DNA from: an uncultured Mucispirillum sp.
GTDB lineage: Bacteria > Chrysiogenota > Deferribacteres > Deferribacterales > Mucispirillaceae
Direction: 5' to 3'
Length of the DNA: 45,632 nucleotides
Assembly: GCA_944326705.1 (NCBI GenBank)
Contig: CALVEY010000019.1
Location: 1 to 45,632 of the forward strand
In this document: positions 1 to 45,632 of the stretch, in pieces
Numbering within the stretch: position 1 is the stretch's first letter
How the letters are laid out: every line of letters begins with the position of its first letter
The notes under the pieces: model-generated
The model's database searches: none
What the model was told of the DNA's origin: nothing
The model's input: the letters and a program-made list of their open reading frames with translations, nothing else
Translations under genes and position numbers: made by a program

Positions 1-52
1 TAACTCTAGTAAATATTTTATTTTAATTATTATATAGTTATTAGTATTATTA

Positions 53-74
53 TAAAAAAATGGGGGTGAAGCAG
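53..74 (+). repeat. 22-bp repeat, left copy (inverted partner at 45557-45578)
   Basis: Seven A, then tgggggtgaagcag, preceded by one T. The reverse complement occurs exactly at 45557-45578, and identity stops immediately on both sides. In both places the copy points toward a gene in the same orientation starting roughly 30-50 bases downstream, so it could be a shared leader or regulatory element as easily as an end of a mobile segment. It also contains an ATG GGG GTG AAG CAG reading start, but no long frame follows. Confidence 0.75.
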
Positions 75-120
75 TTAACTTTTTTCTTGATTAATTTATT
101 TGATAATGATAAAAAAATAT

Positions 121-480
121 ATGAGCGAATTAAAGTATGATATCAAAAAAGTAGTAGAGTTTCTAGGCGGCGGTATAGATGAAACAATAGTTGCATCTCT
201 TATTGGCATATTTGTTTCATCTGTCAATGATGAATTTCCAGCATTTGCAGAAGCAGTTGCAGCTGATGACAGGCCAGCTATACACAAAATCGGTCATAAA
301 TTAAAAGGCTCATCAGCTAACCTTGGTTTTGAATCTTTTAGAAAACTTTGCGAAGATTTAGAACAGCATGCAAGAAATGACTTAGATTTTGATTACAAAG
401 CTACTTTTGAAAAACTTGGTCAAGAAAAGCAGGCTATTGAAGAATGGTTTGCATCAGTAAAAGCTGATTACGGTTTATAA
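121..480 (+). CDS. HPt (histidine phosphotransfer) domain protein
   Basis: A small single-domain histidine phosphotransfer protein that passes phosphoryl groups between response-regulator receivers and histidine kinases in a cytoplasmic phosphorelay. The diagnostic motif is GHKLKGSSANLG, with the phosphorylated His at about residue 59 counted from the chosen start. The rest is helical and acidic, as expected for a four-helix HPt bundle, and about 119 residues is a normal length. The start is uncertain: TTG at 100, ATG at 106 and ATG at 121 are all in frame and none has a clear Shine-Dalgarno sequence. I chose 121 because it gives a natural MSELKYD start. No kinase or receiver gene lies in this window, so it is an orphan relay component. 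Its stop lies 12 bases from the convergent gene on the other strand. Confidence 0.85.
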   Translation: MSELKYDIKKVVEFLGGGIDETIVASLIGIFVSSVNDEFPAFAEAVAADDRPAIHKIGHKLKGSSANLGFESFRKLCEDLEQHARNDLDFDYKATFEKLGQEKQAIEEWFASVKADYGL

Positions 481-492
481 GATAAAGTCTTT

Positions 493-849
493 TTAATTTA
501 TATAGTTAGATGGGCTTTCTTTTACCTTAGTAAACTGATTATTATTTTTAATAGTGGATTTGTATCCATCATTAAACATTTCTAAATAATGCTGCAGTTT
601 ACCTCTTTTTACAAGCAAATCAGAAATCTCATTACGGTATATTTCTGCCATATCATCAAGCATAACCACAAGCCGTTTTTTATCTTCATTATTTTCTGCA
701 TTCTGTGATTCTGCAATATATTTATCTACTGCATTATTAAGAGCAGATAAAAAATGGCGTATAGATATTATACGCATATCTGTAGCTTCTGCTTCACCTG
801 ATAAAAAATCTTTAAGTATTTTGTCTATTAATTTACCTTTGTTTTCCAT
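493..849 (-). CDS. hypothetical protein, helical
   Basis: Not a family I recognise. About 118 residues, strongly charged and predicted mostly alpha-helical, with no signal peptide, membrane segment or Cys/His metal motif. The reading frame extends six codons further, to an ATG at 867. The ATG at 849 (MENKGKLIDKILKDF) looks more natural, but neither start has a recognisable ribosome binding site. It converges on the HPt gene with a 12-base gap, so the two could share a terminator, although no strong hairpin is visible between them. Cytoplasmic location is inferred from composition only. Confidence 0.6.
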   Translation of the reverse strand: MENKGKLIDKILKDFLSGEAEATDMRIISIRHFLSALNNAVDKYIAESQNAENNEDKKRLVVMLDDMAEIYRNEISDLLVKRGKLQHYLEMFNDGYKSTIKNNNQFTKVKESPSNYIN

Positions 850-946
850 ACATAGAATAATCGGCATTATGTAAAAATACTTAAAAGAAATTTTAAAAAT
901 ATATTTATTTTATCTTTTTTAATTGAATATTTAAAAATATACTCTT

Positions 947-981
947 GCTGCCTGGCTTTTAATTTATATTAAACAGGCAGC
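947..981 (-). terminator. hairpin downstream of the 990-1505 gene
   Basis: Arms gctgcctg (947-954) and caggcagc (974-981) form a perfect 8-bp stem with a long AT-rich loop, 8 bases past the stop of the minus-strand gene. No uninterrupted T run follows directly, so it is a weak intrinsic terminator or an mRNA 3'-end stabiliser. Confidence 0.5.
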
Positions 982-989
982 TAATATTT

Positions 990-1505
990 TTAATCAACTG
1001 GATAGTCGAATGTTATTACTGGGATTTTTAACTTCTCTGCTGTTTCTTCTCTTATGTATAACTCAACTGGCGCACCATAAGGGTTATCAAAATATATATA
1101 ATCATTATCTATTTTATTTATGCTGTAAAAAGTTTCATAAGGTGTGCCGCCAGTTGTTTCACCAGTTACACGAAAAAGGTGTCTGCCATTTTCTTCTTTA
1201 TAATACATTGGTCTTTCAGTTTCTGGGAAATCTGCCGTAGCTCTTCTGTATTTAAAAAAATTTTCTTTCTTATTTATCCATACATAATCTGGTTCAATAT
1301 CATTATAAGCTTCTGATATACTCTGGTGTATAGCATAACATTTTGTTTTGCCGTCAATAGTTAATTTCTTGCAGTTTTTACCATCTTTTTTTTCATTTAA
1401 TTTAATCCATTTACCATATAAATCATCTGGAACAGTATCCGCATAAACACTGCCAAAACTTATAAAAAGTAAAAAGATTACTAATTTAACGATGTTATTT
1501 TTCAT
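990..1505 (-). CDS. secreted hypothetical protein
   Basis: About 171 residues. It begins with a clear Sec signal peptide (MKNNIVKLVIFLLFISFGSVYA, cleavage after VYA), so the mature protein is periplasmic or surface-exposed. The start at 1505 is fixed by GGGGTGA 5-6 bases upstream; an upstream in-frame ATG at 1559 would place 18 extra residues before the signal sequence. The mature part begins DDLYGKWIKL, which resembles the opening strand of small lipocalin-like beta-barrel proteins (GxW). Two Cys residues could form a disulfide. I do not recognise a family. It is divergent from the radical SAM gene across about 90 bases that must carry both promoters. Confidence 0.7.
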   Translation of the reverse strand: MKNNIVKLVIFLLFISFGSVYADTVPDDLYGKWIKLNEKKDGKNCKKLTIDGKTKCYAIHQSISEAYNDIEPDYVWINKKENFFKYRRATADFPETERPMYYKEENGRHLFRVTGETTGGTPYETFYSINKIDNDYIYFDNPYGAPVELYIREETAEKLKIPVITFDYPVD

Positions 1506-1598
1506 ATTACTCACCCCTTTGTATATAGTTATAATAACATACATATAATTATATTGCAATAAATATAAATTTATATATTATTACTTTTAAGGTGATAT

Positions 1599-2540
1599 AT
1601 GAGTGAATTAAAATACTTATTTGGTCCTGCTCCATCAAGAAGATTAGGCAGGTCGTTAGGCATAAATATAGTGCCTGCAAAAATATGCTCTCTTGACTGC
1701 CTTTACTGTGAAGTAGGCAGAACAAAAAAAGCAGTAATGCAGAGAAAGCCATATTATAAAGCTGGTGATATATTAAAAGAATTTAAAGAAAATTTTAATA
1801 AATTTGAAGATTTATGCGATGTTGTAACAGTAACAGGTGCAGGCGAGCCAACACTTAATTCTGAACTTGATAATATTATTACTGGTATTAAAGAGATTAC
1901 AGATAAACCATGCGCAATTCTTACTAACACGACAACTATACATATAAAAGAAGTATATGAAAGCCTTTTAAAGTTTGATATAGTTGTGCCAAGCCTTGAT
2001 GCTGTAACTGATAGTATTTTTAAAGCAGTAAATCTTCCAGAAAAATCTATTGATACTGAAAATATTATCTCAGGGCTTGAAAAATTTTCAAAAGAATATA
2101 AAGGGAAATTATTTATAGAAATACTTTTCTGCAAAAATATAAATGACAGCAAAGAACACATTGAAAAGCTTATAAAAGTATTAGAAAATATTAAATGCAC
2201 TAAAGTTCAGCTTGGCACAATTCACAGACCGCCCGCATACAGCACAGCTTATCCTGTAACTGATGAATTTTTACTAGATACTGCAAAAATATTTTTAAAA
2301 AATAATATTCCTGCAGAAGTTACAGGCGGCTTTTCAAGTGTATATAAATCATCAGCGTCCCTTAATCTACATGATTTAATCCATGCTCTTCTTAAAATGC
2401 GTCCATGTACTTTGCTTGATATGAGCGGCGTTTTTGGAAAAAGTGAAAGTGAAATAAAAGAAAGTATAGATATTTTAATTAAAGAAAATAAAATAAAGGC
2501 TGAATATTATAACTCTGATACATACTATACCACAGCATAA
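1599..2540 (+). CDS. radical SAM protein, COG0731 family
   Basis: A 313-residue radical SAM iron-sulfur oxidoreductase of the COG0731 group, which is related to wybutosine-type enzymes but of unproven bacterial function. Near the N-terminus FGPAPSRRLGRSLGINIVP is followed by CSLDCLYC, the CxxxCxxC ligands of the SAM-binding [4Fe-4S] cluster. VTGAGEPTL is the glycine-rich SAM-contact strand. The C-terminal ~70 residues look like a winged-helix segment (ALLKMRPCTLLDMSGVFG...). AGGTGATAT precedes the ATG at good spacing. It is monocistronic here and convergent with the NlpC/P60 lipoprotein gene, with only 20 bases between the two stops. The substrate cannot be told from sequence. Confidence 0.88.
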   Translation: MSELKYLFGPAPSRRLGRSLGINIVPAKICSLDCLYCEVGRTKKAVMQRKPYYKAGDILKEFKENFNKFEDLCDVVTVTGAGEPTLNSELDNIITGIKEITDKPCAILTNTTTIHIKEVYESLLKFDIVVPSLDAVTDSIFKAVNLPEKSIDTENIISGLEKFSKEYKGKLFIEILFCKNINDSKEHIEKLIKVLENIKCTKVQLGTIHRPPAYSTAYPVTDEFLLDTAKIFLKNNIPAEVTGGFSSVYKSSASLNLHDLIHALLKMRPCTLLDMSGVFGKSESEIKESIDILIKENKIKAEYYNSDTYYTTA

Positions 2541-2560
2541 GTTCAGCCTGTATTAAATTA

Positions 2561-3835
2561 TTAATTTTGTTTTGTTACAGTGTAGTTATGTTCTGCCATT
2601 TCTTTTTCATAGGAGCCGATTTTTGAGATTTTATCCATAATATTTGTTATCTCAATTATTTCAGGCTCTTTTGGCAGCTCTGGGGAAATAAGCGGCGATA
2701 TTTCTGATACTCTTATAACCCTTTGCCATATATTTACAAACTGCTCTTCTTTCAGTTTATTTTTAGCAACTTTTGCTATAAGCACTTTTTTACCATTATC
2801 ATTTAAAAGGCTGTTTACTGCATGATATATTACATAGTCGCCGTTTTCCATACCGCCATACATTATTACATGACCTTTAAAAAATATTAATGTTCTAAAT
2901 GGCTTTGCATTGCGTAAAACTGCATAAAATTCTTCTTCACTTTTTGGCTTATCAATCAATTTTTTACCAACCAATTTCTGCAGACCAGAACTTCTTGGAA
3001 TATCTGCACCAAAAACACGCCATAAGTCACGAACATAAGCAGAACAGTCTCTATACCCTTCTTTTCCACCCCAGTCGTATGGGTTATTTAACTGGCTTTC
3101 TGCCATAGCTTTCATTAATGCTTCATCATATACAGCATTGCCTATTACAAAAGAACCGTCTTTTAATGCTGTTGTATAGCTGCCCTCAGGAGTTAATATT
3201 ACTACCTTTTCATTATCCTGAGATAAAAGAGGCACTTTATCACCTATGCCGTATTTTACACTGCCTATTGTTATATTATCTTTAATCACTCTTATAAAAG
3301 GCATCTGCTGAATACCAGAAAAAGCAACCTGAGAATATATTTTGATTTTACCAGCAGGCACCCAGCCCCGCATAAACTCAGTCATAATATAGTAAAATTC
3401 CCTGTCTTTTGACCTGTGCAGAACAAATACAGGTGCAAATGCACTTATTCTTGTATACTGATTAGAATCAAACTTTTCATTACCTCTGTGGATTGTGTGG
3501 TTTGTAGGATAAAGACGCATATTAAGGCTTTCTGTAGTAAAGCCCACCTGCGGCACAACAATTGATGGAATACCGCTTACATTTCTATTATCTTTTATAT
3601 TTTCTAAGTCTTCCTTAGTCATTGGTCTGTCATCTATAAATGAGCCTTTATATGCAAGCCTGTCAAATGTTATTAACTTGCTTAATTCATAGCGGCTGAT
3701 TTCAAATAAATATTTATTTGTATCTGTATAAAAATAATAAGGTGAAAACTTGCTTTTACCAACTGATGAGCTGGAACAGGAAAGTATCATTGAGGTCAGA
3801 ATAACTGTTACGACTAATAATATCTTTTTGCTCAT
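2561..3835 (-). CDS. NlpC/P60-family lipoprotein with SH3-like domains
   Basis: A 424-residue predicted lipoprotein and cell-wall hydrolase. The N-terminus is a lipoprotein signal sequence ending in ILSC, with the lipidated Cys at 20. A central segment (about 95-235) has the spacing of bacterial SH3 domains (NMRLYPTN, RGWVPAGKIKIYS). The catalytic NlpC/P60 domain spans about 240-375: Cys264 in YRDCSAYVRDL, His322 in FKGHVIMYGG and His338 in YHAVNS form a plausible Cys-His-His triad. The family cleaves peptidoglycan stem peptides in the periplasm. A ggagg site overlaps the end of the upstream DUF2007-like gene, 11 bases away, so the two are probably one operon. The C-terminal ~50 residues are a charged tail without a recognised fold. 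Confidence 0.87.
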   Translation of the reverse strand: MSKKILLVVTVILTSMILSCSSSSVGKSKFSPYYFYTDTNKYLFEISRYELSKLITFDRLAYKGSFIDDRPMTKEDLENIKDNRNVSGIPSIVVPQVGFTTESLNMRLYPTNHTIHRGNEKFDSNQYTRISAFAPVFVLHRSKDREFYYIMTEFMRGWVPAGKIKIYSQVAFSGIQQMPFIRVIKDNITIGSVKYGIGDKVPLLSQDNEKVVILTPEGSYTTALKDGSFVIGNAVYDEALMKAMAESQLNNPYDWGGKEGYRDCSAYVRDLWRVFGADIPRSSGLQKLVGKKLIDKPKSEEEFYAVLRNAKPFRTLIFFKGHVIMYGGMENGDYVIYHAVNSLLNDNGKKVLIAKVAKNKLKEEQFVNIWQRVIRVSEISPLISPELPKEPEIIEITNIMDKISKIGSYEKEMAEHNYTVTKQN

Positions 3836-3846
3836 ATAACCTCCGA

Positions 3847-4077
3847 TTATTTTTTGCTGTCACTATCTATTCTGCTTTCATATTCTGACAGGTATTCTCT
3901 TGCTTTGCTGCATAAATGTTCCGGCACAGTTAATTCTACCATACCATCTTTTAAATGCTCTAAAGCTTTTGGAACAACAACATACCCCTTAATCACAGCA
4001 GGGATACCTTTTGACATTAAATATGATGATGCTTTATCAGCAGCTTTTCTGCTTTTATATTCTCTAATCTTTATCAT
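3847..4077 (-). CDS. DUF2007-like small protein
   Basis: About 76 residues from the ATG at 4077; an in-frame ATG at 4113 would add 12 residues unlike the family. The pattern, an N-terminal beta strand (MIKIREY), a helix carrying A..A..L...GIPAVI, then VELTVPEHLCSKAREYLSEYE, matches the ferredoxin-like DUF2007 (putative signal-transducing) family. The biochemical role of the family is unknown. It is the first gene of a probable two-gene operon with the NlpC/P60 lipoprotein. Its promoter must lie in the intergenic region at 4078-4210, next to the DnaA boxes. Confidence 0.65.
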   Translation of the reverse strand: MIKIREYKSRKAADKASSYLMSKGIPAVIKGYVVVPKALEHLKDGMVELTVPEHLCSKAREYLSEYESRIDSDSKK

Positions 4078-4432
4078 ATCTAGCCATAATATATTATTTT
4101 CGGTAAAATGCAATAAAAAATAAGTAAAAAAATTTTATTCTTTTATATTCATTATTAATTACTTATAAATCAAATCTAATGAACTGCTGTTACATTTAAT
4201 TAAACTATTTTGTGGATAACCTGTGGATAACTTTTTCCTAATATAATGCTTAAAACTATTGATATTTCAAGAATATATAAAATTACCTTTATATATCAAT
4301 AGTTTATAAAAAAGTATTGATATATAAGGCAAAACTTTTGTCAAGCATTTTTTTTAAAATTAAATTGTGGTTAAGCTGTGGATAACTTATGTTGATAGAG
4401 ATTATTTTTTCAGATTTAGCAAGCTCTTTACT
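4078..4432. promoter_or_regulatory. intergenic region with three DnaA boxes and ATTGATAT motifs
   Basis: Three exact TGTGGATAA sequences at 4211-4219, 4222-4230 and 4377-4385. Read on the minus strand they match the DnaA consensus TTATCCACA. The first two form a double box separated by 2 bp (TTATCCACA-GG-TTATCCACA on the minus strand). Between them and the third box lie three copies of [CG]TATTGATAT: 4256-4265 (+), 4293-4302 (-) and 4314-4323 (+). The surroundings are extremely AT-rich. No gene is visible here. The same combination recurs at 24.0-24.6 kb. Origin, DnaA-titration site or DnaA-regulated promoter are all possible. Confidence 0.6.
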
Positions 4433-4462
4433 ATGCTGCTTAAAAAATAAGCAGCATTTTTT
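4433..4462 (+). terminator. plus-strand intrinsic terminator with no annotated gene upstream
   Basis: atgctgctta (4433-4442) and taagcagcat (4448-4457) form a perfect 10-bp stem with a 5-base loop, followed directly by a run of T. This is a textbook Rho-independent terminator for rightward transcription, yet all nearby genes run leftward. In the leftward direction no T run follows the stem. It suggests a plus-strand non-coding transcript from the DnaA-box region. Confidence 0.75.
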
Positions 4463-4474
4463 ACATAATTTTTT

Positions 4475-4711
4475 TTATTTTACCCATAATACAGGCGCTG
4501 AAAATGGTGTATGAGAGCCTGTTATTAAAGTATCTGTTCCTTTATATTTTTTTATAATTTCATTTCTTGATTTAACAGCTGCTTTTTTATCTACATCAAA
4601 GCTGACTGCTGTTTCTGGATATTTCATCTGCACATTATATATGTGAAATAAATCTGCCACATAATGAGGCGAACCCCATTTATTTGTCCAATAAATGGGG
4701 TTCGCCTCATA
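4475..4711 (-). pseudogene. 3' remnant of a metallo-beta-lactamase-fold hydrolase gene
   Basis: The readable fragment (VADLFHIYNVQMKYPE..., ending LITGSHTPFSAPVLWVK) is the C-terminal end of an MBL-fold metallo-hydrolase: the FDVDKKAAVKSRNEI helix and the GSHTPF strand-loop are the family's last conserved blocks. The metal-binding HxHxDH half is absent. The frame is open upstream through a 21-bp perfect inverted repeat, reading about WTNKWGSPHYVADLF, back to the secF stop at 4730, with no start codon except GTG at 4660. About three quarters of the gene has therefore been lost, apparently by a deletion that left an inverted duplication at the junction. It is probably not functional. Confidence 0.65.
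4664..4710. repeat. perfect 21-bp inverted repeat with 5-bp loop
   Basis: Arms at 4664-4684 (begins atgaggcgaaccccat) and 4690-4710 are exact reverse complements around a 5-base loop (tgtcc). It lies 19 bases past the secF stop and could act as a 3'-end structure for the sec operon, but no T run follows on the minus strand. The arm nearer the pseudogene is part of that gene's old coding sequence. Confidence 0.85.
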
Positions 4712-4729
4712 AAAGCAGGCTTTACATAT

Positions 4730-5647
4730 TTATTTAACTGTTTTTTTACCTTTCAGCATTTTAATATTATACACAAGTGAGCTTGCAATACCTATTGATG
4801 AATAAGTACCAATGATAATACCTGCTATCATAACAATAGCAAAGCCTTTAATAACTTCTCCGCCAAAAACTGCCAAGCTTATTACAGCAAGCAGTGTGGA
4901 AGTAGATGTTAATATTGTTCTTGAAAGTGTTTCGTTAATACTAATATTCATACTTTCCATTAAAGTTTTATGCTCATCCATTCTTGCTCTTTCTCTGATT
5001 CTGTCAAAAATAACGATTTTATCGTTTAATGAGTAACCAACAACTGTTAAAAGAGCAGCTAAAACTGTTAAATCAAAAGTAACATTTACAGCTATAATAA
5101 CACCGAGAGTAAGGATAATGTCATGTATTAATGCTATAATAGAGCTTGTTGCAGACATTAATTCAAACCTTATAGCAACATATATTAATATACCGATAAC
5201 AGCATAAAGCACTGCTAAAAAAGCCTGTCTTTTTAAGTCTTTACCAACCTGTGGACCAACCTGTTCAACACTGTCTATTACAACTTTGCCGCCTTCAGAA
5301 AATTTTGTTTCTAAAGAGCTGCTGATAGTATCAGAGATTTTTTTCAAATCTTCGCCACCTGCACCCTGGTCAACTTTGATTCTGAATGAGCTGTCTGTGC
5401 CTAATGTTTGTATGCTGACACTTGCGCCAATATCCTGACTTAATGTAGTTCTCATTTTATCAATATCAACTGGTTTTTCAAATGTTACCTGCACACTTGT
5501 ACCGCCAGAGAAATCTACACCATAGTTAAAGCCTTTGCCAAAAATTAAAGCAAGCCCTATAATGCAGAGTATAATAGAGACTGTAAAATATATTTTAGAT
5601 TTACCAATAAAATCTATCTTTGTTCCTGTTTTAATTAATTCAAACAT
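4730..5647 (-). CDS. secF: protein translocase subunit SecF
   Basis: Membrane component of the SecDF-YajC complex, which uses the proton motive force to pull preproteins through SecYEG. It has 305 residues, the usual SecF length. A first membrane segment (about 17-37) is followed by FNYGVDFSGGTSVQV, the SecF signature, a periplasmic domain to about 135, then five membrane segments. These include the conserved region with GVIIAVNVTFDLTVLAALLTVVGYSLND and RIRERAR. The gene follows secD by 13 bases with gggagagacgtggt before the ATG, and is last in the order tgt-yajC-secD-secF. The MBL remnant and the inverted repeat lie just past its stop. Confidence 0.97.
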   Translation of the reverse strand: MFELIKTGTKIDFIGKSKIYFTVSIILCIIGLALIFGKGFNYGVDFSGGTSVQVTFEKPVDIDKMRTTLSQDIGASVSIQTLGTDSSFRIKVDQGAGGEDLKKISDTISSSLETKFSEGGKVVIDSVEQVGPQVGKDLKRQAFLAVLYAVIGILIYVAIRFELMSATSSIIALIHDIILTLGVIIAVNVTFDLTVLAALLTVVGYSLNDKIVIFDRIRERARMDEHKTLMESMNISINETLSRTILTSTSTLLAVISLAVFGGEVIKGFAIVMIAGIIIGTYSSIGIASSLVYNIKMLKGKKTVK

Positions 5648-5660
5648 ACCACGTCTCTCC

Positions 5661-7220
5661 CTATATACTTAAATGCTTTATAGTGCGTTTATACATAAAT
5701 GACATAAATATAGTTCTTGTTACAAATATTGCAGTAAACATAGAAGCTATAAGACCAACACTTAATGTAATTGCAAAGCCTTTAACAGGACCTGTTCCAA
5801 ACTGGAATAATACAACTGCTGCAATTAATGATGTTAAGTTAGAGTCAATAATTGCTGATAATGCTTTTGAATAGCCTATATCTATTGCATTAATAACAGT
5901 TCTGCCCTTTCTTAACTCTTCCCTTACACGCTCAAATATAAGAACGTTTGCGTCAACTGCCATACCAAGAGTAAGCATAATACCAGCAATACCAGGAAGT
6001 GTTAATGTAGCTTTAAACTGAGCAAGAACAGCTAAGATTAATAAAAGGTTTAATACAAGTGCAATATTGGCAGCCATACCACTTAAACGGTAGTATATGC
6101 CGATAAAAAGCACGATTAATACAAAACCTATAATACTTGCTGTTACACCGCTTCTAATAGAGTCATCACCAAGAGATGCACCAACTGTTCTGTTTTCTGC
6201 AACAGTAACAGGGGCAGGAAGTGAGCCGGCTTTTAAAACGATAGCTAAGTTATTTGCTTCTTTAAAAGTAAAGTTACCAGAGATACTTGCATCTCCGCCG
6301 GAAATAACTGTTTGTATTGTTGGTGCAGAATAAATTGTACCGTCAAGAACGATAGCAAGATTTTTCTGCAGGTTGTTTCTAGTGATTTCTTCAAAAAGTT
6401 TAGCACCAGTTGGGTCAAACTTAATAGCAACATAAGGTCTGTTATCCTGAGGCGATACCATAACTTCTGCATCCATTAAGTAACTGCCTGTTAATACTGG
6501 GTCTTTTTTAACTGCCATAGTAACAGTTGAAGGCAGAGTTTCGCCAGTAACTGGGTCTGTCATTTTATATGGAAGAAGTTCCACATCAATAGGCTGAGCC
6601 TGCTGACCTGCTTTAATTGCTTCTGCAGTAACATTTTCATCTACAAGGTGGAATGAAAGAACTGCTGTTTTACCTATTAAGTTAAGAGCTTCTTCAGGGT
6701 CTTCTAAACCAGGAAGCTGAACAACAATTTTATTGCTGCCTTGTTTTTGTATTAAAGGTTCAGCAACGCCAAACTCGTCAATCCTGTTTCTTAATACTTC
6801 AATAGACTGGTCTACAGCGTCAACTCTCCAGCGGTTTTCATCTGCATTTTTTATACCAAAAAGTATTGATTTTTCATTATCATCTAAACCAACCTGTGTA
6901 AGATAAGGATAGTTTTTTTCTATAGTATCAACAACTTTTTGTCTGTCTTTTTCATCAGATAAACCTACTGCTACATTAAAAACATTCTGCTTTCTAACAA
7001 ATGTATATTCTAACTGCTCGCTTTCTAAATCTTTGCGGATTTGTGCAGCAGCATTATCAATCTTGCCTTCAATGGCTTTATCAGTATCCACTTGTAAAAC
7101 AATGTGCATACCGCCCTGCAGGTCAAGACCTAAATTAATTTTTTCAGATATTGGGTATATTGCATAAACTGCCCATGCAAGCACAAGTACAATTAATACC
7201 CAGCGAGAAGTAAGCCCCAT
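5661..7220 (-). CDS. secD: protein translocase subunit SecD
   Basis: The larger partner of SecF in the proton-driven preprotein translocation motor. It has 519 residues. The N-terminal membrane segment is followed by LGLDLQGGMHIVLQVD, the SecD signature. The large periplasmic P1 domain contains NRIDEFGVAEPLIQKQGSNKIVVQLPGL. The C-terminal half has five membrane segments with LPGIAGIMLTLGMAVDANVLIFERVREELRKG, where the conserved Asp and Arg of the proton path sit. It starts 3 bases after the yajC stop, so translational coupling is likely. It shows no truncation or unusual residues. Confidence 0.97.
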   Translation of the reverse strand: MGLTSRWVLIVLVLAWAVYAIYPISEKINLGLDLQGGMHIVLQVDTDKAIEGKIDNAAAQIRKDLESEQLEYTFVRKQNVFNVAVGLSDEKDRQKVVDTIEKNYPYLTQVGLDDNEKSILFGIKNADENRWRVDAVDQSIEVLRNRIDEFGVAEPLIQKQGSNKIVVQLPGLEDPEEALNLIGKTAVLSFHLVDENVTAEAIKAGQQAQPIDVELLPYKMTDPVTGETLPSTVTMAVKKDPVLTGSYLMDAEVMVSPQDNRPYVAIKFDPTGAKLFEEITRNNLQKNLAIVLDGTIYSAPTIQTVISGGDASISGNFTFKEANNLAIVLKAGSLPAPVTVAENRTVGASLGDDSIRSGVTASIIGFVLIVLFIGIYYRLSGMAANIALVLNLLLILAVLAQFKATLTLPGIAGIMLTLGMAVDANVLIFERVREELRKGRTVINAIDIGYSKALSAIIDSNLTSLIAAVVLFQFGTGPVKGFAITLSVGLIASMFTAIFVTRTIFMSFMYKRTIKHLSI

Positions 7221-7223
7221 AAT

Positions 7224-7586
7224 CTATTTATTCTCCTTAACTGCTGTATCTGTAACTGTATTATATGTTGCAGGGTCAAGTTTATCAGCAATAGCTGTTC
7301 TAAACATACGAACTTTTGTGCTGCCTAAATCAACTACCATAACATTACCATCAATAGAGTAAATTGTGCCAATCATTCCTGCATTAGTTAAAACAGTGTC
7401 CCCTGCTTTTAATGCGTCAAGCATAGCAGCATGCTGTTTTTGTCTTTTTTGCTGTGGACGGATAAGTAAGAAATAAAAAATAACAACCATTAATATAATA
7501 GGCATAAAGCTCATTAAACCACCCATGGCTGTTTGTGGAGCAGCACCTGCTGCTGTCTGTGCATAAGCTGCAGATTCAAAAAACAT
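7224..7586 (-). CDS. yajC: preprotein translocase subunit YajC
   Basis: A 120-residue single-span inner-membrane protein that associates with SecDF. The sequence has an unusually long Ala-rich N-terminus, one membrane helix (SFMPIILMVVIFYFLLI) and then the RPQQKRQKQH motif typical of YajC. A cytoplasmic SH3-like domain follows (ALKAGDTVLTNAGMIGTIYSID). It lies 32 bases after tgt and 3 bases before secD. Aggaggt-like bases precede the ATG on the minus strand. The tgt-yajC-secDF order is conserved in many Gram-negative bacteria, which supports the call. Confidence 0.96.
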   Translation of the reverse strand: MFFESAAYAQTAAGAAPQTAMGGLMSFMPIILMVVIFYFLLIRPQQKRQKQHAAMLDALKAGDTVLTNAGMIGTIYSIDGNVMVVDLGSTKVRMFRTAIADKLDPATYNTVTDTAVKENK

Positions 7587-7618
7587 GTTAATACCTCCAA
7601 GTATTATAAAATATTTAA

Positions 7619-8728
7619 TTAATTATTTTTTAATCTATAAAGCATTTCCTGCTGAAATGATTTAAAGTTACCTTCTTTTATAGCATTTCTGCTGTTTTTT
7701 ACAATAGAAAGATAAAAAGAAATATTATGTATACTGTTAAGCCTGAGAGCAAGTATCTCACCAGCCTTATATAAATGTCTTAAATAGCCCCGTGAAAAGT
7801 TGCGGCATGTATAGCAGCTGCAGTTTTCATCTACTTTATCATCACTGAAAGCTAAATCTGCCCTTTTTATAGAAAACTTGCCGTTGCTTGTAAAAAGTGT
7901 GCCGTTTCTAGCATTTCTTGTAGGCATAACACAGTCAAACATATCTACACCTAGACCAATACATGTAAGTATATCTTCTGGTGTGCCTACTCCCATAAGG
8001 TAGCGTGGCTTATCCTGCGGCAGAAATGAAGCAGTATATCCGCACACTTCATACATTTGAGATATTTCTTCGCCAACACTTAATCCGCCTATAGAATAGC
8101 CGTCAAAACCAATAGATGTAAGCTGCTCTGCTGAGCGTTTACGCATATCTTCATACACTCCGCCCTGCACAATGCCAAATAATGCCTGGTCATCTCTTTT
8201 TTTAGCAGCTTTCCCCCGTTCTGCCCATCTGGCTGTCCTGTCTACTGAATTTTTAACATATTCATGAGTAGCAGGATATGGTATACATTCATCAAATGAC
8301 ATTATTATATCACTGCCTATAGCTTCCTGTATCTCTATAGATTTTTCAGGATTTAAATATAGTGATGAGCCATCAAGGTGCGATTTAAAGCTGACGCCGT
8401 CTTCTGTTATTTTATTAAGCTCTGCAAGAGAAAATACCTGAAATCCGCCGCTGTCTGTTAATGTAGGCTTATTCCAGGAAGAAAATGATGCAAGAGAGCC
8501 AAAATGTTTTAATACTTCTGTTCCAGGACGCAGGTATAAGTGATAAGTATTTCCTAAAATTATCTGAGCCCCTGCATTATTTAAATCTTCAGGGGATAAT
8601 GCTTTTACTGAGCCAACTGTGCCAACAGGCATAAATATAGGGGTTTCTATTTCCCCATGGGGAGTTTTTATTCTGCCTGCTCTGGCTGAAGTCTCACTGT
8701 CTTTATATTCTAAATCAAAAGAAAACAT
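7619..8728 (-). CDS. tgt: queuine tRNA-ribosyltransferase
   Basis: Bacterial tRNA-guanine transglycosylase, which exchanges G34 for preQ1 in tRNAs with GUN anticodons during queuosine synthesis. It has 369 residues, normal for the family. TDSGGFQVFSL carries the general-base Asp (Asp92), FDCVMPTRNARNG carries the catalytic nucleophile Asp, and CSCYTCRNFSRGYLRHL gives the Cys/His zinc ligands. GGAGTGA stands about 9 bases before the ATG. It is first in the tgt-yajC-secD-secF operon. The 118 bases upstream, before the SUFU gene stop, should hold the operon promoter. Confidence 0.97.
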   Translation of the reverse strand: MFSFDLEYKDSETSARAGRIKTPHGEIETPIFMPVGTVGSVKALSPEDLNNAGAQIILGNTYHLYLRPGTEVLKHFGSLASFSSWNKPTLTDSGGFQVFSLAELNKITEDGVSFKSHLDGSSLYLNPEKSIEIQEAIGSDIIMSFDECIPYPATHEYVKNSVDRTARWAERGKAAKKRDDQALFGIVQGGVYEDMRKRSAEQLTSIGFDGYSIGGLSVGEEISQMYEVCGYTASFLPQDKPRYLMGVGTPEDILTCIGLGVDMFDCVMPTRNARNGTLFTSNGKFSIKRADLAFSDDKVDENCSCYTCRNFSRGYLRHLYKAGEILALRLNSIHNISFYLSIVKNSRNAIKEGNFKSFQQEMLYRLKNN

Positions 8729-8846
8729 TAATAATATTTCACTCCAAATAGTCCATGAAATTATACTTATAAATAATTTTTATGAAAATATAAAGAGAAA
8801 ATAATTATTTTTGCATAATTTTTTAAAAAAGAGCTGTTAAACTTGA

Positions 8847-9596
8847 TTAAAGTCCAATATTTTTTCTGTTTATATCAACTATCCATTCTCTACCGCCATT
8901 TGCTGGAAAGTTTTCTTCAAATTTATCTATAAAAGCATCAAAACCGTGCTGCATTTTATATTTCACCTCTTCTTTATAAAGGGGCAGCACTAGATATAAA
9001 GATATAAAATTATTATCTCTTGTTTTTATAACAGATATTTCCTCACCTAATGAAAGCACAATAGCAGCACTTAATTTTGTATTATTTGCAAATGATTCAT
9101 ATTCCATTGTATAGCCCGGTCCAATCCATGTAAAAAATTCATAGTGATACCTTGCCATCATTCTTAAAAGCTGCATAGGCCAGTATGTTTCATGTTTTGG
9201 CATAGGCGATACCATATTATCTATATCCCAGTTTTTAGGAAGCAGCATAAGAAGCTCTGCACGCTTAAATTCAGGGCAGTCTTTTTCAAGCCCATCTGGT
9301 AAAAGCATATCTTCACTGCTCATGCCTGATGTATAAAGAACATAATATTCTTCATCATATGCGGGATACATAATATTTATATCTATCTGATATTTTGCTC
9401 CACTTGGGTCTATATGCAGCCCAGTTTGACGGTCTGGAAATAGATAGTTTAAATGGTCATCTATATCTTTTGTATATTTAAATGAAAGTGGAGTAAGTGT
9501 CCTTGTAGAAATATTTTGAGCTTTATTTTGCTTTTTATTTTCGCCGTTTTGTTTGTTTTTAATATTTACTGGTTTTTTATACCTGCCAAATACCAT
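8847..9596 (-). CDS. suppressor of fused (SUFU)-domain protein
   Basis: About 249 residues. A basic, Lys/Asn-rich N-terminal ~35 residues precedes a SUFU domain recognisable from YVLYTSGMSSEDMLLP, FKRAELLMLLPKNWD, WPMQLLRMMARYHYEFFTWIGPGYT and LYLVLPLYKEE. Bacterial SUFU proteins are often immunity proteins for secreted polymorphic toxins, but no toxin gene is near. An in-frame ATG at 9626 exists but lies inside the loop of the nhaB terminator. The ATG at 9596 has AGGTG 8 bases upstream and is the better start. Expression would need a promoter in the short region upstream or read-through from nhaB. A function beyond the domain cannot be assigned. Confidence 0.82.
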   Translation of the reverse strand: MVFGRYKKPVNIKNKQNGENKKQNKAQNISTRTLTPLSFKYTKDIDDHLNYLFPDRQTGLHIDPSGAKYQIDINIMYPAYDEEYYVLYTSGMSSEDMLLPDGLEKDCPEFKRAELLMLLPKNWDIDNMVSPMPKHETYWPMQLLRMMARYHYEFFTWIGPGYTMEYESFANNTKLSAAIVLSLGEEISVIKTRDNNFISLYLVLPLYKEEVKYKMQHGFDAFIDKFEENFPANGGREWIVDINRKNIGL

Positions 9597-9606
9597 TGAT
9601 ACACCT

Positions 9607-9643
9607 AAAAAACTTCTGCCACCCATTATAAATGGTGGCAGAA
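9607..9643 (-). terminator. intrinsic terminator of nhaB
   Basis: ttctgccacc (9614-9623) pairs with ggtggcagaa (9634-9643). On the minus strand, six T (9607-9612) follow within two bases of the stem. It starts 9 bases past the nhaB stop. The alternative ATG of the SUFU gene (9626) lies in its loop, which argues for the shorter SUFU start. Confidence 0.8.
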
Positions 9644-9651
9644 TATAAATT

Positions 9652-11208
9652 TTATAGAAATGCTGTTGCTATTAAACCTGTAGCAGTCATAATCACTGCA
9701 TAAGGTGCTGCTAATTTCATCATTTCAAAATATGAAAGCCTTATTAATGGAGCAAGAGAAGAAGTTAATAAGAATAAAAATGCAGCCTGTCCGTTTGGTG
9801 TTGCAACTGATGGAATATTTGTTCCCATATTGATTGCAACTGCAATATTATAATACTGCTGGCGGGTTGCCTCATCAAGATTAGCAATAGCTGCAGTTAT
9901 ATCAGCAGCAGTTCTTGCACCAGCACCTAAAAAGTGAGTTTTTACTTCGCTCATATATACCGTTGCTACAAATACATTATCACTAATAGCAGAAAGCACA
10001 CCGTTTGCTGCAAAAAATGCTACAAGCTGGTTACTGCCCTGCATATTTAACACTGTATCAATAATAGGCTTGAAAAGTTTTAAATCCTGAATAACACCAA
10101 CAATTGCAAAAAATACAACTAATAATGCAGTAAAAGGAAGGGCTTCTGTAAAAGCATGACCAAAATGATGTTCATCTGTAACGCCGTTAAATGCAGTTAA
10201 TAGAATAATAACCATTAAACCGATAAAGCCCACTTCTGCAATATGAAATGCAAGTGAGATAATTAAAATAACACCAACAACAGCCTGCACTATATATCGC
10301 ATTTTAGTATTTTTTGTCATTTTTGCAGTATTTTCTTCCACATCTGCTTCTAATATTTTGCGGACATTTTCAGGCAGTTTATAGCCGTAGCCTAAGAAAT
10401 GAGTAAGCTCAACAAGCACAACTGTTAAAAGACCTGCAATAAAAACAGGCACAGAAACATGGGCACAGTGAACAAAAAAGTCTACAAAGTTCCAGCCTGC
10501 AGCTGCTGCTATAATTAAATTCTGCGGCTCGCCTACCTGAGTCATAGCGCCGCCTAATGCTGTTCCTACTGCACCATGCATCATAAGATTTCTTAAAAAA
10601 CCACGAAACTGCTCTAAATCCTGCCTGCTTTCTTCTGGTATATTGCTGTCATCTGAAAGACTGCCCTGAGCCCCTGATTTTGAAGAATATCTGTGATATA
10701 TGCCATAAAAACCATAAGCCACTGCAATAATAACTGCGGTAACTGTTAAAGCATCTAAAAAGGCAGAAAGAAATGCACCTAAAATAGAAAATATTAAAGA
10801 AAGTGCCAGTTTTGATTTTACTTTTACTAAAAGTCTTGAAAATACAAATAAAAGAAAATCTTTCATAAAATAGATGCCTGCTACCATAAACATTAATAAA
10901 AGGATAACAGATAAGTTTGCTTCAACTTCATGTAAAAGAGTTGAAGGGCTTGTCATACCTAAAATTAATGCTTCAATCGCTAAAAGACCGCCTGATGGAA
11001 GCGGATAGCATTTTAATGCAAGAGCAAGAGTGTAGATAAACTCTGCAATTAATACCCAGCCTGCAAGTGTCTCACTTACAAACAGAAAAAGTATTGGGTT
11101 GATAATTAAAAATGCCAGTATGGAAAGCTTATACCATGCTGGAGTATTCCCCAAAAAGTTTTTTACAAATGATGCTCCATAGCCCATTTCTTTCATGTGT
11201 TCCTCCAA
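9652..11208 (-). CDS. nhaB: Na+/H+ antiporter NhaB
   Basis: Inner-membrane sodium/proton antiporter for Na+ extrusion and pH control. The 518 residues align closely in pattern with enterobacterial Nha[13 protein letters not shown] at the start, [66 protein letters not shown] and GEPQNLIIA are all near-identical to family signatures. About 12 membrane segments fill the protein, with a hydrophilic loop at about 175-200. It is a single gene with its own terminator. Translation could begin at either of two N-terminal Met codons (11208 or 11196). A sodium-dependent energy economy or sodium stress in the habitat is inferred. Confidence 0.96.
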
Positions 11209-11353
11209 AAATATATTCTAAATATATTTTAAATATTTTCTTCTGCAGCTTTATAAGCATAACAAATAATATAAAATTATTTTACACACTATAAAACTGA
11301 TTAAAATATGCTTTTTATTCTATTAATTAAAATATAAAGCATATTTTAAAACA

Positions 11354-12118
11354 CTATATATTAAAAACTGCTCTTGTTTTTTGTCTTAATACAGATGCTT
11401 CTATATTATGAACATTTAAGCATGCATCTGCATATTTTTCTAAAATATCATAGTTATTGTTATTTTCAGAAACATGCCCTAAAAAGCAGCGTTTTAATCT
11501 GCATTTACTTAGTTCGCCTATAAGATAAAAAGCATCCTTATTGGAAAGGTGACCTTCTTTTGACAGTATCCGCCGTTTAAGATATTCTGGATACTTGCGG
11601 TTCTTTTTCAGCAAATCATCTTCATAGTTTGATTCTACTGTTAATATGTGGGTATCTTCTATAGCTTTAAATATTTCATCTGTAACTATACCAAAATCTG
11701 TAGCAATAGATACAACCTTATCGTCAAATTTAAATTTAAAGCCAAAAGGATCTAATGCATCATGTATAGTTTTAAATGGCATAACAGTAAAATCTGCAAA
11801 TTCATAAGTAATATTAGCATCTATCGTATAAATCATTTCAGTGTCTACTCCCTTTGCTGCTAACACTGCTGCTGTGCCCTTTGATGTATATATCTTAGGG
11901 TTATAGCAGGATATAAGTGGCAGAACACCTGAAATATGGTCGGTATGCTCATGAGTAATAAAAAGGCTTGCTCCCCTTTCCTTATCAGGCTTTCTGTTTT
12001 CCAACCCTTTTTTAATAGATGTTAATGTTGCTCCTGCATCTACAAATATAAAATATCCATTATTTTCTATACAATAGCAGTTACCTGAACTGCCTGATGC
12101 TATCACATTAAAATTCAT
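11354..12118 (-). CDS. MBL-fold metallohydrolase, YycJ/WalJ-like (COG1235)
   Basis: A 254-residue cytoplasmic metallo-beta-lactamase-fold hydrolase. MNFNVIASGSSGNC opens the first strand, as in YycJ-type enzymes, which is why I prefer the second ATG (12118) to the one two codons earlier. ITHEHTDHISG (His56, His58, Asp60, His61) is the di-metal motif. DFGIVTD and the late LGHVSENNN segment supply the remaining ligands. YycJ relatives in other bacteria act as DNA exonucleases or in cell-wall/DNA-repair coordination, but the substrate here is unknown. It stands alone. The 277 bases upstream to the thioesterase gene are AT-rich and show nothing but possible divergent promoters. Confidence 0.88.
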   Translation of the reverse strand: MNFNVIASGSSGNCYCIENNGYFIFVDAGATLTSIKKGLENRKPDKERGASLFITHEHTDHISGVLPLISCYNPKIYTSKGTAAVLAAKGVDTEMIYTIDANITYEFADFTVMPFKTIHDALDPFGFKFKFDDKVVSIATDFGIVTDEIFKAIEDTHILTVESNYEDDLLKKNRKYPEYLKRRILSKEGHLSNKDAFYLIGELSKCRLKRCFLGHVSENNNNYDILEKYADACLNVHNIEASVLRQKTRAVFNI

Positions 12119-12395
12119 TTCCATATATTATTGTAACTTTATGCAAAACACAAGGATTTTCGGCATAAGGTATGCAGATTTTTATAAACTACTTAAAAAT
12201 AACATATTTTTTGTCCTAATTACATATAACAATTAAGCATTATATATTACTTTTACATATTTTATTAAAATTTATCACTATATATACTCTGCTTTATAGT
12301 AAACAATGTAGAATTTTTGGTTTTCTTAAATTAATATGTTGTATATATCACATATTTTAATATGCTGATAATATATAAAAATTTAAAGGTGAATT

Positions 12396-12824
12396 ATGAC
12401 AGAAGAATTACAGCGTATTAAAGAATACCATTCTACACATAGTGCTTTTGCTAAAGCTATGAATATAAAAATACTTGATTTAGATAAAGGCTACGCAAAA
12501 ACTATTATGGAGCTGAAATCTCAGCATAAAAACAGTATGGGCATAACCCATGGCGGTGCAATATTTGCAATAGTTGATACTACATTAGGTGTGGCAACAA
12601 CTGCATACGGCACATTTGCAGTAACAGCAGCAGCAAATATATCTTACATTAAGCCAGGCACAAAAGGTCCATTAATAGCAGAAGCAAGAGAGCTTAGCAA
12701 AACAAGGAAACTTGGCACTTATGAAGTAAAAGTGTATGATGGTGACCACAGCCTTATAGCTATTGCTCAGGCTACAATGTATAGAAAAGATAAACCATAC
12801 CCACCAGTTGAAGAAGAAAAATAA
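12396..12824 (+). CDS. PaaI-family hotdog thioesterase
   Basis: A 142-residue hotdog-fold acyl-CoA thioesterase of the PaaI/YbgC-like group. The active-site block is SMGITHGGAIFAIVDTTLG (about 48-64): the Asn/His-Gly-Gly turn followed by the long hotdog helix with a conserved Asp. ANISYIKPGTKGPLIAEA is the typical beta-strand motif that follows. The family hydrolyses aryl- or short-acyl-CoA thioesters and usually forms tetramers in the cytoplasm. AAAGGTGAATT precedes the ATG. No phenylacetate pathway gene is nearby, so the substrate is unassigned. Two tRNA genes follow on the same strand, with their own promoter. Confidence 0.88.
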   Translation: MTEELQRIKEYHSTHSAFAKAMNIKILDLDKGYAKTIMELKSQHKNSMGITHGGAIFAIVDTTLGVATTAYGTFAVTAAANISYIKPGTKGPLIAEARELSKTRKLGTYEVKVYDGDHSLIAIAQATMYRKDKPYPPVEEEK

Positions 12825-12878
12825 TTCTTTTATTATTAATAAGATAAAAATTATTTTTAAAAAAATTAAAAAAAGTTG

Positions 12879-12907
12879 TTGACAAGAGGAAATATATAGG
12901 TTATATA
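12879..12907 (+). promoter_or_regulatory. sigma70-type promoter of the tRNA pair
   Basis: TTGACA (12879-12884), 17-base spacer, TATATA (12902-12907), about 15 bases before the first tRNA base. This is the best sigma70 match in the window and is placed as expected for a stable-RNA promoter. Confidence 0.8.
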
Positions 12908-12922
12908 GTTTATCCTTGATGA

Positions 12923-12996
12923 CGCGGGGTAGAGCAGCTTGGTAGCTCGTCGGGCTCATAACCCGGAGGCCGTCGGTTCAAATCCGGCCCCCGCAA
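12923..12996 (+). tRNA. initiator tRNA-Met (CAU)
   Basis: A 74-base cloverleaf with acceptor arms CGCGGGG (12923-12929) and CCCCGCA (12989-12995). The first base C cannot pair with A72, the hallmark of bacterial initiator tRNA. The anticodon loop CTCATAA holds CAT, flanked by three G:C pairs (GGG/CCC), the second initiator hallmark. The T arm is GTCGG-TTCAAAT-CCGGC. The discriminator is A and the CCA end is not encoded. Confidence 0.95.
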
Positions 12997-13005
12997 CTTT
13001 TTTAT

Positions 13006-13079
13006 GGCGGTTTAGCTCAGGTGGTTAGAGCATGCGGCTCATATCCGCAGTGTCCGGGGTTCAATTCCCTGAACCGCCA
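13006..13079 (+). tRNA. tRNA with CAU anticodon, elongator Met (Ile2 possible)
   Basis: Acceptor GGCGGTT pairs fully with AACCGCC (13072-13078), so it is not an initiator. The anticodon stem TGCGG/CCGCA has the loop CTCATAT. The T arm is CGGGG-TTCAATT-CCCTG. The GGCGG/CCGCC acceptor is typical of elongator tRNA-Met. A CAU tRNA-Ile modified by TilS cannot be excluded. It lies 9 bases after the initiator tRNA, is probably co-transcribed, and is followed by a run of T. CCA is not encoded. Confidence 0.9.
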
Positions 13080-13262
13080 CTTTTTTTTCTTATACTTTTT
13101 TATAAACATATGCTTTTCTTGTTTTCTTAATTTAGTCATCTTTATATATTTCATTTACTGTATTCCTTTTATTTATTTTGATTTCATAAAATATCTTCCC
13201 TTTTAGGCTTCTATTTATACTTTCCTTAAATTACAGCAGCATAATTATAAATTTATCATACA

Positions 13263-13301
13263 TAAAAAAATATCCCCTGATATACATATACCAGGGGATA
13301 T
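13263..13301 (-). terminator. intrinsic terminator of the DUF4241 gene
   Basis: atatcccctg (13270-13279) pairs with caggggatat (13292-13301), and a run of T follows on the minus strand. A second palindrome, atactgtata/tatacagtat (13312-13332), lies between it and the stop codon. Confidence 0.85.
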
Positions 13302-13346
13302 TAGTAGACGGATACTGTATATTATACAGTATAAAATATATCTTAA

Positions 13347-14090
13347 TTATTCATCATCTTCATCATCAGCAAGCTCTACATCAATAAACTGGATTACAAG
13401 CTGGCATATATTTCCATCTTTATCTTCTGCCACATATACAGGATAATAACCTTCCCCATAAGGTGAAGAAAAGATTACTGCATTATTTTTTTCATTTACA
13501 TTATAGTTTACCCAGTCACCATCTGGATATTGATATTTTGGGTTATCTTTTGCACTTTTTTCAAGTTCTATAGAATAAATATCAGTATAAGCATCAAAAT
13601 CTTCATCAGCTTCTTCCCTTTTTGTAAGTTCAGCAGCTAACACATCATAACCATCTCTATCTATAAAGCATGCAAGACCAGTATCTACAATTATTCCAAA
13701 GAAATCGCCCTGACTTTCTATTTCTGATAAATCTTCATCACCATATAATGCTTCTCTGTATGTAACAGGTGCATTATCTGTAAATTTTATGCGGACAAGT
13801 GCAATTTTACTGTCCATTTCTTCTTCCTCATCTACTACTATTGAGGCAGTAACAGGGAACTCACCCTTAGGAAAAGTATCAAAAAACGGACTTACTCCAT
13901 TATCGAGACATGCTGTTGGGTCACATGCAACAATTTCCCCTGAAGTGATTTTTATATTTCCAAGCTCTAATGTATCTATTTTACAGCCTGCTATCTCTTT
14001 ATCAGTAAAATACTTTTCAAGAGAATTTTCTGGGCACATAATAGATTTCTTTTTATTATAAGCTTCAAGCCATTCTTTATCAACGTTCAT
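13347..14090 (-). CDS. DUF4241-domain protein
   Basis: About 247 residues from the ATG at 14090, which has GGAG six bases upstream; an ATG at 14102 is also in frame. The DUF4241 pattern is seen in GEIVACDPTACLDNG, FPKGEFPVTASIV, KIALVRIKFTD, GIIVDTGLACFIDRDGYD and AVIFSSPYGEGYYPVYVAEDKDGN. The protein is very acidic, ending in a run of Asp/Glu. The family has no proven activity; members are often found among immunity-type proteins of polymorphic toxin loci. It is a single gene with a strong terminator. There is no signal peptide, so it is cytoplasmic. No toxin partner is visible nearby. Confidence 0.8.
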   Translation of the reverse strand: MNVDKEWLEAYNKKKSIMCPENSLEKYFTDKEIAGCKIDTLELGNIKITSGEIVACDPTACLDNGVSPFFDTFPKGEFPVTASIVVDEEEEMDSKIALVRIKFTDNAPVTYREALYGDEDLSEIESQGDFFGIIVDTGLACFIDRDGYDVLAAELTKREEADEDFDAYTDIYSIELEKSAKDNPKYQYPDGDWVNYNVNEKNNAVIFSSPYGEGYYPVYVAEDKDGNICQLVIQFIDVELADDEDDE

Positions 14091-14273
14091 ATTTTTCTCC
14101 ATTATTTCTTTTCTGTATTATCTTATATTTTATATAGTTTGTCAAACATATAATTTAGAACAGCTTATACATAGAGTTTCATAAAAAAGATTTCATTTTT
14201 TTAATAAAATTTATTGACATTACTTATTTAAGACTTATAATAAGAGCCTATTTTTTAAAATTATGGAGTTTTT

Positions 14274-15497
14274 ATGAAGAAATTAATAAAACTTGCTATT
14301 TTGTTATGTTGCATATTTTTCTCAATTTCCAGCTATGCAGCAGAATACTCCCTGCCTAATGCTTATGATTTTTTCATATCAAGACAGGCTGAAAAACATG
14401 ATAATCTGCCACAGTATATTAAACCAGATTACATTAGAGATGACTATAAAAGAGTGCTGCCTGATTTAGACAACGACTCTCTTAGTTTTTTCCAAAAATA
14501 CCCAATAGAAGTGCATTTAACATCTACCTTTTCATACTCTATAAATGCAAACACATTTAATATGCGTGATTTATTTTTCACAGTAGGTCAGACTTACCAT
14601 AACGACTGGCTGCAGCTTACAGGTTTCGTTACTGCATTTGGTTATTTTGATACTCACGACCCATTATCTGACTATGGATATGTAAAAGGCAATGCAGGAC
14701 TTTATGATGGCGGTTTCCAAGCAGTGCTTTTTGACAGAATATTAGTTTCTGCAAGAGGCAGAGCTGTATATGATTTAAGTACAAATACTTTTATGCTTAT
14801 GAACCATTTCTATGATACAACTCTTGATTTATCAGAAAATGCTCCATTTTACACAGATATACAAGACTATCAGCTTCCACAGAATATGAACGGCCCTGGT
14901 ATTAGAGTTGGCTTCATTGGTAAACATTATGAAATAGCCTATTCTCAAGGCGATTTTATGCACGGTATACCAAAAGCATTAATTGCAAAATTTAATCTGC
15001 CAAATATTGATTTAAGATTTTTATACGGCCATGAAAACAGAAATGCTCCAGCCAGCTGGACAAATGAACTTTCAAGCCATTTAGTGCAGGTTTCTTCTAC
15101 TTTTAGATACCCATTTTTAAATAATAAATTATGGGTTAATGCTATTGCAGAATATACTTATCGTCAAAATGATGTTAGAGAAGTGCCGCAAGGCAGTGTA
15201 TCAGCTGATGGAAAACATACAGAAACTCCAATATATGATGCAGATGGTAATATCACTGGATATAACTTAGAACCTTTTGCTCCAGATGCTCACTATGTCC
15301 GTTTAGAACAGGCGATAGAATACTATATGTTAAATATAGCTTTAAGAGAGATTGTGCAGGTTAGAGGCGGTAAAACTGTATTTAATTTAGAATATGCCAT
15401 ATATGGTAAATTCCAGGCAGGTCCTTCAGAATTTACAATAGGTTTCCAAGGCTCTACTGACGGCAGATATTATATTGCCGGCGGAGTTAAATTCTAA
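14274..15497 (+). CDS. predicted outer-membrane beta-barrel protein
   Basis: A 407-residue protein with a Sec signal peptide (LLCCIFFSISSYAA). Many alternating-hydrophobicity segments rich in Tyr, Phe and Trp follow (IEVHLTSTFSYSI, WLQLTGFVTAFGYFD, FEIAY-like strands). The C-terminus ends RYYIAGGVKF, the terminal-Phe strand used by the BAM assembly machine, so it should sit in the outer membrane. I do not recognise a named family. It is the first of two genes: the next predicted outer-membrane protein starts 15 bases after its stop. GGAG precedes the ATG. Porin, lipid transport or adhesion are all open. Conserved blocks such as DYIRDDYKRVLPDLDNDS near the N-terminus may help to place it. Confidence 0.75.
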   Translation: MKKLIKLAILLCCIFFSISSYAAEYSLPNAYDFFISRQAEKHDNLPQYIKPDYIRDDYKRVLPDLDNDSLSFFQKYPIEVHLTSTFSYSINANTFNMRDLFFTVGQTYHNDWLQLTGFVTAFGYFDTHDPLSDYGYVKGNAGLYDGGFQAVLFDRILVSARGRAVYDLSTNTFMLMNHFYDTTLDLSENAPFYTDIQDYQLPQNMNGPGIRVGFIGKHYEIAYSQGDFMHGIPKALIAKFNLPNIDLRFLYGHENRNAPASWTNELSSHLVQVSSTFRYPFLNNKLWVNAIAEYTYRQNDVREVPQGSVSADGKHTETPIYDADGNITGYNLEPFAPDAHYVRLEQAIEYYMLNIALREIVQVRGGKTVFNLEYAIYGKFQAGPSEFTIGFQGSTDGRYYIAGGVKF

Positions 15498-15512
15498 TAA
15501 CAGGTGCATATT

Positions 15513-16625
15513 ATGAGATTTTTATTAGTATTAATAGCAACATTAAGTATATTAAGCTGGGGGGGGGCATGTTTTGCAGTTGATGTTGACTTTCAGGTAT
15601 ATACAAGTTCCTATGCTTACAACAGCGAAAACACACACTGGGAGCAGACAAGGACAACTTTAACTTATTTTGAGAATTTTACAGAAGCACTATTTGATAT
15701 TAAATTTAATGAAATAATAGATGTTCAGCTTGGTGCAGCTTTATTTATGCCATTTACTTTTGAATTTCCTGATGGAGTTCGTGTATTTCCAATAGTTACT
15801 TCCCGCATAGGTAATGAAGATGTACAGTTAAGATTAGGAACTATGAAAAGTGGAAGAAATCTGCCAGCACCAATTCGTGACCCATTAATAGATATGACAC
15901 CTGTTGTCCGCTCAACTTGGGGCAATACTCTTATTGATAATAATGAACAGTATCTTTATGATGAAAAATTTACACACGGCCATTATGAATACGGCGGCTC
16001 ACTTGACTGGTTTAAATATGGTAAAGGCGAGCTTTATATGAACTGGCAGGTTTTAGATACAAAAAGACACAGAGAAAGATTTGATGTGGGGTTTGACTGG
16101 GCATTAGATTTTGTTTCGCCTATTTTTACTCCATATATTGCAGTGCATTACTGGCATAATGGCGGCCATGAAAATGACAGACTTCCAGGCGTGCCACCTA
16201 TGACAGAAAACTATACTGGTGCAATAGGTATACACAGCAAACACTTATCTATACTATATCTTGCTTCATACAACTTTGAAGACAGAGAAAAACCTGGCAA
16301 ATTTGGACATGGATTATATTTAAGGGGAAATATACCTATAACTCCAGATAAAAACTGGTTTGTAATTGAGCCTATTATATTTGTTTCCGGCTGGTACTTA
16401 AACCATGACCACCAGTTTATAAGTGTAGAAGGCGACCCGTTTTACAGAGTGCCATTTTATGCAGGGCTTAACATTAAAAAAGAATTTGTATTTGATAACG
16501 GCATCAGCTTATCTTTTGCTTTTATAAACGGTGTATTCTTAACAGAACAGGGCGAAGTAGGTACAAGGTTTGACCAGACAATCAGCTTTAATTTTACATA
16601 CAGAATACCAATCACTAAAAGATAA
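15513..16625 (+). CDS. predicted outer-membrane protein with a G9 tract in its signal-peptide codons
   Basis: About 370 residues. The start at 15513 has AGGTG 7 bases upstream; the in-frame GTG at 15504 overlaps that site and is less likely. The signal peptide is LLVLIATLSILSWGGACFA. Aromatic-rich alternating strands run to a C-terminus of FNFTYRIPITKR. IRDPLIDMTPVVRSTWGNTLID and WEQTRTTLTYFENF look like conserved loops. The codons for Trp-Gly-Gly-Ala are a run of nine G (15559-15567), a possible slippage site; with nine the frame is open, so this copy is in the ON state. Probably co-transcribed with the barrel gene upstream. The family is not recognised. A GC-rich hairpin follows at 16640. 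Confidence 0.75.
   Translation: MRFLLVLIATLSILSWGGACFAVDVDFQVYTSSYAYNSENTHWEQTRTTLTYFENFTEALFDIKFNEIIDVQLGAALFMPFTFEFPDGVRVFPIVTSRIGNEDVQLRLGTMKSGRNLPAPIRDPLIDMTPVVRSTWGNTLIDNNEQYLYDEKFTHGHYEYGGSLDWFKYGKGELYMNWQVLDTKRHRERFDVGFDWALDFVSPIFTPYIAVHYWHNGGHENDRLPGVPPMTENYTGAIGIHSKHLSILYLASYNFEDREKPGKFGHGLYLRGNIPITPDKNWFVIEPIIFVSGWYLNHDHQFISVEGDPFYRVPFYAGLNIKKEFVFDNGISLSFAFINGVFLTEQGEVGTRFDQTISFNFTYRIPITKR
15559..15567 (+). repeat. homopolymeric G9 tract inside a coding region
   Basis: Nine consecutive G in a strongly AT-rich sequence, 46 bases into the gene that starts at 15513. No other G or C run in the window exceeds five. Adding or losing one G would shift the frame within the signal peptide. 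Confidence 0.95.
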
Positions 16626-16639
16626 TATATCATTATGCA

Positions 16640-16662
16640 GCAGCCCCTGTGGTTGGGGCTGC
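16640..16662 (+). terminator. GC-rich hairpin after the outer-membrane protein pair
   Basis: gcagcccc (16640-16647) and ggggctgc (16655-16662) form a perfect 8-bp stem with a 7-base loop, 14 bases past the stop. No T run follows, so it may stop polymerase poorly or act as a 3' stabiliser. Confidence 0.55.
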
Positions 16663-16823
16663 CTGTCTTCTACTTGTGGGTTATGAAATAATATTATTCT
16701 ATATTATTCCAATAATAACTTTATTGTTTAGCTAATATATTGCCTAAAATTACAGTTTTTATAAGATAGATAATTTTTTTACTATTATCTAATTTAATTT
16801 ATTCAAATATAGACATATGGATA

Positions 16824-17270
16824 TTATTTGAAGAATGCCTCCATATAAGTTATAAGTTCATCACAATTACTTTTATGCACAATATTCTCTTTTATACTAT
16901 TGCTTACTGTATCAACGGTTTTACAATAAAGATGGGGTGTATTTTCATCTACAAATAATACATCTATAGTATAATGTCTTGTATATGTAACATCTTTTGT
17001 ATACCTGATTAAATAATATCCATATGTAAAAGAAAGACCATCTGTGCTATTTATCATATGCATATTAGGAATACCCTCAACTTTAAAGTATGCTTTATGT
17101 CTATCTGCACCAAGTTCCAAAGCTATTTTATTTAATAATGAAACTACAGCAGGTTTCTTATCCATAACACTATTTGCAACATTTATTACTTCTTTATATA
17201 TTTCAAAATCTTCTGCATAACAAATTGATACATTAAATACTAATATTGTAATAATTAATAGTTTTTTCAT
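16824..17270 (-). CDS. small secreted hypothetical protein
   Basis: A 148-residue protein with a clean Sec signal peptide (MKKLLIITILVFNVSICYA), GGAG 9 bases before the ATG, and a mature part of about 129 residues. Two late Cys residues (in LYCKTVD and KSNCDEL) could form a periplasmic disulfide. The mature chain alternates short helices and beta strands (YGYYLIRYTKDVTYTRHYTIDVLFVD). I do not recognise the family. It stands alone between the plus-strand outer-membrane protein pair and another small minus-strand gene. No partner suggests a role. Confidence 0.65.
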   Translation of the reverse strand: MKKLLIITILVFNVSICYAEDFEIYKEVINVANSVMDKKPAVVSLLNKIALELGADRHKAYFKVEGIPNMHMINSTDGLSFTYGYYLIRYTKDVTYTRHYTIDVLFVDENTPHLYCKTVDTVSNSIKENIVHKSNCDELITYMEAFFK

Positions 17271-17431
17271 TTTAATGCTCCATAGAACTATATTGTTAAT
17301 TATAATTTTTCTAGTTTATGATATTTTTAATTTAAAAATCTATCCACTCCACCATCATAATATAACAATCACAATCAGCACAATGGTAATTTGTGTACTT
17401 TGTAATTTAGTTTAATAATAACTAAAAATAA

Positions 17432-17866
17432 TTATTTGTCAATTATATATCCATTTTTAAAAAAAGCACATGCAACATGCATCTGTCCATTATGTCTAAT
17501 AGTTTTGCATCTTATATTTTCACAAATATATTTCCATATTTTATCTTTATCATTTATTGTATATTTTTTATTCTTAAGAAGTTTGATAATCTCTTGTCCA
17601 TACACCATATTTTTATTTTTTTTATCATTATTTGTAAGAGTTTGTTTATCTATACGAATATTTTTTACATCATCTGATAATAATATACCCAAAAAAGCAC
17701 CTTTTGGACATCCCTTTTTTACTATACTCTCAGTTTTTTTTAATTTTCTAGCAGTATTTATCCATACATCTTTGGCAGTTTGTAAAGTTATTAGTCCATT
17801 ATATTTTTCTAATTCTTTTAGTGCTTCAATAGTAATTTCTTCATAAGTATTAATATTTTTTGACAT
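17432..17866 (-). CDS. small hypothetical protein with KGCPKGAFLGI motif
   Basis: A 144-residue, strongly basic cytoplasmic protein without signal or membrane segments. The helix-rich N-terminus leads to VKKGCPKGAFLGIL (about 49-62). This matches my recollection of DUF6979-type small proteins (KGCPRGAFLGLC), but the family name should be treated as tentative. The C-terminus has Cys and His residues (ICENIRCKTIRHNGQMHVACAFF) that could bind metal or nucleic acid. Base composition is even more AT-rich than the neighbours. No operon partner is visible; the aminotransferase terminator lies between it and the next gene. Confidence 0.6.
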   Translation of the reverse strand: MSKNINTYEEITIEALKELEKYNGLITLQTAKDVWINTARKLKKTESIVKKGCPKGAFLGILLSDDVKNIRIDKQTLTNNDKKNKNMVYGQEIIKLLKNKKYTINDKDKIWKYICENIRCKTIRHNGQMHVACAFFKNGYIIDK

Positions 17867-17904
17867 GTCATTTTACCTAAAATAAGATTATTTCATACAT
17901 AAAC

Positions 17905-17939
17905 AAAAAAGCCCTTTTAGGACTAACCAAAATGGCTTA
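17905..17939 (-). terminator. intrinsic terminator of the aminotransferase gene
   Basis: aagcccttttag (17909-17920) and ccaaaatggctt (17928-17939) form a stem with two mismatches, and six T follow on the minus strand, just past the aminotransferase stop. Confidence 0.65.
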
Positions 17940-17945
17940 TATAAT

Positions 17946-19250
17946 TTATTTTGCTGATTCTACATATTCAACAATCTTCTGAGCGATTGTTTTTACATTT
18001 CTTTCAAACCTTTCCACATCTTTTTCAAGTAAAGTCATGCGGAAACCAAGCAGGTTTGTAAAGAATGAAGTAAGCGGAACAACACATATTCCTGTTGCTC
18101 CAAGCAAGTTATATGCAAAACGCTTATCATGTTCTGAGTTATTATCAAGCAGCTTATTTACATATTCTTTTACTTCTTTATTTTCTATTTCTAAATGCTG
18201 TTTATTATTTAATACTGCTTCATTAAATACAACACTTAAATAAAATGCACCATTGCTTCTGTTTACAACAATATATGGCACATCTTTTAATATATTATAT
18301 GCAATATCTGCAAGTTTTTCATAGTGAGTTACCCTTGTCTGTAAATATTTTGAATATTCTGGGTGCTCCATAAGTTTAGGTATAGCCATCTGCGGCATAG
18401 TTGTAGAACATACTTCTGCCTGTTTTTGTTTGAATATTGCCTGAACATATCTGTCAAAATCTGCATCTTTACCATAGTTATAAACTTCAATCCATGCACA
18501 CCTTGCTCCAGGCCAAGGCACTTCTTTTGAAAGTGAGTTCATACTTATTGCAGGCACATCGCCAATAACTTCTGATAAATATGGAGTGCTTTGACCGTTA
18601 TATATCATATTATGGTATATTTCATCTGCCACAATAAAAAGATTATGCTCACGGGCTATGCGGACAATCTCTTCAAGTTTTTCTTTAGAATATACATAAC
18701 CTGTTGGGTTATCTGGGTTAATAACAAGGATACCAACAATAGAATGAGCACTTTTTATTTTTCTTTCAAGCTCCCCTAAATCTGGTGCCCAGTTATTATA
18801 TGGGTTCATTTTATAAGTGTTTGGTGGAAATGATGCGTGAGCTACTTCTGCCATAAAGTGAGTAGAATATGTTGGCTCAGGCATAATTATACGGGCATCA
18901 ACTCGTATAACAGAATAGCTTCTTGCAATAGCATCCCCTAAACCGTTAAAAAAGATTATATCATCTTTTGTGATTTGTGCTCCACCAAGAGCATTTCTTT
19001 TGGCGGCTAAATATTCGCGGGTAGAATCTACTCCCTTAGTAGGCGAGTATGCAAAAGACATATTATCATCAATAACTTCTTTTAATACATCTTTAATCCA
19101 TTCTGGTACCTGCTCCCCTTTCATAACAGGGTCGCCAATATTTTCCCATGAAATATCCATTCCTTTGGATTTCATAAAGTTTGCTATCTCTACAATATTT
19201 CTAATCTCGTAGGTCAAGCCGCTGCCAATTGTTGCGAAATCTGCTCTCAT
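17946..19250 (-). CDS. PLP-dependent class I/II aminotransferase
   Basis: A 434-residue fold-type I aminotransferase, probably for an amino-acid/2-oxo-acid pair. The PLP lysine is Lys242 in SMNSLSKEVPWPGAR. Asp209 in VADEIYHNMIYNG contacts the pyridine N, NPDNPTG (about 178-184) supplies the cofactor-binding Asn, and Arg250 the phosphate contact. FFNGLGDAI (101-109) is the glycine-rich PLP phosphate loop. The SKEVPWPG variant and the extra C-terminal length differ from classic AspC or AlaA, so the substrate is open. Its first codons and upstream bases are partly duplicated 171 bases further upstream. A terminator follows the stop. It is not part of an evident operon. Confidence 0.9.
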   Translation of the reverse strand: MRADFATIGSGLTYEIRNIVEIANFMKSKGMDISWENIGDPVMKGEQVPEWIKDVLKEVIDDNMSFAYSPTKGVDSTREYLAAKRNALGGAQITKDDIIFFNGLGDAIARSYSVIRVDARIIMPEPTYSTHFMAEVAHASFPPNTYKMNPYNNWAPDLGELERKIKSAHSIVGILVINPDNPTGYVYSKEKLEEIVRIAREHNLFIVADEIYHNMIYNGQSTPYLSEVIGDVPAISMNSLSKEVPWPGARCAWIEVYNYGKDADFDRYVQAIFKQKQAEVCSTTMPQMAIPKLMEHPEYSKYLQTRVTHYEKLADIAYNILKDVPYIVVNRSNGAFYLSVVFNEAVLNNKQHLEIENKEVKEYVNKLLDNNSEHDKRFAYNLLGATGICVVPLTSFFTNLLGFRMTLLEKDVERFERNVKTIAQKIVEYVESAK

Positions 19251-19530
19251 GTTAACACCTTAATATATATTTAATATAAAAATAACTGCTCTTAAAAACA
19301 CAGGAAGTGTTTTTCTTTAGTAAGCAAACAAGGGAATTTATTTCCCGTTTGCGTCTAAATAAAAAATTCATGGACGAATTTTTTATTATTGGTGTAATAA
19401 GTTTGCGAAATCTGCTCTCATGTTAACACCTTAATATATATAAATATTTCATTCCTGTATATAAAACACAGGATGTGTTTTTCTTTAGTAAGCAAATAAA
19501 GGAATTTACTTTCTGTTTGCATTATTTTTC
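19232..19530 (-). repeat. 171-bp direct duplication of the aminotransferase 5' region with hairpins
   Basis: The 39 bases at 19232-19270 (first codons, start and ribosome-binding region of the aminotransferase gene) recur exactly at 19403-19441. A diverged block of hairpins recurs at the same offset: aaacac/gtgttt, and gcaaac...gtttgc around a gggaa/ttccc core. On the minus strand the outer copy encodes only MRADFANLLHQ before a stop, followed by an AT-rich hairpin (aaaaattc/gaattttt). Confidence 0.85.
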
Positions 19531-19535
19531 AATAG

Positions 19536-20527
19536 ATTCTTCGCTGACGCTCAGAATAGACAGCACTGTGTCACTCTAAGTGAGTAATACGAAACGAAGA
19601 GTCTTTTTACTATCTTCCAAGTTTACTATAACTATTCAAAATATTTGCAGTAGTTATAAATATTATATAAACTATATTCTTCGCTGCGCTCAGAATAGAC
19701 AGCACTGTGTCACTCTGAGTGAGTAATACGAACGAAGAGTCTTTTTACTATCTTCCAAGTTTACTATAACTATTCAAAATATTTGCAGTAGTTATAAATA
19801 TTATATAAACTATATTCTTCGCTGCGCTCAGAATAGACAGCACTGTATCGCTCTGAGTGAGTAATACGAACGAAGAGTCTTTTATTATCTTCAAACATTG
19901 CTGTAACCAGCCAAAATATTTATGGTAGTTATCTATATTATAAAAATTAGATTCTTCGCTGCGCTCAGAATTGACAGCACTGTGTTACTCTGAGTGAGTA
20001 ATATGAACGAAGAGTCTTTTTACTATCTTCCAAGTTTACTATAACTATTCAAAATATTTGCAGTAGTTATAAATATTATATAAACTATATTCTTCGCTGC
20101 ATTCAGAATAGACAGCACTGTGTCGCTCTGAGTGAGTAATATGAACGAAGAGTCTTTTTACTATCTTCCAAGTTTACTATAACTATCCAAAATATTTGCA
20201 GTAGTTATAAATATTATATAAACTATATTCTTCGCTGCGCTCAGAATAGACAGCACTGTATCGCTCTGAGTGAGTAATACGAACGAAGAGTCTTTTTACT
20301 ATCTTCCAAGTTTACTATAACTATCCAAAATATTTGCAGTAGTTATAAATATTATATAAACTATATTCTTCGCTGCGCTCAGAATAGACAGCACTGTGTC
20401 GCTCTGAGTGAGTAATATGAACGAAGAGTCTTTTTACTATCTTCCAAGTTTACTATAACTATCCAAAATATTTGCAGTAGTTATAAATATTATATAAACT
20501 ATATTCTTCGCTGCGCTCAGAATTGAC
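19536..20527. repeat. tandem array of seven ~138-bp units plus a partial eighth
   Basis: Units begin with attcttcgctg at 19536, 19676, 19814, 19951, 20089, 20227, 20365 and 20503 (partial); spacings are 140, 138, 137, 138, 138, 138 and 138. Each unit has a GC-richer half (ttcttcgctgcgctcag, then agacagcactgtgtcgctct, ending cgaagagtc) that can fold on itself. The AT-rich half carries the inverted pair tataacta/tagttata. The third unit's AT-rich half is the most diverged. There is no long reading frame across the array, so it is non-coding. Confidence 0.92.
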
Positions 20528-20569
20528 AGACTGTATGCTGTATTTAAAAACATACTCACACTCATATAT

Positions 20570-20600
20570 GTCATACTGAGCCTTTAGGCGAAGTATCTAT
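20570..20600 (+). repeat. dispersed-type repeat adjacent to the 138-bp array
   Basis: tgtcatactgagc, then ctttaggcgaagtatct, resembles the widespread bacterial intergenic element of form tcat.ctgagc...gaag.atct. The 138-bp units carry the same core in the opposite orientation (attcttcgc..gctcag). It shows that the array grew from a dispersed element. Confidence 0.5.
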
Positions 20601-20646
20601 ATATAATTATTATATATAAACTATTATATGCTTTACTTAAACACAA

Positions 20647-20967
20647 CTAATGCACTATTTTTGTGCCTATAACACCTATTATAATCATTGTTATAAAAAA
20701 CAGTCGCCAAAAGTTTGCACTATCACCAAAGAAAAATATACCTATCAGCAGTGTACCAACAGCACCAACCCCTGTCCATATTACATAAGCTGTACCTATG
20801 GGTATAGTTTTTTGAGCAATATATAAAAATACACCGCCTAAAGCCATAGATATTACTGATATACCAATAAAAACAACACTGTATTTTGTATATGTGGAAG
20901 CAAGTTTAAATCCTAACGGCCAGCCTACTTCAAAAATCCCTGCAATTATTAAATATACCCAGCTCAT
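20647..20967 (-). CDS. sugE: SMR-family transporter, SugE/Gdx type
   Basis: A 106-residue four-helix small multidrug resistance transporter that works as a dimer in the inner membrane, exchanging cations for protons. Glu13 in AGIFEVGWPLGFKLA is the essential carboxylate. The Trp-Pro and GTAYVIWTGVGAVGT patterns match the SugE/Gdx subgroup (guanidinium or quaternary ammonium export) rather than EmrE. It starts 3 bases after the der stop, so it is the last gene of gltX-der-sugE and probably translationally coupled. No guanidine riboswitch can sit in such a short gap. Confidence 0.9.
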   Translation of the reverse strand: MSWVYLIIAGIFEVGWPLGFKLASTYTKYSVVFIGISVISMALGGVFLYIAQKTIPIGTAYVIWTGVGAVGTLLIGIFFFGDSANFWRLFFITMIIIGVIGTKIVH

Positions 20968-20970
20968 ATA

Positions 20971-22317
20971 CTATTCTCCTTCGTCACTGTATTTGCTTTT
21001 TCGTTTTCTTATACTTAAGCGGACAGGCACGCCGTCAAATCCAAAGGCTTCTCTTAACATATTTACTAAAAACCTTTCATAAGAGAAATGCACCCCTTGC
21101 GGATTATTTACAAATGCCACAAAATAAGGGGGACGGGCTGCAACTTGAGTCATATAGTAAAATTTTAAACGCCTTGTGCCAACTACTGGCGGCTGATGTC
21201 TTTCTAAAGCTTCTCTTAATACTTCATTAACTGCATGAGTTGGCACCCGTTTATTATATTCAAGATATAGTTTTTTTACTGCATCAAATATTTTTTCGCA
21301 GTTTTTGCCAGTTTTTGCAGATATAAATATTAACGGCGGATTTGCTAAAAACTGCAGTTTTTCAGATAATGTTCTTTTAAAATTTTTCACTGCTTTTTCA
21401 TCTTTTCCTGCAATATCCCACTTATTAACTGCAAGCACAACTGGTCTTCCTGCTTCCCAGGCATCACTGATTACTTTTACATCTCTTTCATTAAGTCCAT
21501 CAGCCCCGTCAATCACAGCAACTACCACATCAGCGTCTTTTATCGCATCTATTGACCTGTAATATCCGTATTTTTCAATAGTGTCTTTAAACATTACAGA
21601 TTTTTTTCGTATTCCTGCTGTATCAGTTATAATATATTTATCATTTTTATATGTAAAATATACATCAACACTATCTCTTGTAGTGCCTGCAAGTGGTGTA
21701 ACTATCACCCTGTCTTCACCAAGCCATGCATTTAAAAGGCTTGATTTACCAACATTTGGTCTGCCTGCAACTGCAATTTTTATTCTTTCATCTTCATCAT
21801 TTTCTTCTTCAGGCTCTGTTTCTTCCTGCTCAGGTATATAGGCATGGATATAGTCAAGAATATCATCTACATTTCTGCCGTGTAATGCGCTTATTGGAAA
21901 AAGCTCCACATCGCCAAGTTTATAAAATTCATTTACTGCCTGCTCTCTTGCGTTGCTGTCTGCCTTATTTACTGCAACAACAAATGGTTTGCCGCATTTT
22001 CTAAGCATATCGCACACTATTTCATCAAGTGCATGCAGCCCTTCAGATGCATCTACTACTAATATTAAAAAGTCAGCTTCTTCTAATGCTTTAAAAAACT
22101 GCTCCTGCATTTCTTTCTTTAAAATATCAGCCTGCAAATCAAAGCCGGCAGTATCCACAAGTTTAAAATCTTTTGAAAGATAGGAAGTTTCTACTTCTAT
22201 CCTGTCCCTTGTAACCCCCGGCATATCATCAGTTATGGCAATACGCCTGCCTGCAATCCTGTTAAACAGGGTAGATTTTCCTACATTTGGTCTGCCTATA
22301 ATACCTAAATTAAACAT
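20971..22317 (-). CDS. der: ribosome biogenesis GTPase Der (EngA)
   Basis: Essential double-GTPase that matures the 50S subunit. 448 residues from MFNLGIIGRPNVGKST; an in-frame ATG at 22335 would overlap gltX and add six residues not seen in the family. Domain G1 has GRPNVGKST, DTAGFD and NKAD. Domain G2 has GRPNVGKSS, DTAGIR and NKWD. An acidic linker (EEETEPEEENDEDE type) separates the two domains. The C-terminal KH-like domain ends GVPVRLSIRKRKSKYSDEGE. It begins one base after the gltX stop, and sugE follows by 3 bases, indicating a tightly coupled operon. Confidence 0.97.
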   Translation of the reverse strand: MFNLGIIGRPNVGKSTLFNRIAGRRIAITDDMPGVTRDRIEVETSYLSKDFKLVDTAGFDLQADILKKEMQEQFFKALEEADFLILVVDASEGLHALDEIVCDMLRKCGKPFVVAVNKADSNAREQAVNEFYKLGDVELFPISALHGRNVDDILDYIHAYIPEQEETEPEEENDEDERIKIAVAGRPNVGKSSLLNAWLGEDRVIVTPLAGTTRDSVDVYFTYKNDKYIITDTAGIRKKSVMFKDTIEKYGYYRSIDAIKDADVVVAVIDGADGLNERDVKVISDAWEAGRPVVLAVNKWDIAGKDEKAVKNFKRTLSEKLQFLANPPLIFISAKTGKNCEKIFDAVKKLYLEYNKRVPTHAVNEVLREALERHQPPVVGTRRLKFYYMTQVAARPPYFVAFVNNPQGVHFSYERFLVNMLREAFGFDGVPVRLSIRKRKSKYSDEGE

Positions 22318-22318
22318 T

Positions 22319-23776
22319 CTATAAAAGCCCTGCAAGTTTCATTGTTTCAGTTATTCTTTTTGCAAGTTCATCACATGGAAGAAGTGTTGCTACGCTGTCC
22401 ATTTCAGGACCTTTTGTGCTTCTTGTAACACCTGAGCGCACTGCCATGTATAATGGTTTGCCTTTTGTGCCTGTTTCTTTTTGTATTTCTTTCATGATTG
22501 CTCTATATGTTTCTAAATCAAGATACTCTTTGCCTGCTATTTTTGAAAGGAATAAATCAAGCACACCTTTACTTGTTTCAAGAGCAAGCATTTCACGGGC
22601 TTCTTCAGTTATTTCATCAGGCAGTTTAAAATATACCTGTAAATATTCTGGAGCATCGCTTAAAAGTGTAAAATTATCGCGCACAGATAAAAGCATAGCT
22701 TCCATTTTTGCTTTATTTTCGCTTATATATTTTTCATCTGCAAGACCTGCTGATATTATATAAGGCTTGCAAAGCTCTAATAATTCAGAAATTTCTTTTG
22801 AGCGGATATATATACCGTTCATCCATTTTAATTTATCAAAATCAAATACGGCAGCACTTTTTGACACACGGCTCATAGAAAATTTTTCTTTTAATTCATC
22901 TATTGTAAAAAGCTCTCTTTCATCATCTGAGCTCCAGGAAAGAAGAGACATATAGTTAATCATAGCTTCTTTTAAATATCCTGCTTTTCTAAACTCTTCT
23001 ACACTTGTATTGCCGTGTCTTTTAGAAAGTTTTGCATGGTCTGGACCTAATATCATAGGAATATGAGCAAATACAGGTGCTTTTTCGCCTATTGCTTCAT
23101 AGATTAAAGCCTGTTTTGGAGTGTTTGATAAGTGGTCATCGCCCCTTATAACATGGGATATTTTCATTAATGCATCATCTATTACAACAACATAGTTGTA
23201 TATTGGTGCGCCGTCTGGGCGGATAATAATAAAATCACCAAAAGCATTTGTTGGAAATTCAATATCGCCGTGTATCATATCATGCACCATAATAGTTGGT
23301 TTAAATGCACGAAATCTAATAGATGCTTTTTCGCCCCTTGCTTCTCTTTCTGCTATCTCTTCTTTAGTAAGATGAGCACATTTACCATTATATATATATG
23401 CTCTGCCTTCTTTTTGAGCTTTTTCACGGTCTGCATCAAGCTCTTCTTTTGTGCAGAAACATTTATAAGCATATCCATCTTCAATTAATTTTTCAGCATA
23501 TTTATTATATATGTCAAACCTTTCTGTCTGGCGGTATGGACCATATTCGCCGCCTTTTTTAGGGCCTTCATCATAATCAAGACCGAGCCACTCCAAATCT
23601 TCATATATAAGCTCTTCACTTTCAAGGGTAGACCTTTCTAAATCTGTATCTTCAATACGAAGTATAAATTTACCACCCTGACTTCTGGCAAATAAATAGT
23701 TAAAAAGAGCTGTTCTCACATTACCTACATGTATGTGCCCTGTAGGGCTTGGAGCAAAGCGAACACGAATAGACAT
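22319..23776 (-). CDS. gltX: glutamyl-tRNA synthetase
   Basis: Class I aminoacyl-tRNA synthetase charging tRNA-Glu (and possibly tRNA-Gln in organisms using GatCAB). About 485 residues. RFAPSPTGHIHVGNVRTALFNYLFAR holds the HIGH-type motif, and the KMSKS equivalent is KLSKRHG. GDDHLSNTPKQ is a conserved catalytic-domain block. The C-terminal helical anticodon-binding domain ends with KGPEMDSVATLLPCDEL. The ATGs at 23782 and 23776 both follow AGGAG; I chose the second because the family begins just before xRVRFAPSPTG. It is the first gene of gltX-der-sugE, and its promoter lies in the long divergent region to the right. Confidence 0.96.
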   Translation of the reverse strand: MSIRVRFAPSPTGHIHVGNVRTALFNYLFARSQGGKFILRIEDTDLERSTLESEELIYEDLEWLGLDYDEGPKKGGEYGPYRQTERFDIYNKYAEKLIEDGYAYKCFCTKEELDADREKAQKEGRAYIYNGKCAHLTKEEIAEREARGEKASIRFRAFKPTIMVHDMIHGDIEFPTNAFGDFIIIRPDGAPIYNYVVVIDDALMKISHVIRGDDHLSNTPKQALIYEAIGEKAPVFAHIPMILGPDHAKLSKRHGNTSVEEFRKAGYLKEAMINYMSLLSWSSDDERELFTIDELKEKFSMSRVSKSAAVFDFDKLKWMNGIYIRSKEISELLELCKPYIISAGLADEKYISENKAKMEAMLLSVRDNFTLLSDAPEYLQVYFKLPDEITEEAREMLALETSKGVLDLFLSKIAGKEYLDLETYRAIMKEIQKETGTKGKPLYMAVRSGVTRSTKGPEMDSVATLLPCDELAKRITETMKLAGLL

Positions 23777-24766
23777 AATCATTATCTCCTATTGCACTGA
23801 TTAATTATATATTAAACTATTACTTATATATGTTTTTCCTAGAAATACAAGAAAAATTTTTATATTTACCTATTTTTAAGCAAAATCAGTGGTTTTGTTT
23901 ACAAGGGAACATCTCTTTTTAACTTAAAATTCAGGGCATTTTTATCTGCTTAAATTTTAAGCAGCAAAATAATCTATTTGATATTGCGATAATATTTTAT
24001 TATTTTCTGCCTACTTTTCCACAGGTTATCAAAAAGAAACTTCTTAATTTTCCATAGAGTATTATATATTATTGATATTTCGTTATTCTCGCATAAACCA
24101 TTGATAACACAAACAAACTTTTCTATTGACATAAAAAAGCCTTATTTTTCAAGGCTTTATATATATAAAGTTTTCCACAGGTTATCCACATAATTTATGG
24201 AGTAATGCAAAAACCATTGACATTCTTAAAAATATTTTCAGCATGCAGTTTTTTTAATCATATTATATTCTAAAAAAATTTCTTTCAATTTGTTTTTACA
24301 TAAACTATTTTTAAATTTTAAGTTTAATCAGTCTGTTAAGATAATTTTTTAATTATTTTATATAATAATCTTATGATTTTTCTTTAATATTTTACATATA
24401 CCATTAATATGCAAGCATTTTTACAGATACACAATAACATTGTTTTATTTTTATTATTATCTACTAATTTAATAGATTATTTTTATAATTTGTAAAACAA
24501 AACATATCTTTTTAATCTCATTATTTGCGGACTTGTAAAAAGTATTGATATAACATAATTATATACACTTTTTAATTTTAAACCTTTTTTTTATTATGTA
24601 TTAAATTTGATTAAAAAATGTTGACAAATTTCAATTTATATATTTAAATAGGAAAGTGCAAACATCATTACACGATTACATATTCTATTTATCATATTAA
24701 TAAGGAATTTAGCATCTTAAAAAAGAGATGATATAAATTTAATATAATTTATAAAGGAGTGCGTTT
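23777..24766. promoter_or_regulatory. 990-bp divergent intergenic region with double DnaA boxes and ATTGAYAT motifs
   Basis: No coding frame is visible. ttttccaca-gg-ttatccaca (24171-24190) is a double DnaA box with 2-bp spacing, and a degenerate copy, ttttccaca-gg-ttatcaaaa, lies at 24015-24034. Five [CGT][TC]ATTGA[TC]A motifs lie at 24069, 24098, 24123, 24214 and 24542. A hairpin aagcctt/aaggctt (about 24137-24158) lies between the box pairs. The region is extremely AT-rich and separates leftward (gltX) from rightward (sdh) genes. The 16-mer aaaaagtattgatata also occurs at 4309-4324. Candidate origin or DnaA-regulated region. Confidence 0.6.
24621..24649 (+). promoter_or_regulatory. candidate sdh promoter
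   Basis: TTGACA at 24621-24626, a 17-base spacer and TTAAAT at 24644-24649. The -10 element is poor but sits in a TATATTTAAAT context. The implied leader to sdhC is about 110 bases, long enough for post-transcriptional control. Confidence 0.5.
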
Positions 24767-25162
24767 ATGCCTAGAAAAGATTTAGAAATTTCGGCTATGG
24801 GCTACCGTAAACACCCTGGTATGGTTGCATGGATACTGCACAGAGTAACTGGTGTTCTTCTTGTGCTTTACTTTATCCTGCATATGTTAGGCTCTGGCGG
24901 TGTATGTTCTTTCCTGCCAACAATCGTTCAAAACATCTATGTTGAAGCAATTGTCATCATTATGTTTGCATGGCATGCTATGAATGGTTTAAGAATCATA
25001 TTTATGGAATTTTTTAAAGCTGCTGAAAGGGGCTGTTTTAAGAAATTTCTTGTTATCTTTACAGTATTAGCTGTATTACTTGCCCTTGTGGGACTATACT
25101 ATGTTAAAGATGTTATCGCAGCAAACTCTGCAGCGAATGTAGAATCAGCTGAGGGAGAGTAA
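24767..25162 (+). CDS. sdhC: succinate dehydrogenase cytochrome b subunit
   Basis: Membrane anchor of succinate:quinone oxidoreductase. 131 residues with three membrane helices. HPGMVAWILHRVTGVLLVLYFILHMLGS is the typical SdhC start, with a heme-ligand candidate His in the first helix and WHAMNGLRIIFMEF in the second or third. AAAGGAGTGCG precedes the ATG. The stop is 2 bases before sdhD. The C-terminal tail is short, soluble and Ala/Glu-rich. With SdhD it binds heme b and quinone and attaches SdhAB to the inner membrane. First gene of sdhCDAB. Confidence 0.92.
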   Translation: MPRKDLEISAMGYRKHPGMVAWILHRVTGVLLVLYFILHMLGSGGVCSFLPTIVQNIYVEAIVIIMFAWHAMNGLRIIFMEFFKAAERGCFKKFLVIFTVLAVLLALVGLYYVKDVIAANSAANVESAEGE

Positions 25163-25164
25163 CT

Positions 25165-25488
25165 ATGAAAGTTTATAAATATACAGGAACAGGCAATAAC
25201 GGCACTATCGCATGGGCACTGCAAAGGATTTCAGGCATAGTTTTAATTGTTGCATTAGGCTATCACCTGCTTGGCAAAATAATGAGCAAAGCCGGCGGCG
25301 GTATCTTTGAAGGCAGCAATTCTTTTTTAATGGCTGCATTATGGCTTTTTGTAACATTCCATGCTTTCAACGGCTTAAAAATGGTTACAGATGATTATGT
25401 ATCTCGTAAAGGCACTCGTTTTATCCTTTACTTAATATACTGGACACTTGCGCTTATTATGCTTGGACTTTCTAAAAGCCTGTTTTAA
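25165..25488 (+). CDS. sdhD: succinate dehydrogenase membrane anchor subunit
   Basis: 107 residues with three predicted membrane helices. ALQRISGIVLIVALGYHLLGK parallels the quinone-site helix with an R-x-S/T-G pattern and a His heme-ligand candidate. TFHAFNGLKMVTDDYV is the conserved second-helix block. It starts 2 bases after sdhC and lies 29 bases before sdhA, so the pair is translated together. It is shorter than many SdhC-type anchors but normal for SdhD. The call rests on pattern plus position next to unmistakable sdhA and sdhB. Confidence 0.9.
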   Translation: MKVYKYTGTGNNGTIAWALQRISGIVLIVALGYHLLGKIMSKAGGGIFEGSNSFLMAALWLFVTFHAFNGLKMVTDDYVSRKGTRFILYLIYWTLALIMLGLSKSLF

Positions 25489-25517
25489 TAATCCTTTAAG
25501 TGTTATGAGGTTAAATT

Positions 25518-27296
25518 ATGATAAATACAACAAAAATAGAATACCACGAATATGATGTCCTTGTTGTAGGTGCAGGCGGTGCGGGACTTAACGCAGCACA
25601 GGTTGCATCTCAATATGTTAAAACAGCAGTTATCTCAGAAGTATACCCTACAAGAAGCCACACAATCAGTGCTCAGGGTGGTATTTCTGCATCTCTTGGC
25701 AACCATGAAGAAGATAACTGGCACTGGCACATGTATGATACTGTTAAAGGTTCTGACTACCTTTGTGACCAAGATGCTGCTGAATATCTCTGCCGTAAAG
25801 CTCCTGAGATGATTATAGAGCTTGAACACATTGGTCTTCCTTTCAACAGAACTCCAGAAGGTAAAATTGCACAGCGTCCGTTTGGCGGCCACACTGCAGA
25901 ATATGGCAAACGCCCAGTAAAAAGAGCATGCTATGTTGCAGACAGAACAGGCCATGCTATGCTGCAGACATTATTTGAAAAAGCTGTTGCACAAGGCACT
26001 CAATTTTACAATGAATTTTTAGCAATAGAATTAATCAGAAACGGCGACAGAGTATGCGGCGTATTATGCCTTGACCTGCAAAATGGCGAAGTGCATATGT
26101 TCCATGCTAAAGCAATCATATTTGCTACAGGTGGTAACTGCCGTATATATGCTACTACATCTAATGCACACATCAATACTGGTGACGGTTTAGCATTAGC
26201 ATTAAGAGCAGGTTTTTCATGGTGCGACCCTGAATTCTTCCAATTCCACCCAACAGGTATCTACGGACACGGCAACCTGATTACTGAAGGTGTTCGTGGT
26301 GAAGGTGGTATCCTTTTAAACAGCGAAGGCGAACGCTTTATGGAAAGATATGCTCCAACTATTAAAGACTTAGCACCAAGAGATATTGTATCTCGCTCTA
26401 TGGTAAAAGAAGTTTTAGCTGGCAAAGGTGTAGGACCACAAAAAGACCATGTTCTTTTAAAAATTGACCATATCGGTAAAGAAGCTATTATGGAAAAACT
26501 CCCAGGTATCCATGAGCTTGCGTTAGTATTTGCAGGGGTGGACTGCACAAAAGAACCTATCCCTGTTATGCCTACTGCTCACTACCAAATGGGCGGTATC
26601 CCTACTAACTATCTTGGGGAAGTTATCAAAGGCTATGGCTCAGATGCTGAAACTGTTTATCCTGGCTTTTATGCTGCTGGAGAATGTTCTGCAAACTCTG
26701 TCCATGGTGCTAACCGCCTTGGAACAAACTCTCTGCTTGACCTTGTTGTTTACGGCAGAACAGTTGGTGAGCTTGCTGCAAAATTTGCAAAAGAAAATCA
26801 AGCTGCAGAACTTCCAGAAAATGCAGGTCAGGAAGGCCTTAAATTATTAGAAAGATTTGCAAACGCAAACGGCAAAAATACTTACGGCCCAGTATATTCA
26901 AGACTTACAAAACTTATGGAACAAAAAGCAGGCGTTTACAGAACAGAAGAACATATGACTGCTGCTTGTGAAGAACTTGAAGAAATTGCAGAATTATTAA
27001 ATGATTTCAAAGTAGTTGATAAATCAAGCGTATACAACCTGGATTTAGTAGAAGCATTAGAGCTTAATAATATGATACTTATCGCAAGATGTGCAGCTAA
27101 ATCTGCATTAATGCGTAAAGAATCTCGTGGCGGCCACGCTCGTGAAGATTATCCAGAAAGAGATGATGTAAACTACATGAAACATACAAATGTTACTATA
27201 GCTGACGGCGGTAAAACAATTAATCTGGAATACAGACCAGTTAGAACTAAACCGCTTACTGTTGAACCATTCCCACCTAAACCTCGTGTTTACTAA
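25518..27296 (+). CDS. sdhA: succinate dehydrogenase flavoprotein subunit
   Basis: The 592-residue catalytic subunit that oxidises succinate to fumarate with covalent FAD. The dinucleotide fold is VVGAGGAGLNAAQ (about 16-28). His48 in RSHTISAQGGI is the 8-alpha-histidyl FAD attachment site. FHPTGIYGHGNLITEGVRGEGG (from about 242) carries substrate-binding residues. PTAHYQMGGIPTN and GANRLGTNSLLDLVVYGR are further signatures, and the C-terminus ends with the usual RPVRTKP block. The sequence is closest in pattern to proteobacterial SdhA. GAGG precedes the ATG. It lies between sdhD and sdhB. Confidence 0.97.
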   Translation: MINTTKIEYHEYDVLVVGAGGAGLNAAQVASQYVKTAVISEVYPTRSHTISAQGGISASLGNHEEDNWHWHMYDTVKGSDYLCDQDAAEYLCRKAPEMIIELEHIGLPFNRTPEGKIAQRPFGGHTAEYGKRPVKRACYVADRTGHAMLQTLFEKAVAQGTQFYNEFLAIELIRNGDRVCGVLCLDLQNGEVHMFHAKAIIFATGGNCRIYATTSNAHINTGDGLALALRAGFSWCDPEFFQFHPTGIYGHGNLITEGVRGEGGILLNSEGERFMERYAPTIKDLAPRDIVSRSMVKEVLAGKGVGPQKDHVLLKIDHIGKEAIMEKLPGIHELALVFAGVDCTKEPIPVMPTAHYQMGGIPTNYLGEVIKGYGSDAETVYPGFYAAGECSANSVHGANRLGTNSLLDLVVYGRTVGELAAKFAKENQAAELPENAGQEGLKLLERFANANGKNTYGPVYSRLTKLMEQKAGVYRTEEHMTAACEELEEIAELLNDFKVVDKSSVYNLDLVEALELNNMILIARCAAKSALMRKESRGGHAREDYPERDDVNYMKHTNVTIADGGKTINLEYRPVRTKPLTVEPFPPKPRVY

Positions 27297-27313
27297 GAAT
27301 AAGGAAGGACGAT

Positions 27314-28021
27314 ATGAGCAAATTTATAAATGTTAAAATATTAAGATACGACCCAGATAAAGATAAAGCGCCTCACTTCCAATCATACAAAGTAGAGTTA
27401 CGCAGGCCGGGTATGCTTTTACTTACTGTTCTTAACCAAATCAAATGGGAACTCGACCCTACCCTTTCATTCCGCAGGTCCTGCCGTGAAGGTGTGTGCG
27501 GTTCAGACGGTATGAATGTAAACGGCGTAAATATGCTTGCCTGCATGACTAAAGTAGAAGACTTAGGCTCTGATATTACTATCAAACCATTACCAGGTAT
27601 GCCTGTAATGAGAGATTTAGTTGTGGATATTTCCAGCTTTATCAATAAATTTATTACAGTTAAACCATATATTATCCGCCACTCTCCAATGCCAGATGGT
27701 GAATTATATCAATCACCAGAAGACAGGAAAAAACTCGACGGATTATATGAATGTATCCTTTGCGGCTGCTGCTCATCTTCATGCCCTAGCTACTGGGTAG
27801 ATAAAGATTATCTTGGCCCTAACGCTTTCTTAAGAGCATGGAGATACTTAATAGACAGCCGTGATGAAGGGGCAGATGAACGCCTTGCAATATTAAACGA
27901 TAAACACGGCGTATGGCGCTGCCACACAATCTATAACTGCGTGGAAGCATGCCCTAAAGAACTGAACCCAACAAAAGCAATAGTTGGTATCAGAAAAATG
28001 CTTATGGATAAACAAATATAA
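27314..28021 (+). CDS. sdhB: succinate dehydrogenase iron-sulfur subunit
   Basis: The 235-residue electron-transfer subunit. The [2Fe-2S] site uses Cys57, Cys62 and Cys77, with Asp65 where many relatives have Cys (CREGVCGSDGM); E. coli SdhB has the same Asp, so this is not a defect. The [4Fe-4S] site is ECILCGCCSSSCP (147-158). The [3Fe-4S] site is in CHTIYNCVEACPKELNP. It passes electrons from FAD to quinone at the membrane anchors. AAGGAAGG stands before the ATG, 17 bases after sdhA. A strong terminator 25 bases past the stop ends the operon. Confidence 0.97.
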   Translation: MSKFINVKILRYDPDKDKAPHFQSYKVELRRPGMLLLTVLNQIKWELDPTLSFRRSCREGVCGSDGMNVNGVNMLACMTKVEDLGSDITIKPLPGMPVMRDLVVDISSFINKFITVKPYIIRHSPMPDGELYQSPEDRKKLDGLYECILCGCCSSSCPSYWVDKDYLGPNAFLRAWRYLIDSRDEGADERLAILNDKHGVWRCHTIYNCVEACPKELNPTKAIVGIRKMLMDKQI

Positions 28022-28045
28022 TATTATAAGCAGCATAAAATATAT

Positions 28046-28078
28046 AAGGGAAATCAGAAAACTGGTTTCCCTTTTTTT
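28046..28078 (+). terminator. intrinsic terminator of sdhCDAB
   Basis: aagggaaatcag (28046-28057) and ctggtttccctt (28062-28073) form a 12-bp stem with one G-T pair and a 4-base loop, continuing into a run of seven T. Confidence 0.95.
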
Positions 28079-28148
28079 GTGTATATGTAAAATAATTATA
28101 AATATACATTACGAACACTTCCGCCGCAAATCTCATAAAATAATTTTT

Positions 28149-28299
28149 TGTTATTTTATTACTTATGCTCCAATTCCTTAAACATTCGCTTTTTTTTCTT
28201 CACAGCAACTGCAACTCGCTTCGCTCAAACAATCAGATTGCTAAGCGTTCCAAAAAAACAGCTCATAAGAAATTAAGTCGCAAAGATAATAAAATAACA
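28149..28299. repeat. broken palindrome between sdhB and the type ISP gene
   Basis: tgttattttatta (28149-28161) and taataaaataaca (28287-28299) are perfect 13-bp inverted arms about 125 bases apart. An inner cttatg/cataag pair and a GC-richer core with gcttcgctc lie between them. No coding frame crosses it. It resembles a small non-autonomous palindromic element. The remaining intergenic bases, to 28435, show only AT-rich sequence suitable for a promoter. Confidence 0.55.
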
Positions 28300-28435
28300 T
28301 GGGGATATTCTTAAATAATGTATTTTATCTATTTATATAATCAGCTTATATAATTTAATATATAACAGCAAAACTTAATTGCATTTATTATATAAATTGT
28401 ATATTATGATTTATTATAATTTTTATGGTGAGCAG

Positions 28436-31400
28436 ATGTCATTTACAAAACTTTTAGATAAATTTAGAGAAGAAGCAAAAAACAAAAGAGAACAAGGCAC
28501 ATTATTTGAAAAATTTACTCAAAAATATTTAACTATTTCTACAGTGTATAAAGAAATGTATGAAAAAGTTTGGTTATGGCAGGATTTTCCATATAGAGAT
28601 GGTGCAGATACTGGCATAGATTTAGTCGCAAAACATAAATATGAAGATAAATATACTGCTATACAGTGTAAATTTTTTGAAGAAGGCTCTACCATACATA
28701 AAAGTGATATAGATTCTTTTATATCCTGCAGTGGCAAAAGTTTTAATATAGATGAAAAAAAATATTATTTTTCTAACCGTATAATAGTAACTACTGCATC
28801 ACACTGGGGAGCAAATGTTTTATCTACTATAGAAAACCAGCAAATTCCAACAACTCGTATTGATTTTAATGACTTTTTATATGATGAAAATATTGACTGG
28901 TCATCATTTACAGAAAATAATATTGATACATTACAATATAAAACAGAAAAGAAATCTATACGACCACATCAGAAAGAAGCTATAGAAAACATATTAAAAG
29001 GCTTTGAAACTGCTGATAGAGGCAAGCTGATAATGGCTTGTGGCACTGGTAAAACTTTTACAAGCTTAAAACTGGCAGAAACATTTGGTGCAGGTAAAAA
29101 TATCCTTTTTCTTGCTCCATCAATTTCTTTAGTATCGCAAAACATAAAAGAATGGTTATCAGAAAGTTCTATTGAAATAGGCTGTATTCCTGTATGTTCT
29201 GACAGCAGCGTTGGCAAAAAAGAAGAAGATAGTTTTAGTGATAGTTTAAGTGAATTTCAATATTCAGCATCAACAAATATAGATGATTTTATATCAAGAT
29301 ATAATGGTATGCCTGACAATGTAATGAAAGTAGTATTTTCAACATATCAGTCAATAGATGTAATATATGAAGGGCAAAAGCAGTGCGATTTTGAGTTTGA
29401 TTTAATAATATGTGATGAAGCTCACAGAACAACGGGAGCAAAAATTTCTGACAAAGATGAATCATATTTTACTAAAATACATAATAATGATTTTATAAAA
29501 GGCAAAAAAAGAATTTATATGACTGCCACCCCAAAAGTTTTTAGTGAAAACATAAAGAAAAAAGCAGAGGATAGCGAAGTTATTTTATGGTCTATGGACG
29601 ATGAAGAAGTATATGGTAAAGAACTTTATAAATTATCTTTTGGTAAAGCAGTAGAAAATAACTTATTAAGTGATTATAAAGTAATAATATTAAGTGTAAG
29701 CCAAAGCTATGTTCATAAATACTTTCAAAATAATATGAATATGGGCACATTAGATGATTATGGTAAAATAATCGGTGTATGGAACGCACTGTCAAAACAT
29801 AATTTAAGAGATGAAACAAACTATACAGAATTAAATGACCCAGAGCCAATGAAAAGAGCAGTAGTTTTTACTGGCACAATTAAGGCATCTAAAGATTTTA
29901 AAGATATGGTAAAAGAAGCATCTACTGTATTTGATTATGAAGCAAAAGGACTTGTCAAATTAGACATAGACCATATAGACGGCAAAATGCCAAATATTGA
30001 AAGAAATAAAAAACTGCATTATTTAAAAGAAGAACCAGAAGAACATACATGTAAAATACTTTCTAATGCAAGGTGTTTATCTGAAGGAATAGATGTGCCT
30101 TCTCTTGATGCAGTTGTATTTCTAAGCCCAAGAAGTTCTATGGTGGATATAGTGCAGTCTGTAGGCAGAGTTATGAGAAAAAGTCCAAATAAAAAATACG
30201 GCTATATAATTCTCCCTATTGTAGTGCCTGATGATGTTGCACCAGAAGTAGCTCTTAATGATAATAAAAGATACAGTGTAATATGGGATGTGTTGCAGGC
30301 TCTCCGCTCCCATGATGATAGGTTTAATAATATAGTAAACTCATTGAAATTTAATAAAAGAAATGAAAGAAAAATTATAGTAGACCATATAACTGATAAA
30401 GATGACGGGGAAATAATAACAACCCATGATTTAAATCTTGAAATTGAATTTCATGACGCTTTAGCAGATGCATTATATAATAAAATAGTGCAAAAATGCG
30501 GCGATAAAATCTACTGGGAAAAATGGGCATCAGAAGTAACGGATTTAGCAAAACTGCACATTAAAACTATAAATGAATTATTAGAAGAAAATAAAAATAC
30601 TAAAACCGCATTTAATTCATTTTTACATATATTAAGGGCAAATTTAAATAACGATATAACCCAAGATGATGCAATAGAAATGATAAGCCAGCATTTAATA
30701 ACAAGACCTATTTTTGAGGCTTTATTTTCTACATATTCATTTGTAAATAATAACCCAGTATCAAAAGCCATACAAGAAGTATTAGATAATATGGACGATG
30801 GCAGGCTTATAAAAGGCTCTGAAAAATTAAATAAATTTTATGATTCTGTTAAAAGAAAGGTTGATTCTATAAAGACATCAGAAGAAAGGCAGATGATTAT
30901 TAAAGAATTATACAGCAAATTTTTCAAACTTGCCTTTAAAAGTGCATCTGAAAAATTAGGTATAGTTTATACACCAGTAGAAGCAGTTGATTTTATAATA
31001 AAAGCAGTAGAATATGCACTAAATAAACATTTTAGTAAGTCTATAAGTGATAAAGATATACATATAATAGACCCATTTACAGGCACAGGCACATTTATTA
31101 CAAGGCTTTTACAAAGCGGATTAATAAAAGATGAAGATTTAGAATATAAATATAAAAATGAAATACATGCTAATGAACTTGTTTTATTAGCATATTATAT
31201 TGCAGCTATTAATATAGAAGAAACATACCATACATTAAGTAAAAAAGAAGAATACACCCCATTTGAAGGTATTGTTTTAACTGATACTTTTCAGCTGGCA
31301 GAAACAAAAGATACTATAATAGACATAAAAGAAAAAAACTTTTTAGAAGAAAATTCATGCCGTCTTATAAAACAGAAAAATGCACCTATAAAGGTTATCA

Positions 31401-33145
31401 TTGGCAACCCACCATATTCTGCAGGTCAAAAATCTGAAAATGATAATAATAAAAATACAAGGTATGAAAAACTTGAAAAAGCCATATCAGATACTTATGC
31501 AAAACATTCAACAGCTACAAATAAAAATAGGGTAAATGATTCTTATGTAAAAGCATTTAGATGGGCAACTGACAGACTTGAAGATAATGGTATAATTTGC
31601 TTTATTACTAATAATGGTTATATTGATTCAAGTTCTTTTGATGGTTTTAGAAAATGTATAAGAGAAGATTTTGCATATATTTACTGCTTTGATTTAAAAG
31701 GTAACATAAGAAAGTTTAATAAAGACGAAGGAGAAAATATATTTGGTAATGATAATATGACTGGTGTTGCTATTCTTTTACTTATTAAAGATAAAAGTAA
31801 AAATGAACATGCCACTATAAATTACAGCACTGTTCCAAATAACCTAAAAACAAAAGAAAAATTAGAATATATTACAAAACATTCAATAGATACATTAAAC
31901 TGGGAAGTAATAACACCAGATAAAAATAATGATTGGCTTAATAAAAGAAATGATGAATTTGAAAAATTTATTCCCATTGGTGATAAAAAAGCTGATAATA
32001 ATAAATATATATTCAATATTTATTCAAGAGGCATAGCAACTAGTAGAGATAATTGGTCATATAATTTTTCCAATAATAATCTTAAATCTAATATTTCAAA
32101 CACTATTAATTATTATAATAGCGAAGTAACTAAATTAGAAAATGGACTAATTACAGAAAAAGAAATAACTACTGATGACACAAAACTAAAATGGTCTGAC
32201 ACCCTAAAACAACAGCTAAAAAATAAAAATATGCTTGAATTTAGTAGTAAATATATTACAGTTTCTGCATATAGACCATTTTCAAAACAATATTTTTATT
32301 ATTACAAACCTTTGATAGAAAGAACATATCAAATGTTAAATATTTTTCCAACACCTAAACATAATAATATCTTAATTTCTACTAATGGCATTGGTTCTTC
32401 AAAATATTTTCTTCCATTTATTGCAGATAAGATATTTGATGTGAATACACTTGATGCTGGCACTCAATGTTTTCCATTATATTATTATACTAAATATGAT
32501 AATACAAATGCCATTGAAAAACTAAATGAAGAAGTAGATGAATATGGATATACAAAAGAATGTGCCATAACTAATTATGCTTTAGAAGAATACCAAAAAA
32601 AATATGGAAAAGAAGTAACAAAAGAAGATATTTTTTATTATGTATATGGTATACTGCATAATAAAGAATACAGGGAAAAATATTCAAATGATTTAAAGAA
32701 AACACTTGCCCGCATACCTTTTGTAAAAACTATTGAAGATTTTAATGCTTATAATAAAGCTGGCAGAGATTTAGCAGAAATTCATTTAAATTATGAAACA
32801 ATAGAGCCATATAATTTAGAAGAAGAATGCAAAGAAAACCCAAGTTATAAAGTAGAAAAAATGAAATGGAATAAAGAAAAAACAGAATTACAGTTTAATA
32901 ATGATATTCTATTTAAAAATATTCCACCAAGAGCATTAGAATATGTAATAAATGGCAGAAGCCCTATTGAATGGGTTGCAGACCAGTATAAAATATCAAT
33001 ACATACAGCAAGCGGAATAAAAAATGACCCAAACTTATATTCTACTGATGAAAAGTATATCTATAATCTAGTAAAAAGAGTAGTAACTGTCAGTTTAAAA
33101 ACATTAGATATTATAGACAACTTACCAAAATTTGATGTGGAGTAA
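28436..33145 (+). CDS. type ISP restriction-modification enzyme (nuclease-helicase-methyltransferase)
   Basis: About 1569 residues. Domain order: an Mrr-like PD-(D/E)xK nuclease (Asp62 in GIDLVA, QCK at 77-79); a superfamily 2 translocase (CGTGKT about 202-207, DEAH 327-330, MTATPK, SVGRVMRK about 573); a gamma-class adenine methyltransferase (DPFTGTG about 879, NPPY at 991); and a C-terminal target-recognition region to the end. This is the single-chain LlaBIII/LlaGI layout, which methylates one strand of an asymmetric site and cleaves foreign DNA after translocation. The start at 28436 has GGTGAG just upstream; an in-frame ATG 57 bases earlier lacks a site. The gene is A-rich compared with sdh, a hint of transfer. 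All catalytic motifs are intact, so it is probably active. Confidence 0.93.
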   Translation: MSFTKLLDKFREEAKNKREQGTLFEKFTQKYLTISTVYKEMYEKVWLWQDFPYRDGADTGIDLVAKHKYEDKYTAIQCKFFEEGSTIHKSDIDSFISCSGKSFNIDEKKYYFSNRIIVTTASHWGANVLSTIENQQIPTTRIDFNDFLYDENIDWSSFTENNIDTLQYKTEKKSIRPHQKEAIENILKGFETADRGKLIMACGTGKTFTSLKLAETFGAGKNILFLAPSISLVSQNIKEWLSESSIEIGCIPVCSDSSVGKKEEDSFSDSLSEFQYSASTNIDDFISRYNGMPDNVMKVVFSTYQSIDVIYEGQKQCDFEFDLIICDEAHRTTGAKISDKDESYFTKIHNNDFIKGKKRIYMTATPKVFSENIKKKAEDSEVILWSMDDEEVYGKELYKLSFGKAVENNLLSDYKVIILSVSQSYVHKYFQNNMNMGTLDDYGKIIGVWNALSKHNLRDETNYTELNDPEPMKRAVVFTGTIKASKDFKDMVKEASTVFDYEAKGLVKLDIDHIDGKMPNIERNKKLHYLKEEPEEHTCKILSNARCLSEGIDVPSLDAVVFLSPRSSMVDIVQSVGRVMRKSPNKKYGYIILPIVVPDDVAPEVALNDNKRYSVIWDVLQALRSHDDRFNNIVNSLKFNKRNERKIIVDHITDKDDGEIITTHDLNLEIEFHDALADALYNKIVQKCGDKIYWEKWASEVTDLAKLHIKTINELLEENKNTKTAFNSFLHILRANLNNDITQDDAIEMISQHLITRPIFEALFSTYSFVNNNPVSKAIQEVLDNMDDGRLIKGSEKLNKFYDSVKRKVDSIKTSEERQMIIKELYSKFFKLAFKSASEKLGIVYTPVEAVDFIIKAVEYALNKHFSKSISDKDIHIIDPFTGTGTFITRLLQSGLIKDEDLEYKYKNEIHANELVLLAYYIAAINIEETYHTLSKKEEYTPFEGIVLTDTFQLAETKDTIIDIKEKNFLEENSCRLIKQKNAPIKVIIGNPPYSAGQKSENDNNKNTRYEKLEKAISDTYAKHSTATNKNRVNDSYVKAFRWATDRLEDNGIICFITNNGYIDSSSFDGFRKCIREDFAYIYCFDLKGNIRKFNKDEGENIFGNDNMTGVAILLLIKDKSKNEHATINYSTVPNNLKTKEKLEYITKHSIDTLNWEVITPDKNNDWLNKRNDEFEKFIPIGDKKADNNKYIFNIYSRGIATSRDNWSYNFSNNNLKSNISNTINYYNSEVTKLENGLITEKEITTDDTKLKWSDTLKQQLKNKNMLEFSSKYITVSAYRPFSKQYFYYYKPLIERTYQMLNIFPTPKHNNILISTNGIGSSKYFLPFIADKIFDVNTLDAGTQCFPLYYYTKYDNTNAIEKLNEEVDEYGYTKECAITNYALEEYQKKYGKEVTKEDIFYYVYGILHNKEYREKYSNDLKKTLARIPFVKTIEDFNAYNKAGRDLAEIHLNYETIEPYNLEEECKENPSYKVEKMKWNKEKTELQFNNDILFKNIPPRALEYVINGRSPIEWVADQYKISIHTASGIKNDPNLYSTDEKYIYNLVKRVVTVSLKTLDIIDNLPKFDVE

Positions 33146-33150
33146 AGAAA

Positions 33151-33936
33151 ATGGGAAAAAATAACCAAACAGATAAAACAAAAGTAGTTTTAACCATTCA
33201 TTCAGATGATAAACAAGAGTTATCATTATTCACACAAACTCTAAATTCATTTGGTGATATTTTTTATGGAACAATAAAAGAGTTTGATGGTAAAGGAAAT
33301 AATACAACAGTATATATTCAAGAAATTAAAAAAGGTTCTTTTGTAATTGATTTTCTTTGTGCAGTTCAACCTATTATCCCAACTCTTTTAGCAAATTCTG
33401 GTGAAATATTATTTAATAAAATTAAAGATTTATGGGAAAAATTGCTTAATGAAAAACAACCAGAAACAACACATGAACTAAAGATGATGAAAGATACAGC
33501 AGATATGGTTGAGATAATAGCAAATAACCCAAATGATAATATGACAATAAATATAAATATTAATGGTAATAATAATGCAATTAGTTTTAATAATGTAGAT
33601 GCAAGTAAGGTAGTAAAATTTGCAAAATCGTTAAAAATGGAACAAGAAACAACTACATATAAAAAACTATTTATGCAATGGGAACAGAAAAATTTTAATG
33701 ATAAAAAAAGTGGAAATAAAGCAACAATTCCACATATTAGTTCAAAACCACTTAATGTATCATTTGAAAATAAAGATATTGAAAAAGAAATGACAACAAC
33801 TCATCCGAAGTTTCCAAATGTAGAATGGCAAAATTTATGGTATGTGGTGGATATAGAATATGTTACTTTAGGTGGAAAACCAAAATTTTATAATATACTA
33901 AAAAATTATAGTGAACTAACGACTATTGATGAATAA
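33151..33936 (+). CDS. unknown protein linked to the type ISP gene
   Basis: 261 residues, starting 5 bases after the type ISP stop, so almost certainly co-transcribed. I recognise no family. The N-terminal ~65 residues alternate strands and helices (VVLTIHSDDKQEL, NTTVYIQEIKKGSFVIDF). About 66-100 is amphipathic or hydrophobic (FLCAVQPIIPTLLANSGEILFNKIKDLW). About 128-148 is Asn/Ile-rich and repetitive (TININ, GNNNAISFNN), and the C-terminus is Trp/Tyr-rich (VEWQNLWYVVDIEYV). There is no signal peptide or catalytic motif. Its stop abuts the stop of the convergent RloB-like gene with no base between. A role as a defence accessory is inference from position. Confidence 0.75.
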   Translation: MGKNNQTDKTKVVLTIHSDDKQELSLFTQTLNSFGDIFYGTIKEFDGKGNNTTVYIQEIKKGSFVIDFLCAVQPIIPTLLANSGEILFNKIKDLWEKLLNEKQPETTHELKMMKDTADMVEIIANNPNDNMTINININGNNNAISFNNVDASKVVKFAKSLKMEQETTTYKKLFMQWEQKNFNDKKSGNKATIPHISSKPLNVSFENKDIEKEMTTTHPKFPNVEWQNLWYVVDIEYVTLGGKPKFYNILKNYSELTTIDE

Positions 33937-34533
33937 TTATAATAAACTAATAACATTTTCATGTATAAAATCTAACAAATCACTTTTAAATTTTATATTT
34001 GTGGCTTGGTGTGTTTTATATGCCTGCTTTATATTATCAAGGGTTATATCACAAGGAATAACACCTTTTTGATATTTTTTAAAAAGAGTTATACTATTTT
34101 TTAATAAGGCTATATATTCATCAGATATTAGTGGCATATTAAAATGATTTCTTTTTATTAACTTTTGTTCCCACTGTATAATAATATTATCATCTAAATG
34201 CATTATAAAAAAATCTTCAAAATTATATGTTGTAAATAAAAAATCTGGAATACTTTGTTTTTTTCTTAAATATTTCATTTGATTATTTTGCTCATTTCTT
34301 GTATAAATATCCTTGTCTACCCAAACTTTAAGATTTTTCCTATCCTTATGAGTATATTCTTCTACTTTATTCTTTACTGTTGCAAAATGCCCATTTCTTA
34401 ATAATACAGGATTAAGCACAATACTAATATTATGTTCATTTAAAATTCTATTAAGTATTTGAATATAAGCATATTCCGAACTACCTTCGCAAAGAATAAT
34501 ATAAGTTTTATGAGTCTTAAATATTTCAGACAT
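33937..34533 (-). CDS. RloB/AbiL-type TOPRIM-like protein
   Basis: 198 residues. YIILCEGSSEYAYIQIL (catalytic Glu candidate Glu16) and KVWVDKDIY (Asp73, Asp75) give the E...DxD arrangement of TOPRIM nucleases. TTYNFEDFFIMHL takes the place of the RloB N-x-x-F-E-x-W/F motif. Placed 7 bases after the RloA-like ATPase, with AGGTGATAT before its ATG, it forms the two-gene RloA-RloB arrangement, equivalent to AbiLi-AbiLii abortive-infection systems. It would be the nuclease effector of the pair. Its C-terminus converges exactly on the unknown gene. A plain OLD-like TOPRIM protein is the alternative. Confidence 0.75.
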   Translation of the reverse strand: MSEIFKTHKTYIILCEGSSEYAYIQILNRILNEHNISIVLNPVLLRNGHFATVKNKVEEYTHKDRKNLKVWVDKDIYTRNEQNNQMKYLRKKQSIPDFLFTTYNFEDFFIMHLDDNIIIQWEQKLIKRNHFNMPLISDEYIALLKNSITLFKKYQKGVIPCDITLDNIKQAYKTHQATNIKFKSDLLDFIHENVISLL

Positions 34534-34540
34534 ATATCAC

Positions 34541-35875
34541 CTATATATAAGGAAAAGGTATAGACGAAAATTCACCATTTAAATACCTTTTACGGAAATT
34601 GTCTGTATTTCTCACCCCATCAAATGATGATGCCTTACGAATAACTGTACCTGTTTCTATTTTTTTAGAAGTAAAGGCTATTTCTGAAACTCTTAATATT
34701 TCATCATCTAAAATATCTGTATTATGGGCTGTAAAAACAAGCTGTGCATTATTTTTATTATATCTTTTGCTTTTAAACATCTTTATAATTTCCCGTAATA
34801 CTAACGGATGTATAGAGCGTTCCAGCTCATCAATACACAATACTGAACCAGTATGCAATGCCATTAATATAGGACCTAATATGCTAGCTAATGTATTTGT
34901 ACCAAGTGATTCTTCGTTTCTAAAATCAAACTTAACTTCATTTTTATCAATATCTTTATGATATGAAAATATCTTATTGCTGTATAGTTTATTGTCTCTT
35001 ATAAAAAATTCTCCACCTATTTTTTTTATAGAATCTAAGCCATCTTGTGCACTTTCATTAATAAGTTCTTCTTCTAATTTAATATTAGTTATATCAAAAT
35101 CAAATTTTTTTAATATGTCTACAATTTCTTGAAAAGCTATTTGTCTATCTATCTTACATGACTTTTCAAAAATTTGAACTCCCAAGCCAACTGGAAATTC
35201 TGTATGCATTAAGATATATAAGTTATTATGTATATATTGTACAAAATTATTAACATACTTATTTAAACCAGCATAATTTTTATACATAACATTCAAAAAA
35301 GTTTTTTGTTGCAATTTATCAGGATTACAACATTCTACTTGGTATATTTCATTTATTTTTTTTGTATTATATGTTTCTGTGGTAATATTCTCTACATCTA
35401 AAAGTTCTTTCTTAATTGAATAGACTATATTATTATCAACACTTAATATTTCTTTCAAGATTGCATTGTCATTATATTTTAGTTCATATTTATATATTTT
35501 CTTATCTATACATATTTCTACTATAAAAACTGTATAATCATATTTTTTGTTAAGTTTATTTGGTTTGTATGCATTTGTTATACCTTCATCTATTACATTG
35601 TTCATTACAGACAATGCCTGTATTATATTTGATTTACCTGCTGCATTTGCTCCATACATTACAAGACATGGAACTGTTCTTATCACTTCTTTTTTAGTGA
35701 TAGTTTTATATTCATTTTTAATTTGCTTATTTTCTTTAATAGTTCGTTTTATCTCTAAAAATGGTAAAGTTTCCATTTCTTCATATCCATTAGGAGCTTT
35801 TCCTTCAGAATATGAAAAATCAAGAGTTAAATCCAATATTGACTTAAAATTTTGAACAGTAAATGATTTTATCAT
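34541..35875 (-). CDS. RloA/AbiL-type AAA15 ATPase (COG1106)
   Basis: 444 residues. An SMC/RecF-like ATPase: the N-terminal FTVQNFKSILDLTLDF strand pair, Walker A GANAAGKS at about 75-82, a long helical and strand-rich insertion, Walker B VLCIDELERSIHP near 350, and a switch His in VFTAHNTDIL. The C-terminal FRKRYLNGEFSSIPFP resembles the short C-terminal motif common in COG1106 proteins. It is first in an operon with the RloB-like gene. COG1106-RloB pairs are known phage-defence modules in which the ATPase senses or licenses a nuclease. The coding sequence is as AT-rich as the type ISP gene. Confidence 0.88.
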   Translation of the reverse strand: MIKSFTVQNFKSILDLTLDFSYSEGKAPNGYEEMETLPFLEIKRTIKENKQIKNEYKTITKKEVIRTVPCLVMYGANAAGKSNIIQALSVMNNVIDEGITNAYKPNKLNKKYDYTVFIVEICIDKKIYKYELKYNDNAILKEILSVDNNIVYSIKKELLDVENITTETYNTKKINEIYQVECCNPDKLQQKTFLNVMYKNYAGLNKYVNNFVQYIHNNLYILMHTEFPVGLGVQIFEKSCKIDRQIAFQEIVDILKKFDFDITNIKLEEELINESAQDGLDSIKKIGGEFFIRDNKLYSNKIFSYHKDIDKNEVKFDFRNEESLGTNTLASILGPILMALHTGSVLCIDELERSIHPLVLREIIKMFKSKRYNKNNAQLVFTAHNTDILDDEILRVSEIAFTSKKIETGTVIRKASSFDGVRNTDNFRKRYLNGEFSSIPFPYI

Positions 35876-36048
35876 ATTTATCCCTGCTTATGTTAAAATA
35901 ATATCCATTATTTTTCCTATTTATTCTTATTTTATATTATATCGGCAGAAATAAGTCAATATAAACATTTTTTTTGTTTATCTTTACTTTTTATTTTTCT
36001 TATTTGATATTATGTATATATTTCCTAAAATAAAACTATAAAACACAA

Positions 36049-36068
36049 TGGGGAGCATCTGCTCCCCA
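36049..36068 (-). terminator. GC-rich hairpin after the RND permease gene
   Basis: tggggagca (36049-36057) and tgctcccca (36060-36068) form a perfect 9-bp stem with a 2-base loop, 41 bases past the permease stop. No immediate T run follows. It also marks the right end of the AT-rich defence block. Confidence 0.7.
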
Positions 36069-36109
36069 TATTATCATATTATCATATCATTATATCAGCT
36101 TATCTTTCT

Positions 36110-39100
36110 TTATTTATCCTTATTCAGCAGGCGTTTTATATCTTTATTTCTGCCGAAGTTTTTGAAGGTCAGCATATTTTTTAATTTACTAAAAAAGCCC
36201 TGTTTTTCTGTATGCTGTGTATCTGTATTTTCATCTTTTTTTAAGCCGCCACCAGTAAATGAGTAAAGCACAGGCACTACAATAAGTGTAAGCATAGTTG
36301 AAAAACCAAGCCCAAATATTACGGCGTTTGCCATAGGGCTCCACCACTGGCTCATTTCTGCACCTGTTACAACCTGCATATTTTTAAAATCTATGCCAAG
36401 CCCTGTTGCCATAGGCACCATACCTAAAACTGTTGTCCAGGCGGTAAGCATTACTGGTCTGAAACGAACTGCCCCTGCTCTGATAATCGCTTCACGCATT
36501 TTCATTCCTGCCGCCCTTAACTGGTTAGTGTAGTCTATAAGCACAATACCGTTATTAACAACGATACCAGCAAGGGAAATAGCACCGATACCTGTCATAA
36601 TAATACCAAAATTTGTGCCTGTAATAGTCAAGCCCCAGAAAATACCACCTATTGATAAAATAATAGTAAAAAGTATTATAAATGTCTGAGAAAATGAGTT
36701 AAACTCTATTAAAAGCACCATAAGTATTAAAAATAATGCCACAACTAAAGCCTGCCCTAAAAATGAGCTTGCTTCCTGCTGGTCTTCTGTTTCACCTGTA
36801 TAGCTTATCATATACCCCGGTGGCAGTGGGAAATCTTTTAATTTTTCTGCAACATCTTTCATTACTTCCACACTGCTTCTGCCTTCTGCATTGGCGGTTA
36901 CATTTACAACCCTTTTAAAATCTATCCTTGTAATTGTTCCAAAGCCTGCCCTTAATGTAACATCTGCCACAGAAGATATTGGCACATACTGCCCTGTTGG
37001 AGTATTAATCATAAGGTTTTTTATATCATCAATACTTTTTCGCTGTTCATCTGGCAGCCTTACTTTTATATCATATTCATCATCGCCTTCCCTGTATTTG
37101 CCTACTTCTATGCCATATACAGAGCCGCGGACAGCACTGGCAATAGATGAAGTATTAAGCCCTAAAAGTGCAGCTTTTTCTCTATCTACTTCTATCCTTA
37201 TTTCTGGTTTTGATTTCACATAGTCATCTTTTAAATCCACAAGTCCTGGGATATTTTCAACTATCTTTTTAACCTTTGCAGCAAGCTCACCAAGCACATC
37301 TACATCTTTACCAGATATTTCGATACTTACAGCATCGCCAGTAGGTGGCCCCATTTCTTCCTTTTCCCACACTACTTCTGCACCTGGGAAGAAATTAAGA
37401 CGCTCCCTAATCCTGTTAATAGTAACAGGTGATGGCTCACTTCTGTCTTCAAAATCTACAAACTCTATTGTAAGCCTGCCCCTGTGGGTAGATGTGCCGC
37501 CAGCATCAGAATAATCTGCAGCAGCACCGCCCACTTCACCAAGGGTTAGTTTTATATCTTTCTCGTTAAGGGTTGCTTCTCTGAATTTATTTACAAAGTC
37601 GTTAGTAGTGGCTGCGTTTGTGCCTTCTGGTGCGTTTGCTCTAATAAAAACACGGCCTGGGTCACTTTCTGGGAAAAATTCCACACCAAGCCCCCTTGCA
37701 CTAAACAGATACATAGGCAGTATTACTAAAAACATTGTTATGGCAAGCGCAATAAACCTATGGTTTAAGGCAAGGTCTACCGTTTTCATATAGAACTGTA
37801 TAAATCTGCCAAACTTTAATTCTTCATCTTCGCTTTTATGTTTTGCTTTTACTTTCATTAATGTAGAGCATATTACAGGGTTAAAAATTAGTGCCACAAA
37901 TAAAGATGATGAAAGAGTAATAATCAAAGTAAGCGGCAGAAATTTCATAAATTCGCCGATTGTGCCTGGCCAGAAAACCATTGGCAGAAATGCAAAAACT
38001 GTTGTTAAGGTAGATGCAACTATAGGCCAGCCTATCTCTTCAGATGCTGCATAGGCTGCCTCCACCCTGCTTTTACCTTCCTGCATGTGCCTGTATATAT
38101 TTTCAACTATTACAATAGCATTATCCACAAGCATACCAAGAGCCATAATCAGTGAGAAAAGCACCATCATATTAAGTGTAATATCAAGAGCCTGTATCAC
38201 AATAAAAGATATAAGCATACTAAATGGAATGATTACTGCTGCAAATAATGAATTAAGTTTACCTAAAAAGAGAAACAGCACTAAAAAGACTAATATAAAC
38301 CCTGTAATTAAGCTGTTTTCAAGCTCATCAACCATTGATTTAATATCTTTTGACATATCTGTAGTCAGTGTAAACTTAACAGCAGGGGGATATTCTGCCT
38401 CAGCCTCTTTAATAACTGCCTTCACATCTTCTGCCATATCTAAGATATTAGCACCAACTCTTTTTTTGATAGATACTGAGATTGCAGGCACACCGTTTAA
38501 TGATGCATAAGAGTCTTTATCTTCAAATGAATCAAGCACTCGTGCCACATCACGCAGATATACAGGTATGCCGTCCTTTACTGTAACAACTATATTTTCT
38601 ATTTCCTTAGGGTCTGTATATTCTCCCGGTATACGCACAAGATATTTGCCCTTGCCAATATCAAGTGAGCCGCCAGGTATGTTTATATGCTCGCCCTGCA
38701 CAGCGTTTGCTAAATCGTTCATTGTAAGGGAATATGACTGCAGCCTTTCATAGTCAAAAACAACTAATATTTCCCTGTCCCTTGTACCTGATAAGTCTAC
38801 TTCCAAAACACCTTTGACACTTTCAAACCTGTCCTGCATTTCATCAGCTATTTTTTTCAAGTCATGCTCAGGTACATCACCAGAGATAGCCACCACAAAT
38901 ACAGGGAAATCACTCATACTGATTTCTGTAATGATAGGTTCTTCTGTTAAATCCTGCGGCAAATCGCTCATAGACTGGTCGACTTTATCGCGGACACGCT
39001 GCAATGCCATATCAATATCTACATCTGGGTTAAACTCTATGCTGATGTTTGATACACTCTCTGCACTGTATGAAATGATTTCCTTTACTCCCTCTATACC

Positions 39101-39316
39101 ACGGAGCTTGTTTTCTATCTTGAAAGTAACAAGTGATTCCATATCGGTAGGGGATACACCAGAATATATTGTTGTAACCATAATGTATGGTATAGGAATA
39201 TCAGGAGTTGATTCTCTAGGCAGGTTTTTATATGCAAGAGAGCCAAATATAATAAAGACTATCATCATCAGAAAAACTGATGATTTCCATTTTATCGCTA
39301 CCTTTGTAATAAGCAT
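36110..39316 (-). CDS. RND efflux permease (AcrB/COG0841 family)
   Basis: A 1068-residue inner-membrane proton/drug antiporter with the internal duplication of RND proteins. Membrane helix 1 (VFLMMIVFIIFGSLAYKNLPRESTPDIPIPYIMV) leads into the large periplasmic porter loop. GMLVDNAIVIVENIYRHM (helix 4) carries the Asp of the proton relay. A second half repeats the plan with AGIVVNNGIVLIDYTNQLR. The charged C-terminal tail is long (QHTEKQGFFSKLKNML...). It starts 3 bases after the adaptor gene stop. No TolC-like outer-membrane factor is encoded in the window, so a separate one is probably recruited. The substrate is unknown; sequence style fits the multidrug rather than the metal-export branch. 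Confidence 0.93.
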   Translation of the reverse strand: MLITKVAIKWKSSVFLMMIVFIIFGSLAYKNLPRESTPDIPIPYIMVTTIYSGVSPTDMESLVTFKIENKLRGIEGVKEIISYSAESVSNISIEFNPDVDIDMALQRVRDKVDQSMSDLPQDLTEEPIITEISMSDFPVFVVAISGDVPEHDLKKIADEMQDRFESVKGVLEVDLSGTRDREILVVFDYERLQSYSLTMNDLANAVQGEHINIPGGSLDIGKGKYLVRIPGEYTDPKEIENIVVTVKDGIPVYLRDVARVLDSFEDKDSYASLNGVPAISVSIKKRVGANILDMAEDVKAVIKEAEAEYPPAVKFTLTTDMSKDIKSMVDELENSLITGFILVFLVLFLFLGKLNSLFAAVIIPFSMLISFIVIQALDITLNMMVLFSLIMALGMLVDNAIVIVENIYRHMQEGKSRVEAAYAASEEIGWPIVASTLTTVFAFLPMVFWPGTIGEFMKFLPLTLIITLSSSLFVALIFNPVICSTLMKVKAKHKSEDEELKFGRFIQFYMKTVDLALNHRFIALAITMFLVILPMYLFSARGLGVEFFPESDPGRVFIRANAPEGTNAATTNDFVNKFREATLNEKDIKLTLGEVGGAAADYSDAGGTSTHRGRLTIEFVDFEDRSEPSPVTINRIRERLNFFPGAEVVWEKEEMGPPTGDAVSIEISGKDVDVLGELAAKVKKIVENIPGLVDLKDDYVKSKPEIRIEVDREKAALLGLNTSSIASAVRGSVYGIEVGKYREGDDEYDIKVRLPDEQRKSIDDIKNLMINTPTGQYVPISSVADVTLRAGFGTITRIDFKRVVNVTANAEGRSSVEVMKDVAEKLKDFPLPPGYMISYTGETEDQQEASSFLGQALVVALFLILMVLLIEFNSFSQTFIILFTIILSIGGIFWGLTITGTNFGIIMTGIGAISLAGIVVNNGIVLIDYTNQLRAAGMKMREAIIRAGAVRFRPVMLTAWTTVLGMVPMATGLGIDFKNMQVVTGAEMSQWWSPMANAVIFGLGFSTMLTLIVVPVLYSFTGGGLKKDENTDTQHTEKQGFFSKLKNMLTFKNFGRNKDIKRLLNKDK

Positions 39317-39319
39317 AGG

Positions 39320-40354
39320 TTATTCTCCAAGGCGGATAGGTGAACCGTCTGATAAAAACTGCTGACCGCTTGTGATAAGCTCATCACCTGGAGCTATGCC
39401 TGAAATAATTATTACTTTTGTGCCTATCATATCGCCAGTAATAACCTTTCTTTCTTCTGCTGTGCCGTTGTTATTTACGAAAACTACTTTCTGACCGTCT
39501 TTATCTATAACAGCATACATATCTGCAACCATTACATCATGAAATGTTTTGCGGACTATATCTACACGCACTATTCTTCCAGGCCTTATATCCCTGTCTA
39601 GTGCTATATCTACACGGACTTTGTGTGTTAAGTTGCTGGCGCTGTCACTTACCACTGAAATATAGTTAATAACGCCCTGTTTAATATCTTTTTCGCCGCC
39701 AATCTCTGCCACATATACATCAACTGTCTGGCCAAGTTTTAAATATTTCACATCGTTTTCCGGCACATATACATATATTTTCAGCTTAGACATATCTATA
39801 AGCCTTGCTACCTCTGTGCCTGGTGACACATATTCACCAATATTTGGCATTACATCATCAATAATACCAGTAACAGGGCTTTTAATTGTGCTTTTATTAT
39901 ATTCATCAAGTGCAAGTTTATATGATACTTCTGATAAATCATAAGTTTTTTTAGCTGTATCATACTGCTTTTGAGAAACTGCCTTTTGAGCATACAGATT
40001 TTTCTGACGAAGATATTCTTTTTTGTCATCTTCTAACTGAACTTTTGCGGAGTTTAAGTTTGCAAGCAGATTATCAGTATTGATTTTTAATATGGCTTCC
40101 CCCTGTTTTACAAATGAGCCTTCTTCTTTACCTATCCATGTAACAGGTCCAGATGTTTCTGACGGAACAGTAATATCATCCCATGCTTCCACAGTGCCTG
40201 GCAGTGTATAGTAGTCTGTAATATCCTGAAGCATAACCTTTGTAACTGCCACATCAGTAGGTCTTACCTGATTAACTGCCTGCTCCTGCTCTTTTTTAGG
40301 ACTGCATGAAATAAGCAGCAAAGCTGATAAAATAACTGCTGTCTTTCTTTTCAT
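39320..40354 (-). CDS. RND efflux periplasmic adaptor (membrane fusion protein), lipoprotein
   Basis: 344 residues. The lipoprotein signal ISCSPKKE (Cys about 18) tethers it to the inner membrane. The order beta-barrel, lipoyl and hairpin is visible: VPSETSGPVTWIGKEEGSFVKQGEAILKIN is the first lipoyl half; a short helical hairpin (about 90-135) follows; TIKSPVTGIIDDVMPNIGEYVSPGTEVARL is the second lipoyl half; and VYVPENDVKYLKLGQTVDVYV is the barrel. The C-terminal membrane-proximal domain ends GDELITSGQQFLSDGSPIRL. It couples the RND permease to an outer-membrane channel. GGGAG stands before the ATG. First gene of a two-gene operon. Confidence 0.93.
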   Translation of the reverse strand: MKRKTAVILSALLLISCSPKKEQEQAVNQVRPTDVAVTKVMLQDITDYYTLPGTVEAWDDITVPSETSGPVTWIGKEEGSFVKQGEAILKINTDNLLANLNSAKVQLEDDKKEYLRQKNLYAQKAVSQKQYDTAKKTYDLSEVSYKLALDEYNKSTIKSPVTGIIDDVMPNIGEYVSPGTEVARLIDMSKLKIYVYVPENDVKYLKLGQTVDVYVAEIGGEKDIKQGVINYISVVSDSASNLTHKVRVDIALDRDIRPGRIVRVDIVRKTFHDVMVADMYAVIDKDGQKVVFVNNNGTAEERKVITGDMIGTKVIIISGIAPGDELITSGQQFLSDGSPIRLGE

Positions 40355-40421
40355 ATTAAAACTCCCATTGCTTTTTAAATACAGTAAAACACATATTAAA
40401 ACAAATTTTATAAATCTATAA

Positions 40422-40460
40422 AAGCCTGATATACTTTCAGCAGTATTATATATCAGGCTT
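40422..40460 (-). terminator. hairpin terminator of the ccmABCD operon
   Basis: aagcctgatata (40422-40433) and tatatcaggctt (40449-40460) form a perfect 12-bp stem, followed on the minus strand by TTTATAG. It lies about 45 bases past the ccmD-like stop. Confidence 0.7.
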
Positions 40461-40505
40461 AAACTTTATCTACAATATAAAATTACAAATAATTTAAAAA
40501 AATGG

Positions 40506-40649
40506 TTATTTTTCTTCTTTTTCTTCTTCTAATATTCTCACTTTTTCTTCTAACTGTTTCAATTTAGAGCCTGTTGCATAAAAATAGTATGCTAAAACTA
40601 CCCATATTAATGCATAAGCACCTACTAAATATCCAAGATTATTCATCAT
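40506..40649 (-). CDS. ccmD: CcmD-like small membrane protein
   Basis: A 47-residue gene that length cut-offs easily miss. The sequence begins MMNNLGYLVGAYALIWVV, one membrane helix continuing to LAYYFYATG, then a charged coiled-coil tail (LKQLEEKVRILEEEKEEK). AAGGAG stands 8 bases before the ATG. It lies 13 bases after ccmC, exactly where ccmD sits in other ccm operons. CcmD helps release holo-CcmE from the CcmABC complex. The family is defined by shape more than sequence, so the call rests on position, size and topology. Confidence 0.8.
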   Translation of the reverse strand: MMNNLGYLVGAYALIWVVLAYYFYATGSKLKQLEEKVRILEEEKEEK

Positions 40650-40662
40650 ATATCTGCTCCTT

Positions 40663-41337
40663 CTAATCTGTTTCTAATAACTTGATACGCCTTTCAAGAT
40701 GAGTAAGCCTCAGCCTGCGTATTAAAAGAGAAATGTATATAATAGTAAATACGCCAAGGCATACAAGCATAGCAGTAAGCATATCAGGGTGAAGTCCGCC
40801 GCCGCCTTTCTGCACTACATTTGGATGTATCGTATTATTCCACCACTGTATAGATAAAAACACAACAGGCACATCAATAAAACCAATAATACCTACAGCT
40901 GCAGAAAATTTTGCGCGTCTGTCGCTTTCGTCCATAAACTGCCTGAGCATAATATAGCCCACATATATAAACCATAAAAGCAGTGTAGAAGTAAGGCGCG
41001 GGTCCCATGTCCAGAACTTGCCCCATGTAGGTTTAGCCCATAACGGACCTGTTAAAATAACAATAGTGCAGAAAGCAAGCCCTATCTCTGCAGAAGCTGA
41101 TGCAATATCATCAAAAGTATATTTTTTTGTGATAAGGTATAATATACTTGCCACAAATGTTACAAAAAATGCAAAAAAACCAATCCAGGCTGAAGCCACA
41201 TGAAAGTAAAATATTTTCTGCACTATCCCCATAATCCTTTCAACAGGTGCATAGAAAAAAGCAAAATAAAGCCCAACAGGCACTGCTATAAAAAGAAGTA
41301 TGGAAAATATTTTATCAAGCTTTTGAAGTCTCTCCAT
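40663..41337 (-). CDS. ccmC: heme exporter/handling protein CcmC
   Basis: A 224-residue, six-helix inner-membrane protein of the heme-handling family. WGKFWTWDPRLTSTLLLWFIYVGY is the tryptophan-rich WWD domain that presents heme at the periplasmic face. His residues in IFYFHVASAW and NNTIHPNV are the axial-ligand candidates. CcmC attaches heme to CcmE. It lies 15 bases after ccmB and 13 before the ccmD-like gene. The C-terminus is a short charged helix (RLRLTHLERRIKLLETD). No residues are missing relative to the family. Confidence 0.96.
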   Translation of the reverse strand: MERLQKLDKIFSILLFIAVPVGLYFAFFYAPVERIMGIVQKIFYFHVASAWIGFFAFFVTFVASILYLITKKYTFDDIASASAEIGLAFCTIVILTGPLWAKPTWGKFWTWDPRLTSTLLLWFIYVGYIMLRQFMDESDRRAKFSAAVGIIGFIDVPVVFLSIQWWNNTIHPNVVQKGGGGLHPDMLTAMLVCLGVFTIIYISLLIRRLRLTHLERRIKLLETD

Positions 41338-41352
41338 ATATACTCCATAAAA

Positions 41353-42027
41353 TTATTCTTCTATAATGGCACCAAATATGCCAAAAATAACAGCAGTAAA
41401 TATTACATCAAATACTGCCATAAGTTTTATCCAGTTATAACTGTATGTTATATCGTGACCTAATAAAAATATGTTTGTAGAAAGTATTGCCGCAATTATA
41501 ACAGGTATAAGTATAGGCAGCATTAAAAGAGGAAGCATAATCTCCCTTGTTTTTGTGCGGACACTAATCATTGAAAATAATGTGCCTGTTACAGAATAAC
41601 CATAAGTTGCAAGCAGAATAATTACAACCATAAGCCAGTGAGAAACAAGATTAATATTATAAAACACTAAAAACAGGGGCACTAATATTATTTCAAGTAT
41701 AGTTAAAAATAAAAAGTTAGAAAGCACTTTGCCAAAAAATACGGCACTTCTATCTATTGGTGCAAGCATTAACGCTTCAAAATTACCGCCCTGTATTTCA
41801 CTCATCATAGTTTTATTAAGCCCTAAAATGCCAGAAAAAGTAATCGCCATCCAAAAAATACCGCCTGCTACTTCCTGCTCTGTTTTACTGCCTGGCTCTG
41901 AAATAAAGCTGAATACAAGAGTTATAAGCACTCCAAAAACTAAAGTGGCATTAACTGTTTCTTTAGTTCTTAATTCCATTAATATATCTTTTTTTAATAT
42001 GGCAAAAACTGATTTAAAGTAATTCAT
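41353..42027 (-). CDS. ccmB: heme exporter membrane subunit CcmB
   Basis: The 224-residue, six-helix permease partner of the CcmA ATPase. The FAILKKDILMELRTKETVNATLVFGVL start, FWMAITFSGILGLNKTM, and FEALMLAPIDRSAVFFGKVLSNFLFL are standard CcmB blocks. ATP hydrolysis by CcmAB is needed to free heme-loaded CcmE rather than to export heme. It overlaps the end of ccmA by 14 bases and precedes ccmC by 15, so it is translationally coupled. Confidence 0.95.
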   Translation of the reverse strand: MNYFKSVFAILKKDILMELRTKETVNATLVFGVLITLVFSFISEPGSKTEQEVAGGIFWMAITFSGILGLNKTMMSEIQGGNFEALMLAPIDRSAVFFGKVLSNFLFLTILEIILVPLFLVFYNINLVSHWLMVVIILLATYGYSVTGTLFSMISVRTKTREIMLPLLMLPILIPVIIAAILSTNIFLLGHDITYSYNWIKLMAVFDVIFTAVIFGIFGAIIEE

Positions 42028-42760
42028 CTTTTATTTCCCTGCCGCCTGCCACATTTAAATACATCTGCTCAAATGAAGCAGTATCTATCTCTGACTTTGG
42101 CTTATTAAATACTATTCTGCCGCTTTTCATAATAATTACATGACTTGCTAAATCAAGCCCTGTATGGATATCATGAGTAACCATTAATATAGTTTTATTA
42201 TTACTTAACTGTTCTTTTAAAAGGTTTGAAAGGTTATTGCCTGCAAGACTGTCAAGCCCGGTATACGGCTCATCTAAAAATATAATCTCTGGTGAATGGA
42301 TTAATGCTCTTGCAATAGATATTCTCTGCAGCATACCACGGGAATAAGTGCGAATAGCATCATGTCTTCTTGAATATAAATCAAGCTGCTTTAAAAGACT
42401 TTCTGCTTTCTGCCTTACATTTGCCACATTATAAAGTGAGCCGTAAAACTCTAAATTTTCCATGGCTGAAAGGCTTTCATAAACAAAAGGCTGGTGAGAA
42501 ATTACACCAAAATTTGCTCTGTAAATATCTGCCAGTTTTTTACTTTCCACCCCGTTATATAAAAGCGTGCCGGAAGTTAGTCTTGTCTGCATAGAAAGAA
42601 TTTTAAGAAGTGTAGATTTTCCTGCTCCGTTTGAGCCAAAAATCGTAATAGACTGCCCCTTATATATATCTAAGTCTATTTTCTTTAAAGCTGTAACAGT
42701 GCCGTAAATTTTGCCTGCCTTTTTTAAAGATATAAGACTTTTTTCATTTTCTTCTGCCAT
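42014..42760 (-). CDS. ccmA: heme exporter ATP-binding subunit CcmA
   Basis: A 248-residue ABC ATPase. Walker A is GSNGAGKST, the signature is YSRGMLQRISIARAL, Walker B is IIFLDEPYTGLD, and the switch His is in MVTHDIHTG. The length is a little above the classic ~205 residues of CcmA. Identity as CcmA comes from the ccmB gene that overlaps its end. It is the first gene of ccmABCD. Its upstream region is separated from ccmE by a hairpin, and no strong Shine-Dalgarno sequence is visible before the ATG. Confidence 0.93.
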   Translation of the reverse strand: MAEENEKSLISLKKAGKIYGTVTALKKIDLDIYKGQSITIFGSNGAGKSTLLKILSMQTRLTSGTLLYNGVESKKLADIYRANFGVISHQPFVYESLSAMENLEFYGSLYNVANVRQKAESLLKQLDLYSRRHDAIRTYSRGMLQRISIARALIHSPEIIFLDEPYTGLDSLAGNNLSNLLKEQLSNNKTILMVTHDIHTGLDLASHVIIMKSGRIVFNKPKSEIDTASFEQMYLNVAGGREIKDELL

Positions 42761-42913
42761 ATAAAAAAGTATACCTTTTTCCCTTTTAAATTTTATAAAT
42801 ATGCAGTTTTTAGAAAAATATCTTTACTGCCTGATAAAAAGCATAAATTTTAATTTGTAAATAGTATCATAAACATATTAATTTTGCAATTGCTTAAAAA
42901 GCAGTATATATAA

Positions 42914-42943
42914 ATAAGGCTCGGTGGGGAGACCGAGCCTTAT
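42914..42943 (-). terminator. hairpin downstream of ccmE
   Basis: ataaggctcggt (42914-42925) and accgagccttat (42932-42943) form a perfect 12-bp stem with a G-rich 6-base loop, 24 bases past the ccmE stop. A short T-rich stretch follows on the minus strand. It separates ccmE from ccmABCD. Confidence 0.75.
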
Positions 42944-42967
42944 AACAGCTAATATCTTTTGAGGAGT

Positions 42968-43405
42968 TTATATATCTGCGTTTATTTCCGCCATTGCTTT
43001 ATTATGTTCTTCCACATCCATACCGTCATAACGAGATGGACATTTTGCTAAAAGTGAGCTTGCCACAAACTTTTTATTTGCTTCATCGTAAGTGCCTTCA
43101 ACAATAACTTCTACTTCTTCCTGAAAAGCATCTGGCACTATGCCTTTATATTCTACCTTGATGAAGCTGTCATCATTTTTATCTTTCATATCAAAAGCTA
43201 AATCAAGCTGGGCTTTTGTAACTGAGCCGCTCATAACTGTGCCGCTTACTTTTATGCCCTTGCCTTGAAATTTTGCAGGGTTATTAACTATTTCAGAAAC
43301 TTCTGCATCATGCAGAGAATGACCTGCAAAACCGCTTACTAATAAATAGGCTAATGCCCCAATTACTACTACACCAACTGCAATAAGTTTTTTTCTGCTG
43401 TTCAT
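42968..43405 (-). CDS. ccmE: heme chaperone CcmE, Cys-type (CPSRY)
   Basis: 145 residues. A single N-terminal membrane anchor (about 6-28) and a periplasmic OB-fold domain (VSGTVMSGSV, FIKVEYKGIVPDAFQEEVEVIVEGTYD, FVASSLLAKCPSRY). In classical CcmE a His in HxxxY binds heme covalently. Here the position is Cys122, giving CxxxY (122-126), as described for Desulfovibrio and archaeal CcmE. The segment LLAKCPSRYDG is otherwise exactly the family motif, so this is a type difference rather than damage. It is encoded apart from ccmABCD, with its own terminator, and divergent from ccdA. Confidence 0.93.
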   Translation of the reverse strand: MNSRKKLIAVGVVVIGALAYLLVSGFAGHSLHDAEVSEIVNNPAKFQGKGIKVSGTVMSGSVTKAQLDLAFDMKDKNDDSFIKVEYKGIVPDAFQEEVEVIVEGTYDEANKKFVASSLLAKCPSRYDGMDVEEHNKAMAEINADI

Positions 43406-43583
43406 AAATACCCCTTATTTTCTATGATATTAATCTATACCAAAAAGTTTTATTATTAAATTCAAAAAAAATCTAACTACACAATATCTACAACTTTTCA
43501 TTGTATTATAATGAAAATCTATATATTACCTACACAATTCATTAATATAACTGTTAATATGTAATATATAAACGGAGGATACA

Positions 43584-44339
43584 TTGTTTACACCAGAAAT
43601 ACCATCAATATTTGCATCATTTATTGCAGGGATTTTAACATTTTTATCTCCCTGCATTTTCCCGCTGCTGCCGGGCTATATATCATTTATGTCTGGAGAA
43701 AGTTTAGAAAACTTAAGAAACGGCTCATCAGATAATGGTAAATTTTCACCACGATTTAAAGCATTTTTAGGTGCTCTTTTCTTCGGACTTGGATTTACAA
43801 TCGTTTTTGTGGCTCTTGGTGCTACTGCCACATCTTTTGGCAAAGTATTAAACAGCTACCAGACACTGCTTTCTCAAATAGCAGGGGTTATAGTTATAAT
43901 TTTTGGTCTGCATATGATAGGTGTTTTTAAAATTAAATTTTTAATGAAAACATCTAAAGTAAATTATGAAAAAAAATCATTCCCATTTTTCCTAAACGCT
44001 TTCTTTTTAGGAATAGCTTTCGTTTTAGGCTGGACACCATGTGTAGGTCCTATTCTAGCAGGAATACTTGCTGTTGCTTCTCAGGAATCATCAGTTACTC
44101 ATGGTATGGTGCTTTTATTTGTTTATTCCCTTGGGCTCTGGATTCCTTTCCTTGTGGCAGCCTTAGCAGTAAATGAAGTAATCAATGCAATCCGCAAAGC
44201 AGGAAAATATCTTATATGGGTGGAAAGAGTTGCAGGGGCTCTTCTTATTTTAATAGGTGTGCTGCTTTTAACAAACCAGATGTCTGCACTTGCTGCCTGG
44301 TTTACAAAAGTATTTTCATTCCTGCCTGTTGTTGGATAA
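43584..44339 (+). CDS. ccdA: cytochrome c biogenesis protein CcdA
   Basis: A 251-residue, six-helix membrane protein that carries electrons from cytoplasmic thioredoxin to the periplasm, keeping apocytochrome c thiols reduced. FLSPCIFPLLPGYISFMSG (Cys24) and GWTPCVGPIL (Cys about 153) hold the paired redox Cys residues. The start is TTG: GGAGG lies 5 bases upstream and no ATG or GTG is nearby. The central loop, between helices 1 and 2, is longer than in the smallest CcdA proteins. It is divergent from ccmE, so both halves of cytochrome c assembly (heme and thiol) could be co-regulated across the 178-base gap. Confidence 0.95.
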   Translation: MFTPEIPSIFASFIAGILTFLSPCIFPLLPGYISFMSGESLENLRNGSSDNGKFSPRFKAFLGALFFGLGFTIVFVALGATATSFGKVLNSYQTLLSQIAGVIVIIFGLHMIGVFKIKFLMKTSKVNYEKKSFPFFLNAFFLGIAFVLGWTPCVGPILAGILAVASQESSVTHGMVLLFVYSLGLWIPFLVAALAVNEVINAIRKAGKYLIWVERVAGALLILIGVLLLTNQMSALAAWFTKVFSFLPVVG

Positions 44340-44362
44340 GTAAAAAAATCATTATATTTTAT

Positions 44363-44387
44363 GCGGAGCACATGCTCCGCTTTTTTT
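44363..44387 (+). terminator. intrinsic terminator of ccdA
   Basis: gcggagca (44363-44370), a 2-base loop, tgctccgc (44373-44380), then seven T. A strong Rho-independent terminator 24 bases past the ccdA stop. Confidence 0.95.
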
Positions 44388-44563
44388 ATGGTAAATTAAA
44401 GTAATTCTTTAATTATATTTTATAAAAAACTTATATATAAAACAAATTAAATAATAAGATAAATTATTTATATATATATGTTTTTTATTGATTTTATAGA
44501 AATATATATGTATAATTTATAATTAAAATTTATTATTAAATTATTCTTTTTGGAGCTCTTAAA

Positions 44564-45259
44564 ATGCTGCTGGAATATAAAGATACAGTAAACACATTCG
44601 ATGATAGTAATATATCTTTTAATATGGTATATAATATTGATTGCATACCATTTATGAAAAATCTTACAAATAACTATGTTGATTTTACTTTAACAGATAT
44701 TCCATACAATGCAGTAAACAGGAGTAGTAATGGATTGAGAAATCTTGATAAAGAGAATGCTGATATTATCACTTTTGATATACAAACTTTTTTAGAAGAT
44801 TTATATAGAATTACTAATAATAGTATAGTTATATTTTGCGGAAAAGAACAGTTCAGCAATATCTATGAATTCTTTGCAAATAAGAAAGGAACAGTAAGAC
44901 CAATAATCTGGGAAAAAACAAATCCTAGCCCAATGAACGGACAATATATATATTTAAGTGGCATAGAAATGGCTGTCTGGTTTAAAAAAAGCGGTGCAAA
45001 AACATTTAATGCTCACTGCAAAAATACAGTTTTTAGATATCCAAATGGTAGAAGCAAAGACCATCCTACAGAAAAAAACTACAAACTACTTGAAGACTTA
45101 ATTTTAGATAACACAAATGAAAATGATATAGTTTTTGACCCATGCTGTGGCAGTGGCAGTCACTTATTAGCAGCCAAAAAAAATAATCGTATTTTTTTAG
45201 GCTGCGAAATAAATGAAAAATATTACTATATTGCAAGAAATAAACTAATAGATGATTAG
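44564..45259 (+). CDS. DNA adenine/cytosine-N4 methyltransferase, beta-class order
   Basis: A 231-residue site-specific amino-methyltransferase. The catalytic motif is DIPY (45-48, from the DPPY type) and the SAM-binding motif is FDPCCGSG (191-198), with the catalytic block first, the order of the beta class. LGCEINEKYYYIARNKL completes the SAM pocket. A short insertion (about 105-165) is the probable recognition segment and ends in HPTEKNYKLLEDLI. GGAG lies 9 bases before the ATG. It overlaps the last four bases of a convergent small ORF. No clear restriction enzyme is next to it, so it may be an orphan epigenetic methylase or half of a decayed type II system. Adenine-N6 is more likely than cytosine-N4. 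Confidence 0.88.
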   Translation: MLLEYKDTVNTFDDSNISFNMVYNIDCIPFMKNLTNNYVDFTLTDIPYNAVNRSSNGLRNLDKENADIITFDIQTFLEDLYRITNNSIVIFCGKEQFSNIYEFFANKKGTVRPIIWEKTNPSPMNGQYIYLSGIEMAVWFKKSGAKTFNAHCKNTVFRYPNGRSKDHPTEKNYKLLEDLILDNTNENDIVFDPCCGSGSHLLAAKKNNRIFLGCEINEKYYYIARNKLIDD

Positions 45260-45513
45260 TTGATATATCTGATAATATTATCTTTCTGATTAACTAATTC
45301 TTTCCATGTACCAAAAAAACATGTGCAATTATTTTGTAAATCTTCAATATTAACAGGCAGAAATGCTGAACCATGCCTATCAGGAAGATTATATCTACGT
45401 TTATCATTTATTTTAATTCGTCCAAATAAGTCTTCTGCATTTTGGTTAATATAATTATGCAATTCTGATACCTTTATTATAAGTATGTTTTCTGTTGTAT
45501 TTTTTTGATACAT
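45256..45513 (-). CDS. small hypothetical protein beside the methyltransferase, possibly a truncated gene
   Basis: 85 residues from the ATG at 45513, not recognised. The sequence has ordinary protein texture (DLFGRIKINDKRRYNLPDRHGSAFLPVNIEDLQ) with two close Cys (CTCF). The frame is open about 15 codons further upstream, to a TGA inside the 22-bp repeat. A T7 run lies where a one-base slip would join it to the ATG of that repeat. It could be a restriction-enzyme remnant paired with the convergent methyltransferase, but this is inferred only from position. No clear ribosome binding site precedes the ATG. Confidence 0.5.
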   Translation of the reverse strand: MYQKNTTENILIIKVSELHNYINQNAEDLFGRIKINDKRRYNLPDRHGSAFLPVNIEDLQNNCTCFFGTWKELVNQKDNIIRYIN

Positions 45514-45556
45514 ATTATCATAAAAAAATACTATTAAAAAATCTACATAATTTGGT

Positions 45557-45578
45557 CTGCTTCACCCCCATTTTTTTA
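45557..45578 (-). repeat. 22-bp repeat, right copy (inverted partner at 53-74)
   Basis: Exact reverse complement of 53-74. It lies 44 bases before the start of the minus-strand ORF at 45513 and is oriented toward it, mirroring the left copy's position ahead of the HPt gene. The flanks beyond the 22 bases are unrelated. Confidence 0.75.
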
Positions 45579-45632
45579 GTTATCAGTCAAAGATACACAA
45601 ATCTATCGTATTTGCATAAGAAATCTTCAATA

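Follow-up and report, generated by a model that had tools for sequence, protein, structure and literature searches.

A twice-occurring DnaA-box and IHF-site module of Mucispirillum may be a datA-like control element

The window analysed here, the entire 45,632-bp contig C19 of genome G000 (a 2.39-Mb Mucispirillum draft in 79 contigs), carries two copies of one ~245-bp module, R1 (4211–4453) and R2 (23947–24190), in which pairs of DnaA boxes stand either side of a reversed IHF consensus. The gltX gene of G000 has its nearest named matches in Mucispirillum assemblies, which places the genome in that genus. By analogy with known systems, we put it at about an even chance that R2 and its sister R1 form a datA-like, non-coding DnaA-IHF control locus in another phylum. 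datA is the textbook site of IHF-dependent DnaA inactivation, described in E. coli. Were the reading correct, an element of the same order and orientation would exist in a lineage of a different phylum in which Hda was not detected, and DNA-templated control of DnaA through IHF bending would be either ancient or repeatedly evolved; the fixed geometry and an extra palindrome yield precise, testable predictions.

Architecture of R1 and R2

Read along the box strand, both copies present a palindrome (TGCTTAN5TAAGCA), a DnaA-box pair P, the reversed IHF consensus (WATCAANNNNTTR) and a DnaA-box pair D (Table 1). The 17-bp palindrome lies 67–68 bp from the first box of P in R1 and R2. That box is 79 bp from the IHF consensus on the opposite strand in both copies, and the consensus is 76 bp (R1) or 77 bp (R2) from the first box of D; boxes within one pair are 11 bp apart. 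Only two matches to the palindrome occur in the window, against 0.02 expected, and the R1 copy would fold into a hairpin of about −13 kcal/mol. We rejected the palindrome as a simple terminator, since a T-run comes after it on the + strand of R1 but not on the − strand of R1 or on either strand of R2.

Table 1. Positions of the module parts and of neighbouring genes in the window
Feature	Position	Strand	Sequence or remark
R1 palindrome	4437–4453		TGCTTAAAAAATAAGCA; ~10-bp stem counting flanks
R1 pair P	4366–4385	−	TTATCCACA (4377–4385), TTAACCACA (4366–4374)
R1 central IHF-consensus site	4294–4306	+	TATCAATAGTTTA; strand opposite to boxes
R1 pair D	4211–4230	−	TTATCCACA-GG-TTATCCACA; from genome-wide pair search
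R2 palindrome	23947–23963		TGCTTAAATTTTAAGCA; TGCTTAN5TAAGCA match at fixed distance to first P box
R2 pair P	24015–24034	+	TTTTCCACA (24015–24023), degenerate second box (24026–24034)
R2 central IHF-consensus site	24094–24106	−	TATCAATGGTTTA (WATCAANNNNTTR); 79 bp after first P box, 77 bp before first D box
R2 pair D	24171–24190	+	TTTTCCACA-GG-TTATCCACA; double box of the original prediction
SH3/NlpC-P60 protein gene	2561–3835	−	near R1 in 10/10 Mucispirillum genomes
gltX (glutamate-tRNA ligase)	22319–23782	−	R2 neighbour, palindrome/P side
sdhC-like succinate dehydrogenase/fumarate reductase membrane subunit	24767–25162	+	R2 neighbour, D side

The original prediction had pointed to the two double boxes that we call D, to a degenerate copy at 24015 and to a 16-mer common to both regions. 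All are present, the degenerate copy reading TTTTCCACAGGTTATCAAA and the 16-mer (AAAAAGTATTGATATA) starting at 4309 and 24537. The D pairs are the only two matches to TTWTCCACA-N(0–4)-TTWTCCACA in the 2.39-Mb genome, where the reversed-pattern control gave none. Single TTWTCCACA boxes are not enriched genome-wide (125 vs 170 for the reversed control), counts from which we infer that ~0.003 same-strand pairs would be expected at a fixed 2-bp gap.

The accompanying ATTGAYAT motifs fared less well. Five had been claimed between 24010 and 24555 and we count four (24071, 24125, 24216 and 24544); across the window ATTGAYAT is not enriched (12 observed, 10 expected), while the longer TATTGAYAT is (10 vs 3.5 expected). 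We rejected ATTGAYAT as the motif, since what is conserved is WATCAANNNNTTR in one set position. The central copy in R2, ATTGATAA at 24100–24107, is missed by the ATTGAYAT pattern. The copies at 24071, 24125 and 24216, together with the 16-mer at 24537, fall outside the fixed register of the module; the core of the 16-mer is also present in the equivalent position before sdhC in G003 and G006. A second conserved TTATTGATATTTC motif is found at window position 24071 (R2 register P+56) in four genomes (G000, G003, G006 and G009), and a conserved TTATCAAT/TATCAAT element near D of R1 in 10/10 genomes. Both are possible extra IHF-like sites.

Conservation across genomes

Alignment of ten R1 and eight R2 copies from Mucispirillum genomes, most of them drafts, bears out that the box cluster is conserved in relatives and present twice. 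The IHF site of R1 is perfect and in one register in 10/10 genomes, with 9/9 core positions invariant and the four N bases variable, against a background of 21% invariant positions. That of R2 is perfect in 5/8 (G000, G004, G006, G007 and G009), whereas G001, G003 and G005 carry damaged versions. The first P box of R2 is TTTTCCACA or TTATCCACA across the eight genomes, or has its last base changed (TTWTCCACT, TTTTCCACC), and the palindrome is intact in 6/10 R1 and 6/8 R2 copies, the weakened R1 palindromes belonging to related species (G001, G004, G005 and G007). The spacers of R1 and R2 are 25–50% identical where ~34% is expected at random, so that the common register is either selected or convergent. 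Given the background density of the IHF consensus (3.6e-4 per bp, both strands, low-GC stretches), the chance of an R2 site falling at the R1 register (±1 bp, same strand) is ~5e-4.

Nine of 10 Mucispirillum genomes contain the box-IHF-box pattern, as against none of 41 others from the Deferribacterota; the reversed control gave no hits, and a relaxed-box search of 20 genomes gave the same picture. The palindrome, in the same register, is found upstream of sdhC in two other genera of the family, in genus g2 (G010, G012 and G014) and in G011. In these four genomes the boxes in the places of P and D are degenerate, and an IHF-like match falls at 145–146, perfect in G012 and with one mismatch elsewhere. 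From this shared register in other genera, R2, with its link to sdhC, is probably the older copy. The G011 module sits between an NlpC/P60 gene and sdhC, genes whose Mucispirillum equivalents adjoin R1 and R2, respectively.

Candidate binding proteins

Both IHF subunits are encoded in the genome (IhfA, 114.4 bits vs an NCBIfam cut-off of 111; IhfB, 120.8 bits vs 115). The catalytic arginines of DnaA (R281, R285 and R334) are conserved in the genus, as aligned from G006. Hda was not found in the genome: the PF00308 matches are DnaA and a ZapE-like protein only, and we rejected the latter as Hda since its best match is ZapE.

Position of the replication origin

The original prediction took R1 and R2 for a replication origin, perhaps a bipartite one, and their tandem DnaA boxes, AT-rich flanks and local strand switch do recall an origin. 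Indeed, tandem boxes 2 bp apart are shared with oriC regions that have a basal unwinding system. We nonetheless reject an origin or bipartite origin on GC skew, location, R1–R2 linkage and the missing trio. In G000, dnaA-dnaN-recF-gyrB is not on the window contig, dnaA lying on contig C9. Skew was computed from sampled stretches, contiguous around both turns in G006, a complete relative (single contig, 2,347,083 bp). There it is mostly negative between ~0.28 and 1.42 Mb and mostly positive beyond, and the cumulative curve has its maximum at ~0.27 Mb and its minimum at ~1.424 Mb, coinciding with dnaA-dnaN-recF-gyrB. R2 (983.9 kb) is mid-replichore, 435 kb from dnaA, and R1 (1,517.9 kb) is 98 kb from dnaA with a secondary, shallower skew dip nearby. 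Elsewhere skew falls through both copies without a turn in G003 (C2, a 203-kb contig carrying both), and no turn marks R1 in G001, whose contig C65 is positive almost throughout. The strand switch holds locally, with gltX and the next gene on the − strand and sdhC onward on the + strand; from ~34 kb the genes return to the − strand, and the skew does not turn in any sustained way. The distance between R1 and R2 ranges from ~9 kb (G001) through 20 kb (G000 and G003) to 534 kb (G006), and hence a spacing of 20 kb is not conserved.

Unlike an oriC with a basal unwinding system, R1 and R2 are off the skew minimum and away from dnaA, and no conserved DnaA-trio (as defined in PMC8287927) or other unwinding motif was found adjoining their boxes. 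The dnaA-dnaN interval, on the other hand, has genus-conserved DnaA boxes and an AT-rich tract. G007, alone among the Mucispirillum candidates, also shows a clear complement of the DnaA-trio (CTACTACTATTACTT) beside a box. This interval (G000:C9, L001; G006 L082:14472-14815) is likely the true oriC of the genus. R2 itself is almost certainly not the replication origin, and we give very little credence to R1 and R2 as a second, accessory or bipartite one. The conserved DnaA boxes of the candidate oriC are ~245 bp apart, and everted TAAGCA...GCTTA half-sites precede dnaN in G000, G003, G008 and G009. Near the dnaA region of G006, IS3-like transposase genes seem to interrupt a cytochrome-type gene (L089 1718-4579; 1.4257–1.4286 Mb).

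Comparison with E. coli datA

In E. coli, datA requires boxes 2 and 3, is activated by IHF and is sensitive to spacing (PMC10380432), and a loop uniting DnaA on these boxes is postulated to trigger ATP hydrolysis (PMC10380432, PMC10950094). In NC_000913.3 box 2 is TTATCCACA (+), the IBS TATCAATAGGTTA (−) and box 3 TTATTCACA (+), with the IBS 65 bp past box 2 and 162 bp from box 2 to box 3. R1 and R2 resemble this arrangement in being intergenic, ~190 bp long, outside the candidate oriC and built of same-orientation DnaA boxes around one reversed IHF site (TATCAATAGTTTA in R1 and TATCAATGGTTTA in R2 against TATCAATAGGTTA), in a genome that encodes IHF. Box-to-box distances are 155–167 bp here, against 162 bp in datA. 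The two systems also differ. The IHF site is nearly symmetric in R1/R2 (79/76 bp) and offset in datA (65/97 bp), and datA has single boxes where R1/R2 have tandem pairs. datA has the additional boxes 7 (essential) and 4 (stimulatory), of which the partner boxes at +11 bp in P and D are possible counterparts. Moreover, R1 and R2 carry the extra palindrome, occur as two copies in Mucispirillum and lie in the phylum Deferribacterota beside other neighbour genes. As datA is not recognisably homologous in sequence to R1/R2, the likeness is architectural.

Drawing on the datA literature, the presence of IhfA/IhfB, the conserved DnaA arginines and the failure to detect Hda, we propose an IHF-folded contact between DnaA on P and DnaA on D as the working state. 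DnaA would bind the tandem pairs P and D, and IHF the central reversed WATCAANNNNTTR site, folding the ~175-bp segment so that DnaA molecules on P and D meet over the bend. The module would in this way control DnaA, most probably through hydrolysis of DnaA-ATP or sequestration, and limit re-initiation at the true oriC between dnaA and dnaN. By analogy with datA, the effect is presumed to be inactivation of DnaA and not its reactivation or titration only. The palindrome outside P is conserved as well and might serve to attenuate transcription or to bind a third protein.

Some observations weigh against a datA-like locus: in the other genera the boxes are degenerate and the IHF site is perfect in only 1/4; R2 has lost its perfect central site in 3/8 Mucispirillum genomes; and R1 contains a conserved A-tract with a CTTGACA block, a possible promoter. 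A more tentative proposal, which we hold somewhat less likely than not, is that the modules represent an undescribed class of DnaA/IHF control element in the Mucispirillum family, with a rigid palindrome-pair-IHF-pair register and two copies per Mucispirillum genome, standing in for DnaA inactivation by Hda and perhaps also recognised by a third factor that binds the palindrome.

Alternative functions

The module could instead be an upstream regulatory region through which DnaA and IHF tie the transcription of a neighbour to the cell cycle (NlpC/P60 at R1; gltX or sdhC at R2). It is always intergenic, gltX accompanies R2 wherever R2 was recovered, the NlpC/P60 gene accompanies R1 throughout and R1 has its conserved TTGACA and A-tract. 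Yet the neighbours vary by copy and genus (gltX, sdhC, NlpC/P60), an AMMECR1-like reading frame (recognised by eye) begins just after D in G011, an insertion of ~700 bp separates gltX from R2 in G006, and pair D of R2 is 577 bp from sdhC. The TTGACA is followed by no −10 element that is consistent between species, and on that ground we rejected a promoter there. We hold transcriptional coupling to be unlikely.

A DARS-like, DnaA-reactivating element or a simple titration site for DnaA would use the same ingredients, DnaA boxes and IHF sites (PMC10380432, PMC4245941), and the high-affinity boxes are indeed few but clustered. DARS1 and DARS2 of E. coli are likewise non-coding DnaA-box clusters, and DARS2 also uses IHF. 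By published description, however, the DARS core consists of three boxes (I–III), with Fis sites added in DARS2, and differs from the box-IHF-box order of R1/R2, whose boxes are all head-to-tail around one central IHF site, the order of datA; Fis, required by DARS2, is reported as gamma-proteobacterial (PMC4245941). Titration alone would need neither the fixed 155/156-bp spacing nor the IHF site, and we regard reactivation or titration as unlikely. Passages in PMC4585315 and PMC10950094 describe DnaA-box clusters outside the origin that are reported to repress untimely initiation in Bacillus subtilis and Streptomyces coelicolor, to which R1 and R2 can be likened by description, not sequence, as extra-origin clusters. 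Chance, or survival of an old duplication as a neutral remnant that has no function today, would suit the decay of R2 in some species and the degenerate outgroup boxes. It is very improbable, since the genus has preserved boxes, IHF core and distances although the spacers are randomised, and the palindrome is preserved across genera.

Genomic surroundings

The intergenic region holding R2 (23783–24766) contains short ORFs only, and an Rfam search of the window for structured RNA gave two tRNAs and nothing else. At 19536–20534 a 138-bp unit is repeated head-to-tail about seven times, and a 29–32-bp stretch of this unit recurs between gltX and R2 in G006 (L011:2111-2141). Beside the sdh genes, a low-GC island (28379–35875) encodes a 1588-aa type IIG-like restriction-methylation protein and an AbiL-like pair (33937–34533 and 34541–35875) and is a probable defence island. 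Finally, a near-perfect 47-bp inverted repeat (4664–4710) lies immediately downstream of secF.
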